Source: Alphaproteobacteria bacterium (GTDB lineage Bacteria > Pseudomonadota > Alphaproteobacteria > UBA7985 > JAUIBT01). From it: a DNA stretch of 64,000 nt. The position numbers and the translations under genes are program-made. Location: positions 1 through 64,000 of the forward strand of contig JAUIDR010000012.1 in the NCBI GenBank assembly GCA_030428565.1. The letters are read 5' to 3'. The number at the start of each line of letters is the position of its first letter. The stretch's first letter is position 1. Under the pieces are notes generated by a model. The model was not told the DNA's origin. It did not search any database and saw only the letters and a list, made by a program, of their open reading frames with translations. Positions 1-64,000 of this stretch are shown in pieces.

Positions 1-300
1 AGCGCCCGCTCGGGTTTTGGCACTGGTATTACCGCAAAGCCACCGTCACGGCCGCAAGCGCCCGCTCGGGTTTTGGCACTGGTATTACCGCAAAGCCACC
101 GTCACGGCCGCAAGCGCCCGCTCGGGTTTTGGCACTGGTATTACCGCAAAGCCACCGTCACGGCCGCAAGCGCCCGCTCGGGTTTTGGCACTGGTATTAC
201 CGCAAAGCCACCGTCACGGCCGCAAGCGCCCGCTCGGGTCTTGGTACTGGTGTTACCGCAAAGCCACCGTCACGGCCGCAAGCGGCTGCTCGGGTTTTGC
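1..300. repeat. 56-bp tandem repeat array (cut by window edge)
   Basis: A 56-bp unit beginning AGCGCCCGCTCGGG starts at 1, 57, 113, 169 and 225. A sixth, degenerate start is at 281. Copies 1-4 look identical; copy 5 carries a few substitutions and copy 6 decays after about 15 bases, so divergence rises toward the right edge. The array probably continues left of the window. Copies are directly abutted with no unique spacers, so this is not CRISPR. Because 56 is not a multiple of 3, each frame cycles through all three readings of the unit. All plus-strand frames stay open for some distance, producing long but probably meaningless ORFs. The array lies just downstream of the stop of the first pilin-like gene. 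Confidence 0.95.
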
Positions 301-301
301 G

Positions 302-463
302 CTAGGACATGGCGAAAGCAACGGCCCGCATAATGGCAGCAACGCTGTCCCCCGTGAGCATGGCCCCCAAAATTACCAGCGAGGAAATCAGGCTGGCAAT
401 CAGGGCATATTCAGCGGCGGCGGTGCCCGCGACATCGCGAGCCAGTTTCAACAGCGTTTTCAC
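302..463 (-). CDS. Flp-type (class IVb) pilin-like protein 1, 53 aa
   Basis: This very short minus-strand gene starts at GTG (463) and stops at TAG (304-302). The protein has a short basic leader, then Gly13 followed by TAAAEYALIASLIS and a long hydrophobic stretch to about residue 38. Gly at -1 with Glu at +5 and Tyr at +6 is the recognition pattern of Flp/Fap prepilins cut by a TadV/CpaA-type peptidase. Flp pilins are normally 50-65 aa, so the size fits. A weak AAGAGA ribosome site lies about 7 bases upstream. No tad/cpa assembly genes are visible, so the secretion machinery must be elsewhere. The mature protein would be a small hydrophobic helix assembled into a thin pilus. A TTG one codon upstream is an alternative start. 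Confidence 0.72.
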   Translation of the reverse strand: MKTLLKLARDVAGTAAAEYALIASLISSLVILGAMLTGDSVAAIMRAVAFAMS

Positions 464-768
464 CAATAGTCTCTTTTAGGTTGAGCGATTTTTAGGTTTG
501 CGGCTTTTGGTAACCGCTTGATACGGGAATGATTGATTTTCCGAGGAAAAACGCAAGCCTTGCGGAGAATCCACCTACGATTGCGCATGCACCATATACG
601 AATGGTATAGGCACCCCTATCCTTCCGACCCCGCCGATTGGCGCAATTGCAATGCGACCGTTGCGGAATAAAAACGGACCGTTTGGTCCCTTGCAATTCG
701 CCAGGCGCGTGTTGCGAGCCCTTGGACTCGCAATTTGCCCAGTTGGTCCCAGCTAATCCCAGTCATTC
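464..768. other. Intergenic, no gene recognised
   Basis: No ORF with a credible ribosome site or protein-like composition was found in these 305 bases. The left end should hold the promoter and leader of the first pilin-like gene. The right end is the 3' side of the small hypothetical gene. A minus-strand ORF across 460-696 is rich in Arg and Cys, has no recognisable motif and overlaps the pilin start, so it is not called. Confidence 0.6.
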
Positions 769-1020
769 CTAGTCAACGGCGGCCAACTGGTCCTGCGCCC
801 GCTCAAACGCCGCCAGGTAGAGGCCGATCTCGTTGCCTTCGATCCGATGGAATTTGACATTGCCGCCGATAGAACACTTGAGCATGAGGTGTGGCCGCTT
901 GCCACCGCAGACAAACAACACACTCGATTTGTTGATCTTATAAGCGGCATTGATGCTGTGGCCGACCAGGAAGGTCTTGTCCATCAGCGAGGGTTTGTAG
1001 TCCTGTAACGCAACCGTCAT
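769..1020 (-). CDS. Small hypothetical protein, 83 aa
   Basis: Not recognised. The start at 1020 is preferred because AAGGAG lies six bases upstream; a longer reading to 1104 has no such site. The protein begins MTVALQDYKPSLMDKTFLVG and is soluble-looking. It is mostly beta-prone with a C-terminal helix (IGLYLAAFERAQDQL). It has two cysteines (CGGKRPH and LKCSIGG) and no signal peptide or membrane segment. It lies between two Flp-pilin-like genes on the same strand, which could mean a link to pilus biology, but no sequence feature supports that. The strong ribosome site makes it likely to be expressed. Confidence 0.55.
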   Translation of the reverse strand: MTVALQDYKPSLMDKTFLVGHSINAAYKINKSSVLFVCGGKRPHLMLKCSIGGNVKFHRIEGNEIGLYLAAFERAQDQLAAVD

Positions 1021-1151
1021 GGCCCACTCCTTTTGTTCGAAGCTCTTACCTTGACGTGGCCTCGCGATCGGCTCACGCCAAGCGCGCAGCACTGCTATAC
1101 GCAAGAATACGGAGCTGTTGCTTGCCCGCCCCCGGTTGCGCAGGATTGGAC

Positions 1152-1325
1152 CTAGCCCGCCACCAGAAAGCCGTTGGCAACCTGGTTGAGTGCGAGCCGG
1201 AGGCGCTCGGACAAGATTGCCAGCGCTACAATTACCACCACTGTGGTCAAGCTGATGATCAAGGCCTGTTCAAGGGCAACGAGGCCCCGGCGATCGGACA
1301 GCAGCCGGCGGATTGTCTTCAGCAT
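1152..1325 (-). CDS. Flp-type pilin-like protein 2 (divergent), 57 aa
   Basis: A second tiny minus-strand gene starts at ATG (1325) with GGAAG about 8 bases upstream and stops at TAG (1154-1152). The leader MLKTIRRLLSDRRG is strongly basic and ends in Gly14. It is followed by LVALEQALIISLTTVVVIVALAIL, so Glu sits at +5 after the predicted cleavage, as in class IVb prepilins. The usual Tyr at +6 is Gln. The hydrophobic helix is followed by a short amphipathic tail ending NGFLVAG. Architecture and length match Flp pilins, but the sequence differs clearly from the first copy, so it may be a minor pilin or a degenerate paralogue. No other pilus gene is nearby. Confidence 0.62.
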   Translation of the reverse strand: MLKTIRRLLSDRRGLVALEQALIISLTTVVVIVALAILSERLRLALNQVANGFLVAG

Positions 1326-1621
1326 GGGATCGTCTTCCGATTGCTCGGCCAGGCCTGAGGGCGCGCCGACTTGGAGGACAACAATGGAGAGCGGACTAAG
1401 CGAAAAGGCAAGGAATGCTGAAATAACTATGCCAAATCAATAAGTTACTGATTGGTTGCTGTGTTACTCCTATCCCCTTGAGACCCGCCCTACCTGGTAT
1501 TTTTACGGAGCATTTCGGCAACTACGCAGGCCGATTGTCCCATTTCCACAGCCCATTTGCGCGCCCGTCTCTGTGGGAGATTGCCTAGATTCGCGATCGA
1601 TTCTCTCTGCCTTGGGCAAAG

Positions 1622-1651
1622 AAAAACCCCCACGAGCCAGGCCCGCGGGGG
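1622..1651 (-). terminator. Rho-independent terminator of groESL
   Basis: Read on the minus strand, CCCCCGCG pairs with CGTGGGGG (one G-U) around a 9-base loop, followed directly by five T residues. It lies 45 bases beyond the groEL stop codon. Confidence 0.9.
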
Positions 1652-1696
1652 TCAATTCTTAGCGCTAAGCTAAGCGGTCAGGCGTAAGCGCTTGGC

Positions 1697-3349
<1,653 letters not shown>

Positions 3350-3393
3350 TTAGTATTCGGGGAATTGGAGATGAAGGGGGGAGCGAAAGGCGA

Positions 3394-3684
3394 TTAGCCT
3401 TCGATGACCGCCATGATCTCGTTTTCTTTCATCATCAGCAGCTCTTCACCGCCGACTTTAACTTCGGTGCCGTTCCACTTGCCGAACAGAACCTTGTCGC
3501 CGACTTTGACGTCCAGAGCGACGAGTTGGCCAGCTTCGTTGCGGGCACCAGAGCCAACAGCTACAACTTCGCCTTCCATGGGCTTTTCCTTAGCGGTATC
3601 GGGAATGATGATGCCGCCAGCGGTCTTTTCCTCTGAATCGGTGCGCTTGATCAGCACTCGATCGTGCAGGGGACGGAGTTTCAT
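3394..3684 (-). CDS. groS: 10-kDa co-chaperonin GroES
   Basis: Lid of the GroEL chamber. The 96-aa sequence [29 protein letters not shown] is the canonical GroES start, including the mobile loop ([12 protein letters not shown]) that docks on GroEL. The C-terminal [15 protein letters not shown] is also typical. GGAG lies upstream of the ATG. It is the first gene of the heat-shock operon with groEL. A CIRCE operator sits about 80 bases upstream, so HrcA repression is expected. Confidence 0.99.
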
Positions 3685-3761
3685 GTCGTGGTCTCCTGAT
3701 TAGACATGTGAGTTCTATTTGATTGTGCTTGAGGGACTTGCTTTGCTCCTCGCGCGAGCGC

Positions 3762-3791
3762 TTATTAGCACTCCCCCTCAGCGAGTGCCAA
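3762..3791 (-). promoter_or_regulatory. CIRCE operator overlapping the groESL promoter
   Basis: Plus-strand reading gives TTAGCACTC-N9-GAGTGCCAA at 3765-3791. This matches the CIRCE consensus (TTAGCACTC-N9-GAGTGCTAA) with a single change. On the transcribed minus strand a -35 TTGGCA (3791-3786) and a -10 TAATAA (3767-3762) are separated by 18 bp. The operator therefore covers the whole promoter, and bound HrcA would block polymerase. Match and placement were seen directly; HrcA control is inferred from the known role of CIRCE. Confidence 0.93.
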
Positions 3792-3936
3792 GCATGTAAC
3801 GAGAGGTCATGGCAACTTCAAGGCCTGATTGCCAAAAAATGTGATGAAATTTTAGATTGTGCGGGGGTAGCATGCGCGGGGTTAGACTGTACAGGGCGGG
3901 CCAATGGCACCAGCGCGCTGCAACGGGCCGAGCAAG

Positions 3937-3968
3937 AAAAACCCGCCCTCAAGCATGCGAGAGCGGGT
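3937..3968 (-). terminator. Rho-independent terminator downstream of 6S RNA
   Basis: On the minus strand ACCCGC pairs with GCGGGT, extended by an inner GAG/CTC pairing, followed by TTTTTCTTG. It lies about 90 bases beyond the predicted 3' end of the 6S RNA and is the first terminator downstream of both DUF4170 and 6S. Either the 6S precursor is longer or a second small RNA occupies 3969-4054. Confidence 0.8.
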
Positions 3969-4054
3969 CAGGAGCTGCGGGGCAAGCCCGCTCGGCGGCA
4001 TCAAAAAGCAGCGCGGCTTGAAACAGCACACAAATTAGGGTGGCGCAGCGTGAC

Positions 4055-4230
4055 CCAAGAGACCTGAGAGCCGACCCCAAGTTCGGCCGCAGGTTGTGGG
4101 CTTTGAACCGGCGCCCCGCGCGCGACCGGATTGACCGAGGCAACAAGGAAAGGCGCAGCGGACCAGCCGCGCTATTCGGCGCAAGGATTCAGTGCGCGTC
4201 GAAGAAGTCCCGCGAAGCAGGCCTCACTGC
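4055..4230 (-). ncRNA. ssrS: Candidate 6S RNA (SsrS)
   Basis: Three features point to 6S RNA, which binds sigma-70 RNA polymerase as a promoter mimic. First, the segment GGTTCAAAGCCCACAACC followed by TGCGGC closely resembles the 3' arm of the E. coli 6S central bubble. Second, the ends pair: GAGGCCTG (plus-strand positions 4225-4218) with CAGGTCTC (4066-4059). An inner stem of GACTTC-TTCG with CGAA-GGGGTC continues the long irregular hairpin. Third, the length of about 175 nt is right, and a promoter places the 5' end near 4230. The region has no credible protein. The ends are estimates. The assignment rests on remembered family features; a covariance-model search would settle it. Confidence 0.66.
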
Positions 4231-4236
4231 CGACCT

Positions 4237-4265
4237 GATTAAGCCGCCGCTTGGCCCATGGCCAA
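4237..4265 (-). promoter_or_regulatory. Predicted sigma-70 promoter of the 6S RNA
   Basis: On the minus strand TTGGCC (4265-4260) and TTAATC (4242-4237) are 17 bp apart, predicting a start near 4230. That is a few bases before the paired 5' stem of the candidate 6S RNA. The -10 overlaps the stop codon of the DUF4170 gene. Confidence 0.5.
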
Positions 4266-4481
4266 CATAGCTTTGCGATCTAGCGTGTGCGACAGCTCAA
4301 CCACATCATAGCGCACCAGGACATTCGAAGTGCTGGCTTGTGACAGTTCTTTCCAGCGCGCTTCAGCTTGTGAACGCTCTGCGAAGGGGCCCTGCATGAC
4401 CGAGGTGCCGGCCCGCAGTGCGGTGAAGTTGGCATCGGTGTATTCACCGCCCAGAACGTAGTAGAATTTCTTGTCTGACAT
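4239..4481 (-). CDS. DUF4170 family protein, 80 aa
   Basis: A small cytoplasmic protein of unknown function. The sequence KFYYVLGGEYTDANFTALRAGTSVMQGPF followed by an Ala-rich helix and VLVRYDVVEL matches the pattern I associate with DUF4170, a family widespread in Alphaproteobacteria (GGEY near the start, GPF in the middle, RY near the end). AGGAAAG precedes the ATG. It stands as a single gene immediately upstream of the candidate 6S RNA and may be co-transcribed with it by read-through. No catalytic motif is visible. Confidence 0.8.
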   Translation of the reverse strand: MSDKKFYYVLGGEYTDANFTALRAGTSVMQGPFAERSQAEARWKELSQASTSNVLVRYDVVELSHTLDRKAMLAMGQAAA

Positions 4482-4622
4482 GGTGTTAGCTTTCCTGTTG
4501 GACTCTGGCGATCTCGGACTTGAGATCTTGTTAGTTTAGTTTTGGGTTAGAGGGGGAATGATCCCTCAGCGGCCGCTTTATTGTTTGGCTGCGACCGCCA
4601 AGGGGGGAGGGTCTTTTGAAGC

Positions 4623-4642
4623 AGGGCCACCGCGATGGCCCT
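4623..4642 (-). terminator. Possible terminator hairpin after aceA
   Basis: AGGGCCA pairs with TGGCCCT around a 6-base loop just past the aceA stop codon. The hairpin is strong but lacks a T-run on the minus strand (GCTTCAAAAG follows), so intrinsic termination is uncertain. Confidence 0.35.
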
Positions 4643-4653
4643 GAGGGCGAGCC

Positions 4654-5955
4654 CTATTCAGCGGCGTTGCTGAACTGCTCTTCTTCGGTTGAGCCTTCCA
4701 GCGCACGGACAGAAGAAACGCCGCCCTGGATGCAGGTTGTTACCTTATCGAAGTAGCCAGCGCCCACTTCTTGCTGGTGGCTAGAGAAGGTGTAGCCGCG
4801 ATCCAGATCGCCGAATTCGCGCTGTTGCAGCTCGACGTAGGCAGGCATGCCTTCGCGGGCATAGCCGTGCGCCAGATCGAACATAGAGTGCCACATTGAG
4901 TGAACGCCCGCCAGCGTGATGAACTGGTACTTATAGCCCATAGCACCCAGCTCACGCTGGAACTTAGCGATGGTGGCGTCGTCCAGGTTCTTCTTCCAGT
5001 TGAAAGACGGTGAGCAGTTGTAGGCCAACAGCTGATCCGGGTATTCTTTCTTGATGGCCTCGGCAAAGCGGCGCGCTTCGTCCAGGTCCGGCTTGGCGGT
5101 CTCACACCAGACCAAATCGGCGTAAGGTGCGTAGGCCAGACCGCGGGAAATGGCCTGATCCAGGCCTGCCTTCATGCGATAGAAGCCTTCTGCGGTACGC
5201 TCGCCGGTGACGAAAGGCGCATCGTAAGGATCAATGTCGGAGGTCATAAGATCGGCCGCGTTGGCGTCGGTACGCGCACACAAGATTGTGGGAACGCCCA
5301 TGGTGTCCGCCGCAAAGCGGGCTGCTATCAGCTTCTGAACCGCTTCTTGGGTCGGGACCAGAACCTTGCCGCCCATGTGGCCGCACTTCTTGACCGAGGC
5401 CAGCTGATCTTCGAAGTGAACGCCAGCCGCGCCCTTTTCGATCATGTTCTTCATCAACTCAAAAGCGTTCAGAACGCCGCCGAAACCGGCCTCCGCGTCG
5501 GCGACGATCGGCAAGAAGTAGTCGATCATGTCTTGCTCGGACGTGCCGTTCGACCACTGGATTTCATCAGCGCGCTTGAAAGCGTGATTGATGCGCTCAA
5601 CGACGGTCGGCACAGAATCGACGGGGTACAACGACTGGTCGGGGTACATGGTGGTACCGGTGTTGTTGTCGGCTGCGACCTGCCAACCGGACAGATAGAT
5701 GGCCTTGATACCCGCTTTGGCTTGTTGAACCGCTTGACCACCGGTCAAAGCGCCCAGACAAGCAACGTAGTCTTCATTGTTAATCAGATCCCACAGCTTT
5801 TCAGCGCCACGGCGCGCTAGCGAATGCTCGGGCTGGAAAGAGCCGCGCAGGTTGACCACTTCTTCAGCGCTATAGCCGCGCTCGACGTTGGCCCAACGGG
5901 GGTTGGTGGCCCATTCCTTTTCCAAGAGTGCGATTTGTTCTTGTTTGCTCGCCAT
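4654..5955 (-). CDS. aceA: Isocitrate lyase
   Basis: Cleaves isocitrate to glyoxylate and succinate, the first step of the glyoxylate shunt used for growth on acetate or fatty acids. The 433-aa form starts at [15 protein letters not shown] (5955) with GGAG seven bases upstream. The longer open frame to 6177 runs into the regulator's promoter region and is not used. The catalytic signature KKCGHMGG is present with Cys191. The N-terminal [20 protein letters not shown] and the substrate-binding YNCSPSFNW are also present. It is divergent from an ScfR/RamB-type regulator, with a perfect inverted repeat between them. That arrangement implies local control by acyl-CoA or acetate status. Malate synthase is not in the window. 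Confidence 0.98.
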
Positions 5956-6042
5956 AATGCGTCTCCGTCGTGGATGTCGTTTCGTTCGATATCCCGACAA
6001 TGGCGGTTCGCGATGGTCTTGGCCAGGCGTAGCCAAGTGAGC

Positions 6043-6059
6043 TTGTAAAGAATTTACAA
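6043..6059. promoter_or_regulatory. Perfect inverted repeat, likely operator between aceA and its regulator
   Basis: TTGTAAA-GAA-TTTACAA is a perfect 7-3-7 dyad in the 190-bp spacer between divergent aceA and the ScfR-like gene. It lies about 90 bases upstream of each start codon. Members of the RamB/ScfR family bind AT-rich, near-palindromic sites at glyoxylate-shunt promoters, so this is the natural candidate. Binding is inferred. Confidence 0.7.
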
Positions 6060-6145
6060 AAATCAAACTGTCTCTTGTTAAGTTACTGCGTTGGCGCCAA
6101 TATCGCGTTAAGGAGAAAGCAGCACAGCCGCCGCGAGATTGCGCC

Positions 6146-7558
6146 ATGTCCGAAAAGAAACTCATGCTGGGCCACAAGGTCCGTCGTTTACGCCGCCAGG
6201 AGAATCTGAGCCAGGCGCAGATGGCGGCTGATCTTGATATTTCAGCGGCCTATTTAAACCTGATCGAGCACAACCAACGCCCAGTTTCCGCGCAGGTGTT
6301 GATCAAGTTGGCCAGTGCGTATGACCTGGATCTTGCTAGCTTTGCCAAAGATGACGAAGCCGAGCTGATCCAGCGCTTTCACGAGATTTTTGCCGACCCT
6401 TCTTTGCAGGAAATCAAGCTCGCAAAGCAGGACTTGCGCGACCTGGCCGCGCTCTCGCCCGAGGTCGTGACCGCCATTCAGATCATGTCCGATCGCATCA
6501 AGCAACAGCGCGAACAGCTGCAATCCAGCCAGGCCATGGACATGGATTCGCAACACCTGGAAGCCTATGATCCCAACGGGGAGGTCCGCGATTTTTTCCA
6601 CGAGCACGCCAACCACTTTCCCGACCTGGAGGCCTTGGCGAGCGACATTCGTCGCACGGCAGGGCTGAATGCGCCACGCGACAATCATCAAGCTGTCGAG
6701 GCGCTGTCGGGTCTGCTCAATATGCGCGTCCAACTCATGCCCATGCAGGTCATGGGCTCGATCCTGCGCCGCTACGATATCCACCAGCGCCGCTTGATGC
6801 TGAACGAGGTCATGGACCACGCCAGCCAGGCCTTTCAAATCGCCGTGCAATTGGTGCTGGAACAGCACCGTTCTAAGCTGGACCAGGTCTTGGGGCCGCA
6901 TCCTTTCCACCATCGCGCCGCACCGGGCCTCGCGCGCCAGGGCTTAGCGAACTACGCCGCCAGCGCCGTTCTGATGCCCTACCAGCGTTTCTTGCAAGCC
7001 GCCGAGGAGCTGCGCCACGATATCGACCTGCTGGCCCAACGCTTTTGCGTCAAGCGCGAGCAGGTCGCGCACCGCCTTACCACCCTTCAGCGCCCAGGCG
7101 CCAAGGGCATCCCCTTCTTTTTGATCCGCATGGATCGCGCTGGCAACGTCTCCAAGCGCTTTGCGGCGGGTGGTTTTCACTTTGCCCGCCAAGGCGGCAC
7201 CTGCCCGCGTTGGCACTTGCACGATCCGCCGACACCCAGCATGGATATCTCGACCCAAGTGGTCGAGCTGCCCGAAGGCACCCGCTATTTCTCGCTCGCC
7301 ATCCCCTGCCGCAAGCCCGGCCTAGGCCACCACGAGCCCGGCCAGCCCTATATGATCGGGCTCGGCTGCCATTTGGATTTGGCGGACCGCCTGGTCTATG
7401 CCGACGGTCTGGATTTGGAAAAAGTGGTGCCGACGCCGATCGGCATCACCTGCCGTCTTTGTGAGCGCCTGTCTTGCACGCATCGCGCATTTCCGCCGGT
7501 CAATCATCCCATCTCAGCGGACGATACCCGCCGCGAGCTGGTGCCCTTTGTGTTTTAA
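6146..7558 (+). CDS. ScfR/RamB-type XRE transcriptional regulator
   Basis: A 470-aa regulator with an N-terminal XRE helix-turn-helix (about residues 10-64, with [20 protein letters not shown] as the recognition region). A central region resembling the IrrE/ImmA-like domain and a C-terminal DUF2083-type domain follow. The C-terminus keeps the cysteine cluster CRLCERLSC (about 435-443) typical of this family. Relatives control acetate, propionate and short-chain fatty-acid genes, including isocitrate lyase (RamB). The divergent pairing with aceA supports the same role. The ATG at 6146 is followed directly by [15 protein letters not shown], the usual start. It converges with trkA at its 3' end. 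Confidence 0.9.
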
Positions 7559-7613
7559 TTCGCTGGTGCTGGGCCGCGCCGCCTAAGGGCGCCTAGGGGG
7601 CATCCGCTTGGGA

Positions 7614-8981
7614 TCAGAAGAACTCCAGGTGGACGCTGAACATGCGCTCGACCTTTTTCACCTGGTCGGGCTCGGCAAAGACCACCACTTGATCGCCCGC
7701 TTCAATCACCGTATCCGCGCGCGGCAGCACGAATTTATCGCGGCGCATAATGCCCCCGATCAAGACGCGACGCGGCAGGCCAGCGTCGGCCAGGGGCTTG
7801 CCGACAATCTTTGAAGTCTCCAGAGCCTGCAGTTCGAAGACTTCGCCCATACCGTTGGGCAAAGAGTGCACCGCGCGCACTCGCCCACGGCGGATATATT
7901 GCAAAATGCTTGATACCGTGATCGAGCGCGGGCTCACCACGGTATCAATACCCAACTGACCAATCAGAGAGCCATAGGCGTTCTTATTGACGAGGGAGAC
8001 GACCCGCTGGCAGCCCGCCCGCTTGGCCAACAAGGCTGCCAAGATATTGACCTCGTCATCGTTGGTCACAGCGACCACGGTCTCGGTCGAAGCGCCCGTC
8101 TCGGTCAGAATGTCCGTGTCCAGAGCATCGCCGTGCAGTACGACAGAGCGTTGCAAGCGTTCGGCCACCGCCTCGGCGCGATCCTTGTTCGATTCCACCA
8201 GCTTGACGCGGATATGGTCGGCCTCCAGCTTTTCAGCCAATTGTGCGCCGATATTGCCCGCGCCCAAGACCAGCACGCGCCGGCTCTCATCTTCTTCGTG
8301 GCCGTAGAGCGATAAGAAGCGCTTCAGGTGGTCTTGATCCACCACGGCATAGATTTCATCGCCCGCTTGTAGAACCGTGTCCTTGTGGGTGATCTCGACC
8401 TTATTATCGCGCACCACCACGATGATGGTGGCGTGCAGATCGGTAAATAAGCTGGCAAGCTTGCTGAGCGGATGGCCGGTCATGGCCGTATCTTCCAGCA
8501 CAGTGACGCCGATCAAGCGAATGCGGCCATCATCAAAATTGATGACATCGAAGGCACCGGGCACCTGCAGGCGGCGGTGAATAGCGTCGGCCACCTCTTG
8601 TTCGGGCGAAATAATGCGGTCAATGGGCAGGTGATCGCGGCTAAACAGAGCCCCCCAACGGCTCGACAAAAAGGCCTTTTCGCGCACCCGCGCAATTTTG
8701 GTCTGCACATTGAACAAAGAATGCGCCACCTGGCAGGCCATCATATTAACTTCGTCCACCTGGGTCACAGCGATGAGCATATCGGCGTCCGCCGCCCCTG
8801 CTTCATCCAGAATATCAGGCGACGCCGCGTGCCCCACCACCCCGCGCACGTCCAGTGTTTCAGAGGCTTTTTGGACCAGATCGCGGTTCTTGTCGATCAA
8901 GGTAACGCTGGTCTCGGGCGATGCGATATAGCGGGCGATGTTGTAGCCGACCTGACCAGCTCCAGAAATAATAACGCGCAT
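7614..8981 (-). CDS. trkA: Trk potassium uptake regulatory protein TrkA
   Basis: Cytoplasmic NAD(H)-binding subunit that gates Trk/Ktr potassium channels. The 455-aa length equals the family norm. It has two TrkA-N Rossmann halves, MRVIISGAGQVGYNIA at residue 1 and VLVLGAGNIGAQLAE near residue 235. Each is followed by a TrkA-C domain. It is the last gene of the ntr cluster, 14 bases after ntrX. In many Alphaproteobacteria hfq and hflX follow trkA; here the next gene is the convergent ScfR-like regulator, so that tail has been lost or moved. The channel gene trkH is not in the window. Confidence 0.97.
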   Translation of the reverse strand: MRVIISGAGQVGYNIARYIASPETSVTLIDKNRDLVQKASETLDVRGVVGHAASPDILDEAGAADADMLIAVTQVDEVNMMACQVAHSLFNVQTKIARVREKAFLSSRWGALFSRDHLPIDRIISPEQEVADAIHRRLQVPGAFDVINFDDGRIRLIGVTVLEDTAMTGHPLSKLASLFTDLHATIIVVVRDNKVEITHKDTVLQAGDEIYAVVDQDHLKRFLSLYGHEEDESRRVLVLGAGNIGAQLAEKLEADHIRVKLVESNKDRAEAVAERLQRSVVLHGDALDTDILTETGASTETVVAVTNDDEVNILAALLAKRAGCQRVVSLVNKNAYGSLIGQLGIDTVVSPRSITVSSILQYIRRGRVRAVHSLPNGMGEVFELQALETSKIVGKPLADAGLPRRVLIGGIMRRDKFVLPRADTVIEAGDQVVVFAEPDQVKKVERMFSVHLEFF

Positions 8982-8995
8982 GCGGGCCTCGCGGT

Positions 8996-10390
8996 CTAAA
9001 CGATATCAAGGGACTTGAGTTTGCGGTGCAGCGCTGAGCGCTCCATGCCGACGAATTGGGCGGTCTTGGTGACGTTGCCATTAAAGCGCTTAACCTGGGC
9101 TTCCAGGTAGGCGCGCTCGAAGGATTCGCGCGCCTCGCGCATTGGCAGCGATATCAATGAGGAGACCCCGACGGCGCCACCGCCAGCCGACGGCCCTTCG
9201 CCGCTGACTTCAGGGGGCAGCGAGTCGAGCCCAATGGCCTCACCGGCATCGCCATTGTCCATGATGAGCATCCACTCAATCGCGTTGCGCAGTTGGCGCA
9301 CATTGCCCGGCCAAGCATAGGTGGTCAGCGCCGCCACGGTCGGCCCGCCCAAAATGCGCCTGGGCTGCCCGTTGGCTTGCGCGAAATAGGCCAGGAAATA
9401 GTCCGCTAGCATCTCGATATCCTCTGAGCGCTCGGCCAAGCCTGGCACATTTACCGGGAAAACGCGCAGGCGGTAATAGAGGTCTTCGCGGAATTCACCA
9501 TCGCGCACCAAGGCCTCTAGGTCGCTTTGCGTCGTGGCCAGTACGCGAACATCAACTTCGATACGCTGGGTGCCGCCCACCCGCGTAAAGCTCAGATCTT
9601 GCAGCATGCGCACGATTTTGCCTTGGGTATGGATCGGCATGTCGGCCACTTCGTCCAACAGCAAGGTGCCCCCATCTGCGGCTTCAAAAATGCCAGGCTT
9701 GGAGCGGCCATCGGGGAAATCTTCGCCGAACAGCTCTTGTTCGATACGCTCGGGGTGCAAGTTGGCGCAATTGAGTACCACAAAGGGCCCCTCAGAGCGG
9801 CTCGACTTAGCGTGGATAGCGCGGGCCACCACTTCCTTGCCCGAGCCCGCTGGACCGGTGATCAAGACGCGACTAGCCGACGGCCCCACCTTGGAAATGG
9901 TGTTGCGCAGCGCTTGGATCAGCGGCGATTCGCCTTGCAGCTCGGTGACATCGGCGGCCTGCAAACGCGCCTTCAAGGCCGCGTTCTCACGCTTGAGTTT
10001 CAGGTTTTCTTGAGCGCGATCCAGCAAGTGATAGATGCGGTCGATATTGAAGGGCTTTTCAATGAAATCATAAGCGCCAGTCTGGATGGCCTTGACCGCG
10101 GTCTCAATCGTCCCGTGGCCCGACATCATAATGACGGTGGCATCGGGCTTGATCTCCATCGTGGCTTCCAGCACGCCGATGCCGTCGCGCTTGGAGCCTT
10201 CCAGCCAGATATCCTGCAAAACGATATCGGGCTGATCTTGCTCGACCTTGCGAATGGCGTCTTCGTCATTGCCGGCTTCAAAGACCTCATAGCCTTCGTC
10301 CTCAAGCAGGCCCGACAAAGACAGGCGGATATCGCGCTCGTCGTCGACGATCAATATGCGGGGTTTGGCAGATACACTGGGTAGATTCAT
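8996..10390 (-). CDS. ntrX: Nitrogen assimilation response regulator NtrX
   Basis: A 464-aa NtrC-family regulator: receiver domain (phospho-acceptor Asp60 in VLQDIW), a modified AAA+ domain (Walker A GPAGSGKE, Walker B LLLDEVADM) and a C-terminal Fis-type helix-turn-helix (GNVTKTAQFVGMERSALHRK). The sigma-54-contacting GAFTGA loop is absent: after LFGEDFPDGRSKPGIFEA the motif is missing. This is typical of NtrX, which usually acts without sigma-54. It pairs with the NtrY kinase encoded 18 bases upstream. In relatives NtrYX governs nitrogen metabolism, redox response and envelope functions. Confidence 0.97.
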   Translation of the reverse strand: MNLPSVSAKPRILIVDDERDIRLSLSGLLEDEGYEVFEAGNDEDAIRKVEQDQPDIVLQDIWLEGSKRDGIGVLEATMEIKPDATVIMMSGHGTIETAVKAIQTGAYDFIEKPFNIDRIYHLLDRAQENLKLKRENAALKARLQAADVTELQGESPLIQALRNTISKVGPSASRVLITGPAGSGKEVVARAIHAKSSRSEGPFVVLNCANLHPERIEQELFGEDFPDGRSKPGIFEAADGGTLLLDEVADMPIHTQGKIVRMLQDLSFTRVGGTQRIEVDVRVLATTQSDLEALVRDGEFREDLYYRLRVFPVNVPGLAERSEDIEMLADYFLAYFAQANGQPRRILGGPTVAALTTYAWPGNVRQLRNAIEWMLIMDNGDAGEAIGLDSLPPEVSGEGPSAGGGAVGVSSLISLPMREARESFERAYLEAQVKRFNGNVTKTAQFVGMERSALHRKLKSLDIV

Positions 10391-10408
10391 GGCTGAAACG
10401 GTGTCTTT

Positions 10409-12749
10409 TTAGGTTTGATTATCGACAACAACAGCTTGCGGGCTGAGCGGGAATAACAAGCGAACTTGTGCGCCAGCGATGCTGGCGCCGTCTTCGCTGC
10501 GACGGTTGGAGAGGCTGAGCTGACCCCCGTGGTCCTGGACGATCTTTTTGACAATCGCAAGGCCAAGGCCGGTCCCCTTTTCTTTGAAAGTCACGTAGGG
10601 GTCGGTTAGGCGATCGAGCTGGTCGGCGGGCAGGCCCGGCCCATTATCTATGACGGTCAAGACCAGCGTTCCGGCTTGCTCATCGCGGGTCACATTAAGG
10701 TCGATGGCCGGTTTGAAGGCACTGCTACCTACCTCGCCGCCCTCATCCTTGGTGAGCTGCTCAGCATAGTCAACCAGAGCATCGGCGGCGTTGCGTAGCA
10801 CGTTCAGCAGCGCTTGGTTGAAGAGCCGCGCATCCACGCTTGCGTGCTGCGCCTCTAGCGAGCTGTCCAAACGGTAGTCGATACTGCGATGGGCCTGACT
10901 CTCTAAGAACACGGCCTGTTTGCACAGACCCAAGACCTCGACCCGCTCAAGCTTGGGGTTGGTCGAGCGCGCGAATGAGGAGAACTCGTCAACCATCTGT
11001 CGGATATCTTCGACCTGGCGCACAATGGTGTCGGTGCAAAGATCGAAGGTCTCAAGGCCTTCAGTAAGCTGTTTGCGGTAGCGGCGTTTGAGTCGCTCAG
11101 CTGAGAGCTGGATCGGCGTCAGCGGGTTCTTGATTTCGTGCGCGACGCGCCGGGCAACGTCCGACCAAGCCGCCGAGCGCTGAGCGGACACCAACTCGGT
11201 CACATCATCGAAGGTCACGATATAGCCCAAGACCTCATCGTCGCGCCGCTCCGCAAGCACCGCTGCCTTGAGCGACAGCTTTTCCAAATTGCGATTGACC
11301 AGCGGCAATTCTTCGGTGTGGGTCTTGCTGGGATTGGCCACCGCCTTAGCCAACAAGGCGCCAAGCTCGGGCACCAGCGCTGCCAAACTGGTGCCAACCT
11401 CGCCCGCCAGATCCAAACCCAACAGCTCCGAGCCGCGTCGGTTGGCTAAACGAATGTGCCCGCTGGGGTCCAGACCGACCACACCCGCCGAGACGCCCGA
11501 GAGAACCGCCTCGGTAAAACGGCGACGTTCATCGAGCTGGCTGTTAGCGCCCAGCAGCGCCGCTCGTTGGTTGCGAAGCTGGGTGGTCATACGGTTAAAG
11601 GATTGAATAAGCTTGGCAAACTCGTCCTTGCTGCTGGTGTTTTGCAGCGGAATATGCACGTCCAACTTGCCCGCACCGACCTGATCGGCGGCCTGCATGA
11701 GCCAGGAGATCGGCGCCGAAATCGAGGCCGCAAAGAACAGCCCCATGCCGCCTGCGGTCAAAACCAGCGCCGCGGCGATCACCGCAAAGATCATCAGAGC
11801 CGAGCGTTGGGTCTGCTCTGTCGAAGCCTCCAAGCCGTCATAGACCGTTGCGGCCCGCCGGGTCAGGTTGACCCTGGCCAGCACGTCGGGATCGACCTCC
11901 TGGGTCACGAATAGGTAAAGCGGCAGGCTGACTTCGGGCTTGAGCAGCACGGAAACTCGGCTCTGCACCGACCCCGGCAGCGGCACCAACTCGCCTTCAT
12001 CGGCGCGTTGCAGGTCTTGGTATGAGAACTCGACCTGGCGGGCTTGCGAGAAATCGTCGGTGCCGGCCTTGGCGATCGGGGTTGTATCGTTTTGCCGATC
12101 TTGAATTTGGATCAACAAGACCTCGGCGATATTTCGCAACGTGGCTTCTTGCTCCATGACGCGGGTAAGGCCGTCGGTATCCAGCGTCCGCAGTTCTTCG
12201 CTGCCCGCCAGCCGCGCAGCCAATGCGGTTGCATTGTTGCGCACGGTATTCTCACGCTCTGACAGGTAGATTTCTGCGATCTTGCGCGATTCTTTCACCG
12301 CGGTTGATACCGGCGAGGCAAACCAGGATTGCAGGCCAAAATTCACCAACAGGATCGAGACCGCCGTCACGGTCACGGTGGGCACCAGCGCGACCAAGCT
12401 GAAGAATAGTACCATGCGCAACAGCAGGCGCCGCCCCGCGCTGGCAATCGACATGCCGCCCAGCGATCTTAAAAAGCGCCGGATCAGCAACAGCGCCACC
12501 ACCACGATCAGGCCCAGATCAATCAGCAAGATGGTCGGCAGACCGGTATTCTCAGCGCTCGGGACAAAGCCTTCGCTCAAGCGAATAAAGGTCATGTAGC
12601 CCGAGATCATCGCCGCCGAGACCAAAAAGGCAAAGACGGGTGTCTCCAATTCGGCGATCAAAATTTGGCGCCGTTCGCGGCTGGCAAGCAACCGCAATTG
12701 CGTTAGGCGTTGCCAGCCCGCAGCCATGGCGCTGTGCAGAGAGCCTAGC

Positions 12750-12763
<14 letters not shown>
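10409..12763 (-). CDS. ntrY: Membrane sensor histidine kinase NtrY
   Basis: A 784-aa inner-membrane kinase. Three hydrophobic segments lie in the first 155 residues, followed by a large periplasmic region and a further membrane segment near residue 345 (a run of A, L and V ending FFAASISAP). Then come a HAMP linker, a PAS domain ([22 protein letters not shown]) and the kinase core. The core has the phospho-acceptor His in [31 protein letters not shown] for the N box, and DNGPGLP and GTGLGLAI for the G boxes. It phosphorylates NtrX. Its start overlaps the end of ntrC by 14 bases, indicating translational coupling. Confidence 0.96.
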
Positions 12764-14200
<1,437 letters not shown>

Positions 14201-14204
<4 letters not shown>

Positions 14205-15469
14205 AGCTCAGCCTCGTTCACTTTGACTTGCTCGTCCGCATTGATTTGCTCATCCACATTGTTTCGCTCGTCCGCGATTGCCGCCTCTTGCGGATCGGGA
14301 CGATTGGGCCCCGTGAAGGCCCGCTCGGCCTGGCTTCGGTATTGATACTCGGGCAGTAGCAAACGAAACTCGGTCTGGCCCGGCTCGCTGTCCAGTTCAA
14401 TGACGCCGTTCATGTCTTGGGTCATTTTGGCCACCAGTGCCAGCCCCAAGCCCCGCCCCCCGGACTTGCTGGATATGAAAGGCGAAAACAGGTTAGCCTT
14501 CACTTCGTCGCGAATGCCAGGCCCGTTATCGCGCACGCTCACCTGCAAGGGCAACTTGAGCAGCGCCTGGCTGCCCGGCAAGCTGATCTGCACGCCGTGG
14601 CGATAGCGGGTCGTCAGCGTTATTTGCGGATTGGTCTGCCCCTCCAAAGCTTCGGCTGCGTTCTTCACCAGGTTCATGAGAATCTGGATCAGCATATTTT
14701 GATCGCCCGCCACCGGTGGCAAGGAGGGGTCGAAGGCCTCTTCAAAGCGCACATGAGCGGCAAAACCCGCCCGCGCAGAAGTCACCACCCGCTTTAGGAC
14801 GCGGTGAATATTGACCCGCTCGGGATGAAAGCGTAGCGGCTGACTGAAGGCTTCCATTGAGTCGACCAGCGCCGCGACCCGCTCGGTCTCCTCGACAATC
14901 AAAGTCGTCAACTCGCGGTCTTCGGGCTTATCCAAGGACGGCGCGAGCAGTTGCGCCGCACCACGAATGCCCGCCAAAGGATTCTTGATCTCATGCCCCA
15001 GCATGCCCGCCAGGCCATCCATCGTGCGCGCGACCGAGCGCTGCGCCCAGTGCTCTGAAAACTTCTGGCTCTGCTCCAGCGGTGTGAGCGCGATGACCAC
15101 CGGATCGCCCTCCTCGTCCAAGCTGGAGAGGTTGACCGAGACCTGATGCACCCCAATCAACGGCGAGGACAGCGTTAGGCCGTGGTCGGTAATGCGATTG
15201 CGGCGCTGACGGGCGCGCTCGATCAGCAAGAACAGCGGATGATCTTCAGCGATAAAGCGCACCAGCGGTTGCCCCAACAAGCTGGACTGTGACAGACCAA
15301 AGAGCGCTTCGATCGCCGCGTTCACATAGAGGATTTGGTTTTGCTGTGAGACCACCAGCACCGGGGTCGGCAGCGCGGCCAAGACGCGAACAGGATCGCA
15401 AGTCTCTAAGAAGCGCTCGGCTTGTCGCCTTGCGGTGGTGCTGGGTTTTTGCGGAAGAGTATCGCTCAT
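14201..15469 (-). CDS. ntrB: Nitrogen sensor histidine kinase NtrB
   Basis: A cytoplasmic two-component kinase/phosphatase controlled by PII proteins. The start [10 protein letters not shown] at 15469 lies three bases past the dusB stop; the longer frame to 15583 is dusB coding sequence read in another frame. Of 422 aa, an N-terminal PAS domain (about 30-130) precedes the HisKA site [20 protein letters not shown]. The ATPase boxes [21 protein letters not shown] and [10 protein letters not shown] follow. The last 25 residues are a low-complexity repeat ([14 protein letters not shown]) encoded by imperfect 18- to 21-bp direct repeats at 14213-14275. This looks like recent slippage and is not part of the kinase fold. 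Confidence 0.96.
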
Positions 15470-15471
15470 AA

Positions 15472-16683
15472 TCAGGCTGCCTTTGCCCGCTGCACTGGCA
15501 GCTGTTGTGGCAGCTGTTGTGGCTGAAGTTCTGCCTGTTGCTCTGCCTGTTGTTCTGGGGCTTGGAAAAAGCGCTGTAAGCACGACTCGATGCCCGCCAA
15601 ATCGTCTGCTTTCATAACCTGGCGACGAAATTCGGCGGCGTCCGGCAGGCCGTGGGCGAACCAGGCCAGGTGTTTGCGGGCGTTGCGCAGGCCGGATGCC
15701 GTCCCGTAGTGTTCGAGCATTTCCGCCATAAAGACTTCTACGGCGGCGCGTTTTTCATCCCAACTGGGCTCTGCCTGCACGGCGCGGCCCGTGAGATCAT
15801 CGGCGACCTGCCTTATCAGCCAAGGCCGCCCTTCGGCCGCGCGCCCCAGCATAACGCCGGCAGCGCCACTTTGTTGCAGGGCTTGGCGCGCCGTGCTGGG
15901 ATCGCTGATATCTCCGTTGACCAGCACGGGCAATTTGACCGCCTTGCGGACCTGGGCCACCGCGCGCCAATCGGCTTGGCCCTTATAGAACTGACAGCGC
16001 GTGCGCCCATGCACCACCACCATCGCAAAGCCCAGATCTTCGGCGACCCGCGCCAGATAGGCAGCGTTATGACAGCTCTCGTCCCATCCTAGGCGCATCT
16101 TGACGCTGACCGGCAGGCCAGGAGCAGCCTGTTGCGCGGCACGGGCCACTGCCTCCAGAATTGCAATCGCGCGCGGTTCATCGCGCATTAGCGCAGACCC
16201 CGAGGCCTTGGCCGTCACCTTCTTGGCCGGGCAACCGAAATTCACATCCACCATATCGGCGCCGCGGTCGATGGCCACCTTGGCGGCTTCGCCCATCGTC
16301 TCGGCCTCTATACCGGCCAACTGGACCGATATGGGGCTCTCGTCGTCGACGCAATCTTTCAACTTGCGACTGTCTTTAATCTCGCGCAGCAGCGCGGCGC
16401 TGGCGACCATTTCGGTGACAAGCAGCCCCGCGCCAAAGCGGCGCGCCATACGGCGAAAGGGCTTATCGGTGATGCCGGACATCGGCGCCAAGACCACCGG
16501 ATCCAGCGCAGGCAAGCCCGGCAAATGTAGGCTCGGCAAATGTAGGCCCTGTAATTGTAGGCCCGGCAAGTGAAGAGGCGCCAAGCAGGGGGCGTCATTG
16601 CAGGCGTTCACCTGAGCGCTCGCCTGAGCGGTCACGGGCCTGGTATCATCTGCATGGGAAATGGCGTCCAGCACGGCGAGCAA
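15472..16683 (-). CDS. dusB: tRNA-dihydrouridine synthase DusB (NifR3 type)
   Basis: Flavin-dependent enzyme reducing uridine to dihydrouridine in tRNA. The core starts at VVLAPMSGITDKPFRRMARRF, has the active-site Cys in VNFGCPAKKV and continues with SVKMRLGWD, MVVVHGRTR and VNGDI. At 403 aa it exceeds the usual 320-340. The extra N-terminus holds a tandem LHLPGL/LHLPSL/LQLQGL repeat encoded by 15-bp units at about 16505-16575. The C-terminus is a Gln-rich tail (QQAEQQAELQPQQLPQQLPV). A shorter start inside the repeat cannot be excluded. It heads the ntrBC-ntrYX operon, a classic alphaproteobacterial arrangement where dusB is called nifR3. Confidence 0.95.
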   Translation of the reverse strand: MLAVLDAISHADDTRPVTAQASAQVNACNDAPCLAPLHLPGLQLQGLHLPSLHLPGLPALDPVVLAPMSGITDKPFRRMARRFGAGLLVTEMVASAALLREIKDSRKLKDCVDDESPISVQLAGIEAETMGEAAKVAIDRGADMVDVNFGCPAKKVTAKASGSALMRDEPRAIAILEAVARAAQQAAPGLPVSVKMRLGWDESCHNAAYLARVAEDLGFAMVVVHGRTRCQFYKGQADWRAVAQVRKAVKLPVLVNGDISDPSTARQALQQSGAAGVMLGRAAEGRPWLIRQVADDLTGRAVQAEPSWDEKRAAVEVFMAEMLEHYGTASGLRNARKHLAWFAHGLPDAAEFRRQVMKADDLAGIESCLQRFFQAPEQQAEQQAELQPQQLPQQLPVQRAKAA

Positions 16684-17058
16684 GCGCCCCTATGTCAACG
16701 TTGGCGGGAAAAGTGTTGCTTTTCAGCAACAGATATCAAGCGTTTGCCCCCTTGGCAAGCGGCCATAGCAAGGCACACCGCGCCATATGAGCCCAAGACA
16801 GCGGGCCTTAGCGCAAGCCGCGAAGGAGTGGCAACACGCGTGAGCATGGACTCGCGCTAGAAATCAGTCAACTAGAGCGGATGGGCTATTGCGACACCAG
16901 CGCCCGACGCTCTAGGACGGCATCCGCCAGCGCCAGAAGACCGCGGGATGACAGCGATGGTTGCCAAGCCCCTTCACAACGGGGGTGCTTTTGGCCATGG
17001 TGGCGCGCGTACTGGGCCAAGCCCGGACCCTTTGCCCTCTTTGGTCGAGTACTAGATT
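16684..17058. other. Intergenic between divergent dusB and ispD
   Basis: These 375 bases should hold the promoters of the dusB-ntr operon (minus) and the ispD operon (plus). Long open frames on both strands cross into ispD, but their compositions (Arg/Pro/Ala-rich, no motif) mark them as shadows. No convincing promoter pair, operator or RNA element was found. Confidence 0.5.
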
Positions 17059-17943
17059 TTGCTGCCGCCCGACACCCCGCAAGCCCAAACTCAGGCCCAA
17101 ACCCAGGCCCAGGCCCAAAGCCCCGCCGCCCCGCGGCAAGCTCCCCTCGCGCTGGTCGTCGCGGCTGGACAAGGGCAACGCTTTGGCTCCCAACTGCCCA
17201 AGCAATACCATGCGCTCGGCAAGGCACCGGTCTTGACTTTGACCCTGACGCGCTTGTTCGCCGCCAGCGCCTGCCGAGCCGCGATGGTGGTGATCCACCC
17301 CGACTACCGCGCGCAGGCAGAAGCCGCCATTGCGGCCCTAGAGCCCGGCGTTGGCGCCTGTTGTCACCTGACGAACGGCGGAGCCAGCCGGCAAGAATCG
17401 GTTCGCCTGGGCCTGGAGGCGCTGGCGGACGTCTTCCCCGCAGCCTGTTCAAAAGCAGCGGGCGAGGCGGCGAATTTGGTGCTGATCCACGATGCGGCGC
17501 GTCCCCTGCTGAGCCCAGAAACCGCCCAGCGCCTGCTCGATGCTGCCGGGCGCGTTGGGGCCAGTGTCCCAGTGCTACCCGTTGCCGATACGCTAAAGCG
17601 CCTAGACGCCGACCAGCACATCGCGGCAACCGTCGATCGCAGCAAGCTGATGCGCGTACAGACACCGCAAGTATTTGCCCTAGCTGGTATTCTAGACGCC
17701 CACCGGCGTCTGGCCGAGCGCCAGGATTTGACCGACGACGCCAGCCTCTATGAGGCGCTGGGCTGGCCCGTCGCGGGCGTTGAGGGTGACGAGTGCCTGC
17801 TTAAGATCACCAGCCAAAGCGACCTTGAACTGGTGCGCGCGTTGGCGGGCGCCCCGCCTGAAGGAACAAGTCGGGGAACGCGCCAGGGAAAGCGCCAGGG
17901 AAAGCGCCAGGGAGCGGCTCAGGCACTATCGGGCGGGGATTAG
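17059..17943 (+). CDS. ispD: 2-C-methyl-D-erythritol 4-phosphate cytidylyltransferase
   Basis: Third enzyme of the MEP isoprenoid pathway, making CDP-methylerythritol from CTP and MEP. The nucleotide-binding motif ALVVAAGQGQRFGSQLPKQY, the central GGASRQESVRLGLEAL and the HDAARPLLS motif are canonical. An in-frame TAG at 17053 forces initiation afterwards, so the first available start is the weak TTG at 17059, with no good ribosome site. Both ends carry in-frame repeats. A Gln-Ala-Thr run near residues 9-20 is encoded by 12-bp CAGGCCCAAACC-like units. A C-terminal GKRQ repeat (17875-17915) is also encoded by 12-bp units. ispF follows closely; in many Alphaproteobacteria the two are fused, but here they are separate. 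Confidence 0.95.
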   Translation: MLPPDTPQAQTQAQTQAQAQSPAAPRQAPLALVVAAGQGQRFGSQLPKQYHALGKAPVLTLTLTRLFAASACRAAMVVIHPDYRAQAEAAIAALEPGVGACCHLTNGGASRQESVRLGLEALADVFPAACSKAAGEAANLVLIHDAARPLLSPETAQRLLDAAGRVGASVPVLPVADTLKRLDADQHIAATVDRSKLMRVQTPQVFALAGILDAHRRLAERQDLTDDASLYEALGWPVAGVEGDECLLKITSQSDLELVRALAGAPPEGTSRGTRQGKRQGKRQGAAQALSGGD

Positions 17944-18018
17944 CTTTTGAGCTTTGCCGCAAATCTTGTTAGCAAAGAGCCTCGAAAAAACTTTTCAACC
18001 ACGTTTCAAGAGCCAGTT

Positions 18019-18576
18019 ATGCAGACCGAGACCCGCGTCGGATTCGGATATGACGTGCACCGATTTGGTCCCAACACCTATGAACAGGGCCTGGTGCGGC
18101 TCTGTGGCGTCGATATCCCGCACGACCAAGCCCTGCAGGGGCATTCTGATGCGGATGTAGGCATGCATGCGCTGTGTGACGCCATCTATGGCGCGCTGGC
18201 CGACGGCGACATTGGCGCGCATTTCCCGCCCAGCGACCCGCAGTGGAAGGGCACCGAGAGCCACGTCTTTTTGCAGCACGCCGCCGGGCTAATCGAAAAG
18301 GCCGGGGGACGTCTGGTCAATTGCGATATCACCTTAGTCTGCGAACAGCCCAAAATCAGCCCGCACCGCCCCGCCATGCGCGCGCGCCTGGCCGAGCTGT
18401 TGGGCGTTGCGGTCGCGCGGGTGGCGGTTAAAGCCACGACCAGCGAGGGTCTGGGCTTCACAGGCCGCCAAGAGGGCATCGCCGCTCAAGCCGTCGTCAG
18501 TATCGAGGTCCCGCACGGCCTGGACGAAGACGCCGCCGAGGCCGAAGCCCTGCTAGCGGGGGGCCTTTTAGAGTGA
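18019..18576 (+). CDS. ispF: 2-C-methyl-D-erythritol 2,4-cyclodiphosphate synthase
   Basis: Fifth enzyme of the MEP pathway, closing the cyclic diphosphate with release of CMP. The start at 18019 gives [17 protein letters not shown], with the metal-binding Asp12 and His14. [33 protein letters not shown] and the C-terminal [16 protein letters not shown] match the family. The C-terminus [26 protein letters not shown] has a short Glu/Ala extension. An upstream TTG at 17947 is in frame but less likely. Its stop overlaps the pgpA start, so the two are translationally coupled. Confidence 0.97.
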
Positions 18577-19034
18577 GCCCAAAACTGCTTTGGAACCTCA
18601 TGACCCTAGGACGCCTGGGCCATGCTAAACCCGGCCCCGGAACGGTCGGCTCAATCGCAACGGCTGCTGTGGTCTATTGGCCCTTCGCCGCGCTGCCCGG
18701 CTTCTTGGACTTGGTGCTGGTGGTGGCGCTGTGCGCGGGCTGCGCCGTGGTGTTGATCCTCGCCGACCCACAGGATGACGATTCGCGCATCGTCATCGAC
18801 GAGGCCGCGGGCGTCAGTTTGGCGCTCTACCTGGCCCACTCCAGTTTCAGCCAGGCCCTGTTGGCTCTGTTCTTGTTCCGCATCTTGGACATTTTAAAGC
18901 CCGGCCCCATTCGCACGCTGGAACGCTGGCAACCGCCCTGGCTGGGCATCTATGCCGACGATATGGCCGCCGGTCTGGGCGCGGGTGTCTTGACTATCAT
19001 CGCCATGAAGGTGCTGTGGCTTGTCGGTATCTAG
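18573..19034 (+). CDS. pgpA: Phosphatidylglycerophosphatase A
   Basis: Inner-membrane phosphatase converting phosphatidylglycerol phosphate to phosphatidylglycerol. The 153-aa protein has the family signatures [19 protein letters not shown] near residue 13, [17 protein letters not shown] in the middle, and [16 protein letters not shown] near the end. Several hydrophobic membrane segments lie between them. It starts with GTG overlapping the ispF stop and ends 14 bases inside the next gene. The run ispD-ispF-pgpA-cinA is a typical alphaproteobacterial operon. Confidence 0.96.
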
Positions 19035-19551
19035 AAGCCAGGCAAACGCCGTCGATCTAGCCAGCGCCACCATTACTGAGCTGGTGCAAACTTTAATCGC
19101 CACGGGCCGCCCGCTGGTCTTGGTCGAGACCTGCACCGGCGGCGCCATCGCTGCGACCCTAACGGCCCAACCGGGGGCTTCGCGGGTCTTGCGTTGGGGG
19201 CTTTGCCTCTATGACCACAGCTCAAAAGCCGATTTTCTGGGCATCTCGCCTCAGGTCTTTATCGACCACGCAAGCGTCTCACAAGCCGCCGTTCGCGCCC
19301 TGTCGCAAGCCGCTTATCAACGCCTGACCCAACAAGATCCGGCCACCACCAACAGCGCGATGGCCCTGGCCGTTTCGGGCATTGCAGGCCCCAGCGGCGC
19401 GCGTCCAGGCAAACCTGTGGGCCACTGCTGGATGGCGCTGAGCCAAGCTGACGCCACGCACTGCAAATCCTTGCAACTGCCGCCCGAACGATCACCATAT
19501 CGCGAGCAAGCGACCCGCGCTGCTTTGACCTGGTTGTTGCAGAGCGCATAG
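19021..19551 (+). CDS. pncC: CinA-family nicotinamide-nucleotide amidohydrolase
   Basis: A 176-aa stand-alone CinA C-terminal domain (PncC type), which deamidates nicotinamide mononucleotide to nicotinic acid mononucleotide for NAD salvage. Family motifs are visible: LVLVETCTGGAIAATLTAQPGASRVLRWG with the catalytic-region TCTGG, then ALAVSGIAGPSGARPGKPVGHCWMAL. The segment after the third motif is shorter than average. The start is TTG at 19021 inside pgpA (14-base overlap), indicating coupling. Confidence 0.9.
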   Translation: MSVSRSQANAVDLASATITELVQTLIATGRPLVLVETCTGGAIAATLTAQPGASRVLRWGLCLYDHSSKADFLGISPQVFIDHASVSQAAVRALSQAAYQRLTQQDPATTNSAMALAVSGIAGPSGARPGKPVGHCWMALSQADATHCKSLQLPPERSPYREQATRAALTWLLQSA

Positions 19552-19927
19552 CGTGCGAAAAGGTTTGACAGCCCTGTTAATCAACACCAATAGGGGCAAT
19601 TGCTCAACGCTTACAATTCAAGACTAGGGCGGCCAAGCGGCCGCTTAAGTTGCCGGGTAATATTACCGGGTTAAATTATTGGTTCAAATTATCGGGCCGT
19701 TTGCCAGCTCGGCTACCAGCCCGGCTCGATGTCAATTCGCGGACCCAATCGCGGACATTCGGCCGCCAACGACATTTGAATTCGCAAGAGCTTTGCCACC
19801 TAGGGTTGATTTTCACGGGTAAATTGGCTACCACAACCCCTAAAACCTATGCATTTTGCAATGCAATTTGCTAAACCTGCGTCGTCACCGCTCACAGCAT
19901 CGCTATAGATTTTTCTTGGGATTTTTC
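19552..19927. other. Intergenic upstream of the CxxC-repeat protein
   Basis: No gene is recognised in these 376 bases. Two symmetric elements are visible: GCGGCC-AAGC-GGCCGC near 19630-19645, and the 12-bp palindrome GGTAATATTACC at 19656-19667. The first could be a weak end-of-operon hairpin (no T-run). The second lies in an AT-rich stretch and could be an operator or part of the promoter for the next gene. Confidence 0.45.
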
Positions 19928-22303
19928 ATGCGCTCTCGGTTTTCTCGCCTAACTCATTGGATTCGTGCTGCTTTTCTTACCAGCCTATTCGCCCCTTTGT
20001 TGGTTGGCGCGGTGCAGGCCCAGCCTTACCGCCTGGCCTACCTGCCGCTTGAGGCCACAACCAGCCAACAGCTGTCTAGCGAGGTCTTTCGCCTCGATCC
20101 CATGCAAGCCAACAAGCCGGTTTTTGATGGCGCTATCCTGCAAGGCCTAGCCGACGACAGTTATCTCTTCACGCTCGACAACCCGCTGAGCGTCGCCAGC
20201 AACTATTATTTTGAAGGCCGAATCGCGCAGAGCGAAAACGGCCTGAGCCTGACGTTGGCCAAGGCCAATATCGACCTGCCCACCTTGAAGGGCTTTGCCC
20301 AGCGCCTCGATCAGCGCTTGGCGGCCGGTCAGAGCACAGGCAGCGGCGGTCTGGTCGTCCTCAACCTGGTGCAAGGCGACGCCTCGGCCATTTCAGCGCT
20401 GCACTTGCTGGCGAACGAGCTGAACGAGAGCCTAACAACCCTTTCGGTCGTCATTTTGCTGAGCGAAGATAGCCCGAACGAAGCCTTCTCAACCGCAGCC
20501 GCCACCATGCGCCGCATCATCCATGGCTATGCCGACCGCCCCCCCTTCGGCAACGCCGACAGCCAGGTGACGCGCGATGAAATCCAGAGCTATTTGTTGC
20601 GCATGAGCGAGCTGAAAGACGATTTGCTCTATGCCCGTATCGCGGCGCCCAGCGGTCAAGCGGTGGTAGCCATCAATCCTGACATCCCGCACGACGCCCG
20701 CGATGCCATCGATTTCCAGCGCGAACTCGCCGAGGTGCAGTTTTCGATCATTATGGAAGATGCAAGCGCGCTTGCCACCTATCTCAACACCTGTGAATTC
20801 TGCCCTGAGCTGGAACAAGCACAAAAAGTCAGCAGCAAGCTGCAAGAAAACGACGCCCGTCTGATGGCCGAGACCCAATTGGTCAAGCGCGTGATCAAGG
20901 CTGAGAAGGTCGAGGCGCTGGACGCCTATTTGAAGACCTGCGAGATTTGCCCTCGGCGCACCGAAGCCGAGAGCCTGTTATTCGCGCTGCAACAGAACCA
21001 GGCGCGCGCCGACGAACAAAGCGAATGGGAGGCGGCCAAGCGCTATCGCGATACGGTCAAGATCACCCAATATCTGACCAGCTGCCGTTTTTGTGAAAAC
21101 CAAGTCGAGGCGGTAGCCCTGCGCAATCAGCTCTTGATAGAAGAAGAAGATCAAGGCCGTTGGGATGAGGCCCGTGCGCAAGGAAGCCAAGACGCACTGC
21201 GTGCCTACATTGCTAATTGTCAGGCCTGTGGCTTCAAACCCGCCGCGCAAATCCAGCTCGATGAGCTGATGAGCGCCGAGAAACAGGCGATTGAGATGCA
21301 AGCCTTCCAGACCGCCTTCGATCAAAACGACTTTTCGGGCCTGCGCAGCTATTTGGACACCTGCGAATTTTGCGTCGAGAAATCGACCGCGCTGGCCAAG
21401 CTGGACGCGCTTAGGGCCAAAATGAAGGACCAAATCGACGGCATGATGGGCGGCTGTCGAGAAATCGCCCCGCGCATCAAGTCGCGCGGTCTTGTTCTGA
21501 CCGCCGACGAGGTCGCCCAAGCCGGCGAGACCTGCCAGAAAGTGCACGATCTGGACCCCACTTTCAACGAGGCGGCAGTCTTGTTGGCGCGCGCTTTGAT
21601 CGCGCAAGGCCAGCTTGATACCGCGCGCGGCTTGTTAGCCAATGGTCGCTTCGATGACTACCCGCACGGTTATAGTGTTCAGGCCTGGTTGACCCTGCGT
21701 GGAACCGAGAGCGAGGCCAATTTCCAGAAGGCGGTGAGCGCGCTGGAAGCCGCCGAGGCGCTGGACGATCCCTTCGCAGCCCTGCACCTGTCGGGTCTCA
21801 TCTTGAGCGGTAAGCTGGACGGCAAAGGCCCCGCAGACGCCTTCCAACTGTTGGAAAAGACCGCCAATTTGGGCAACGCCTACAGCCAGACCACGCTGGG
21901 ATGGATGTATGAGAACGGCAGCGGCACCGAAGCCAATGCCGAACAAGCCGCCACCTGGTACCAAGCCGCCGCCAATCAGGGCGAAGGCACCGCATTGGGC
22001 TATCTGGCCAGCCTGTACGAGACCGGCAACGGCGTCACGCGCTCCAATGGCGCAGCAGCGGACTTATATATGCAAGCGCTGGACCGTGGGTCGTCTTGGG
22101 TCGCCAACCGCCTGACCAACCAATGGCAAGACCGTGATCCCGAACTGCTCAAGGCCGTGCAGGTCAAACTGCAAGAGCGTGGCTTGTATGAAGGCGATAT
22201 TGACGGGCTCTTCGGCCCTGGCACCAACGCCGCCATTACCGGGCTGCAGCAAGCCAAGACGCTGACCGCCTATCCTTTGCTGGGCATCGAGCTCGAGCGC
22301 TAG
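19928..22303 (+). CDS. Secreted/periplasmic CxxC-repeat, Sel1 and peptidoglycan-binding protein
   Basis: A 791-aa protein starting at ATG 19928; an in-frame upstream extension to 19856 would bury the signal peptide. It has a clear signal peptide (basic start, hydrophobic core, VQAQP cleavage region near residue 31). The middle contains five copies, spaced about 45-49 residues, of a helical repeat built on YLxxCxxC: TCEFCPE (about 287), TCEICPR (336), SCRFCEN (385), NCQACGF (430) and TCEFCVE (477). Two to three Sel1/TPR-like repeats follow (about 630-725, with GWMYENGSGTEANAEQA). The C-terminus is a PG_binding_1 domain (VKLQERGLYEGDIDGLFGPGTNAAI). It probably acts at the cell wall. The paired cysteines could form disulfides or bind metal. 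I know no named family with this repeat; relatives may include caspase-like proteins with single YLxxC repeats. Confidence 0.85.
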   Translation: MRSRFSRLTHWIRAAFLTSLFAPLLVGAVQAQPYRLAYLPLEATTSQQLSSEVFRLDPMQANKPVFDGAILQGLADDSYLFTLDNPLSVASNYYFEGRIAQSENGLSLTLAKANIDLPTLKGFAQRLDQRLAAGQSTGSGGLVVLNLVQGDASAISALHLLANELNESLTTLSVVILLSEDSPNEAFSTAAATMRRIIHGYADRPPFGNADSQVTRDEIQSYLLRMSELKDDLLYARIAAPSGQAVVAINPDIPHDARDAIDFQRELAEVQFSIIMEDASALATYLNTCEFCPELEQAQKVSSKLQENDARLMAETQLVKRVIKAEKVEALDAYLKTCEICPRRTEAESLLFALQQNQARADEQSEWEAAKRYRDTVKITQYLTSCRFCENQVEAVALRNQLLIEEEDQGRWDEARAQGSQDALRAYIANCQACGFKPAAQIQLDELMSAEKQAIEMQAFQTAFDQNDFSGLRSYLDTCEFCVEKSTALAKLDALRAKMKDQIDGMMGGCREIAPRIKSRGLVLTADEVAQAGETCQKVHDLDPTFNEAAVLLARALIAQGQLDTARGLLANGRFDDYPHGYSVQAWLTLRGTESEANFQKAVSALEAAEALDDPFAALHLSGLILSGKLDGKGPADAFQLLEKTANLGNAYSQTTLGWMYENGSGTEANAEQAATWYQAAANQGEGTALGYLASLYETGNGVTRSNGAAADLYMQALDRGSSWVANRLTNQWQDRDPELLKAVQVKLQERGLYEGDIDGLFGPGTNAAITGLQQAKTLTAYPLLGIELER

Positions 22304-22462
22304 AAGCGGCGCGACTTTAGATCGGCGAGTGGAGCCTCTTGTCAGGCCCCGCCCGCCTCCTGTCCTCTGCTCTCTGCCCTCTTAATATCGCGCCAGCGCC
22401 GTCTAAGCCGTCGGTCCAAATAAAGTGAGCCTCTGGCTCTAAAACGAAAGCTCTCTAACACC

Positions 22463-23515
22463 GTGCCTTCATCTCGCTCTATCCATCGGCTCTATCACTG
22501 CTTCGGCTTCATTGCGGTCGCCTATTTCGCCTTGGCCCTGTGTAACGGCGGTCTTGGGACGAACAAGGTATGGGCCCAGAACCAAGACAAGCCCTCGCCC
22601 TTTGCCTTGTTGCAAAAAAGCGCGGCCAAGAGCGCTGCGCCCGGTGACTTTGCCTCGCGCATGGTCAAGCCCAAAGCCAGCGACGGCAAAAAACCCAGCG
22701 TGTTGCTGTTTGGCTCGTCGGTCCTGGTCGGTCACGTCGGCCAGTGCTTTCACGAAACGCTAGAAGCCAATGGCGCGGTTCCCAACTCCTTAGCGCTGTG
22801 TGGCGCCGCCAGCCGCACATTTGAAGAAGGCCGCGTCTATTCTTGCGATTTCGCCAAGGCAAGGGGGCAGCAAATGCGCAGCTACCTGGGACGCCGCACG
22901 CTCTTTGGCAGCGCCTTTAGCAATGATATTTCCTTCGCGGGCAGCGCTGTCGCGCTGAAGGCCAACAACGGCAGCCTCTTGATCCACGACGCCATCGACC
23001 AGATGCGACCCGACCTGATCGGCTTTATTTTGGGCGACAATGAAAGCGGCTATGGCCGTGATCGCGACCTATCCAGTCCCGAAGCACGCGAAGCCTACAA
23101 GACCAAACTGCGCGCCTATATCCACGCTAACAACTTGGTCGATTTGCTGCCGCAAAGCCAAGCCTGTTTTTATGTGGCGCCGACCTGGGTCTCAAAGGTC
23201 AGCCCCAAATACGGCAAGACCAACGAGGAAGTAGCCATCGTCAACGAGGTCATTGGCGAAGAGACCGCCGGGCGCTGCCAGTTCATTTCGGGCACGCGAT
23301 TGATGGCGCGTGGCGAGGTCGCCACTTCCGACGGTCTGCATCTCAACCGCCGCAATGCCTGTGTTTTCGGAACGCGCATCGCCCAGAGCCTCATTCGGGC
23401 CAACCCGCAGCTTGCCTGGCAACCGCCCAAGCCCCTCGCCGCAGAGAACGACAGCCAGCAAGCAGCCATTCGCGCAGGCGCCAGCAAGCCGCTACCAGCC
23501 TTCATGACGCCCTAG
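22463..23515 (+). CDS. Secreted SGNH/GDSL-type hydrolase-like protein
   Basis: A 350-aa protein with GTG start at 22463 and a signal peptide or membrane anchor (hydrophobic 12-30, cleavage near VWAQNQ). The globular part has the SGNH blocks: VLLFGSSVLVG with the nucleophile at about Ser86, FILGDNESG with the block-III GxN near residue 190, and ATSDGLHLN giving the D-x-x-H pair near 288. Such enzymes are esterases, often removing acetyl groups from glycans or peptidoglycan. The substrate cannot be told from sequence. It lies downstream of the peptidoglycan-binding CxxC protein on the same strand (160-bp gap). It converges with the histone-deacetylase-like gene, overlapping it by four bases. 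Confidence 0.78.
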   Translation: MPSSRSIHRLYHCFGFIAVAYFALALCNGGLGTNKVWAQNQDKPSPFALLQKSAAKSAAPGDFASRMVKPKASDGKKPSVLLFGSSVLVGHVGQCFHETLEANGAVPNSLALCGAASRTFEEGRVYSCDFAKARGQQMRSYLGRRTLFGSAFSNDISFAGSAVALKANNGSLLIHDAIDQMRPDLIGFILGDNESGYGRDRDLSSPEAREAYKTKLRAYIHANNLVDLLPQSQACFYVAPTWVSKVSPKYGKTNEEVAIVNEVIGEETAGRCQFISGTRLMARGEVATSDGLHLNRRNACVFGTRIAQSLIRANPQLAWQPPKPLAAENDSQQAAIRAGASKPLPAFMTP

Positions 23516-24432
23516 CCAAACAGGATTGCCGCCTGCTCAACCGTTTGACCATGCAACGCAGCCAGCCTGCCTAGATCGGGCTGATAACCGCCGCCTAGCA
23601 CCGTGACCACGGGCAGGTCATGGCGGCGCGCCCAAGCCAAGACCTCAGCGTCGCGGCTGGCCAAATCCTGGCTAGTCAAAGACAAGCGCCCAAGCGTGTC
23701 ATCTTGGTGTGGGTCCACGCCCGCGTTATAGAAAACCAAGTCGAATTCGCGCGCCGCTAGCCGCGCCAAAGTCCGCCTCAGAGCCCGCGCGTACTCCCAG
23801 CCCCGCGCACTTGCTTCAAGCTCAACATCGACATCCGAGTGCGCCTTTTCAAACGGAAAGTTCTGGGCGCAATGCAGCGAGACCGTGGTCACGCGCTCCT
23901 CGTCAGCAAAGCTGCGCGCGGTGCCGTCGCCTTGATGCACGTCCAGATCCAGCACCAAAATTCGGCGGACCCGCCCCGCTTCCAGCAAGGCCTTGGCGGC
24001 GATGGCGACATCGTTGAAGGTGCAAAACCCGGCGGGCGTATCATAGTCGGCATGGTGCGAGCCGCCCGCAAGGTTGCAAGCAACACCGCGTTGTAAGGCC
24101 GTTAGAGCGGCAACATAGCTGCCCGCCGCCGCTGCCATGGCACGATCGCGCACATCGGGCTGCAGAGGCAAACCCAAGCGCTTCTCCATCTCGCGCGGCA
24201 GCGCCAAATCGCGCACCAAAGGCCAGTAACCGTGCGCGGCTTCGATCTGGGACTCTAGGAGATCTTTGGGCCGCAAGAAACGCAAACGCTCGCTCTGGGC
24301 CTCCGCGCGCAAGGCCTCGGCCACCGCCAAGTATTTGCCCATAGGGAAGCGGTGACGATCGGGCAAGCGTGCACAATAGCGAGGATCAAATAGAACCGGA
24401 ATGGGAGCGCTTGGGACCAGCATGCCCTTCAT
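23512..24432 (-). CDS. Histone deacetylase superfamily amidohydrolase
   Basis: A 306-aa zinc-dependent deacetylase of the class found in bacteria (acetylpolyamine or acetoin-utilisation type). The active-site elements are present: GGSHHADYDTPAGFCTFND with the tandem His126-His127, and DLDVHQGDGT with metal ligands Asp164 and His166. GVDPHQDDTLGRLSLT carries the third metal Asp, and GGGY near the end is the transition-state tyrosine. The probable substrate is an acetylated small amine or a protein lysine. It is a lone minus-strand gene with no operon partner that hints at its role. Confidence 0.93.
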   Translation of the reverse strand: MKGMLVPSAPIPVLFDPRYCARLPDRHRFPMGKYLAVAEALRAEAQSERLRFLRPKDLLESQIEAAHGYWPLVRDLALPREMEKRLGLPLQPDVRDRAMAAAAGSYVAALTALQRGVACNLAGGSHHADYDTPAGFCTFNDVAIAAKALLEAGRVRRILVLDLDVHQGDGTARSFADEERVTTVSLHCAQNFPFEKAHSDVDVELEASARGWEYARALRRTLARLAAREFDLVFYNAGVDPHQDDTLGRLSLTSQDLASRDAEVLAWARRHDLPVVTVLGGGYQPDLGRLAALHGQTVEQAAILFG

Positions 24433-24517
24433 CTAGCACAAGCGCGCGCCGAGCCAAGCCCCCGCGCTCGAACAATCCGGCTGGCCCGACACCAGCTAGA
24501 GACTCGCAGGAGCCCGG

Positions 24518-25063
24518 CTAGAGCGCCTTGGCCGGAAACAGCCAACGCCCCATGCCCAGCACGAAAGCCGCCGACTGCGCCACCGTCGCTGCGATCACCG
24601 ATAAAATGATCTCGGGCTCCAGCAAGGGTGCATGCGTCCCGCCAGACCAGAGCGCGACCAGCGGCAATAACAGCCGGTCCGCCAATATCAGCCCGCCAAA
24701 GAGCAGGAGATTGGCACAGTAACCCGCCACAAAGACCGGAAAAATGCGGTTGAATACGCCCTCACGCAGGCTGTGCATACGCTCCATCAGGCGCATGCGC
24801 TGGGTGGTATCGGGATCGACATGGGCCAAGCGCTCATAGGTCTGCAGGACTGCCATCAGTTCTTGATAGTCGTGTTGACTGAGCACCACCGGCCCCGAAT
24901 TTGCGCGGGCGCCGGTGTCGGCGTTCGACCGGGTTTGAGCTTCTGGCCCAGAAGCTTGCCGAGAAGCGCTCCGAGACGCTCTCCCACGCGCGCTCCCGCG
25001 CTCTCTCTGAGCTTTGGCAGCGGCCTTGGCCTCAACCTTGCCTTCGGCTTCAGCGCTGGACAT
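24518..25063 (-). CDS. Hypothetical membrane protein with charged N-terminal region
   Basis: Not recognised. The 181-aa form starts at ATG 25063 with AAGG upstream; a GTG at 25093 would add ten residues. Residues 1-55 are low-complexity and Ala/Arg/Ser-rich. The middle is helical (QHDYQELMAVLQTYERLAHV, then RLMERMHSLREGVFNRIFP). Two hydrophobic segments, about 115-135 and 150-172, are probable transmembrane helices, giving a small inner-membrane protein with a cytoplasmic coil. It sits right after the next small gene on the same strand and probably shares its transcript. Confidence 0.6.
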   Translation of the reverse strand: MSSAEAEGKVEAKAAAKAQRERGSARGRASRSASRQASGPEAQTRSNADTGARANSGPVVLSQHDYQELMAVLQTYERLAHVDPDTTQRMRLMERMHSLREGVFNRIFPVFVAGYCANLLLFGGLILADRLLLPLVALWSGGTHAPLLEPEIILSVIAATVAQSAAFVLGMGRWLFPAKAL

Positions 25064-25096
25064 GGTTGCGCCTTTGGATCGCACGCTCGGCACTGG

Positions 25097-25435
25097 CTAA
25101 GGCTTGAGGCAAATTTTGTTCCCCCAACGGTCATAGTAGTCAACGGCACCATCTTCATCTGCTTGCGCCATCAAGGCGCGGGCAAAGGCCAAGGCGTCTT
25201 GCAAAGCCTGGCTCTGTCGCAAGGGCAGAGCTTGCGCCCGGCGGCCGACGGCAGCCTCGCGCGGCGCCCCTCGCTCCTGTCGGGCGCCTCGCAGAGCTTC
25301 AGCATGGGGCAGGCCCGGCATCGGGATAATGCGGGCACTTCCTTGTGGCTTGGCCGCTGCCTGGCCACGGCGGGCCAGGGGCCGTGCCGCCGCGCGCGTA
25401 TGGTGGCGTTTTAGGGAGCCTAACTGGCTTGTCAT
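25097..25435 (-). CDS. Small basic hypothetical protein, 112 aa
   Basis: Not recognised. AGGAGA lies seven bases upstream of ATG 25435, which decides this start over the longer open frame to 25702. The protein is Arg/Ala-rich and probably largely disordered up to residue 75. A helix (QALQDALAFARALMAQADEDG) and the C-terminal VDYYDRWGNKICLKP follow; that tail is the most protein-like part. It is followed by the membrane-protein gene at a gap of about 33 bases. Function unknown. Confidence 0.55.
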   Translation of the reverse strand: MTSQLGSLKRHHTRAAARPLARRGQAAAKPQGSARIIPMPGLPHAEALRGARQERGAPREAAVGRRAQALPLRQSQALQDALAFARALMAQADEDGAVDYYDRWGNKICLKP

Positions 25436-25731
25436 CACTCGGTCTCCTTGCTCTTGTACAAGACCCATCGGCCTTGCCGGTTTGCATAAAACCTCTTGCG
25501 CAGCGCGGCCGCCAGACCAGCGCGCTCGAGGGCGGAGCCCGCCACCCCGTTGAGGCAGCGTGCGGCTCCAACTGGGGCGGCAGACAAGCCAACACCTGTC
25601 TACCTTGGGAACAAGCTGGAAAGGCCCCGGCAAAAAGGCAAGAAAAACAAACGCTAAGAGCGGGCATAGGCTGTCAAGCCGCCGATAAGCGATCAAACAC
25701 ACGCCACAACGGGGATAAATTTGTGGAAAAC

Positions 25732-25767
25732 TTACAGCACTTACTGCACTTACTGCACTTACTGCAA
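25732..25767. repeat. Four 9-bp direct repeats at the soxR stop codon
   Basis: Four abutting copies of TTACTGCAC (the first TTACAGCAC, the last TTACTGCAA) run across the soxR stop codon. They are preceded by GATAAATTTGTGGAAAAC, which on the other strand reads GTTTTCCACAAATTTATC and resembles a DnaA-box cluster. It may be simple slippage; no function is shown. Confidence 0.85.
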
Positions 25768-26193
25768 CATTCGCGGCCCAGGGCCCTCATCGGCCAACCT
25801 ATCGTTCGGATTGACCAGCGGACAGCGCTTAACGCTGAGGCAACCACAGCCGATACAAAGCGCCATCTTATCGCGTAGCGCGGTCAAGGTCTGTATCCGG
25901 CGGGTCAGATCGTCGTGCCAGGCTTCAGAGATGCGCGCCCAATCCTTGGTATCGGGCACCGCCTGGCGCGGCAAGCTCGACAGCGCGCGTGCGATCTCAG
26001 CCAGGGGCACACCGGCACTTTGCGCCACCTTGATGACCGCTACCCGGCGCAGCACACTGCGCGCATATAAACGATGGTTGGCCGCGTTGCGCGTCGAAGC
26101 GATCAGCCCCTTGCGCTCATAAAAATGCAGCGTCGAAACGGGCAAGCCGCTGCGCTCGGCCACCTGCCCAACCGTCAATTCTTTGTCCGGCAT
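25759..26193 (-). CDS. soxR: Redox-sensitive MerR-family regulator SoxR
   Basis: A 144-aa MerR-type activator with an N-terminal winged helix (LTVGQVAERSGLPVSTLHFYERKGLI) and a dimerisation helix. The diagnostic [2Fe-2S] ligand set CIGCGCLSVKRC uses Cys113, 116, 118 and 124 in the CxxCxCx5C pattern. Oxidation of the cluster, by redox-cycling compounds or nitric oxide, switches the bound promoter on. There is no soxS here. Instead the divergent neighbour is an MFS pump, with a perfect SoxR box in the 62-bp gap. This is the usual non-enteric arrangement, in which SoxR directly controls efflux. Confidence 0.97.
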   Translation of the reverse strand: MPDKELTVGQVAERSGLPVSTLHFYERKGLIASTRNAANHRLYARSVLRRVAVIKVAQSAGVPLAEIARALSSLPRQAVPDTKDWARISEAWHDDLTRRIQTLTALRDKMALCIGCGCLSVKRCPLVNPNDRLADEGPGPRMLQ

Positions 26194-26202
26194 AAAAACT
26201 CC

Positions 26203-26233
26203 TTGACCTCAACCTTAGTTGAGGCCTTACGAG
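26203..26233 (+). promoter_or_regulatory. SoxR box within a 19-bp-spacer promoter for the MFS gene
   Basis: CCTCAA-CCTTAG-TTGAGG (26207-26224) is an exact match to the SoxR half-sites with a 6-bp centre. It lies between -35 TTGACC (26203-26208) and -10 TACGAG (26228-26233). The spacer is 19 bp, the overlong spacing characteristic of MerR/SoxR-activated promoters. Confidence 0.93.
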
Positions 26234-26255
26234 GAGTGCTGTCAAGGAGACTGCT

Positions 26256-27725
26256 ATGACCGAACCAAACAATCCGCCAGCGTCGGATGCCGAGCCCCCA
26301 TTACGCGAAAGCGATGCCGATTCCTTTGTGCCCTGGCGCGAGCTTTTGGCCAGTGCCTACGCGCCCGCTCTGGGCTTGGTCTGCTTGGCGGTCTGGCTGC
26401 ACGCGGCGGACTCTTTGATCGTTGCCACCATGCTGCCTGCCATCGTCACAGACATCGGCGGCGCACGGCTGGTCAGTTGGTCGGTCTCGCTCTATCAAAT
26501 CGCCTCGGTGGTGGCTGGAGCGGCCAGCGCCCTTTTGACCATGCGTTATGGGCTGCGCCCGCCCATGAGCTTCGCCGCAGCCCTGTTCGCTTTCGGCTGC
26601 TTGGTCAGCGCCCTGGCGCCCAACATGCCCGCCTTGTTGTTGGGTCGGACCTTGCAAGGCCTGGGCGGCGGCGGACTGGTGGCCATGTCCTTTGTCGCCG
26701 TGGGTCTGATTTTTCCGCGCCGTTACACCGCAAGAGCCATGGCCGCGGTCTCGACCTTTTGGGGGATTTCCGCTTTCTTGGGGCCGCTAATCGGCGGCTT
26801 CTTCGTTGAGTTCGCGACCTGGCGCTGGGGCTTTGGCTTTTTCGCGCTTCAGGCGTTGGCTTTGTCTACCTGGATTGCCCTGCGCCGAGACGAAACACCG
26901 GTCCCCGAGCAGACCGCAGGGGGCTTTCCTTTGCGTCGCTTGGCTCTGCTCTGCCTGGCGGTGGTGCTGGTCTCCTATGGCGGAGTCGAAATCACCGCGC
27001 TGCGCACCTCAGCGCTGGTCGCTGCGGGGATTGTCTGCTTGAGCCTGTTTATCTGGCTGGACAGCCGGGCCCAGCATGACCGCCTATTGCCGCCGCGCCC
27101 GCTCGATTTTCGTCGGCCAACGGGCTCTGCGCTGACCATGATCTTATGCCTTACCGCCGGTACGGTTGCTATGTCGGTCTTTGGCCCGCTTTTGATGACG
27201 AGCATCCACCAGACATCGGCCATGACCGCGGGCTATGTCGTGGCCTGCGGGTCGATCGGCTGGACCATCATGGCGGTGGTTGTCAGCGGCTCACCCGAGC
27301 GGCTTGATCGCCTGATGATTGGCCTCGGCACGGTCTTGATCGTCTTCAGCGTTTCGGGTCTGGTCTACGCCGTCCCGCACGGCCCGGTTTGGTTGATCGC
27401 GCTATTGACGGGCTTGGACGGCGGCGGCTTTGGCATGGCCTGGGCCTTTTTGTTACGCCGTACCACCGCGCTCGCAGACCCCGAGGAGATACAGCGCGTT
27501 GCAGGCGCCATTCCAACGGTGCAAAGGCTCGGCAACGCGCTTGGCGCGGCCTATGTGGGTATTGTGGCCAACATGGCTGGATTTACGCGGATTGAGGGCG
27601 CAGCCCAAAGCGCTGATCACAGCGAAGCTGCCCTAGGCATTGCCCGGTTCATTTTCTTGGCAGGCCTGCCTTTGGCGATCTTGGGATTGCTTGCTATGTT
27701 GCGGTTGCTTCGACCCAAAGACTGA
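26256..27725 (+). CDS. MFS multidrug efflux transporter (SoxR-controlled)
   Basis: A 489-aa integral inner-membrane protein with hydrophobic segments from residue 32 to the end. The size suggests the 14-helix DHA2-like group. LMGRTL-type loop residues (LLLGRTLQGLGGGG) and GPLIGGFF match drug/proton antiporters. GGAG lies seven bases before the ATG. The perfect SoxR box in its promoter means expression should rise with redox-active compounds. The likely role is export of such compounds (phenazines, quinones or dyes). Substrate is unknown. Confidence 0.9.
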   Translation: MTEPNNPPASDAEPPLRESDADSFVPWRELLASAYAPALGLVCLAVWLHAADSLIVATMLPAIVTDIGGARLVSWSVSLYQIASVVAGAASALLTMRYGLRPPMSFAAALFAFGCLVSALAPNMPALLLGRTLQGLGGGGLVAMSFVAVGLIFPRRYTARAMAAVSTFWGISAFLGPLIGGFFVEFATWRWGFGFFALQALALSTWIALRRDETPVPEQTAGGFPLRRLALLCLAVVLVSYGGVEITALRTSALVAAGIVCLSLFIWLDSRAQHDRLLPPRPLDFRRPTGSALTMILCLTAGTVAMSVFGPLLMTSIHQTSAMTAGYVVACGSIGWTIMAVVVSGSPERLDRLMIGLGTVLIVFSVSGLVYAVPHGPVWLIALLTGLDGGGFGMAWAFLLRRTTALADPEEIQRVAGAIPTVQRLGNALGAAYVGIVANMAGFTRIEGAAQSADHSEAALGIARFIFLAGLPLAILGLLAMLRLLRPKD

Positions 27726-27863
27726 TGCAAAGGCTCAAAGTTGGACGGCGTTCAGCAAGGCGGCAGTCTGCCAGACCGTCGGGCTCTGGCTTAGCACCAG
27801 ACACTTGCTGTTGCTCTTGCTGAGCGATACCTAACACAAGACTGGGCGAACAAGCCTTACCAC

Positions 27864-28331
27864 TTATTGGCGGCTGCTTTTGTCGTCGTCGTCCGACTCG
27901 TCGCTTGCCTCTTGGCCGCTCAAGTCCTGGCGCACCTTGTCCGAATTCAGCAAACGATTGATGTGATCGGCTTCTTCCAAGCTGTCATCCAGCTTGAAGT
28001 GCAGTCGGGGGGTGAACTTGATCGCCAGCTTGCGCCCCAAAGCGCCCTGAATTTGCGGCGCCATTTCGTTCAACGCGTCCAGCACCAGGCGCATCTTGTG
28101 CACGCTGGCTCCGAAAATGCCCGTAAAGACAGTGGCATGGCGTAGATCGGGTGAGCTGCGCACCTCGGTAATGGTCACCAAGCAGTTCTTCAGGTCCGGG
28201 TGATGGAGGTTGCCGCGCGACAGCTCCTCAGCCAGCATATGCTTGATCTGTTCACCGACGCGCAACTGCCGCTGGCTGGGCCCCGCTGATGCAGAGCCCC
28301 CGCCACGGCGGGATGATCGAGCCGCTGCCAT
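27864..28331 (-). CDS. rbfA: 30S ribosome-binding factor RbfA
   Basis: A small KH-fold protein that binds the 5' region of 16S rRNA during 30S maturation and cold adaptation. The 155 aa include the family core RQLRVGEQIKHMLAEELSRG, ITEVRSSPDLRHATVFTGIFG and FTPRLHFKLDDSLEEADHINRLL. A short acidic tail (SDESDDDDKSS) extends beyond the fold. It starts one base after the infB stop. It is the last gene of the rimP-nusA-infB operon here; truB, rpsO and pnp, which often follow, are absent. Confidence 0.97.
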   Translation of the reverse strand: MAAARSSRRGGGSASAGPSQRQLRVGEQIKHMLAEELSRGNLHHPDLKNCLVTITEVRSSPDLRHATVFTGIFGASVHKMRLVLDALNEMAPQIQGALGRKLAIKFTPRLHFKLDDSLEEADHINRLLNSDKVRQDLSGQEASDESDDDDKSSRQ

Positions 28332-28332
28332 C

Positions 28333-30981
28333 TTAGAGCTGCCGCTGGATCTCTTCGATCAGATAGCATTCGATCTGATCGCCTACTTGGATGTCCGAAT
28401 AGTTCTCGAACGCCATACCGCATTCGTAACCGTTCTGAACTTCCTTCACTTCGTCCTTGAAGCGGCGCAGGGTCTTCAGCGTGCCATTGTGGATCACCAC
28501 GTTGTCGCGCAGCAGGCGCACCTTGGCGCCCCGCTGAACTTCGCCATCGGTAACGTAACAGCCCGCAACTTTGCCGACCTTGGTGACGTTGAAGACTTCG
28601 CGAATCTCGGCGTAACCCAGATACTTTTCGCGCTGTTCAGGCTTCAGCAAGCCAGACAAGAGGCTCTTCACGTCGTCGATCAGCTCATAGATGATCGAGT
28701 AGTAGCGAATGTCGATGCCTTCGCGCTCAGCAGCATCGCGGGCCTGGGGGTTGGCGCGCACGTTAAAGCCAAAGATGACCGCGTTCGAGGCTTTAGCCAA
28801 CGTGATATCGGACTCGGTGATCCCACCCACGGCCGAGTGCAACACCTGCACCTTGACCTCGTCATTGGACAGTTTTTCCAACGCACCGACAATCGCCTCA
28901 GCCGAGCCATGCACGTCCGACTTGATCAAAATCGGCAGCTCGCGAACTTCGCCAGACTGGATGTTGGAGAACATCTGCTCCAGCGTGCCACGACGAGCGC
29001 GCTGTTCGGCTTCTTTTTGTTGTTGGCTGCGGAATTCGGTCAATTCGCGCGCGCGGGCTTCGTTTTCGACGACAACCAGGTTGTCACCGGCAACCGGCAC
29101 ACCGTTGAGACCCAAAATCTCCGCGGGCGCGGCGGGGCCAGCGCTCTTGATCTGCTTGCCTTGATCGTCGATCAATGCCCGCACACGGCCCCAGTTGGTA
29201 CCGGCGACGACGATATCGCCGCGCTTGAGCGTACCGCCTTCGACCAGCACGGTCGCGACAGCGCCGCGGCCCTTGTCTAAGCGACCTTCGACGACAGAAC
29301 CGTTGGCACTGCGATCGGGGTTAGCTTTCAGCTCCAAGAGTTCGGCTTGCAGTGTGATTTGTTCCAAAAGCTCGTTCAAGCCGGTCTTTTGCAAGGCCGA
29401 GACCTCAACACACTGAACCTCACCGCCCAGATCTTCGACCTGCAACTCGTACTGCAGCAGGTCGGTCTTGACCTTCTGCGGATCGGAACCGGGCTTATCG
29501 ACCTTGTTGACAGCCACGATAATCGGCACACCTGCGGCCTTGGCGTGGTTAATCGCCTCGACGGTCTGCGGCATGATGGAGTCATCAGCGGCCACCACCA
29601 GAATAACGATATCGGTCACATTGGCACCGCGCGCGCGCATTTCAGAGAAAGCGGCGTGGCCCGGGGTATCCAAGAAGGTCACGATTTCGCCGTTGGCGGT
29701 TTTGACCTGATAGGCACCGATGTGCTGAGTGATGCCGCCCGCTTCGCCCGATACAACGTTGGCTCGGCGAATGGCGTCCAGCAGCGAGGTCTTACCGTGG
29801 TCAACGTGGCCCATAATGGTCACGACCGGCGGACGCTGCTTCAAGGTTGCCGGATCATCTTCGGGCACGCCCGCGACATCGGTCTCCACGTCAGCTTCTG
29901 AGACACGGCGGATCTTGTGGCCGAATTCTTCGACGATCAACTCGGCGGTGTCGCCGTCGATGCTCTGATTGGCGGTCGCAATGACGCCCATCTTCATCAA
30001 GGACTTGATGACATTGCCCGAGCGTTCGGCCATACGGTTGGCCAATTCTTGGACGGTTACGTTGTCGGGAACCACAACCTCACGCACGACTTTAGCACCT
30101 TCGGCTAGGGCTGCTTGGGCCTGTTGCTTTTCTTTCTCGCGGCGGCGGCGCAGCGAGGCCAGAGAGCGCTGACGATCTTCATCGCCTTCCAACGCTTCTT
30201 GCACCGAGATACGGGCCGCTTTGCGCGGCGGCTCTTGACGGCCACGGTTGGTCGAGGATGGTGCCCCGCCCTTGCCGCCTTTCTTGACGCGCTTGTCCTT
30301 GGCGCCTCTGCGATCATCGTCAGAATCACCCGAACTCTTGAGCTTGATGGTGCCTTTCGCAGCCGTCTTGGGCTCGGGCTTGCTGCGTGGCGCGGGCTTG
30401 GGTGCTTCCGGTGCCGGAGCTGCGGCTGCGGCTTGTTCGCTAGCACCAGCGTCCGCTCCGCTGCCATCGTCCGCGCGCTCGGCTTCCTGCTTGGCGCGCT
30501 CGGCTTCTTCGGCCGCCAGACGCTCGGCCTCAGCGGCTTCAGCCTTGGCGCGTTCGGCCTCTTCGGCAGCACGGCGGGCAGCTTCTTCGGCTTCCTGCTT
30601 GGCGCGCTCAGCTTCTTGCTTAACGCGCTCTTCTTCGCGCTTTTTAGCCAGCTCAACCGCGCGCAGGCGGGCCGCGCGTTCCCGGTCGGTCAGACCGCCG
30701 CTTTTATCGCCACTTGCCCCACGCCCGGATTCACCGCGCGCCTTGGGCTCGGCGGTCTTCTTCGGGGTCAACTCGATCTTGACAGCGGGTCTTGGCGCCG
30801 CTGGCGCTGCGCCTGCGTCGGCGCCACGTTTGCGCTTGACCTCAACCTGTACGGTCTTGGAGCGACCATGGGAAAAGGACTGCTTAACCTGGCCGCCGTC
30901 AACCGTCTTCTTCAGGCCCAAGGTGTTGCCTGTTGAGAGTCTCAGGGGTTTGCGTTCAGAGTCTTTGGTATCGTTGCTCAT
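28333..30981 (-). CDS. infB: Translation initiation factor IF-2
   Basis: GTPase that brings fMet-tRNA to the 30S subunit. The 882 aa comprise a variable N-terminal part up to about residue 300. That part has a long Ala/Glu/Arg coiled segment around 95-175 ([13 protein letters not shown]-like repeats) and a conserved IF2-N helix near 300-360. The G domain follows, with [13 protein letters not shown] (G1), DTPGHAAF (G3) and [10 protein letters not shown] (G4), then the C-terminal beta-barrels. The start at 30981 gives [15 protein letters not shown], the usual alphaproteobacterial N-terminus. It lies between ylxR and rbfA. Confidence 0.98.
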
Positions 30982-31002
30982 GTATGCCAGATGCGTCCTA
31001 AG

Positions 31003-31764
31003 CTAGGGTCGTGGTGAAACAGAATGATGGCTCGAGTCAGCCTCAAGTCCCTGCTCCCCCCGGTCGGTCATAGGCCTAGCAGGCTTGACCAGGGGCTGCA
31101 AGGACTCCAGGAACCGGAGCAGCTCATGCAGGCGGCGCGGGTCCGCCTGACTGGAAAGGGCCAGGAAATTGGTCTGCGCGCGGCCCAAATGCGCGCCCAA
31201 AACCTGGCTATCGAAGGGCAGAACCTCGTGCCGCAGCCCTAAGGCGGCGCGGGTCTGCTGGGAGGGCAGAAATTTTGCGAGACTCGAAGCGCTCGCATCG
31301 CGACTGCTCCAAGCTTGTTTGGCCTTGCCGGATTGCAAAGCCGCCTTGGCCTTTTCAAAGCCCAAAACCAAGCGACCTGCCCGGCGCAGCATGCCGAGCT
31401 GTTCTAGAACCGCTTGCTCCAGTCCTTGAACGACGATTTGTTCCAGCGTGTCCGCCACCCGCACTTTGGCGCGCGCGGCCCGTTCAAAGCCGCGCTTGGC
31501 GCGGGCTTGAGCGAAGGCTTCAGGCGTCGGCGTCAGCCACAGCCCACGGCCGGGAAGCCGTCCCTTGATATCGACCACAACTTGCCCGTCGGGCGCCACG
31601 ACAAAGCGCAGCATTTCCGCCTTTGGGCGTGTCTCACCACTCGCCAAACAGCGGCGCAAACTGCCACTGGGCTGACCCGATACAGCCTCTACCGCAAGCG
31701 GCTGGGCTGCTGGACTGTCATTGACCGGCGCTCCGGTCTGTTGGTGAGACGTGGGTTGGGTCAA
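31003..31764 (-). CDS. YlxR (DUF448) RNA-binding protein with L7Ae-like C-terminal part
   Basis: A 253-aa operon partner of nusA and infB. Residues about 35-85 form the YlxR domain (RRCLASGETRPKAEMLRFVVAPDGQVVVDIKGRLPGRGLW), a small RNA-binding fold. A segment around 115-165 (LGMLRRAGRLVLGFEKAKAALQSGKAKQAW) resembles the ribosomal L7Ae-like module fused to YlxR in Alphaproteobacteria. The Ala-rich tail after residue 215 is variable. It is located 15 bases after nusA. The family is linked to rRNA transcription or RNase P, but the role is not settled. Confidence 0.88.
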   Translation of the reverse strand: MTQPTSHQQTGAPVNDSPAAQPLAVEAVSGQPSGSLRRCLASGETRPKAEMLRFVVAPDGQVVVDIKGRLPGRGLWLTPTPEAFAQARAKRGFERAARAKVRVADTLEQIVVQGLEQAVLEQLGMLRRAGRLVLGFEKAKAALQSGKAKQAWSSRDASASSLAKFLPSQQTRAALGLRHEVLPFDSQVLGAHLGRAQTNFLALSSQADPRRLHELLRFLESLQPLVKPARPMTDRGEQGLEADSSHHSVSPRP

Positions 31765-31779
31765 AACGAGACATCTCCC

Positions 31780-33297
31780 TTACTCGGTCTCGTCGGCGAA
31801 CCAGTGGGCACGCGCTGACATAATGATTGTATTGGCTTCGTCTTCGCTCATGTCGAAGGTGGCCATCATTTCTGCCAGTTCGTCACCCGCCAGATCGGCC
31901 AGATCGTCGCGGTTCAAGACACCGTTCTCAACCAGCGTCAAGATCATGGCTGAGCTGAGGCCCTCGACCTCATAGATGTCCTTTTGCAGGCCGGCTTCTT
32001 CGGCCTCTTTCAGCTTGTTTTCTTCGACCAACTGCAAATAAGCATGGGCGCGGTTCTGCAATTCACCAGCCACATCTTCGTCGAAGCCTTCGATGTTCAT
32101 CAGGTCTTCGACACCAACGTAGGCAATCTGCTCAATGGACGAGAAGCCCTCGTTGACCAGTAAGTGCGCGATCATGTCGTCCACGTCCAGGGCCTGCATG
32201 AACAGGGCCGAGCGCTCTTGGAATTCCTTCTGGCGACGCTCAATTTCCTGCTCTTCGGTCATGATGTCGATTTCCCAACCGGTCAGGTTGGAAGCCAAGC
32301 GCACATTCTGACCGCGACGGCCAATCGCCTGTGAAAGCTGATCGTCGGGAACCACCACTTCCAAGCGGCCCGCTTCTTCATCCAAGACAATCTTTGCCAC
32401 TTCGGCCGGTGCGAGAGCGTTAACAACAAAGGTCGCGGGGTCTTCCGACCAAGGGATGATATCGACTTTTTCGCCTTGCAGCTCGTTGACAACGGCCTGC
32501 ACGCGGCTGCCGCGCATACCCACACAGGCACCCACGGGATCAACCGCTGAATCTTCACAATAGACCGCCATTTTTGCGCGCGAGCCTGGATCGCGGGCCA
32601 CGGCTTTGATCTGAATGACGCCCTCATAGATTTCAGGCACTTCTTGGGCGAACAGCTTCGCCATGAACATGGGGTGGGTTCGCGACAAGAAGATCTGCGG
32701 GCCGCGCGGCTCTTCGCGCACGTCATAGACATAGGTGCGCACGCGGTCGCCGACGTTCAGCACTTCGCGCTGGATCAGCTCGTCACGGCGCAAGAAGCCC
32801 TCGGCGCGTCCGCCGCCCAGATCGACGGTGACATTGCCGTATTCGATGCGCTTGACTAGGCCGTTGATGATCTCGCCGACCTTGTCTTTGTATTCTTCGT
32901 ACTGGCGCTTGCGCTCTGATTCGCGCACTTTTTGTACGATGACCTGCTTGGCCGACTGCGCCGAGATGCGGCCCAAGTCGATCGGCGGCAGTTCTTCGAT
33001 CAAGAATTCGCCCAGCTCGATACCCGGCTGGAAGACCGTCGCGTTCTTCAGGTCAATTTGCGTATCTTCTTCTTCGACTTCCTCGACCACTTCGCGGTAG
33101 CGCGCGATGGAAATGGTGCCGATCTTACGATCAATCACGGCGCGAATGTCATAGTCGGGACCGTACTTGGCCTTTGCGGCCTTTGCGATGGCCAATTCCA
33201 AGGCTTCCAGCACCTCAAACTTTGAGATGTTCTTTTCTTTGGATACAGCCTCGGCCACTTGCAGCATTTCGAGGCGGGGAACAGCGGTCGTGCTCAT
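31780..33297 (-). CDS. nusA: Transcription termination/antitermination protein NusA
   Basis: A 505-aa RNA-polymerase-associated factor. The N-terminal polymerase-binding domain (about 1-130) precedes an S1 domain (VKRIEYGNVTVDLGGGRAEGFL). Two KH domains (KIVVDPGSRAKMAVY-like region, GACVGMRGSRVQAVVNELQGEKVDII and QAIGRRGQNVRLASNLTGW) follow. The acidic C-terminal helix-hairpin-helix repeats (YVGVEDLMNIEGFDEDVA) come last. The start overlaps the rimP stop codon (ATGA), so the two are coupled. Confidence 0.98.
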   Translation of the reverse strand: MSTTAVPRLEMLQVAEAVSKEKNISKFEVLEALELAIAKAAKAKYGPDYDIRAVIDRKIGTISIARYREVVEEVEEEDTQIDLKNATVFQPGIELGEFLIEELPPIDLGRISAQSAKQVIVQKVRESERKRQYEEYKDKVGEIINGLVKRIEYGNVTVDLGGGRAEGFLRRDELIQREVLNVGDRVRTYVYDVREEPRGPQIFLSRTHPMFMAKLFAQEVPEIYEGVIQIKAVARDPGSRAKMAVYCEDSAVDPVGACVGMRGSRVQAVVNELQGEKVDIIPWSEDPATFVVNALAPAEVAKIVLDEEAGRLEVVVPDDQLSQAIGRRGQNVRLASNLTGWEIDIMTEEQEIERRQKEFQERSALFMQALDVDDMIAHLLVNEGFSSIEQIAYVGVEDLMNIEGFDEDVAGELQNRAHAYLQLVEENKLKEAEEAGLQKDIYEVEGLSSAMILTLVENGVLNRDDLADLAGDELAEMMATFDMSEDEANTIIMSARAHWFADETE

Positions 33298-34070
33298 GCG
33301 GCGTCACCCTGGGAAGTCGATGTCAAAGAGGAATCTGCTGGCTCAGCGGATGCGCCACCAGCGGTTTGTGTGTCAGAACCAGCGCCTGGCATCAGAGCCG
33401 AAAGCTGCGGCAAGCGCTCTTTCATGGCTTCATCAACCAGTCGGTCGGTCAAAATGATTTTGGCGCGGCTGATATCTTCAAATGCCACGCGATAGAGGCC
33501 TTCGTCGCTGTCAAGCTGCACAGCATCGCCGTACCACCCCGCCAGCACGCCGGTAAAACGCTTGCGGCCGTCGATCATAACGCGGGCTTCAAGGCGCGCC
33601 TCATAGCCCTGCCAAAGCGAGAAATCGCGCGGGCGCATCAAAGGCCGGTCGAGCCCCGGTGAAGACACTTCCAGGCGATAGGCTGACTGAATGGGGTCTT
33701 CCACATCCAGCAGGGCCGAGGCCTCATAGGAGATGTCGCCGCACTGCTCGACGGTCATGACGGCGCCATCGCTGGGCTCGGCCATGATTTGCAGCGTCGG
33801 GTTCTTTTGACCATTGAGTTGCAAGCGCACCAGATCAAAACCCAAATCGCTCAGCATGGGGTTCAGGATATCTTGCACCTCGGCCAAGACGCCCAAGCGG
33901 CGATCCAAGCTTGGCGTCGTTCCCCAAATGTCAAAGCTGGCTTCGGGGCCTTGCTGGCGCGGCGCGCTCATCCAGTCGATGTCGACGGCAACATCGGGGC
34001 TGGCATCTGCGGAGGCGGCGCGGTTCACCGGCTCTTGCTCCGAGCGCGAGGATGGGGTCGTTTGGGTCAA
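33294..34070 (-). CDS. rimP: Ribosome maturation factor RimP
   Basis: Assembly factor for the 30S subunit. The 258 aa are longer than the usual 150-190 because of a roughly 50-residue Ser/Ala/Asp-rich N-terminal extension and a disordered C-terminal tail. The core is canonical: LDVEDPIQSAYRLEVSSPGLDRPL and the C-terminal SH3-like GYEARLEARVMIDGRKRFTGVLAGW. It is the first gene of the rimP-nusA-ylxR-infB-rbfA operon. trmB ends about 275 bases upstream with its own terminator, so the operon promoter should lie in 34071-34170. Confidence 0.95.
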   Translation of the reverse strand: MTQTTPSSRSEQEPVNRAASADASPDVAVDIDWMSAPRQQGPEASFDIWGTTPSLDRRLGVLAEVQDILNPMLSDLGFDLVRLQLNGQKNPTLQIMAEPSDGAVMTVEQCGDISYEASALLDVEDPIQSAYRLEVSSPGLDRPLMRPRDFSLWQGYEARLEARVMIDGRKRFTGVLAGWYGDAVQLDSDEGLYRVAFEDISRAKIILTDRLVDEAMKERLPQLSALMPGAGSDTQTAGGASAEPADSSLTSTSQGDAA

Positions 34071-34170
34071 AAGGGCTCCAAGAAACTAACAAGGTCTGGC
34101 GTCGAGCGCGGTCATTCGGGCCTTTGCCAGAGGCTTAGACGGGCACCGCTCGAATTTGAATGTGCGCAAA

Positions 34171-34196
34171 CAAAAAAGAGCGGGACACCCCGCTCT
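34171..34196 (-). terminator. Rho-independent terminator after trmB
   Basis: On the minus strand AGAGCGGG pairs with CCCGCTCT around a 4-base loop, followed by TTTTTTG. It separates trmB from the rimP-nusA operon. Confidence 0.92.
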
Positions 34197-34346
34197 GCCA
34201 AACCGTCACGCGATGGCGAACATCACGGGGTGCGCGTCATATACGCCACTTGCCGCCAATTTGCAAGACCCGCAGGCTCAAAGCCGCGTTATTGCCTCAG
34301 TCGAGGCGTTTTTGATGCGGCAAGCCACTTGCAGCGGGCGGCAGGG

Positions 34347-35063
34347 CTAACTACGGCGGCGAAAAGATAGCACCATAGGCACACGGCCTTCGCGCAAGGC
34401 TTTGGCCTCATAGCGCGTTTGCGGCCAATCGGCGGGGCGCTGGCTCCAGTCCTGTTTACTGCTCGCCGTCCAGTCAAAGCCCGGATGATCCAGCAGCTTT
34501 TGCAGCATCCAAGCCTTATAAGAACTGTGGTCGGTCGCCAATCGCAGCTCGGCGCCCGGTCGCATGACCTTGAACAGGATGTCCAAGACCTCGGTATTGA
34601 CGATGCGCCGGCAGTGGTGGCGCTTCTTCGGCCAGGGGTCGGGATGCAAGATGAAGGCGCGCGACAAGCTGGCAGCGGGCAGACGATCCAACAGCTCGCG
34701 CCCATCGCCGTGCAGCAGGCGGGCATTATCCAGCCCCGCGCGCAACAGGTGGCCGCAGGCTGAGCTGACGCCGTTGGCGAAGAACTCCGCGCCGATGATA
34801 CCGACCTTTGGATTTTGCGCGGCTTGGTAGGCCAGGTGTTCGCCACCGCCAAAGCCAATCTCCAGCCAGACCTCTTCGACCGGGCCAGGGAAAAGGCTCG
34901 CCAGGTCGCCGCGCTGCGCTTGGAGCTGTTCCAGCGTCTCGAGCGTCAAGCCAAAGCGCGCCAAGCCCTCATCGAGCCGCTCGGCTTGGTTCGATTTCAG
35001 CGGACGGCCAATGCGACGTCCATAGAGTTGGCGCTTGCCGGTATTGGGATTGATGGTGGCCAT
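34347..35063 (-). CDS. trmB: tRNA (guanine-N7)-methyltransferase TrmB
   Basis: SAM-dependent enzyme methylating G46 in the tRNA variable loop. The 238-aa sequence has LYGRRIGRPLKSNQAERL at the N-terminus and the SAM motif WLEIGFGGGEHLAYQA. The family-specific FILHPDPWPKKRHHCRRIV and the C-terminal RPADWPQTRYEAKALREGR are also present. It follows the DUF3253 gene by five bases, so both form one transcript ending at the 34171-34196 hairpin. In many relatives metK precedes trmB; here it does not. Confidence 0.98.
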   Translation of the reverse strand: MATINPNTGKRQLYGRRIGRPLKSNQAERLDEGLARFGLTLETLEQLQAQRGDLASLFPGPVEEVWLEIGFGGGEHLAYQAAQNPKVGIIGAEFFANGVSSACGHLLRAGLDNARLLHGDGRELLDRLPAASLSRAFILHPDPWPKKRHHCRRIVNTEVLDILFKVMRPGAELRLATDHSSYKAWMLQKLLDHPGFDWTASSKQDWSQRPADWPQTRYEAKALREGRVPMVLSFRRRS

Positions 35064-35068
35064 AGCGC

Positions 35069-35374
35069 TTAGGCGTCAGCGGGGCTTTGATCTGTGCCTT
35101 GCGCCGCGTCATCGAGTGGCAGACGCAGGCGAATGACGCCCTTGAAGGGCTGTTCAGGATCAATGGGCTTGCCATGACGCAAGATCTCCAAGCGCCCGGC
35201 GCGCGCCAAGCGGGTCGCCTCGGTGCGGATGGGCTTCAATAAGGTGCGCCACCGCAGCTCGTTTTCCTCAAGGCGCATGGCGATATCGCTGGGGGTGATG
35301 GAGCTGCCCGCTTTTGTCTTGGCCAAGGCCGTCAAAATCGCGGTCTCCAAATCGTGGCGCGCAGAAACAGCCAT
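35069..35374 (-). CDS. DUF3253 winged-helix-like protein, 101 aa
   Basis: Start MAVSARHDLETAILTAL at 35374, with AGGATC upstream; the longer frame to 35482 crosses the LysR terminator. The pattern SITPSDIAMRLEENELRWRTLLKPIRTEATRLARAGRLEILRHGKPIDPEQPFKGVIRLRLP fits DUF3253, a small winged-helix-like family with PSD/PSE near the start and GP/GVIRLR at the end. The acidic tail is variable. It is the promoter-proximal partner of trmB. DNA- or RNA-binding is plausible from the fold but not shown. Confidence 0.8.
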   Translation of the reverse strand: MAVSARHDLETAILTALAKTKAGSSITPSDIAMRLEENELRWRTLLKPIRTEATRLARAGRLEILRHGKPIDPEQPFKGVIRLRLPLDDAAQGTDQSPADA

Positions 35375-35427
35375 GACACAGATCCTGTAGTGATTTGGGG
35401 GGTTCAAACCTTGGGCGCACCCTAGGC

Positions 35428-35459
35428 AAAAAAAAAGCCAGCCACAATCCGTAGCTGAC
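35428..35459 (-). terminator. Rho-independent terminator after the LysR gene
   Basis: On the minus strand GTCAGCTAC pairs over nine positions (with G-U pairs) with GTGGCTGGC around GGATT, followed by nine T residues. Confidence 0.9.
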
Positions 35460-35659
35460 TTCCAAGTATAACAGGGAGGCATAACATCTTGTCAACCGGC
35501 CGGCTGACCAAACATGTTGTAGGCACACCATACCCGACTCACAGAGGACTACAAGCAACACTGTTGCATAGGGGCCATGTGTTGAGCGCATAGTTGGGTT
35601 AGACGTTATGGCTCGCATCGGCCGAAACGCAATCCAAAATCACCCGCACTGCATTAGGA

Positions 35660-36553
35660 TCAGAACAGTTTGACGTCGATACGATCCAGCAAGAAGTCCT
35701 TAAAGACCTGGATGCGGCGCACGTGGCGCAGCTCTTCGGGGTAGACGAAATAGGTCTCGATGGTCGGCGGCTCTTGATCCAGCTCGATACGTTGCAGTTC
35801 CTCGCCCTCTTCGACCAGAAAATCGGGCAAGAGCGCGATGCCGCCGCCGGTCACCGCCATCTGCTTCATGCCGAGCAAGCTGTTGACCGTAATAAAGGGC
35901 GCCCGCCGGCCTTTGTCGAGCCCGACTTCCACCAGCCAATTCAGCTCAGGAGCGGCCGGAAAGTCGTTGGCGCCATAGGCCAACAGCCGGTGATTGACCA
36001 AATCGTCAACACTGGCCGGCATGCCGTATTCTTCGATATAGCTCGGCGCGGCGTAGACGTGATTGTGCACCACAAACAGCTGACGCATGACCAGATCTTG
36101 TTGCTTGGGCACCGCCAGCCGGATCGCCACGTCGGCCTGGCGCATAGACAGGTCCAGCTCGTGGTCTTGGACCAGCAAGTGCAGCTCGATGTCCGGATAT
36201 TGCGCAGCAAAGCCCGCCAGCAAGGGCGCCAGCCAAACCGTGCCGATGCCGGTGGTCGCCGTAATGGTCAGCTCACCTGTGGGCTTATCTTTAGAATCGC
36301 GCAGGCGCGCTTCGGTCAGCGCCAGCTTGCCAAAGACATCGTGAACCGTGGTGTAGAGCATCTCGCCCTGCCCGGTCAGCACCAGACCGCGCGCGTGGCG
36401 GTGGAACAGTGGCGTCGCCAAGCTCTCCTCAAGCGCAGAAATTTGGCGGCTCACAGCCGATTGGCTCAGATGCAGCAATTCGCCAGCGCGCGTGAAGCTG
36501 CCCGCTTCTGCGACCTGGTGGAAGGTCCGCAATTTATCCCAATCCATCGCCAT
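35660..36553 (-). CDS. LysR-family transcriptional regulator
   Basis: A 297-aa LTTR. The N-terminal helix-turn-helix (DWDKLRTFHQVAEAGSFTRAGELLHLSQSAVSRQISALEE) is followed by a periplasmic-binding-like effector domain from about residue 90 (GELTITATTGIGTVWLAPLLAGF to the end). It is transcribed alone, with its own terminator. No divergent target gene adjoins it; the nearest neighbour on the right is the PraR-like regulator on the same strand. Targets and ligand cannot be inferred. It occupies the position where metK often stands in related genomes. Confidence 0.95.
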   Translation of the reverse strand: MAMDWDKLRTFHQVAEAGSFTRAGELLHLSQSAVSRQISALEESLATPLFHRHARGLVLTGQGEMLYTTVHDVFGKLALTEARLRDSKDKPTGELTITATTGIGTVWLAPLLAGFAAQYPDIELHLLVQDHELDLSMRQADVAIRLAVPKQQDLVMRQLFVVHNHVYAAPSYIEEYGMPASVDDLVNHRLLAYGANDFPAAPELNWLVEVGLDKGRRAPFITVNSLLGMKQMAVTGGGIALLPDFLVEEGEELQRIELDQEPPTIETYFVYPEELRHVRRIQVFKDFLLDRIDVKLF

Positions 36554-36750
36554 GCTCGATCCGTCTGACAGCGTGAAGCGCGCCGTCTGTGTTTGCGCCG
36601 CTTTCGCTAATTTTTAAATGCGCCGGTCCTGTCGCTCAGATGTTGGCAACCTTTCGGTTGCCCTGCCGTTTGTGCCTGCCGTTTTCCTGTTTGAAGGCTG
36701 CTTGCGCCTGTCGTTGTTGGCTGTCGGCGGCCTCTGCGCTTAGTTGGTAC

Positions 36751-36781
36751 AAAAAAGGCCCGCTTCAAGCGAAGCGAGCCT
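36751..36781 (-). terminator. Rho-independent terminator after the PraR-like gene
   Basis: On the minus strand an 11-bp stem, AGGCTCGCTTC with GAAGCGGGCCT (one G-U), encloses GCTT and is followed by TTTTTTG. Confidence 0.95.
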
Positions 36782-36833
36782 AACATGTTCACGACGATCG
36801 TCCAGGTTTTTAACCTGTCACACGTCGGTTTAG

Positions 36834-37268
36834 CTATTCGACGAACCCATCGGACATCGACTTAACCAACTGATACAGTCGGCGACGAACGCTGGGATCA
36901 GTGATCTTATAGTAGGCACGCACCAGTTCCAGGGTCTCGCGACGGTTAAAGGGATCTTGCGATCCGCCGCCACCAATGGCCATGTCCATATCGACACCAC
37001 GATCAGGGCGCGCCTCGCCGTCGGCGATTCCTTCAAAGAAGTAGGAAATCTGCACATCCAAGATGCGCGAAATTTCATACAGGCGGCTTGCAGAGATGCG
37101 GTTGGTGCCGCGCTCGTACTTCTGGACTTGCTGGAAGCTCAAGTTCAGCTCATCCCCTAGAGCCTCTTGGCTTAATCCCATGAGCGTGCGCCGTAAGCGG
37201 ACTCGTTCGCCGACATGCGCATCAATCGCATGCGGTGAGCGCGCCGATACAGTGGTTGTATGTGGCAC
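36834..37268 (-). CDS. PraR/PhrR-like XRE transcriptional regulator
   Basis: A 144-aa regulator with a helix-turn-helix (HVGERVRLRRTLMGLSQEALGDELNLSFQQVQKYERGTNRI). Its layout follows rhizobial PraR/PhrR, including ASRLYEISRILDVQISYFFEG and the C-terminal helix ELVRAYYKITDPSVRRRLYQLVKSM. The start is GTG at 37268. In rhizobia PraR represses quorum-sensing and attachment genes; the role here may differ. A 730-bp AT-rich non-coding stretch lies upstream and a strong terminator downstream, so it is a single-gene transcript. In many Alphaproteobacteria a homologue lies beside lnt, metK and trmB. Confidence 0.92.
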   Translation of the reverse strand: MPHTTTVSARSPHAIDAHVGERVRLRRTLMGLSQEALGDELNLSFQQVQKYERGTNRISASRLYEISRILDVQISYFFEGIADGEARPDRGVDMDMAIGGGGSQDPFNRRETLELVRAYYKITDPSVRRRLYQLVKSMSDGFVE

Positions 37269-37999
37269 AGTTAAAATCCCATTGAAAATTTGTTTTTAAA
37301 AGGTTGAGCCCAACATACACGTTAAGCGGCTCATGTCTACGTCCTGATGATGCCTAGGCATGCCATTTGCCATATTCGTTGATATCTTGAGTTGTGGTTG
37401 AGCGATATCGTTACTTGAAATATCCACTCTGATTATCTGTAATAGCCAATGATGTACATCAATTTTATCAAATAAAGGCGTAAATTATATATGATGTGCG
37501 GCGTTTCTTTCGGTATCTTATTAATCTATATTTATTTTTATACTATGTGGATTGCGCCTGGGGATGAACAACCTCCCCGATACCCACTGCACGCAACTTA
37601 AAATGTTGACAGCGAGATTTTCAAAATTTTTTCTTAATTTTCAACATGATACTCTAGGTATCTCTCGTTTTTTTTGTTCTCAACCTAGGGAAATTTGCAA
37701 AAATTGTGCCGGACAATCCGGCCAAATTGCGTATTAATCCACCGCTCGCAACCCTAAAAACAGGATTTTTCTACCCAGGGGCGATATGACCGCATTTTGA
37801 TCTCTACAACCTTAGCTAGAAGAGCCAACAGGGGTGAATCGGGCAGGTTTAGTTTTGTGAACAACTCGTCCACCGCCGCCAATCGGCTGTCCCGCTTGGC
37901 GCGCATAGCGCCCCCGCAGCAGACACATAATGCGCATATCTAAGCTGAAAATCACCCGCCACTCAATCGCTTCAATTGCGAGCTTATCGCCTCAAAAGG
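37269..37999. other. AT-rich intergenic region, no gene recognised
   Basis: The 731 bases between the PraR-like and SH3 genes are visibly AT-rich, especially 37380-37700 with runs such as TATATTTATTTTTATAC. The surrounding genome is strongly GC-rich. The only ORF of note (37552-37737) has no ribosome site or family features. The left part should carry the PraR-like promoter. A remnant of transferred DNA, a nucleoid-protein binding site or a missed small RNA are all possible. Confidence 0.6.
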
Positions 38000-38566
38000 T
38001 TAGCGTTGGATGCTTTCACCCTCATAGGTTCCATAAATAGAGCGGGTTTCGATCCAGCCGGTAACGCGATCGACTTCGATTTGGCACCAGGACGGGTTGC
38101 ACTGGCGCACACGGCCATAAACGCCTTGCGCTAGGAAGGCGCGCACCGGCGCGGCCGCGTCCGCCCTCTGGTATAAGGGCGTGCGCTCAATTTGAACCCG
38201 CACGTAGCGCTTGTTGGTCAGACGTGGGCGGAAGATCCAAAGCTCGCTGCCCTGCCAATCGCGAACCTTGCGATAGCTTTCGTATTCGTCGATGACCTCA
38301 ACCGGCATGTGTTTGGCGGTGTAAACATAATCAATCGGATAAGAGCGCCCCGGCCCCACCCGGCCGTAAGCCAAATCATCAGCCAGCGAGACAAAGCGCG
38401 GCAGCGCCAACTTGGTCACGGCCCCGATTTGAAATTTAGGTAAAGGGCGCGGCGCCGCCTGGCTTGCTTGCAGGCTGAAGCCTATCGCCATGACGACCCC
38501 AACAGCTAAGCCAGTCAGCCAGCGCCCCCAAGTGAGGCCCAAAGATTTATGAATTCCAGCGGTCAT
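38000..38566 (-). CDS. SH3-domain secreted/periplasmic protein
   Basis: A 188-aa protein with an N-terminal signal or anchor helix (WLTGLAVGVVMAIGFSLQASQA, cleavage near AAPRP). Two bacterial SH3-like modules follow: RFVSLADDLAYGRVGPGRSYPIDYVYTAKHMPVEVIDEYESYRKVRD, then TPLYQRADAAAPVRAFLAQGVYGRVRQCNPSWCQIEVDRVTGWI. The R-x-GPG-x-x-YPI-x-W/Y pattern is typical of alphaproteobacterial SH3 proteins of the envelope. It is divergent from the D-isomer dehydrogenase gene, a pairing common in this class. Peptidoglycan or protein binding is likely. Confidence 0.9.
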   Translation of the reverse strand: MTAGIHKSLGLTWGRWLTGLAVGVVMAIGFSLQASQAAPRPLPKFQIGAVTKLALPRFVSLADDLAYGRVGPGRSYPIDYVYTAKHMPVEVIDEYESYRKVRDWQGSELWIFRPRLTNKRYVRVQIERTPLYQRADAAAPVRAFLAQGVYGRVRQCNPSWCQIEVDRVTGWIETRSIYGTYEGESIQR

Positions 38567-39028
38567 ATCGGCAAAAACCCAGCGAATAAAATATGCTTTG
38601 TCACTATAGTATATAGAGCGTCCCCCAAAACGCGGCGGTCGAAGCCCTGCTTGTCGGTCGGCAGAGCCAAGCCATATCCCAGTGCATAACGACCTTAATT
38701 GTCGGCGGACCGGGGCCTGTCGCCTGGCGGGCTTACTCTTACCATCAATCAGCGAAAACTAGCCTGCGACTGGTGCGCGAAGGTGGAGCCATCGTGTCAT
38801 TTTGGCGATTAGCGTGTCGCGATCGTGGCGTCTTGGGCGCGACTTGTCCCCAGCGCGAGGGGCTCTGCGTACGGCGCACTTGTCCCTAAGCTGCGTTGCG
38901 CAGTAGACGCGCATGCCTGCCTTTGCTACCAGAATTCTTTCTAACAAGAATCAAACGATCCAGCGGACGCGCGTGCCCCCCGTCACCGGGCCAAGGCTGC
39001 CTGTCAGCAAAAACCATAGGAGCCATGC
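38567..39028. other. Intergenic between divergent SH3 gene and 2-hydroxyacid dehydrogenase
   Basis: These 462 bases hold the divergent promoters. Near 38605-38630 lies an AT-rich TATAGTATATAG segment suitable for promoter elements on either strand. The ribosome site for the dehydrogenase (TAGGAG) is at the right end. No gene, operator or RNA structure was recognised in the GC-rich middle. Confidence 0.5.
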
Positions 39029-40012
39029 ATGAGTGGTGAAAAGCTTTCTGTTTTTGTGACACGCAAACTGCCGTCCGCGATCCAAACCCGCATGACCGAG
39101 CTTTTCCGCACCACTTTGAACAGCTCTGACACACCGCGCACGCGCGAGGAGCTAGTCGAAGCGGTCCAAAATTGCGATGTCCTGGTGCCCACCGTTACCG
39201 ACGCCATCGACGCGGACCTGATCGCACAAGCGGGCCCCCGCCTAAAAATGATCGCCAACTTCGGCGTCGGCGTCGATCACATCGATTTAACGGCAGCCCG
39301 CGCGAAGAAAATCGTCGTCACCAACACGCCCGACGTGCTGACCGAAGACACCGCTGATATCACCATGGCGCTGCTGCTATCCGTAGCGCGTCGGTTTGCC
39401 GAAGGCGAGCGCCGGGTGCGCTCGGGCGGATGGCAGGGCTGGTCGCCGACCGCCATGCTGGGCCACCGCGTTTGGGGTAAGCGCTTGGGCATCATAGGCA
39501 TGGGCCGTATTGGCCAAGCTGTGGCGCGCCGCGCCAACGGCTTTGGCATCGCTGTGCATTACCACAACCGCGCACCGGTTGCTGAATCCATCGAAAACGA
39601 GCTGCAGGCCTCATATTGGGCGAACCTGGACGACATGCTCTCTCACATGGACATCATCTCGCTGAACGCACCCGCGACACAAGAGACCCACTACATAATG
39701 AATCGCGAGCGTCTGGCCAAGCTGCAACCGCACGCCATTATCATCAACACCGCCCGTGGCGATCTGATCGATGAAGAAGCGCTGGCCGATGCCCTGATTG
39801 ACGGCAAGATCGCGGGCGCTGGCCTGGACGTCTACGAGCACGAGCCACGCGTCACACCGCGCTTACTAGAGCTGAACAACGTGGTCTTGCTGCCCCACCT
39901 GGGCTCGGCGACCTTCGAAGGCCGGGTCGAGATGGGCGAGCGTGTCATTATCAACATTCGTTCGTTTGCTGACGGCCACGCACCGCGCGACCGGGTGGTG
40001 GGCTCTTTCTAG
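39029..40012 (+). CDS. D-2-hydroxyacid dehydrogenase (glyoxylate/hydroxypyruvate reductase type)
   Basis: A 327-aa NAD(P)H-dependent dehydrogenase. The Rossmann motif is LGIIGMGRIGQAVA near residue 155. The catalytic triad is visible: Arg in NTARGDLID, Glu in VYEHEP and His in LPHLGSAT. FGVGVDHIDLTAA is the usual substrate-side motif. AGGAG is seven bases before the ATG. It most resembles D-glycerate dehydrogenases that reduce hydroxypyruvate or glyoxylate, which would fit the isocitrate lyase elsewhere in the window. Substrate cannot be fixed by sequence alone. Confidence 0.93.
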   Translation: MSGEKLSVFVTRKLPSAIQTRMTELFRTTLNSSDTPRTREELVEAVQNCDVLVPTVTDAIDADLIAQAGPRLKMIANFGVGVDHIDLTAARAKKIVVTNTPDVLTEDTADITMALLLSVARRFAEGERRVRSGGWQGWSPTAMLGHRVWGKRLGIIGMGRIGQAVARRANGFGIAVHYHNRAPVAESIENELQASYWANLDDMLSHMDIISLNAPATQETHYIMNRERLAKLQPHAIIINTARGDLIDEEALADALIDGKIAGAGLDVYEHEPRVTPRLLELNNVVLLPHLGSATFEGRVEMGERVIINIRSFADGHAPRDRVVGSF

Positions 40013-40131
40013 CCACGTTAGGGCTCGGCGGCGGCCCGGTACAGCTTTCATACGGCCGAGCCGCTCGCATCGAACCTTCTTACCGCGTATGAACCAAGCC
40101 TGACCTGCCAACTGGACACCCAAACGACTTC

Positions 40132-41250
40132 ATGCGCATCGTTCACTACACTTCAGCCCATCCTTGGAGCTCAAGCCGCATCTTCTATAAGATGTGCGTT
40201 CACACCGCGGCGTTGGGGCACGAGGTGGCTTTGGTCGCCATGGATCCCGAGGCCAACGAACACCGTAGCTTTCAGCAGGATGGCGTAACCGTCTACCTGC
40301 GCGCAGGCATGGGCCGAAAAGGACGCCTAAACCGCGCCACACGTTTTGCGCGCGAAGTCACCCGCTTTGCGGCTAGCCTTAAGCCCGACATTCTGCAATT
40401 CCACGATCCAGAGCTGATCCCCTTTACCGCGACCGATTTGCCCTGGCGGGTGCCGCTAATTTTTGATGCACACGAAGATTTCGTCGCCCAGCTCGACGGC
40501 AAGGATTGGGTGCGCGGCGGCATCAAGCGACAAGGCTTGCGGTTGGCGCTGAAAGCCATGCGCGCCTTCATCAATTGGCGAGCAACCCACATAATCGCGG
40601 CGACAGATGGCGTGCGCGCGGCCTATGACGCCGCTAAAAGCAGTACGATACGCAACCTGCCGATCCTAAAAGAATTCGAGACAGCTGACCGCCTCCCCTT
40701 GCCCCAACGTGCCAAAGATGCCTGCTATATTGGCGGCCTGTCGCGGGCGCGCGGCATCGTGGAGCTGGTAGAAGCCGCAGGCAAGAGCCGCGAACTCAAC
40801 CGCCTGTGGTTGGCGGGCAAGTTCGAGACCAAAGCCCTGCAACAAGAGGTCGAGGCCCTGCCCGGCTGGGCCAAGGTCAGCTATCTTGGTTATATTGACC
40901 GTCAAAAGATCGTCGAGGTCTTGGAACAGGTGCGCGCGGGCATGGTGACACTGCATGCGCTGCCCAACCATGTACACGCCATCCCCATCAAAATGCTGGA
41001 GTACTTGGGCGCAGGAGTGCCCAGCGTCACCTCCGACATTCCCTATTGGCGCGAATTTGTCGATGACGGCCAGACCGGCCTGTTCGTTGACCCGCAAGAC
41101 CCGCAGCAAATCGCCGAGGCCATGGATGCCTGCTTGAGCAATCAAGGCGCGCTGGCTTTCGAGCAATCTATGACGCCGGATGTGCGGCGTCGTTACGCTT
41201 GGGAAGAAGAAAATCTGCGGCTAGAAGAGGTCTACAAAAGGAGCTGCTAG
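40132..41250 (+). CDS. GT4-type glycosyltransferase
   Basis: A 372-aa GT-B glycosyltransferase. The N-terminal acceptor domain starts MRIVHYTSAHPWSSSRIFYKM, and LKPDILQFHDPELIP is a typical donor-side contact. The C-terminal part has KMLEYLGAGVPSVTSDIPYWREFVDDGQTGLFVDP, including the E-x7-E-like region of GT4 enzymes. No membrane anchor is present. It is the first gene of a tight plus-strand run that ends with a polysaccharide flippase, so a role in lipid-linked surface glycan assembly is likely. The stop is one base before the next start codon. Confidence 0.88.
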   Translation: MRIVHYTSAHPWSSSRIFYKMCVHTAALGHEVALVAMDPEANEHRSFQQDGVTVYLRAGMGRKGRLNRATRFAREVTRFAASLKPDILQFHDPELIPFTATDLPWRVPLIFDAHEDFVAQLDGKDWVRGGIKRQGLRLALKAMRAFINWRATHIIAATDGVRAAYDAAKSSTIRNLPILKEFETADRLPLPQRAKDACYIGGLSRARGIVELVEAAGKSRELNRLWLAGKFETKALQQEVEALPGWAKVSYLGYIDRQKIVEVLEQVRAGMVTLHALPNHVHAIPIKMLEYLGAGVPSVTSDIPYWREFVDDGQTGLFVDPQDPQQIAEAMDACLSNQGALAFEQSMTPDVRRRYAWEEENLRLEEVYKRSC

Positions 41251-41251
41251 C

Positions 41252-41947
41252 ATGGACCAAACCCAAGCTGATTCGCACATTGATCCCAGCGCTGATATTG
41301 ATCCCAGCGCTGTTGTCCACCCTAGCGCTAAGATCGGTCCCGGCACCTTCATCGGCGCCAAGGCCGTCATAGGCGCGAACGTTCAGATCGGCGCGGGTTG
41401 TAAAATCCAAGCGGGCAGCATTATCGGCGCCGCCCCCTTTGTTACGCCGCCGCCCGAAACACTCTTTCCTGTCATTATCGAAGACGGCGCAGAAATCGGT
41501 AGCCTGTGCAGCGTCCAATTTGGGGCCAAGGGCCCGACCCGCATTGGCGCTGGCAGCCGCATCAACCACCACTGCGCGATTGGCCACGACGTTGACATGG
41601 GCGCAGGCGTGCAAGTCGGCCTCATGACCACCATTTCGGGCCATTCAGAGATTGGTGAGCGCGCGCGCATCGGGCCCGGCTGCAATCTGACCAACCGCTC
41701 GGTCATCGGCCATGACGCCATCGTTGGCATCGGCAGCTTGGTGCTGCACCCGGTCGACGGCGGCACGACCGTCATGGGGCGCCCGGCTGAGCTACGTGAT
41801 CGCCAAGTTGCTGCCTCACGCCGCCTACGCGAACTGCTCGACATGGAGCGCCCAAGCCGCCGCGTCACCGGCCACGGCAACCGCCTGGCGCAGCGCCTGC
41901 CGCCAAGCGTCAAATTGTTTTTAAAGCGCTTGCTTGGTAAGGTTTAG
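41252..41947 (+). CDS. Left-handed beta-helix (LpxA-like) acyltransferase
   Basis: A 231-aa hexapeptide-repeat protein: repeated [IVL]-G-x-x-x-x turns from IDPSADIDPSAVVHPSAKIG through FIGAKAVIGANVQIGAGC, then GPGCNLTNRSVIGHDAIVGIGS. The organisation resembles LpxA or sugar O-/N-acyltransferases. The conserved His of the family may be in INHHCAIGHDV. AGGAG precedes the ATG. The first coils are encoded by two near-identical 18-bp repeats (41279-41314), so the extra DPSA-type coil looks recently duplicated. It probably acylates a nucleotide sugar or glycan intermediate made by this locus. The donor is unknown. Confidence 0.85.
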   Translation: MDQTQADSHIDPSADIDPSAVVHPSAKIGPGTFIGAKAVIGANVQIGAGCKIQAGSIIGAAPFVTPPPETLFPVIIEDGAEIGSLCSVQFGAKGPTRIGAGSRINHHCAIGHDVDMGAGVQVGLMTTISGHSEIGERARIGPGCNLTNRSVIGHDAIVGIGSLVLHPVDGGTTVMGRPAELRDRQVAASRRLRELLDMERPSRRVTGHGNRLAQRLPPSVKLFLKRLLGKV

Positions 41948-42089
41948 CGCCGCCCGCCCTTACACTCTAAAGAGCGAAGACGAAACAACGACTACGAGCA
42001 GGACACGCAAGTCCCGCCGCCCCCCTGCCAGGTCGCGCTTGTCGCCCTGCGCACCTCGACCATCCCGTCTCATGAATAAGGTTTGGACC

Positions 42090-43556
42090 ATGACCAGCAC
42101 ACTCGCTTCCACCCCGGCCCCTACGACTTCTCGCGCTCAAAGCGCCCTGGCCCCGGCAGCTGAAGCCATGCCCGAAATCGACGCGATGGTCGCGCGCGCG
42201 CGCGCCGCCATGGATGAAATCCAAGACTACAGCCAAGAGCAAATCGATGCCCTGGTCAAAGCCCTGGCTTGGGCCATTTATCGCGATGACCACGCTCGTG
42301 AGCTGGCGGAAATGGCCGTCGAGGACACCAAGCTTGGCAACGTTCCTGACAAGATCACCAAGAATAAGCGCAAGACCTATGGCACGCTCTGCGATCTCAT
42401 GCAGGTACAGACCCGAGGTCTGTGCGACAGCGATCCCGAGCGCGGGCTCTACACCTACCTTAAACCCGTTGGCGTCGTCGGCAGCATCACGCCGTCGACC
42501 AACCCAGCAGCCACGCCCGCGAACCAAGCGTTGATGGCGGTCAAAGGCGGCAATGCGATTATCATTTCGCCCTCACCCGCAGCCGCACGTACCGCTCTGA
42601 AGCTCAAGGAATACTTTGACGAGGCGTTGAAGGCTCAAGGCGCGCCGACCGATTTGTTCCAAGTCTTGGAGCCGCCGATTTCGTTTGCCAAGGCTTCTTA
42701 TCTGTCCAAGGCCGTCGATCTGATTTTGGTCACGGGCGATCAGGTCAATGTGCGCCGCGGCTATCAAAGCGGCACGCCTTGCATCGGCGTCGGCAAGGGC
42801 AATGTGCCGGTCATCGTTGAGAGCAGCGCCGATCCCAAAGACGCAGCCCAGAAGGTCTTGCTCTCCAAGACCTTCGACAACGCTACCTCTTGTTCATCTG
42901 AAAATTCTTTGATCGTCTTAGATGATGTCTATGACGCCACGCTGGCGGCTCTGCAGGAAGTCGGCGGCTACCTGGCCAACGGCGAACAAGCGGCCAAAAT
43001 CCAAGAAACCTTGTTCCAGAGCGGCAAAATCAACCGCCACGCGGTCGGCAAGCCGCTCAGCCACTTGGACGAGCTGTTCGGGCTGGACGGCGTCACCGAC
43101 GGCAAGCGCTTCATCATCATTGAAGACGAGGGCATCGGCGCGGGCCATCCGCTTTCCGGCGAAAAGCTGTCTTTGGTGCTGACGGTCTATCGCGCCAAGA
43201 GCTTCGACGAAGCCATCGATAAAGCCGATGCTGTCTTGCGCTACGAAGGCATCGGTCACTCGGTCGGCATTCACACCGCTAAGGACGAGCTGGCGCACAA
43301 ACTGGCGGCTCGAATCCCGGTGGCGCGAGTCCTAGTCAATCAGGCGCATACCTTCGGCAACGGCGGCGGCATGAACAACGCCCTGGCTTTTACCTTATCG
43401 ATGGGCTGTGGCACCTGGGCAGGCAATTCGATCAGTGAAAACATGTCGATCAAGAACTTCGTCAACAAGACAGTATTGGTGAAGACCTTCGATAAGGTCA
43501 TACCAGAGCGCGCCGACATGTTTGCAGACCTCTATGACCCAAGCCTCGACGCCTAA
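42090..43556 (+). CDS. Acylating-type aldehyde dehydrogenase (SauS/EutE-like)
   Basis: The start MTSTLASTPAPTT at 42090 has AAGG eight bases upstream; the 41934 frame begins inside the previous gene with no ribosome site. The 488-aa protein belongs to the CoA-acylating branch of the ALDH superfamily. It has the cofactor region GVVGSITPSTNPAATPANQALMAVKGGNAIIISPSP and the catalytic Cys in FDNATSCSSENSLIV. The C-terminal NQAHTFGNGGGMNNALAFTLSMGCGTW is also typical. The closest known functions are sulfoacetaldehyde or acetaldehyde dehydrogenases that form acyl-CoA. Finding one inside a glycan locus is odd; it might supply an acyl-CoA to the adjacent acyltransferase. Confidence 0.85.
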   Translation: MTSTLASTPAPTTSRAQSALAPAAEAMPEIDAMVARARAAMDEIQDYSQEQIDALVKALAWAIYRDDHARELAEMAVEDTKLGNVPDKITKNKRKTYGTLCDLMQVQTRGLCDSDPERGLYTYLKPVGVVGSITPSTNPAATPANQALMAVKGGNAIIISPSPAAARTALKLKEYFDEALKAQGAPTDLFQVLEPPISFAKASYLSKAVDLILVTGDQVNVRRGYQSGTPCIGVGKGNVPVIVESSADPKDAAQKVLLSKTFDNATSCSSENSLIVLDDVYDATLAALQEVGGYLANGEQAAKIQETLFQSGKINRHAVGKPLSHLDELFGLDGVTDGKRFIIIEDEGIGAGHPLSGEKLSLVLTVYRAKSFDEAIDKADAVLRYEGIGHSVGIHTAKDELAHKLAARIPVARVLVNQAHTFGNGGGMNNALAFTLSMGCGTWAGNSISENMSIKNFVNKTVLVKTFDKVIPERADMFADLYDPSLDA

Positions 43557-44880
43557 CGCCACGCCAGCAGAGGCAGACTGCCAGCGCGTTTGGTCCGGTT
43601 CACTCGTCATCGGCGGCGACAAGCCCTTGCCGCTGGCAGGCTATGCTGCGCGGCGCGGCTTTGGCGAAGCCTGTGATAATTGCCTCGAGGCCAATTGGCT
43701 CGCCCTTGAGGCGGTGCCCAAACGCCTAGTTCTCATCTTGGCGATTGATGCGCTCTTTTCGTCGGCAACCTTCGAGAGCGATATCGCACAGGCGTTCAGC
43801 GCTGCGGGATTGGCGCTCGAAGGGCTCTGGGTGGTGGCCTCACACAGCCATTTTGCCCCCCAGCTCGCGCCCGAATTCCCCGGATTGGGAGCCTGCGAGC
43901 GCGGCCACATTCGCCGCACGGCTCAAGCCATTGTCGGGGCCATCGTGGCAGCGCGCCAAGATCGACCCGCGCGCGCGCTCACCCGTATCGACGCAGGTCA
44001 AAGCGAGGCAGGCGGCGCTGTCTACCGACGTAAAAAGGGTCTGCGCCTTTCCCGCCAAGCACCGCATCTATCCATCACCACTGCGCTGTTGCCCAATCCA
44101 GCCGTGAACATCCCGCGCGCTCTAAGGCTCTGGTGCCTACGCGCCGATGACGACAGCCCGCTAGCGGTCATTGCGCATTGGCCCTGTCACGCCGTCGCCG
44201 CTAATCCGGTCAACCGCATGTCTGCGGCGCATGTCGGCACGGTTCGCGAGACTTTGCGTCAAAGTCTGAGCGCCGATCTGCCGGTCATTTGGCTGCCGGG
44301 CTGTTCGGGCGATATACGCCCCTATTTTCCGGCCTCCTGGTGGTCGCGCTTCACGCCCTCTGCTACGCCCTTGCAAGCGGGCTTTGGCCCCAGCACGCCA
44401 GCAGCTATCGCCAAATTCCACCAAGGTCTAGAAGCCGCCACCCACAAGGCGCTTGCCGACCTTAGCCCTTTGCCGAACGCAAGACAGGACGCGACTTCGC
44501 TAGCGCTTGGCTATGGCGAACGTCAGCGCGATTTGCTGCCCGATACACAGCTCTGCGCTCGGCAAGTCACGCTGGGGCCGCTGCGCCTACTTGGCCTCAA
44601 TGCGGAACCTTCCTTCGCTTGGAGCCAACACCTGGGCTTTAGAGACCAAGCCCGCGATGTTGCGGTCACCGGCTACGTCGGCCCGGTGCTGGGCTATTTA
44701 CCGACCCCCGAACAGGTGCCGCACGGCGGCTATGAGGTCGAGGGCTTCCGCCATGCTTTTGGCTTTGCAGGCGACTGGCGTGAGGCCAGCGATTTGGGCG
44801 AAACCGTTCGCGCTACCGTGGCAAGCCTAGCAAGCCTCCGACCCAGTGCAGCCAGTCAAGCAGAGCCAGATTCGCCATGA
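43534..44880 (+). CDS. Neutral/alkaline ceramidase-like hydrolase
   Basis: A 448-aa protein (ATG 43534; a TTG at 43522 would add four residues) overlapping the dehydrogenase end by about 22 bases. It contains the zinc-site pattern of neutral ceramidases in reduced form: ASHSHFAPQ, HWPCHAVAANP, LPGCSGDIRPYFP and the late GYLPTPEQVPHGGYEVEG. No signal peptide is apparent, unlike secreted bacterial ceramidases, and the length is shorter than the usual 600-700 because the C-terminal domain is missing. It may cleave an amide bond in a lipid or acylated sugar within this locus. The assignment rests on motifs; a broader amidase function is possible. Confidence 0.68.
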   Translation: MTQASTPNATPAEADCQRVWSGSLVIGGDKPLPLAGYAARRGFGEACDNCLEANWLALEAVPKRLVLILAIDALFSSATFESDIAQAFSAAGLALEGLWVVASHSHFAPQLAPEFPGLGACERGHIRRTAQAIVGAIVAARQDRPARALTRIDAGQSEAGGAVYRRKKGLRLSRQAPHLSITTALLPNPAVNIPRALRLWCLRADDDSPLAVIAHWPCHAVAANPVNRMSAAHVGTVRETLRQSLSADLPVIWLPGCSGDIRPYFPASWWSRFTPSATPLQAGFGPSTPAAIAKFHQGLEAATHKALADLSPLPNARQDATSLALGYGERQRDLLPDTQLCARQVTLGPLRLLGLNAEPSFAWSQHLGFRDQARDVAVTGYVGPVLGYLPTPEQVPHGGYEVEGFRHAFGFAGDWREASDLGETVRATVASLASLRPSAASQAEPDSP

Positions 44881-46196
44881 TCTTGTCGCGCCTGAAGTCA
44901 GTCGCCCAATCGCGCTTTCTCAAAAGCATGAGCGCGGTGGCACTGGGCACGCTTGTCGCGCAAGTCATCGCGGTTGCCTCCTTGCCGTTGCTCGCGGCCC
45001 TTTTCCCTCCCGAAGCCATGGGCGCGTTTTCGTCTGTGCTGGCGTTGGCTAGCCTGGTCGTGACCTTTGGCTCGCTACGCGTCGAAGTCCTGGTACCGCT
45101 GGTCGCCTGGCCCAAGCAGGCCATGCGATTTGCGCAAATGGCGCTGTTGGGGCCGCTGTTGGTGGTGCTTTTCATCGCCCTTTTTGGCTGGATCTTGCCG
45201 CTTGGCAGTCTGACCTTCAAAAATTCTGAACTATCGCTACAGCACTTGGCTTTAGCTTTGCCACTGCCGGTCATTGGCATTGCGGCTATGACCACTTTCC
45301 GGGGCTTGGCGGTGCGAAATGCACGCTTTCGCGCCATAGGAAACGCGCAAATCCTGCGCTCCGTCGTGGCGCTGGCTATCTCGCTCGCCCTGGGCCTAGC
45401 GGGCTTCATCGAGCTGGGCCTGGGCCTGCTCATTGGTCAGGCGCTGGCGGACATGTCCTTTGCGCTCTGGGTCTGGTTCCGCTTGCCGCGCCGCTTTCGC
45501 GCGCGCTTGTTGCGCCCTAATTTTGGCCAGTGGCGCGCCGCGCTCCGCGATGAATGGCGTACCGTCACGACGCTTAGCGTGACGCAGGTGATGGCCGTCC
45601 TTTATATGCGCTCGCCCGTTCTGGTCATTCTGGCCGCCTTTGGACCGATTGAGGCGGGGCTCTATGCGCTGGCTGTGCGCATTGCTCAAGCGCCATCAAC
45701 GTTGGTGGCCCAGGCTTTCGACGATGTTTTCCGCCATCGCGCTGCGCGCCTGGTGGCCAACGGTCAAGGCATTCGCCGCTTGATGCTGCGCGGGCTAGCC
45801 CTAACGCTGGCTGTGTCGGTGCTGCCCTTTTGCTTAGCCATCTTGGCCGTGCCCTGGCTGGTTGACTTGGTGTTTCCCGCAAGCTGGGCGGGCCTGGATT
45901 TTACCCTGATGGTCATCCTTGGCCTGTCGATCTTGGCCTTTAACAGCAAGGCCTTCGACAAGGTACCGATCCTGTTTCGCGCAAACCGCTTTATCTTTGC
46001 CTGGCACAGTGCGCGTGCGCTGCTGGAGCTGGGAGCCGCCATTTTGGCGCTGCAGGGCCTGATCGGCTATGAATCCTGGTTGATTGGCGTCGCACTGGGG
46101 CGCAGCCTGCTCTACGCTTTGCGGCTTGCTTTCGTGCTGTTCTTGGCACAGCGCAGCGGGGCTAACAGCCAGGTCGTCCCGAAGGGCAAGGCCTAG
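44877..46196 (+). CDS. Polysaccharide/oligosaccharide flippase (Wzx-like)
   Basis: A 439-aa integral membrane protein with about twelve hydrophobic segments. The start RFLKSMSAVALGTLVAQVIAVASLPLLAALFPPEAMGAFS is typical of Wzx/MurJ-fold flippases that move undecaprenyl-linked sugars across the inner membrane. It begins with an ATGA overlap on the previous stop codon, so translation is coupled. It is the last gene of the plus-strand run and converges with the ThiF-like gene, overlapping by four bases. No Wzy polymerase is in the window. Confidence 0.9.
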   Translation: MILSRLKSVAQSRFLKSMSAVALGTLVAQVIAVASLPLLAALFPPEAMGAFSSVLALASLVVTFGSLRVEVLVPLVAWPKQAMRFAQMALLGPLLVVLFIALFGWILPLGSLTFKNSELSLQHLALALPLPVIGIAAMTTFRGLAVRNARFRAIGNAQILRSVVALAISLALGLAGFIELGLGLLIGQALADMSFALWVWFRLPRRFRARLLRPNFGQWRAALRDEWRTVTTLSVTQVMAVLYMRSPVLVILAAFGPIEAGLYALAVRIAQAPSTLVAQAFDDVFRHRAARLVANGQGIRRLMLRGLALTLAVSVLPFCLAILAVPWLVDLVFPASWAGLDFTLMVILGLSILAFNSKAFDKVPILFRANRFIFAWHSARALLELGAAILALQGLIGYESWLIGVALGRSLLYALRLAFVLFLAQRSGANSQVVPKGKA

Positions 46197-46945
46197 ATCT
46201 GAAAAACGCGAACCCGCGCCGCCAGTAAATCCAGCATGAGCAAGCGGCCCGCCAAGCTCTGCCCCATGCCCAGCAGCTCCTTTATGGCTTCGCTGGCCAT
46301 CCAGGCTCCCAACAAGGGGCAGAGCGGCGCAAACACGCCGACCTCTGAACAGCTCTGGCCAGGTCTTGGGTTGGCCAGCTCGGGAAAGAAATCCAGCAAT
46401 CCCGGCTGTCCCGCCTCATAGGGCTTGAGCGTTGTCATTTGGCCCTGGCTTTGAAAAATCGCGCCGCTAACCAGCGGCAGCTCAAGCGCGGCAGCCGCTT
46501 CAGCAACCGCGATGCGCGTTGGCGCATTATCGCAACCATCTACGATCAGATCATGCCCCGCAAGTTGTCGTTGAGCCGCCTTTTGTGTCACCGCCTCTTG
46601 GCGCGCGACCAGGTCCACATCGGGATTAAGGACGGCTACGGCGCGCTGTATCGAATCGACCTTCGGCTGACCGATGCCCTCGCTGGTATGCAAGATCTGA
46701 CGTTGAAGGTTGGACAGCTCCACCACGTCGGGATCAAAGACCGTAATCTGGCCAACGCCCGCCGCCGCCAGGCTTTGGACCACCGCGCAGCCCAGCCCGC
46801 CGCCGCCGACCACCGCAATACGGCTCTGCAACAGGCAAATCTGTCCTTCTTCGTCGATCTCGGGCAGCACCAAGTGTCGTGCGTAGCGCTCAATCTGGGC
46901 GTCGCTCAATTCGATCCATGCGGCGGGAGTTGAGGGCTGGCTCAT
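46193..46945 (-). CDS. ThiF/MoeB/HesA-family E1-like adenylyltransferase
   Basis: A 250-aa enzyme that would adenylate the C-terminus of a sulfur-carrier protein (ThiS or MoaD type). The start [30 protein letters not shown] at 46945 overlaps the dut stop (ATGA). The core motif is [21 protein letters not shown] with [15 protein letters not shown] and [10 protein letters not shown]. The zinc CxxC pair of MoeB is not evident: only the Cys in [19 protein letters not shown] is present. Which carrier it serves is unclear. dut-moeB-type adjacency is common in Alphaproteobacteria. Confidence 0.92.
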
Positions 46946-47412
46946 AGACCGGTTGACCCAAAGCCGCCCGCGCCGCGCTGAGTCTCGTCCAGCGATTCGA
47001 CGGTCTGCCAGGCAATTTGCAGAACTGGAGCAATGACCATCTGGGCGATGCGCATGCCGCGTTCGATTATCACCGCCTCCTGGCCCAGATTGATTAAGGG
47101 CACGCAAATTTCACCGCGATAATCACTATCGACGGTGCCTGGTGCGTTCAAAACGCTCAGCCCTTGACGCACCGCCAACCCTGAGCGCGGGCGGACCTGC
47201 GCTTCCAGCCCTTCGGGCAGTGCCATGGCAAAACCACATGGCACCAGCGCGCGCGCGCCGGGGGCCAGAGTCAATGGCTCGGCCACCGCCGCCATCAGGT
47301 CCATACCCGCTGATCCTGGCGTCTCGTACTTGGGTAGAGGCAGGTCGCGGCCATGCTGCAAAGGCATGAAGCCAACGCTGGGCGCTTTTGCGCCAGGGGT
47401 AAGATAGGTCAC
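46942..47412 (-). CDS. dut: dUTP diphosphatase
   Basis: Hydrolyses dUTP to dUMP, keeping uracil out of DNA. The 156 aa contain the five trimeric dUTPase motifs: AGMDLMAA (I), RPRSGLA (II), [17 protein letters not shown] (III), [13 protein letters not shown] (IV) and [10 protein letters not shown] (V). It lies 51 bases downstream of coaBC and overlaps the next gene by four bases. Confidence 0.98.
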
Positions 47413-47463
47413 GAACGGAACTCCCTCAAACTCCGACCAAGCTCAGCAGACTTGGTGCAAATT

Positions 47464-48666
47464 TTACGATTGGCCCAGCGCATGAGCGATCCGGTCAGCC
47501 AAGCGTTCTGCCACCGCGCGCTTGTCTAGTTGAGGCCAGGCCTCAACACCGTCAGCGTCGATCACATGCACTTGGTTGCTATCGCCGCCAAAAACGCCCC
47601 GTTCGGCACTCACATCGTTGGCGACGATCCAATCACAGCCCTTGCGCGCGCGCTTGGCTTGCGCGTGCTCGACGACTTTTTCGGTCTCAGCAGCAAATCC
47701 CACAACCAAGGGCGGGCGCTGTTCGTGCTGGCTCAAGGTCGCCAAGATGTCCGGGTTTTGTTGCCAGCTAATCTCCGGCAGCCCGTCGCCCGTCTTCTTC
47801 ATCTTGTTGGGCGCGATTTGAGCCTTCCAGTCGGCCACCGCGGCGGCGCAAATCGCGGCATCGACCGGCAGGGCCGACAAGCAAGCCGCCAACATATCGT
47901 CGGCGCTCTCAACGTCGATCCGGCTCAAATTGTCAGGCGTCGGCAGTTGCACCGGCCCCGCGATCAGCGCGACCTCTGCCCCAAGGGCCGCCAGTGCCGT
48001 CGCAATCGCAAAGCCCTGCTTTCCCGACGAGTGATTGGAGACATAGCGCACGGGGTCCAGCGCCTCGCGCGTTGGCCCGGCTGTCACCAGCACGCGCTTG
48101 CACGCTAGAGGCCCGCTCTGCCCGGCAAGCTGCGATGCAATGGCGGTCAGGATTTCTTCAGGCTCGGCCATGCGTCCTGTGGCAACCTCACCACACGCCA
48201 AGTCCCCGGCTTCGGGCCCGACAAAGCTGACACCGCGCTCAGCCAAGCGCTGGCGATTTTCTTGGGTTGCGGGGTGCGCCCACATATAGCCGTTCATCGC
48301 CGGTGCCAGCAGCACAGGCGCCGAGCTGGCAAGCAGGCAGGTCGTGGCCAAATCATCGGCCAGGCCGCTCGCCATGCGTGCCATCAGATTGGCGGTCGCA
48401 GGCGCAACAACGACCAGATCGGCTTCGCGCGAAAGGCGGATGTGACCCATTTCCGCTTCATCGGTCAGCGAAAATAGGTCCTGATAGACGGGCTGTTCGC
48501 TTAGCGCAGAGACCGACAACGGCGTGACGAATTCTGCGCCAGCCTTGGTCAAGATGCACCGCACCTGTGCGCCTTGTTCGCGCAAGCGGCGAATAAGGAA
48601 CAGCGATTTATAGGCCGCGATGCCGCCGCCGATAATCAAGAGGATACGCTTTGAAGCCAGGTGCAT
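47464..48666 (-). CDS. coaBC: Bifunctional phosphopantothenoylcysteine decarboxylase/synthase
   Basis: Performs two steps of coenzyme A synthesis. The N-terminal CoaC flavoprotein half has GGGIAAYKSLFLIRRL, LLAPAMNGYMWAHPATQEN and ACGEVATGRMAEPEEI. The C-terminal CoaB half begins near residue 190 with VLVTAGPTREALDPVRYVSNHSSGKQGFAIA. The 400-aa size is normal. It precedes dut on the same strand, as in most Alphaproteobacteria, but here an extra methyltransferase gene separates it from ubiB. Confidence 0.98.
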   Translation of the reverse strand: MHLASKRILLIIGGGIAAYKSLFLIRRLREQGAQVRCILTKAGAEFVTPLSVSALSEQPVYQDLFSLTDEAEMGHIRLSREADLVVVAPATANLMARMASGLADDLATTCLLASSAPVLLAPAMNGYMWAHPATQENRQRLAERGVSFVGPEAGDLACGEVATGRMAEPEEILTAIASQLAGQSGPLACKRVLVTAGPTREALDPVRYVSNHSSGKQGFAIATALAALGAEVALIAGPVQLPTPDNLSRIDVESADDMLAACLSALPVDAAICAAAVADWKAQIAPNKMKKTGDGLPEISWQQNPDILATLSQHEQRPPLVVGFAAETEKVVEHAQAKRARKGCDWIVANDVSAERGVFGGDSNQVHVIDADGVEAWPQLDKRAVAERLADRIAHALGQS

Positions 48667-48826
48667 CGCGGTTCTGATCCCAACTGCTGATATGACGCGG
48701 ACGATCCCACCTATTGGTGGCCGCCCGCTGTTGCTCTTGGGACTTTCTAGGCCAAAGCGACGCGCTTGGCCAGACGGGCTGAAAGCAGCCCTTTATCAAA
48801 GCGCCGCAGAGCACGAGCAACGGCGG

Positions 48827-49576
48827 CTAGTGTAAGATTTTAGAGACCAGGATTAAACGATTGTTTCCCATCCAGGATTTCGGCCGATAGCCGTTGATAA
48901 ATTTTGCGGCGTAGCGATCCGATAAACCACTGAAATAGCGCACGTATTTCTGATAGTCCTTGGCGTTGACATCCTCGATGACATAGAGGCCGTCGTCGGC
49001 CAAATAGTCGATGATGTTTTCAAAAAAGCTCACGCCAGCCGCGAATTCATGCAAACCATCGTCGATGATTATATCCATGCTCGCAGGCGCCAACGCGGCT
49101 TGTTCGATAAAGCTTGCAATGCTCGCAGCAGAGGTCTGATCGCACGGGTAGGTCTTGATGCGCTCTTCTTCGAACAAGACCCCGGCATCAATATCGACGC
49201 CGACAATCTGCGCGTTGGGAAAAAAATCGCGCCAGACCCTGAGGCTGGCTCCAGGACGGCCTTTGACGCCCATATTGGAGGTCACGTTGGGGTTGTTGGT
49301 GCCCAATCCGCACTCCAAGACCGCCCGCACATCCTGGCGCTTGAGCTGAAACAACAGCTCATAGAAATCTGCATAAGTATGGCTTGGCCAAGGGTAGGGG
49401 TGCCCATCGGCGCCGATCTCGCCCTTATCGCTGCCGTAGGTGTCGCAGAGCGCGTTTAACAAACTGTGCGGGTTCTTTTGGTAGACTACATCGGCGCGCT
49501 GATCCAGCCGAGCGCGGACCGCCCAGCTGGCCTGAGCATATTCCAAAGCAGCTTTGATCTTCTTGAACAGTTTCAT
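48827..49576 (-). CDS. SAM-dependent methyltransferase-like protein
   Basis: A 249-aa protein: LLNALCDTYGSDKG, VLECGLGTNNPNVTSNMGVKGRPGASLRVWRDFFPNAQIVGVDID and MDIIIDDGLHEFAAGVSFFENIIDYL. These match class-I methyltransferases of the macrolide or polysaccharide O-methyltransferase type (MycE/TylF-like), with IDDGLH near the active site. The N-terminus is a basic amphipathic helix. It is not part of the conserved ubiE-ubiB-coaBC-dut block and breaks it between ubiB and coaBC. It could modify the surface glycan made by the nearby 40-46 kb locus. Confidence 0.78.
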   Translation of the reverse strand: MKLFKKIKAALEYAQASWAVRARLDQRADVVYQKNPHSLLNALCDTYGSDKGEIGADGHPYPWPSHTYADFYELLFQLKRQDVRAVLECGLGTNNPNVTSNMGVKGRPGASLRVWRDFFPNAQIVGVDIDAGVLFEEERIKTYPCDQTSAASIASFIEQAALAPASMDIIIDDGLHEFAAGVSFFENIIDYLADDGLYVIEDVNAKDYQKYVRYFSGLSDRYAAKFINGYRPKSWMGNNRLILVSKILH

Positions 49577-49618
49577 GCGGTCTCCTCAACAGGTGTCGGA
49601 CGCGTCAGCGATCCGTTT

Positions 49619-51169
49619 TTATGCCATGGCGAAAAACACCAGCAGCAAAGCCAGTGCCACGCCCGTTGCGAGCCCCATTGCCGCCCAAGCCAGCTCCGCC
49701 GCCGAGCAGCCCTTTCTGTCCGTGCCAGAGGCCCGGCTTTGCAGGTAGGTCTCAAGCTCGCTCGCTAGGTCTGGCAAGCGGTGCAGACCTTCAAGCCCTC
49801 GTTTGACCTCCTCACGCAGGCGTGCTTGCGGTCCCCGATTTTCGCGCATCCAGGTCTCGATCAGCGGCTGGGCCAAGGCCCAAATGTTGACACCCGGTGC
49901 GACACGGCGCGCGATGCCCTCGGCCATGATCATGTTCTTTTGCAGGATGAACAGCTCGGGCTGTACGACGAAATTGAAGGATCGCCCCATGCCCAAAAGC
50001 TGCCCCACCAATCGCCCGAACGAGACCTTGTCCAAAGGCTGGCCGATAATGGGCTCGCAGACCGCACGCAAGGACAGGGCAAAGAAATCCAGGTCGTCTG
50101 CGCGATGCAAATATCCTTCGTCCAAGAAGCGCTTGGCAATAGCCCGATAGTCACGTTGCAGTAGGGCCATCAGAACATCAGCCAGGAAAACGCGCAACGG
50201 CCAGGCGACCGAACCCATAATGCCATAATCGACCAAGGCCACCTGCCCAGTGTCCGTGATCGACAGATTTCCGCCGTGCTGGTCGCCATGAAAATAGCCG
50301 TCGCGAAAGATGGACAAGAACAGCAGCTCGGCCGCTTGTCCAAAGACATGCTCCAGATCGTGCCCGGCGGCGATCAGGCCCGCGCGGTCGTTCATGGACA
50401 CGCCCTGCACCCGCGTCATCGTCAAGACTGTGCGCGCGGTCAGATCCCAGTGCGCGCGCGGCACCACAACGCGATTTTCATGCTCATTGTAGGCATAAAA
50501 GGTCACCATCGCCGCCGCCTCAAGGCGCAAATCGGTCTCGGTTTGAAGCTGGCGCTCGTAGACGGCTAGCAGCCCCGGCGCATTCAGCGAGCGCGTCCCG
50601 GGCAGTAAAGTCGTGAGCGCGGCGAGCCAGCGAAACAAAGCCAAATCTTTTGCAAAAGCCCGGCGGATGCCCGGCCGCAAAATTTTGACCGCTACCGGTT
50701 GCCCGTCCTTTGTCGTGGCAAAGTGGACCTGGGCAACAGAAGCCGCCGAAATGGCCTCTTCATCGAAGGAAGAAAACAGCGTCTCAAGGGGGGCTTCGAA
50801 CTGGCGCTCGATCTCAGCGCGCACCTGCGAGAATTCAAAGCCCGGCAGGCGATCTTGCAGCGCTGTCAGGTCCAGCACGCCTTGCTCGCCGATCAGATCA
50901 ACGCGAGTCGCCAAAAGCTGCCCCGCCTTGATGTAGGACGGGCCGAGTTCCGCGAGCGCAGAGGCCAGACGCTGGCCCGGCCGCCTTTCTGGCTCAGTGC
51001 TCGATCGGTGTCGTTTGCGGCCTCGTAGAAGGGCGAAGGCCCGAGCGCCTAGCCCACTCTCAGGCGCCAAGGGCTGGAAGATTTCTAGCGCGTCGTGGCG
51101 GCGCAGCACCCTCAGCAAACGCCAAAGCTGACGCAACGGCGGCAGCCAGATCGAGCCTCTTCCTGCCAT
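49619..51169 (-). CDS. ubiB: Ubiquinone biosynthesis accessory kinase-like protein UbiB
   Basis: An atypical ABC1/ADCK-family ATPase needed for ubiquinone synthesis. The 516 aa have the KxGQ motif (SYIKAGQLLATRVDLI), VAVKILRPGI for the catalytic Lys and HGDQHGGNLSI for the catalytic loop. A C-terminal membrane hairpin is expected (WAAMGLATGVALALLLVFFAMA). It follows ubiE by five bases. The order ubiE-ubiB is a conserved pair near dnaA in Alphaproteobacteria. Confidence 0.97.
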   Translation of the reverse strand: MAGRGSIWLPPLRQLWRLLRVLRRHDALEIFQPLAPESGLGARAFALLRGRKRHRSSTEPERRPGQRLASALAELGPSYIKAGQLLATRVDLIGEQGVLDLTALQDRLPGFEFSQVRAEIERQFEAPLETLFSSFDEEAISAASVAQVHFATTKDGQPVAVKILRPGIRRAFAKDLALFRWLAALTTLLPGTRSLNAPGLLAVYERQLQTETDLRLEAAAMVTFYAYNEHENRVVVPRAHWDLTARTVLTMTRVQGVSMNDRAGLIAAGHDLEHVFGQAAELLFLSIFRDGYFHGDQHGGNLSITDTGQVALVDYGIMGSVAWPLRVFLADVLMALLQRDYRAIAKRFLDEGYLHRADDLDFFALSLRAVCEPIIGQPLDKVSFGRLVGQLLGMGRSFNFVVQPELFILQKNMIMAEGIARRVAPGVNIWALAQPLIETWMRENRGPQARLREEVKRGLEGLHRLPDLASELETYLQSRASGTDRKGCSAAELAWAAMGLATGVALALLLVFFAMA

Positions 51170-51174
51170 GCCCT

Positions 51175-52026
51175 TTAGAGCCGCCGGCCGGTATGGATTG
51201 CTGCGATGCCGCCCGATAGGTTGGTGTGGCTCACATGCTCAAAACCCGCCTGGCGCATCATGTCCTCCAACTCGCCCTGCTTAGCAAACTTGCGGATTGA
51301 TTCGACCAGATATTGATAGGATTCCCGATCGCCCGCCACCGCCTGGCCCATGCGCGGAATGACGTTAAAGGAATAGGCATCATACAGGCGATCAAAGCCC
51401 GGCAGTACGACCTGCGAAAACTCCAGGCAGAAGAAGCGTCCGCCCGGCTTCAGCACGCGGTAGGCTTCATTCAAAGCCTTTTGCGGCTCGTCCACATTGC
51501 GCAAGCCAAATGAGATCGTATAGCAATCAAAGCTTCGATCCGGCAGCGCCAGACCGGTCGCTGTGCCGCAAAGCCAGGAATAGTGGGTCTCGTACTGCGG
51601 GTAGGGATTAGGCAGCCTCTGGGCACGGGCCTGGCCTTCAACCAGCATCGAGGGGGTCAGGTCGCAGACCGTGACATCGGCCCGCGAGCCGATGGGCAGC
51701 CGCCGCCGACGGGCGTCTTGCTCGGCCGCGCGGCCCAGGGCAAAAGCGATGTCGCCCGTACCGCCCGCGACATCCAAAAAGCGCTCACCCGCGTGAGGTT
51801 TGATGCAGTTGATAAAGTGCGCCTTCCATAGACGGTGAACCCCAAAGGACATGACATCGTTCATGCGGTCATAAGAGCGCGCGACCGAGGTAAAGACGTC
51901 CTGGACCATGTCCGCCTTGTCCTCAAGCGGTACGTCTTGGAATCCAAAATGGGTGGTGGTCTGATCGGCGTGTGGCGCGCTGTTGTTCTGCGCGTGGCCT
52001 TGGTCGGTGCTGCTCGGCTCTGGCAT
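51175..52026 (-). CDS. ubiE: Ubiquinone/menaquinone C-methyltransferase UbiE
   Basis: SAM-dependent methyltransferase adding the C-methyl group to the benzoquinone ring. The 283 aa include VFTSVARSYDRMNDVMSFGVHRLWK, the SAM motif FLDVAGGTGDIAFAL and the family signature ISFGLRNVDEPQKALNEAYRVLKPGG. A roughly 30-residue polar N-terminal extension precedes the core. It is divergent from mutM and forms an operon with ubiB. Confidence 0.98.
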   Translation of the reverse strand: MPEPSSTDQGHAQNNSAPHADQTTTHFGFQDVPLEDKADMVQDVFTSVARSYDRMNDVMSFGVHRLWKAHFINCIKPHAGERFLDVAGGTGDIAFALGRAAEQDARRRRLPIGSRADVTVCDLTPSMLVEGQARAQRLPNPYPQYETHYSWLCGTATGLALPDRSFDCYTISFGLRNVDEPQKALNEAYRVLKPGGRFFCLEFSQVVLPGFDRLYDAYSFNVIPRMGQAVAGDRESYQYLVESIRKFAKQGELEDMMRQAGFEHVSHTNLSGGIAAIHTGRRL

Positions 52027-52209
52027 GGCGGGCCTCTTTGTTTGTCCTAAGCTGCCCTCGCGCCCGAAACGGGCTCAGCGGGGCGACGGATAGGCACGAA
52101 TCCTCGTTTGATCTTGTGCTAAGCTAATGTGAAAGCTTGGGCTTTCCCAAGGCCATTTTGTCCTAGGGGCCAGCGAAACACCGTCCCAACCCCCGCGGAG
52201 GCCCAAACC

Positions 52210-53028
52210 ATGCCCGAACTGCCCGAAGTCGAGACCACGATGCGCGGCCTAGCCCCCTTTGTCGTCGGTCAGCGCTTGGTGTTGGCGCGCGCCTATCGCC
52301 CGAACCTGCGCTTTGCGATTCCGGACGATTTCCAGCAAGCCATGCAAGGCCAGATCGTCGAGCGGCTGGAACGGCGCGCTAAATATCTGCTTTGGCATTT
52401 GTCCAATCAGCGCGTGCTGTTGATGCACTTGGGCATGTCGGGGCGGCTGCGAATCAACCCGAACGAGCCGCTGGCCAAACACGATCATCTGCAATGGCAG
52501 ACCGAAGCGGGAGCCGACATCCGATTTTATGATCCGCGTCGCTTTGGCTTTGTCGATCTGCTGGACGCGGACGCAAGGGATAGCCATCGCGCTTTGGCGC
52601 CGCTCGGCCCTGAACCGATGAGCGAGGCTTTCAACGCTGAAGGTTTGGCCGCTGCCATCGCCAACCGAAAGGCACCGATAAAGAGCCTGCTGCTGGATCA
52701 ACGCATCGTCGCGGGCTTGGGCAACATCTATGTTTGCGAGGCGCTGTTCATGGCGCGAATCCACCCCAGCCGCTCGGGGGCCAGCCTGGATAAGCGCGAC
52801 TACCAACGCCTGTGGGCAGCGCTGCGCGACGTGCTGGCTAAGGCCATCGCTGCGGGGGGCTCATCCTTGCGCGACTTCCGTCAAGTCGACGGCAACCTCG
52901 GCTACTTTGCCCACCAGTGGCAGGTCTATGGCCGCGAGGACCAGGCCTGCCCGCGTTGTCAAACGCCCATCGTCCGACTCCAGCAGTCCGGACGAAGCAG
53001 CTTTGTCTGCCCTGCCTGCCAAAGCTAG
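52210..53028 (+). CDS. mutM: Formamidopyrimidine-DNA glycosylase
   Basis: Removes 8-oxoguanine and ring-opened purines from DNA. The start at 52210 is required because Pro2 is the catalytic nucleophile (MPELPEVET); the upstream frame from 52129 is not used. Glu3, the Lys in the LLMHLGMSGR region and LLDQRIVAGLGNIYVCEALF are conserved. The C-terminal zinc finger is complete (CPRC and CPAC). Size is 272 aa. It lies divergently from ubiE, the usual alphaproteobacterial order near dnaA. Confidence 0.98.
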   Translation: MPELPEVETTMRGLAPFVVGQRLVLARAYRPNLRFAIPDDFQQAMQGQIVERLERRAKYLLWHLSNQRVLLMHLGMSGRLRINPNEPLAKHDHLQWQTEAGADIRFYDPRRFGFVDLLDADARDSHRALAPLGPEPMSEAFNAEGLAAAIANRKAPIKSLLLDQRIVAGLGNIYVCEALFMARIHPSRSGASLDKRDYQRLWAALRDVLAKAIAAGGSSLRDFRQVDGNLGYFAHQWQVYGREDQACPRCQTPIVRLQQSGRSSFVCPACQS

Positions 53029-53134
53029 CCGTCAACGGGGCCTAGCGCGCCGGGCCGCGGAGCCCTGTCGTATATCCCTAGGGGTATTGCAAGCGCTTGG
53101 GCGCGATTCTAGGCCCGCATGGCACTGCAACAGC

Positions 53135-53164
53135 TTGACGAGCTATCCACAGCTCCTTTATAGA
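53135..53164 (+). promoter_or_regulatory. Predicted rpsT promoter overlapping a DnaA-box-like site
   Basis: TTGACG (53135-53140) and TATAGA (53159-53164) are 18 bp apart, upstream of rpsT. The spacer contains CTATCCACA (53143-53151), one mismatch from the DnaA box TTATCCACA. DnaA could therefore modulate this promoter; that is inference. Confidence 0.65.
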
Positions 53165-53208
53165 CCGGCTTAACGTGAAAGAACTCGATTCATAAGGATT
53201 ATGTTTCC

Positions 53209-53472
53209 ATGGCAAATTCGCCACAGGCCCGTAAGCGCATCCGCACTGCGGAGCGCCGGACCGCTATCAATCGCGCACGCCGCTCACGTGTGCGCACCTA
53301 TATCAAAAAAGTCGAAGCGGCTATTGCTGCTGGTGACAAGGACGCTGCTGCTGAAGCGTTCAAGAACGCGCAACCCGAAATGCACCGCGGTGTGACCAAG
53401 GGTGTGTTCCACAAGAACATGGTGGCGCGCAAACTGTCGCGCCTGTCATCGCGCATCAAAGCGATGGCTTAA
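53209..53472 (+). CDS. rpsT: 30S ribosomal protein S20
   Basis: A primary rRNA-binding protein of the small subunit. The 87 aa are typical: [38 protein letters not shown], then [33 protein letters not shown] lies about ten bases before the ATG. It is a single-gene unit between a sigma-70-like promoter and a perfect terminator. rpsT immediately upstream of dnaA is a common alphaproteobacterial arrangement. Confidence 0.99.
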
Positions 53473-53830
53473 GTCCTTAATTGGACTAATCTCTAAGCTC
53501 TCGCGATACGCGAAAGCCGAGACACTTATCCCAAGGAGAGGCTATGCCTCTCCTTTTTTTTGTGCAGTTTTCCCCAACGCCAACAACCTCGGCGCGACCG
53601 AATGGGTGTCAAGCGCTCTTTTCGATTGATATGCCCCCCACCGCGCTTTAGGTTCATACCACTAACTGAGGGCACCCCAGTGCCTCTGCGGGGAGCTACG
53701 TGCTGACCAAAATTCGCCACTAGAGCGGAGAGCAAAGTAAGCGATTTGTCGATAACGAAAGCTGCCGTCGATCGAATAGTTGATCGGCCCAGAAGCAGCA
53801 AACTTTTGAGTGTATGGGATTTCGAACGGA
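53473..53830. other. rpsT-dnaA intergenic region
   Basis: Besides the terminator, these 358 bases should hold the dnaA promoter. Weak DnaA-box-like sites are visible: TTATCCCAA (53527-53535) and TTTTCCCCAA (about 53567). No clear box cluster or AT-rich unwinding element is present, so this is not an obvious origin. Confidence 0.5.
53533..53561 (+). terminator. Rho-independent terminator of rpsT
   Basis: AAGGAGAGGC pairs perfectly with GCCTCTCCTT around TAT, followed by a T-run. It separates rpsT from dnaA. Confidence 0.96.
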
Positions 53831-55279
53831 ATGACCGACGAAACGGACCGAAGCTGGCTTGAAGAAGGGTGGCAATCCGTCACCGCCTCGCTTCGCAAGG
53901 AGCTCGGCGATACCAACTACCGCTCTTGGATTACGCCGATTTCACTTGGCGAATTCGATTCTGGCAAGCTGACGCTCATTGCGACCAGCCGCTTCATTCG
54001 CGACTGGGTGCGGAGTAATTACAGCGACAAGATTCTGGCGCACTGCAAGCGTGAGATGCCGAAGGTGCTCGCCATTGATGTTATCGTGAAGCCAAAGACC
54101 GCCAACCAGCGCCCACCGCGTGCGCCGGGTGATGCGGAAGCCTTGGCCGCGAATCCCGACTTTAAAGCGCCCGGCCTCAGCGACCTCGCGACGCCCAATT
54201 TGGCAGCGGGCAGCGTCGACGCTCCCTTGAGCGGCAGCATGTTTGCTGGCGGTGAGATATCCGCCCAGCTCGATCAGCGTCTGACCTTTGATACCTTTGT
54301 TGTCGGGGGCACCAATGAGCTGGCCTATACGGCCTCGCGCCGCGTCGCAGAGAATTCGCAAGTCGGCTTCAATCCCCTGTTCTTGTATTCGGGCGTCGGC
54401 TTGGGCAAGACCCACTTGATGCACGCCATCGCTTGGCACATTCGCACCCACCAGCCCGAACGCAAGGTAGTCTACCTGACCGCCGAGCAGTTTATGTTCC
54501 AGTTCATTCGCTCGATCCGCGAGCGCAGCACGGTGGCCTTCAAGGAATCCTTCCGCAACGTCGATGTGTTGATGATCGATGACATTCAATTCATCGGCAA
54601 TCGCCAATCGACCCAAGAAGAATTCTTCCACACCTTCAACGCTCTGGTCGATCGCAACCGTCAAGTTGTGATTTCCGCCGATAAGAGCCCGACCGAACTG
54701 ACGGGCATGGAAGACCGTCTGCGTTCGCGCTTGGGCTGGGGTTTGGTCGCGGATATCCACCCGACCTCCTACGAGTTGCGCTACGGCATTTTGGAGCAGA
54801 AGATCGCCGCCCGCGGTGTCGAAGTGCCGGCCTCGGTGCTGGAATTCCTAGCCCAATCCATCACCTCTAATGTGCGTGAATTGGAAGGGGCGCTTAACCG
54901 TTTGATCGCCCACTCCTCTTTGATGGGGCGTCAGATTACCGTCGATAACGCGCGCGAGCTGCTGGCCGATTTGCTGAAAGCCAACGACCGCCGGGTGACA
55001 ATCGACGACATTCAAAAGCGCGTCGCGACGCACTTCAACATGCGCTTGTCAGACATGACATCGGCGCGCCGTGCCCGTTCAGTGGCCCGTCCACGCCAGA
55101 TCGCCATGTACCTGTCAAAGGTGCTGACCAACCGTTCGCTGCCCGACATCGGCCGCAAGTTCGGGGGACGCGACCATACTACCGTCATGCACGCTGTGCG
55201 CCGGGTCGAAGAGCTGTGCAAAATGGATAGGGCCTTTCGTGAGGATGTGGAGCTGCTCGAACGCTCGCTGCGCGAATAA
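53831..55279 (+). CDS. dnaA: Chromosomal replication initiator protein DnaA
   Basis: ATP-dependent initiator that melts oriC. The form starting MTDETDRSWLEEGW (482 aa) is preferred on N-terminal similarity; an in-frame ATG at 53810 would add seven residues. Domain I is about 1-85. The AAA+ domain has Walker A GVGLGKTHL near residue 190 and Walker B VLMIDDIQFIG. Domain IV has the DNA-binding SARRARSVARPRQIAMYLSKVLTNRSLPDIGRKFGGRDHTTVMHAV. Domain II is short and Ala/Pro-rich. It is followed by a strong terminator, so unlike in many bacteria it is not co-transcribed with dnaN. Confidence 0.98.
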   Translation: MTDETDRSWLEEGWQSVTASLRKELGDTNYRSWITPISLGEFDSGKLTLIATSRFIRDWVRSNYSDKILAHCKREMPKVLAIDVIVKPKTANQRPPRAPGDAEALAANPDFKAPGLSDLATPNLAAGSVDAPLSGSMFAGGEISAQLDQRLTFDTFVVGGTNELAYTASRRVAENSQVGFNPLFLYSGVGLGKTHLMHAIAWHIRTHQPERKVVYLTAEQFMFQFIRSIRERSTVAFKESFRNVDVLMIDDIQFIGNRQSTQEEFFHTFNALVDRNRQVVISADKSPTELTGMEDRLRSRLGWGLVADIHPTSYELRYGILEQKIAARGVEVPASVLEFLAQSITSNVRELEGALNRLIAHSSLMGRQITVDNARELLADLLKANDRRVTIDDIQKRVATHFNMRLSDMTSARRARSVARPRQIAMYLSKVLTNRSLPDIGRKFGGRDHTTVMHAVRRVEELCKMDRAFREDVELLERSLRE

Positions 55280-55376
55280 ACCGGGGGGCCAAGCCCAACC
55301 AACGACAGAGCGTTACGCGCCTCGTTGACCTGGGACATTCAGATAAAGGGTAGGGGTCCGTTCCTACTTCAAAACT

Positions 55377-55401
55377 GGGCAGCCGCGTGCTGCCCTTTTT
55401 T
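55377..55401 (+). terminator. Rho-independent terminator of dnaA
   Basis: GGGCAGC pairs with GCTGCCC around CGCGT, followed by TTTTTTG. Confidence 0.93.
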
Positions 55402-55452
55402 GTGGCCCACACGACAAGTTACCCCAGTCCACAAGGCCCCAGAAAGACACAA

Positions 55453-55516
55453 GCCCAGGGTTACATAAGGCCAGGGTCACATATGGCCAGGGTCCCATAA
55501 GCCCAGGGTCACGTAA
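55453..55516. repeat. Four 16-bp tandem repeats after dnaA
   Basis: Units at 55453, 55469, 55485 and 55501 have the consensus GSCCAGGGTCACATAA, each with one to three differences. The 64-bp array has no spacer between units. Confidence 0.9.
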
Positions 55517-55638
55517 AATCTGGGCCGTCGTCTCTCTTGGCAAGCAAGCCTTCAAGGCCGGTGCCACAGCTATAGGGCTGGACATTTGCCAGCACACCAG
55601 CAGAGCGCACGGGCCACCGCCACGACCTGATTATCCAA

Positions 55639-55680
55639 GCAAGATTATTTAGGCAAGATTATTTAGGCAGGAATATCTAA
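55639..55680. repeat. Three AT-rich 14-bp tandem repeats
   Basis: GCAAGATTATTTAG occurs at 55639 and 55653 without change, and a diverged third copy (GCAGGAATATCTAA) lies at 55667. The array lies about 50 bases upstream of the benE-like start codon and is the most AT-rich segment of this spacer. Confidence 0.9.
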
Positions 55681-55730
55681 GCAGGCAAATTTCGGTTTCA
55701 CTCGGCGAGCCGCTCGGCTAACCAGAAACC

Positions 55731-56999
55731 ATGAGCCAAGCAAAGCCCTCTTCGTCCGATGCCAGCGCCGCCGCGCAGCGCCCCAGCCTGTTGGGTTGGA
55801 GCAGCTCGCGCCTGTCGGACCTGGCCTGGTCCAGCGTAATTATGGGCCTGCTGGCGGCTTTCGTCGGCACGGCTTCTTCGTTTTCGGTGGTCATGCAGGG
55901 CCTGGACGCTGTCGGGGCAACACCGCCGCAGATCGCCTCCGGCCTCATGGCGCTGTCAGTGTCAAAAGGCGCGTTTGCAATCGCGCTCAGCTTGGGGCTA
56001 CGCACGCCTTATTCACTGGCCTGGTCCACCAGCGGCGCGGCGCTCTTGGTCGCCACAGGCCCCTTAGCGGGTGGTTTTGGCGAGGCCGTGGGCGCTTTTG
56101 TTGTCTGCGCTCTGTTGCTCGTGCTCACCGGCTTTTTGCGCCCCTTGGCGCGCTTGATCGCTGCAATTCCCAGCATGCTGGCCCACGCCATGTTGGCGGG
56201 TGTGCTGTTGCCGCTCTGCTTGGCCCCTTTTAAGACCCTCAGCCTCTATCCCTTGTGGGGGCTGATCTTGCTGTTGGCCTGGCTGGTCGGGCGGCAGATC
56301 AACAGCTTGCTCGCGGTTCCAGCGGCCTTGCTGGCTTTTGCCGGTATCCTCGTTTTCGGTCTATCGCCCGATTGGGCGAGCCTCTGGGGAGCAGGGGGAA
56401 GCCTGGTAACCGCACCGGTCTGGGTGGCGCCACACTTTAGCCTGACCGGGATCGCCAGCCTGGCCTTGCCCCTTTATTTGGTCACCATGGCCGGACAAAA
56501 CCTGCCGGGCCAAGCCGCATTGCGTCTGGGCGGATTTGAACGCCCACACGGGCTAGCGCTAGCGGGGTCCGGCTTGGCCGGATTGCTGGCCGCCCCATTT
56601 GGCGGCCATGCTAACTCGCTGGCGGCTATTACCGCCTCGCTCTGCTCTGGGCCAGAGGCCCACCCGGACCCAAGCAAACGCTATTGGTCCGCGGCCTGGG
56701 CTGGATTGTTTTACATGCTGTTTGGCCTGTTCGCAGGGCTGTTTACCCGCTTCATAGCACTGGCGCCGACCTTGCTCATTCAAACGGTGGCAGGTCTGGC
56801 TTTGCTCGCAACCTTCAGTGGCTCACTGTTGGCGGCTTTCCAAGCCCCTGACAGCCGCATCGCCGCCGCGATAACCTTTCTAATGACGGCTTCTGGCGTG
56901 TCGATTTTAGGGGTCTCGGGCGCGTTTTGGGGCCTCATTGCTGGTGGTTTGGTCTTGGCCCTACAAAAACAAGGCTGGTTGACCTTCAAACGCCCGTAA
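55731..56999 (+). CDS. BenE-family benzoate/proton symporter-like protein
   Basis: A 422-aa inner-membrane transporter with about twelve hydrophobic segments. The BenE pattern is recognisable: ASGLMALSVSKGAFAIALSLGLRTPYSLAWSTSGAALL near residue 65, LVTMAGQNLPGQAALR in the middle and AAPFGGHANSLAAITASLCSGPEAHPDPSKRYWSA after it. The family imports benzoate and related aromatic acids. It separates dnaA from dnaN, which are normally adjacent or close, so it is probably an insertion into the replication block. No aromatic degradation genes are nearby. Confidence 0.9.
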   Translation: MSQAKPSSSDASAAAQRPSLLGWSSSRLSDLAWSSVIMGLLAAFVGTASSFSVVMQGLDAVGATPPQIASGLMALSVSKGAFAIALSLGLRTPYSLAWSTSGAALLVATGPLAGGFGEAVGAFVVCALLLVLTGFLRPLARLIAAIPSMLAHAMLAGVLLPLCLAPFKTLSLYPLWGLILLLAWLVGRQINSLLAVPAALLAFAGILVFGLSPDWASLWGAGGSLVTAPVWVAPHFSLTGIASLALPLYLVTMAGQNLPGQAALRLGGFERPHGLALAGSGLAGLLAAPFGGHANSLAAITASLCSGPEAHPDPSKRYWSAAWAGLFYMLFGLFAGLFTRFIALAPTLLIQTVAGLALLATFSGSLLAAFQAPDSRIAAAITFLMTASGVSILGVSGAFWGLIAGGLVLALQKQGWLTFKRP

Positions 57000-57182
57000 A
57001 TCCCAGCATTTTGACGTGATTTCGCGGGGATAAGGCCGTGCAATTTCTGGCGTCATGGGGTCAGCATGCTATGCTGCCGGGCCTTGCGGCTAGGTGCTTT
57101 GTTCCCTGGCTGCGCGCGATGATCTTTACCCGTTTGCCCCGGCTCACTTGCCTGGCAGGCGGCCCCACAAAATGAGCCAGTC

Positions 57183-58301
57183 ATGCACCTGACAATCGAA
57201 CGCGCCCAATTGCTATCTGTTTTGTCCCACGTCCATTCGGTCGTGGAAAAGCGCCATACGGTTCCCATTCTTTCCAACGTGCTGATCGAAGCCCAGGACA
57301 ATAGCCTGACCTTCACCGCGACCGACATGGATTTGACCGTCGAAGAGCGTGCCGCGGCCACCATCAGCCAGGAAGGCGCCACCACCCTGTCTGCGCACAT
57401 GCTCTACGACATCGTGCGCAAGCTGCCGGACGGCTCGCAAGTCGAAATGCGCTTGGACCCGGAGAACGAGCAATGCCACATCGCTGCAGGCCGCTCCAGC
57501 TTTGAGCTGCCGACGCTGCCGCGCGATGGTTTCCCCAGCATCCGCAACGACGACATGCCCGAAGCGCTGGGTGTCGCGGGCCCCGACCTTAAGCAGCTGA
57601 TCGAGCGCACGCGCTTTGCCATTTCGACCGAAGAGACCCGCTATTATCTCAATGGTATTTACCTGGAGTCTTTCGACCAAGACGGCACCACAGGCCTGCG
57701 CGCGGTAGCGACCGATGGCCACCGCCTAGCCAAGTGCGAAATTGCTATGGACCTGCACGGACTAACCCTGCCCGGTGTCATTGTCCCGCGCAAAACCGTC
57801 GGCGAGATTTTCAAGATGGTCGAAGGCGAGGACGAGACGCTGGAGCTGTCGGTCAGCGAGACCAAGATTCGCTTGAAGCACGGCGATATGACCCTGACCT
57901 CCAAGCTGATCGACGGCAATTTCCCCGACTATCAGCGCGTCATTCCTGCCAACAATGAAAAGCTGTTGAGCTGTGATCCCAAGGCCCTGGCCAAGGCGGT
58001 CGATCGTGTCTCGGTCGTCTCGACCGACCGTTCGCGCGGCGTCAAGTTCGGCCTGGACGATAGCACTATGAGCCTGCAATCCAACTCGGCCGGTATCGGC
58101 AACGCCTTTGAGGAGCTGGAAGTCAACTACAGCGCTGATCCGCTGACGGTCGGCTTCAACGCCCGCTACCTGTCGGACATTTTGGGCCAGCTGGGCGGCG
58201 AGGTGGCCCAGTTCCGCCTGAACGATGCGGCCTCGCCCGTCGTGGTGAGCGATCCAGAGGACCAGACCTCTTTGTTCGTGCTCATGCCCATGCGGGTATA
58301 A
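57183..58301 (+). CDS. dnaN: DNA polymerase III beta sliding clamp
   Basis: Ring-shaped processivity factor. The 372 aa have the expected start MHLTIERAQLLSVLSHVHSVVEKRHTVPILSNVLI and the central RTRFAISTEETRYYLNGIYLE. The C-terminal strand ends in VSDPEDQTSLFVLMPMRV (the PMR(V/L) terminus that forms part of the partner-binding pocket). recF follows after 24 bases, so the two share a transcript. Confidence 0.99.
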   Translation: MHLTIERAQLLSVLSHVHSVVEKRHTVPILSNVLIEAQDNSLTFTATDMDLTVEERAAATISQEGATTLSAHMLYDIVRKLPDGSQVEMRLDPENEQCHIAAGRSSFELPTLPRDGFPSIRNDDMPEALGVAGPDLKQLIERTRFAISTEETRYYLNGIYLESFDQDGTTGLRAVATDGHRLAKCEIAMDLHGLTLPGVIVPRKTVGEIFKMVEGEDETLELSVSETKIRLKHGDMTLTSKLIDGNFPDYQRVIPANNEKLLSCDPKALAKAVDRVSVVSTDRSRGVKFGLDDSTMSLQSNSAGIGNAFEELEVNYSADPLTVGFNARYLSDILGQLGGEVAQFRLNDAASPVVVSDPEDQTSLFVLMPMRV

Positions 58302-58325
58302 AGTGGGCCACAGGCAAGGATCATC

Positions 58326-59552
58326 ATGACCGCAGCCTTGACCGAGAGACCCGCGTTGGTCGGCGCAGCTGAAGCGACCCAGCCCCCGTTGTGGATTTCG
58401 CGCCTGGTCTTGCAGGCCTTTCGCTCCTACGACCAGCTCAGCCTAGAGCTGGACGCGCGCTTTGTGGTGCTGACCGGGCAGAATGGCGCGGGCAAGACCA
58501 ACTTGCTGGAAGCGGTCTCCTTGCTATCGCCAGGACGCGGCTTGCGCGGCGCACAGCTCGGCGAATTGCAGCGCCTGGGCCAAGATCAACCCTGGTCGGT
58601 CTTTACCAACTGGCAGACGCCGCTGGGCGAACGCCGCCTGCACAGCTATCGCGAACCCGGTGGCGACAAGCGCCTGCACCGCCTGGATGGCGCGGCGCTC
58701 AAGTCGTTGCAAGGCTTTGCCGATCTGGTCGCCATCACCTGGCTGACCCCGCAACAGGACGGTCTGTTTCGCGGCCCATCCAGCGATCGCCGCGCTTTCT
58801 TCGATCAGCTCGTATTGGCGCTCAACCCTCAGCATGCGCGTCATCTCAACGCCTACAGCGTCAGTCAGCGCCAGCGTTCGAAAATCCTGCGCGAGGCTGC
58901 CCAGCGCCGCCAGAGCGCCGACCCCGCTTGGCTGGCCGCCACAGAGGACGCCATGGCCCGACACGGCGTTGCCATCGCCGAATCGCGCCTAACCGCCCTG
59001 GAACATTTGGCCGAACGCCTAGCGCAAGATTTCGGCCCCTTCCCCGGTGCAGAGCTGGCCTTGCAGGGCGATTTCGAGGCGGCCCTACAGCAACGCTCCG
59101 CTGTCGATGTGGAAGACTGGGCCAAATCGACCTGGGCGCGTAGTCGCGAGCAGGATCAAGCCACCGGACGCACCCAATTTGGCCCCCACCGCAGCGATTT
59201 GTTGGTGTTTCACAAGGCCAAAGGCCTGCCCGCGCAGACTTGTTCAACAGGCGAGCAAAAATCACTCGTTATCGCCTTGATTCTAGGCCATATTTACATG
59301 ATTGCTGCGCTGCGAAACATGCCGGCCGTCTTGCTGTTGGACGAAGTCGCCGCTCACCTGGATGCGGGCAAGCGCGATGCCCTGTTTGAGGCTCTGCTGG
59401 CCTTGCGCGCCCAAGTTTGGATGACCGGCACGGAGCCGACTTCTTTTGCCAGCCTCGGCAATCGGGCCCAGGCCTTTGAGGTAACGGGCGGCGAAGCTGG
59501 CAACACGCCGTCGGGCGGCTTGGTTCGGCCCTATGATTTGCATGCGCCCTGA
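58326..59552 (+). CDS. recF: DNA replication and repair protein RecF
   Basis: SMC-like ATPase that helps load RecA at gapped DNA. The 408-aa protein has Walker A GQNGAGKTN (residues 51-58), the signature STGEQKSLVIALILGH and Walker B VLLLDEVAAHLDAGKR. A roughly 20-residue Ala/Pro N-terminal extension precedes the core (ISRLVLQAFRSYDQLSL), and a Gly-rich tail extends beyond it. It lies between dnaN and gyrB in the standard order. Confidence 0.98.
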   Translation: MTAALTERPALVGAAEATQPPLWISRLVLQAFRSYDQLSLELDARFVVLTGQNGAGKTNLLEAVSLLSPGRGLRGAQLGELQRLGQDQPWSVFTNWQTPLGERRLHSYREPGGDKRLHRLDGAALKSLQGFADLVAITWLTPQQDGLFRGPSSDRRAFFDQLVLALNPQHARHLNAYSVSQRQRSKILREAAQRRQSADPAWLAATEDAMARHGVAIAESRLTALEHLAERLAQDFGPFPGAELALQGDFEAALQQRSAVDVEDWAKSTWARSREQDQATGRTQFGPHRSDLLVFHKAKGLPAQTCSTGEQKSLVIALILGHIYMIAALRNMPAVLLLDEVAAHLDAGKRDALFEALLALRAQVWMTGTEPTSFASLGNRAQAFEVTGGEAGNTPSGGLVRPYDLHAP

Positions 59553-59683
59553 GTAAATGAACCCTAAGTATGTGAGCCCTGACGACACGCGCCTGACCAG
59601 CGGCAAGCCCCCAACGATTGCCAGGCTTAAGGCGAGGCAGGCTTAGGACGAGGCCAGCTTAGGAAGAGGCCAGACCGCCAGGC

Positions 59684-59733
59684 TGATCGCGCCGCGATAG
59701 GCGCAGGAATAGTGATCGCGCCGCGATAGGCGC
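59684..59733. repeat. Two 21-bp direct repeats upstream of gyrB
   Basis: TGATCGCGCCGCGATAGGCG plus one further C occurs at 59684-59704 and again at 59713-59733, 29 bp apart and identical. Each copy contains the near-palindrome TCGCGCCGCGA. They lie 60-110 bases before gyrB and may be part of its regulatory region or simple duplication. Confidence 0.85.
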
Positions 59734-59746
59734 GCTGTGAAATTGA

Positions 59747-62221
<2,475 letters not shown>

Positions 62222-62581
62222 GCCAAGCTCGAGAGTAGCGACAGTGGTGCGGACGCCTTGATAGCTTCGAGGCTTGGGCGTGCAGACAAGGTCATTTGGT
62301 TGGTTTGTTTGGCTGGCCTCGCCGACACCGGCAAGAATGTGCGGCGCGGTTTGAGCGGTGCCGCAACCGCCCGGCGTGCCGTCCTGAGCTTTGGATCGGT
62401 CATGGTCTAGTTGATCCCCTTGCCCGCGGGCCTTCGCCGCGTCGACTGCCCCCTTGCTTTTCGTCCGTCGTCTTGGCACGTCCTGGATTGAAAAACCCAG
62501 CAAGGAATAGAACGCAACACGACGCAACTTACTTAGAGTTAACAGCGTCTTTATTTTTTATTTACAACGATATACCGCATA
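62222..62581. other. gyrB-adhesin convergent spacer
   Basis: These 360 bases lie between two converging genes. The left two thirds are GC-rich without a clear hairpin and T-run. The right third turns AT-rich (TTATTTTTTATTTACAACG). No gene was recognised and no convincing bidirectional terminator was found. Confidence 0.5.
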
Positions 62582-64000
62582 TCAAATGAGTATACTGATG
62601 TTGTCGTTGTCTAGATGCTCGAACTCAAAGGATGCGGTGGCAGCCAGCCATGCGGGCATAGGCATGGGATCGGTTTCGGCGCTGCCTTGAACCGAGACGC
62701 GCGCCATTTCGGCGGCCAACAGATCCAGGCAGCCCGCAAGCTCAGCGGCTTCCTGGTCGACAAATTCTTCGTTCATGGCGACGGTTGGAACGTCGCTGTC
62801 GGGGACATCTAGTCTGCTGGGCAAGGCCCCGCATTGCAGCGGTGCCGGCGCATTGAAAGACGAGCCTTCCATGTCTGCCGCCTGCGGATCGATGAACCGC
62901 AAAGTCTCTGGTGCCACCATGCACGGTAGAGAGACCAGTGGCGCTTCAATTGGGGCCAGGCTGGGGGCGTCACTTGAGCCATCACCGGGGATCGCACCGG
63001 GTATCTGCCCCGGAGCGACGAAGGGTGCCTCGAAAGCCGCGACCTTTCCAGCGCTTCCCAAGGTTTCAGGCGGCATTTCAAGGGACATTTCAGCTGTCGT
63101 CTCAGGTGTGGCACCTGCGCTGGAGCCCGCGACCGCCGCCGTCTCAAGCTCTTGATAAGTCAGAATGGTATCGCCCGCTTGGGTCTGGCTGCCATCCTCA
63201 AAGCTTACCGTCGCGCTGCCCAGGATCGCGTGATCTTCTTCGAAAATCAGCTCACCGCTGGGGGTCAATCCGATGGCGGTGATGCCCCAGTCGCTGAGCA
63301 ACTTGAACTCATCGGGGTCACAGAAGCCGTCGCCGTTCAGGTCTTGGAAGACGCCAAACTTGTCCCATTGCTCGTCAGCGGCAGTGAGTTGGCCGTCGTG
63401 GTTGCTGTCGAAGGCCAGGCGCAGACCTTCCATGTCGGTTCGCGCATCGGGGTGGTAGCCGTCGAAGCGTATTTCGTCGGCGGCGTCGATGATGCCGTCC
63501 CCCTTGGCATCGAAGGCCAAGAAGCCGTCGTCAGGGGCGACCCAGGTCATGGCCTCAAGGGCGCCGTCGCCGTCGATGTCGAACTTGGCTTGGCTGTCCG
63601 CCAGCGGCACAATCTCCAGGCCGTCGCCGTCCAGGTCGATCACCACCGGCGGTGCGCCATTGGCAGCAATATCCGCCTCGACCCAGGAGACGGCCGTGCT
63701 CTTATTGGACGGAACGACAGTGCCGCCATTGCCTTCCTGCCAGACCTCGGAATAGCTCCCTAGCAAAGTGCTCGTTGACGATGTGAAGTCCTGGCCGAGT
63801 AACGCGGCCGCAGAGCTCAATCCTTCGGGGTCCGTTGCTATAACTTGAACTTCTACATAGCTTAAGCTGCTTTCCTCATACAGATAGTATGACAAGCGTG
63901 CGCCTTGGTCTCCGTCAGGGCCTGATCGCCATTGTGTAAAGTCCCACCCGACAACCCTATAGCCGTCAGCCACCGCAGTCGGCGTTAGGATAAAGTTGCC
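62582..64000 (-). CDS. C-terminal part of a large calcium-binding adhesin-like protein (5' end outside window)
   Basis: The frame is open to the right window edge, so 472 C-terminal residues are visible; a GTG at 63973 is not a credible true start. The region around residues 110-240 is rich in D-x-D-x-D-G calcium loops: VVIDLDGDGLEI, FDIDGDGALEAMTWVAPDDGFLAFDAKGDGIID, FDSNHDGQLTAADEQW and FQDLNGDGFCDPDEF. This is the module found near the C-termini of RTX/VCBS/cadherin-type bacterial adhesins. After it comes a roughly 190-residue Pro/Ala/Glu-rich linker, and the chain ends FEFEHLDNDNISILI. Export by a type I system is expected for this class. No transporter is visible. Confidence 0.8.
   Translation of the reverse strand, partial: GNFILTPTAVADGYRVVGWDFTQWRSGPDGDQGARLSYYLYEESSLSYVEVQVIATDPEGLSSAAALLGQDFTSSTSTLLGSYSEVWQEGNGGTVVPSNKSTAVSWVEADIAANGAPPVVIDLDGDGLEIVPLADSQAKFDIDGDGALEAMTWVAPDDGFLAFDAKGDGIIDAADEIRFDGYHPDARTDMEGLRLAFDSNHDGQLTAADEQWDKFGVFQDLNGDGFCDPDEFKLLSDWGITAIGLTPSGELIFEEDHAILGSATVSFEDGSQTQAGDTILTYQELETAAVAGSSAGATPETTAEMSLEMPPETLGSAGKVAAFEAPFVAPGQIPGAIPGDGSSDAPSLAPIEAPLVSLPCMVAPETLRFIDPQAADMEGSSFNAPAPLQCGALPSRLDVPDSDVPTVAMNEEFVDQEAAELAGCLDLLAAEMARVSVQGSAETDPMPMPAWLAATASFEFEHLDNDNISILI

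Follow-up and report, generated by a model that had tools for sequence, protein, structure and literature searches.

A predicted secreted protein carries five regularly spaced CxxC hairpins

The analyzed window, a 64,000-nucleotide stretch of an alphaproteobacterial contig, contains a gene (P0001) at positions 19928..22303 of the forward strand, on which all its parts described below are read. The gene starts with an ATG at 19928, its stop codon ends at 22303, and it encodes a protein of 791 residues. All three congeneric genomes share the gene order ispD-ispF-pgpA-like-cinA-[gene]-GDSL-like gene-histone-deacetylase-like gene, in which the names ispD, ispF, and pgpA were assigned by eye. The downstream gene at 22463-23515 is kept in all three genomes. 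Its product is probably secreted and has weak similarity to GDSL/SGNH hydrolases (E = 0.0048, under the cut-off); it is a possible functional partner of the CxxC protein.

The protein opens with a putative signal peptide of the Sec type (residues 1-31, 19928..20020), judged by eye from a hydrophobic stretch ending VQA/Q, followed by an N-terminal alpha/beta domain (residues 33-262, 20024..20713). Five hairpin units with one CxxC motif each come next. Unit 1 (20711..20857) contains C289 and C292, encoded by codons 20792-20794 and 20801-20803. The codons of the other pairs start at 20939 and 20948 for C338/C341 in unit 2 (20858..21001), 21083 and 21092 for C386/C389 in unit 3 (21002..21136), 21218 and 21227 for C431/C434 in unit 4 (21137..21280), and 21362 and 21371 for C479/C482 in unit 5 (21281..21436). 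A cysteine-linked TPR segment (21440..21658) then holds C510 (21455-21457), C536 (21533-21535), and a TPR_19 match at residues 526-577. The C-terminal part consists of Sel1-like repeats in two stretches (approximately residues 635-722, 21830..22093) and a PG_binding_1 domain (residues 741-780, 22148..22267).

Three domains pass the Pfam cut-offs: Sel1 (PF08238, E = 5e-10, 40 bits against a cut-off of 30.7), TPR_19 (E = 1.1e-6), and PG_binding_1 (PF01471, E = 8.4e-6, 26.3 bits against a cut-off of 23). PG_binding_1 was matched in all nine members of the family. The initial annotation of this DNA had named a signal peptide, Sel1 repeats, and a peptidoglycan-binding domain; the last two are borne out by Pfam, the signal peptide by inspection, and TPR_19 is an addition to that list. 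Sequence matches to the PDB, Sel1 structures among them, are confined to the Sel1 or peptidoglycan-binding part, and none of these solved structures resembles the CxxC region in sequence.

The CxxC motifs begin at residues 289, 338, 386, 431, and 479, giving cysteine spacings of 49, 48, 45, and 48 residues. The dipeptides that precede them, starting at residues 285, 334, 382, 427, and 475, are YL, YL, YL, YI, and YL, respectively. None of 20,000 shuffles of the protein contained more than three CxxC motifs, compared with the five observed. The five regularly spaced repeats reported in the initial annotation were thus confirmed, with its residue figures off by no more than about three. Of the 12 cysteines of the mature protein, ten are in the repeats; the other two, C510 and C536, are invariant in all nine family members. 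The segment around the latter two (CxxlAxxp...A..aC..a) resembles a stretch of Sel1-type proteins from other alphaproteobacteria (CDKLAADP...AIPACQEA in L099). No cysteine lies beyond residue 536, so the Sel1 repeats are cysteine-free and lack the cysteine pairs of Hcp-type proteins. The haem-binding motif CxxCH is absent from all nine family proteins, which rules out haem c sites and a multihaem cytochrome c.

In an AlphaFold2 model, units 2-5 each form a short helix of approximately 10 residues, a loop with the CxxC motif, and a long helix of approximately 28 residues. In unit 2, for example, helices at residues 328-337 and 344-373 flank the loop that holds residues 338-341, and units 3-5 are alike. 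The input alignment had three rows, and unit 1 was poorly modeled; over residues 321-510, the 10-residue means of pLDDT were 67-84, and the whole-model mean was 58.9. Foldseek matched the model to generic TPR/Sel1 solenoids.

The CxxC unit is a variant of the YPxG hairpin

We ran a profile of the CxxC array against 385 genomes from the class and 398 from the phylum. Outside the genus, the matches examined, with L047 left out, were repeats with a YPxG turn (W..a...dt...yraYLxxYPxGxfAxxArxrL) and E-values from 1e-4 to 6e-13. Most carriers belong to one family, L041-L050, of caspase-like proteins that have lost the catalytic dyad and have a PG_binding_1 domain. Further carriers are a kinase-like protein (L031), a protein with a signal peptide (L032), and a protein from the same order with the caspase motif SGHG (L038).

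An unanchored hhalign comparison of the CxxC and YPxG hairpins gave a probability of 95.1% (E = 3.2e-8) and placed the first cysteine opposite the Tyr and the second opposite the Gly. Its score was 55.3; the highest score among 150 column shuffles was 18.8. In an earlier shuffle run, 2 of 60 shuffles scored 131-134, and a rerun identified these as hhalign artifacts with gaps of 6-9 columns. The register rests on hhalign; a MAFFT alignment made jointly from units cut beforehand was set aside because it was anchored on the motif.

The YPxG protein L041 matches the Pfam family YfiO (BamD-type TPR) with an E-value of 5e-10. Residues 262-505 of the window protein had no YfiO (PF13525) or TPR match in the Pfam search, and we therefore regard the CxxC units as a diverged homologous variant of this family, not as a Pfam member. 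Judged from these profile comparisons, the CxxC unit is a YfiO/BamD-type TPR hairpin in which the turn YL-x-x-Y-P-x-G now reads YL-x-x-C-x-x-C. The repeat had at first appeared to match no nameable family; the profile search found it to be the YPxG hairpin of alphaproteobacterial caspase-family proteins, and these relatives, together with the hhalign match, rule out an unknown repeat family. A literature search, mostly outside subscription papers, found no description of the CxxC repeat.

Cysteines are conserved pairwise within a single genus

Orthologs are present in both other congeneric genomes compared, with shared gene order and 89% and 65% identity over the repeats. They retain 12 of 12 cysteines, at 62-86% identity of the other positions. 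Two tandem paralogs, an arrangement also conserved in the genus, lie on another contig of the source genome and have five and four CxxC motifs, respectively. Compared over residues 262-544, the first paralog has only 21% identity at non-cysteine positions, yet it retains all 12 cysteines. With non-cysteine identity of 15-18%, the second retains 10 of 12, and the missing cysteines are one complete pair: its repeat 2 reads FLRSYPNAP, with SYPNAP, where other members have YLxxCxxC. An extra close pair in its N-terminal domain (C106/C111 in the G000 member) brings the count back to twelve. A third gene beside the tandem paralogs (L022, 832-2523, on contig C87 of G000) encodes two CxxC motifs followed by a low-complexity acidic tail.

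CxxC arrays were found in all three genomes of the genus and nowhere else among several hundred alphaproteobacteria searched. A profile of the single CxxC unit, run against 289 genomes of the class, scored in this genus only, and a tblastn search of the repeats against plasmids gave no match. The protein is of a known kind, and its repeat is a known one in a cysteine-bearing form specific to this lineage. The initial annotation had asked whether homologs lack the cysteines. The answer is divided: orthologs keep all 12, and cysteine-free homologous repeats are common.

Other caspase-like proteins have cysteine pairs at the same turn

Caspase-like proteins of the same genus have one or two hairpins with paired cysteines at the position of the YPxG turn. 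The spacing is Cx2C in proteins on G000 contigs C88 (L082) and C58 (L084), both of which match PF00656, and Cx3C in proteins on C18 (L138; YLKTCNAVCAF) and C107 (L139; YLSSCQPVCAF), which fall below the Pfam threshold but are identified as caspase-like by their motifs and an hhalign match (98%). A protein from the same order has Cx5C at this turn (YLSECERRVFC). L138 has a cysteine pair in one hairpin only, and a pseudocaspase on contig C89 of the source genome has the cysteine-free YPxG turn. Taken with the full arrays, these forms indicate that partly and fully converted proteins coexist.

Several of these loci have further cysteines or domains. L082 (C88, 30000-39000) comprises two divergent caspases with intact dyad motifs and 28 cysteines each in the open frame; CxxC is in the first hairpin and other cysteines are in later hairpins. 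In the L084 caspase, later hairpins have a single cysteine at the Gly position of YPxG (FIRSNPSCSAEVAEA) and another at the start of a helix, a different cysteine pattern on the same repeat. In L139 and in L140 (G002, C21), a caspase-like domain with Cx3C and CxxC hairpins is fused to an FGE-sulfatase domain, a combination reported for metacaspases (PMC3501461).

The initial annotation had proposed that the cysteines form either a disulfide ladder between repeats or a metal site. A ladder joining neighboring repeats, as in the Helicobacter Hcp proteins, has precedent (PMC3851747) and agrees with the fact that every repeat places its cysteines along one edge of the solenoid. However, the paired cysteines sit three residues apart in one loop, they are lost together, and in L138 the only pair is in a single hairpin. 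In TPR geometry, moreover, disulfides would not be expected to reach from a turn to its equivalent in the neighboring hairpin. With each pair inside one turn, we consider a ladder very unlikely.

CxxC is also a common metal knuckle, and some family members have weak, sub-threshold zinc-finger matches, as would suit repeats that hold zinc or another metal singly or by pairs of repeats. Against this, the unit has no second pair of ligands, the spacing at the same turn varies among x2, x3, and x5 in relatives, YPxG or YPNA replaces the motif cleanly, and the window protein, which lacks CxxCH, matches no metal family above its cut-off. Metal binding is therefore improbable.

The same variation in spacing bears on a redox-active thiol relay or sensor, in which dithiol-disulfide cycling would switch the scaffold or its binding with the periplasmic redox state. 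Thioredoxin-type active sites have the CxxC spacing, and here it is kept in every ortholog and in the first paralog. However, there is no thioredoxin fold, relatives have Cx3C or Cx5C in the same place, and the cysteine-free version is the usual one, all of which argue for a structural role. Redox sensing by the CxxC pairs is possible, and a relay or sensor as their main function is unlikely.

The N-terminal domain may be a degenerate caspase

Residues 33-262 have no Pfam match. PF00656 is absent from this domain in all nine family members, which were likewise not recovered by a genome-wide PF00656 search. The domain of the window protein has no SGHG or DxC motif and no cysteine, and hence no catalytic His-Cys dyad. 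A profile of the nine N-terminal domains aligned with one of six caspase domains from the same genus at 69% probability (E = 4.4e-5), a borderline result; the score of 41 compares with at most 19.6 in 60 shuffles and 13.6 for the reversed profile. On the caspase side, the alignment covers the C-terminal part of the domain (G.AD...GN.D...EL.ayL), and in the CxxC proteins the aligned stretch directly precedes the repeats, the same placement as in the caspases of the genus. Against caspases of other lineages, the same profile gave probabilities near zero. The AlphaFold2 model of the domain was of low quality (pLDDT 49.5), and a fold search yielded no significant match, the best E-value being 0.097; a caspase-4 complex in that search had an E-value of 1.5 and is meaningless. 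From the profile alignment, a degenerate caspase fold is plausible for this domain.

A local disulfide staple is the favored reading

We favor a local disulfide within each turn because the pair is lost as a unit, spacings of two, three, and five residues are tolerated, the cysteines are always at the same turn, they interchange with YPxG, the protein has a signal peptide, and the source genome encodes DsbA and DsbB homologs. The protein is probably a periplasmic scaffold for protein interactions, tethered to the cell wall, with disulfide-stapled TPR hairpins and possibly a degenerate caspase as its N-terminal domain. After secretion, the peptidoglycan-binding tail would hold the protein at the cell wall, and DsbA/DsbB would oxidize each CxxC pair in the periplasm. 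The resulting disulfide would close the turn that connects the short helix to the long one, in place of the Pro/Gly turn, and the stapled turns would stiffen a protein-binding surface at the wall.

The envelope scaffold with disulfide-forming cysteine pairs suggested in the initial annotation is consistent with the signal peptide, the Sel1 and peptidoglycan-binding domains, the all-or-none conservation of cysteine pairs, and the Dsb machinery. We infer that the CxxC pairs are oxidized to disulfides. The PG_binding_1 domain points to wall binding, and the established roles of Sel1/TPR and peptidoglycan-binding domains suggest a scaffold or adaptor function there.

Relation to known systems and significance

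The closest counterparts are the alphaproteobacterial caspases and pseudocaspases L041-L050, which are likewise secreted and share the hairpin unit, the kind of C-terminal wall-binding domain, and an N-terminal caspase-like domain. Their turn is YPxG without cysteine, whereas the window protein has CxxC in all five hairpins, a cysteine-linked TPR segment, and Sel1 repeats, and its N-terminal domain is too diverged for PF00656. L083, from the same genome, is a YPxG-hairpin caspase or pseudocaspase with SH3 in place of PG_binding_1. L082, L084, L138, and L139, all from the source genome, resemble the window protein in that one or two of their hairpins have Cx2C or Cx3C at the position of the YPxG turn, and several have weak PG_binding_1 matches below threshold (19-22 bits against the cut-off of 23); they differ in keeping the HG and CFSG dyad motifs and in their extra domains, SH3 and FGE-sulfatase.

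In prokaryotic metacaspase homologs, the caspase domain occurs together with interaction domains such as Sel1 and TPR, and the catalytic dyad is conserved in only 75% of those from alphaproteobacteria (PMC3501461). The domain mix of the window protein is alike, although PF00656 fails on it. Helicobacter HcpB and HcpC and Campylobacter Csep1P are secreted alpha/alpha solenoids in which each repeat has one disulfide (PMC3851747, PMC12904459). The Hcp disulfides lock the repeat geometry (PMC3851747), and in Csep1P the paired cysteines are nine residues apart (e.g., Cys59/68) and join the helices of Sel1-type repeats (PMC12904459). In contrast to these proteins, whose cysteines are in Sel1-type repeats, the window protein has cysteines three apart in a YfiO/TPR-type turn and a cysteine-free Sel1 region. 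We found no evidence that the two cysteine patterns share descent.

A further proposal is that this lineage systematically converted the YPxG turns of its periplasmic caspase/pseudocaspase family into cysteine pairs that make the solenoid switchable by redox state; wall-bound pseudocaspase scaffolds would then detect periplasmic oxidation, or react to it, alongside active caspases of the same genome. We regard this as a long shot.

In the stapled-hairpin reading, CxxC, which can form a disulfide, has replaced YPxG, a standard solenoid turn, residue for residue, in tandem and across several paralogs of one genus. The genus, in which partly converted proteins persist, offers a natural experiment on the acquisition of disulfide staples by secreted repeat proteins, and the swap may serve as a rule for designing stiffer TPR-like scaffolds. 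The comparison also links a previously unnamed repeat to periplasmic caspase-like proteins of alphaproteobacteria, which have been little studied.
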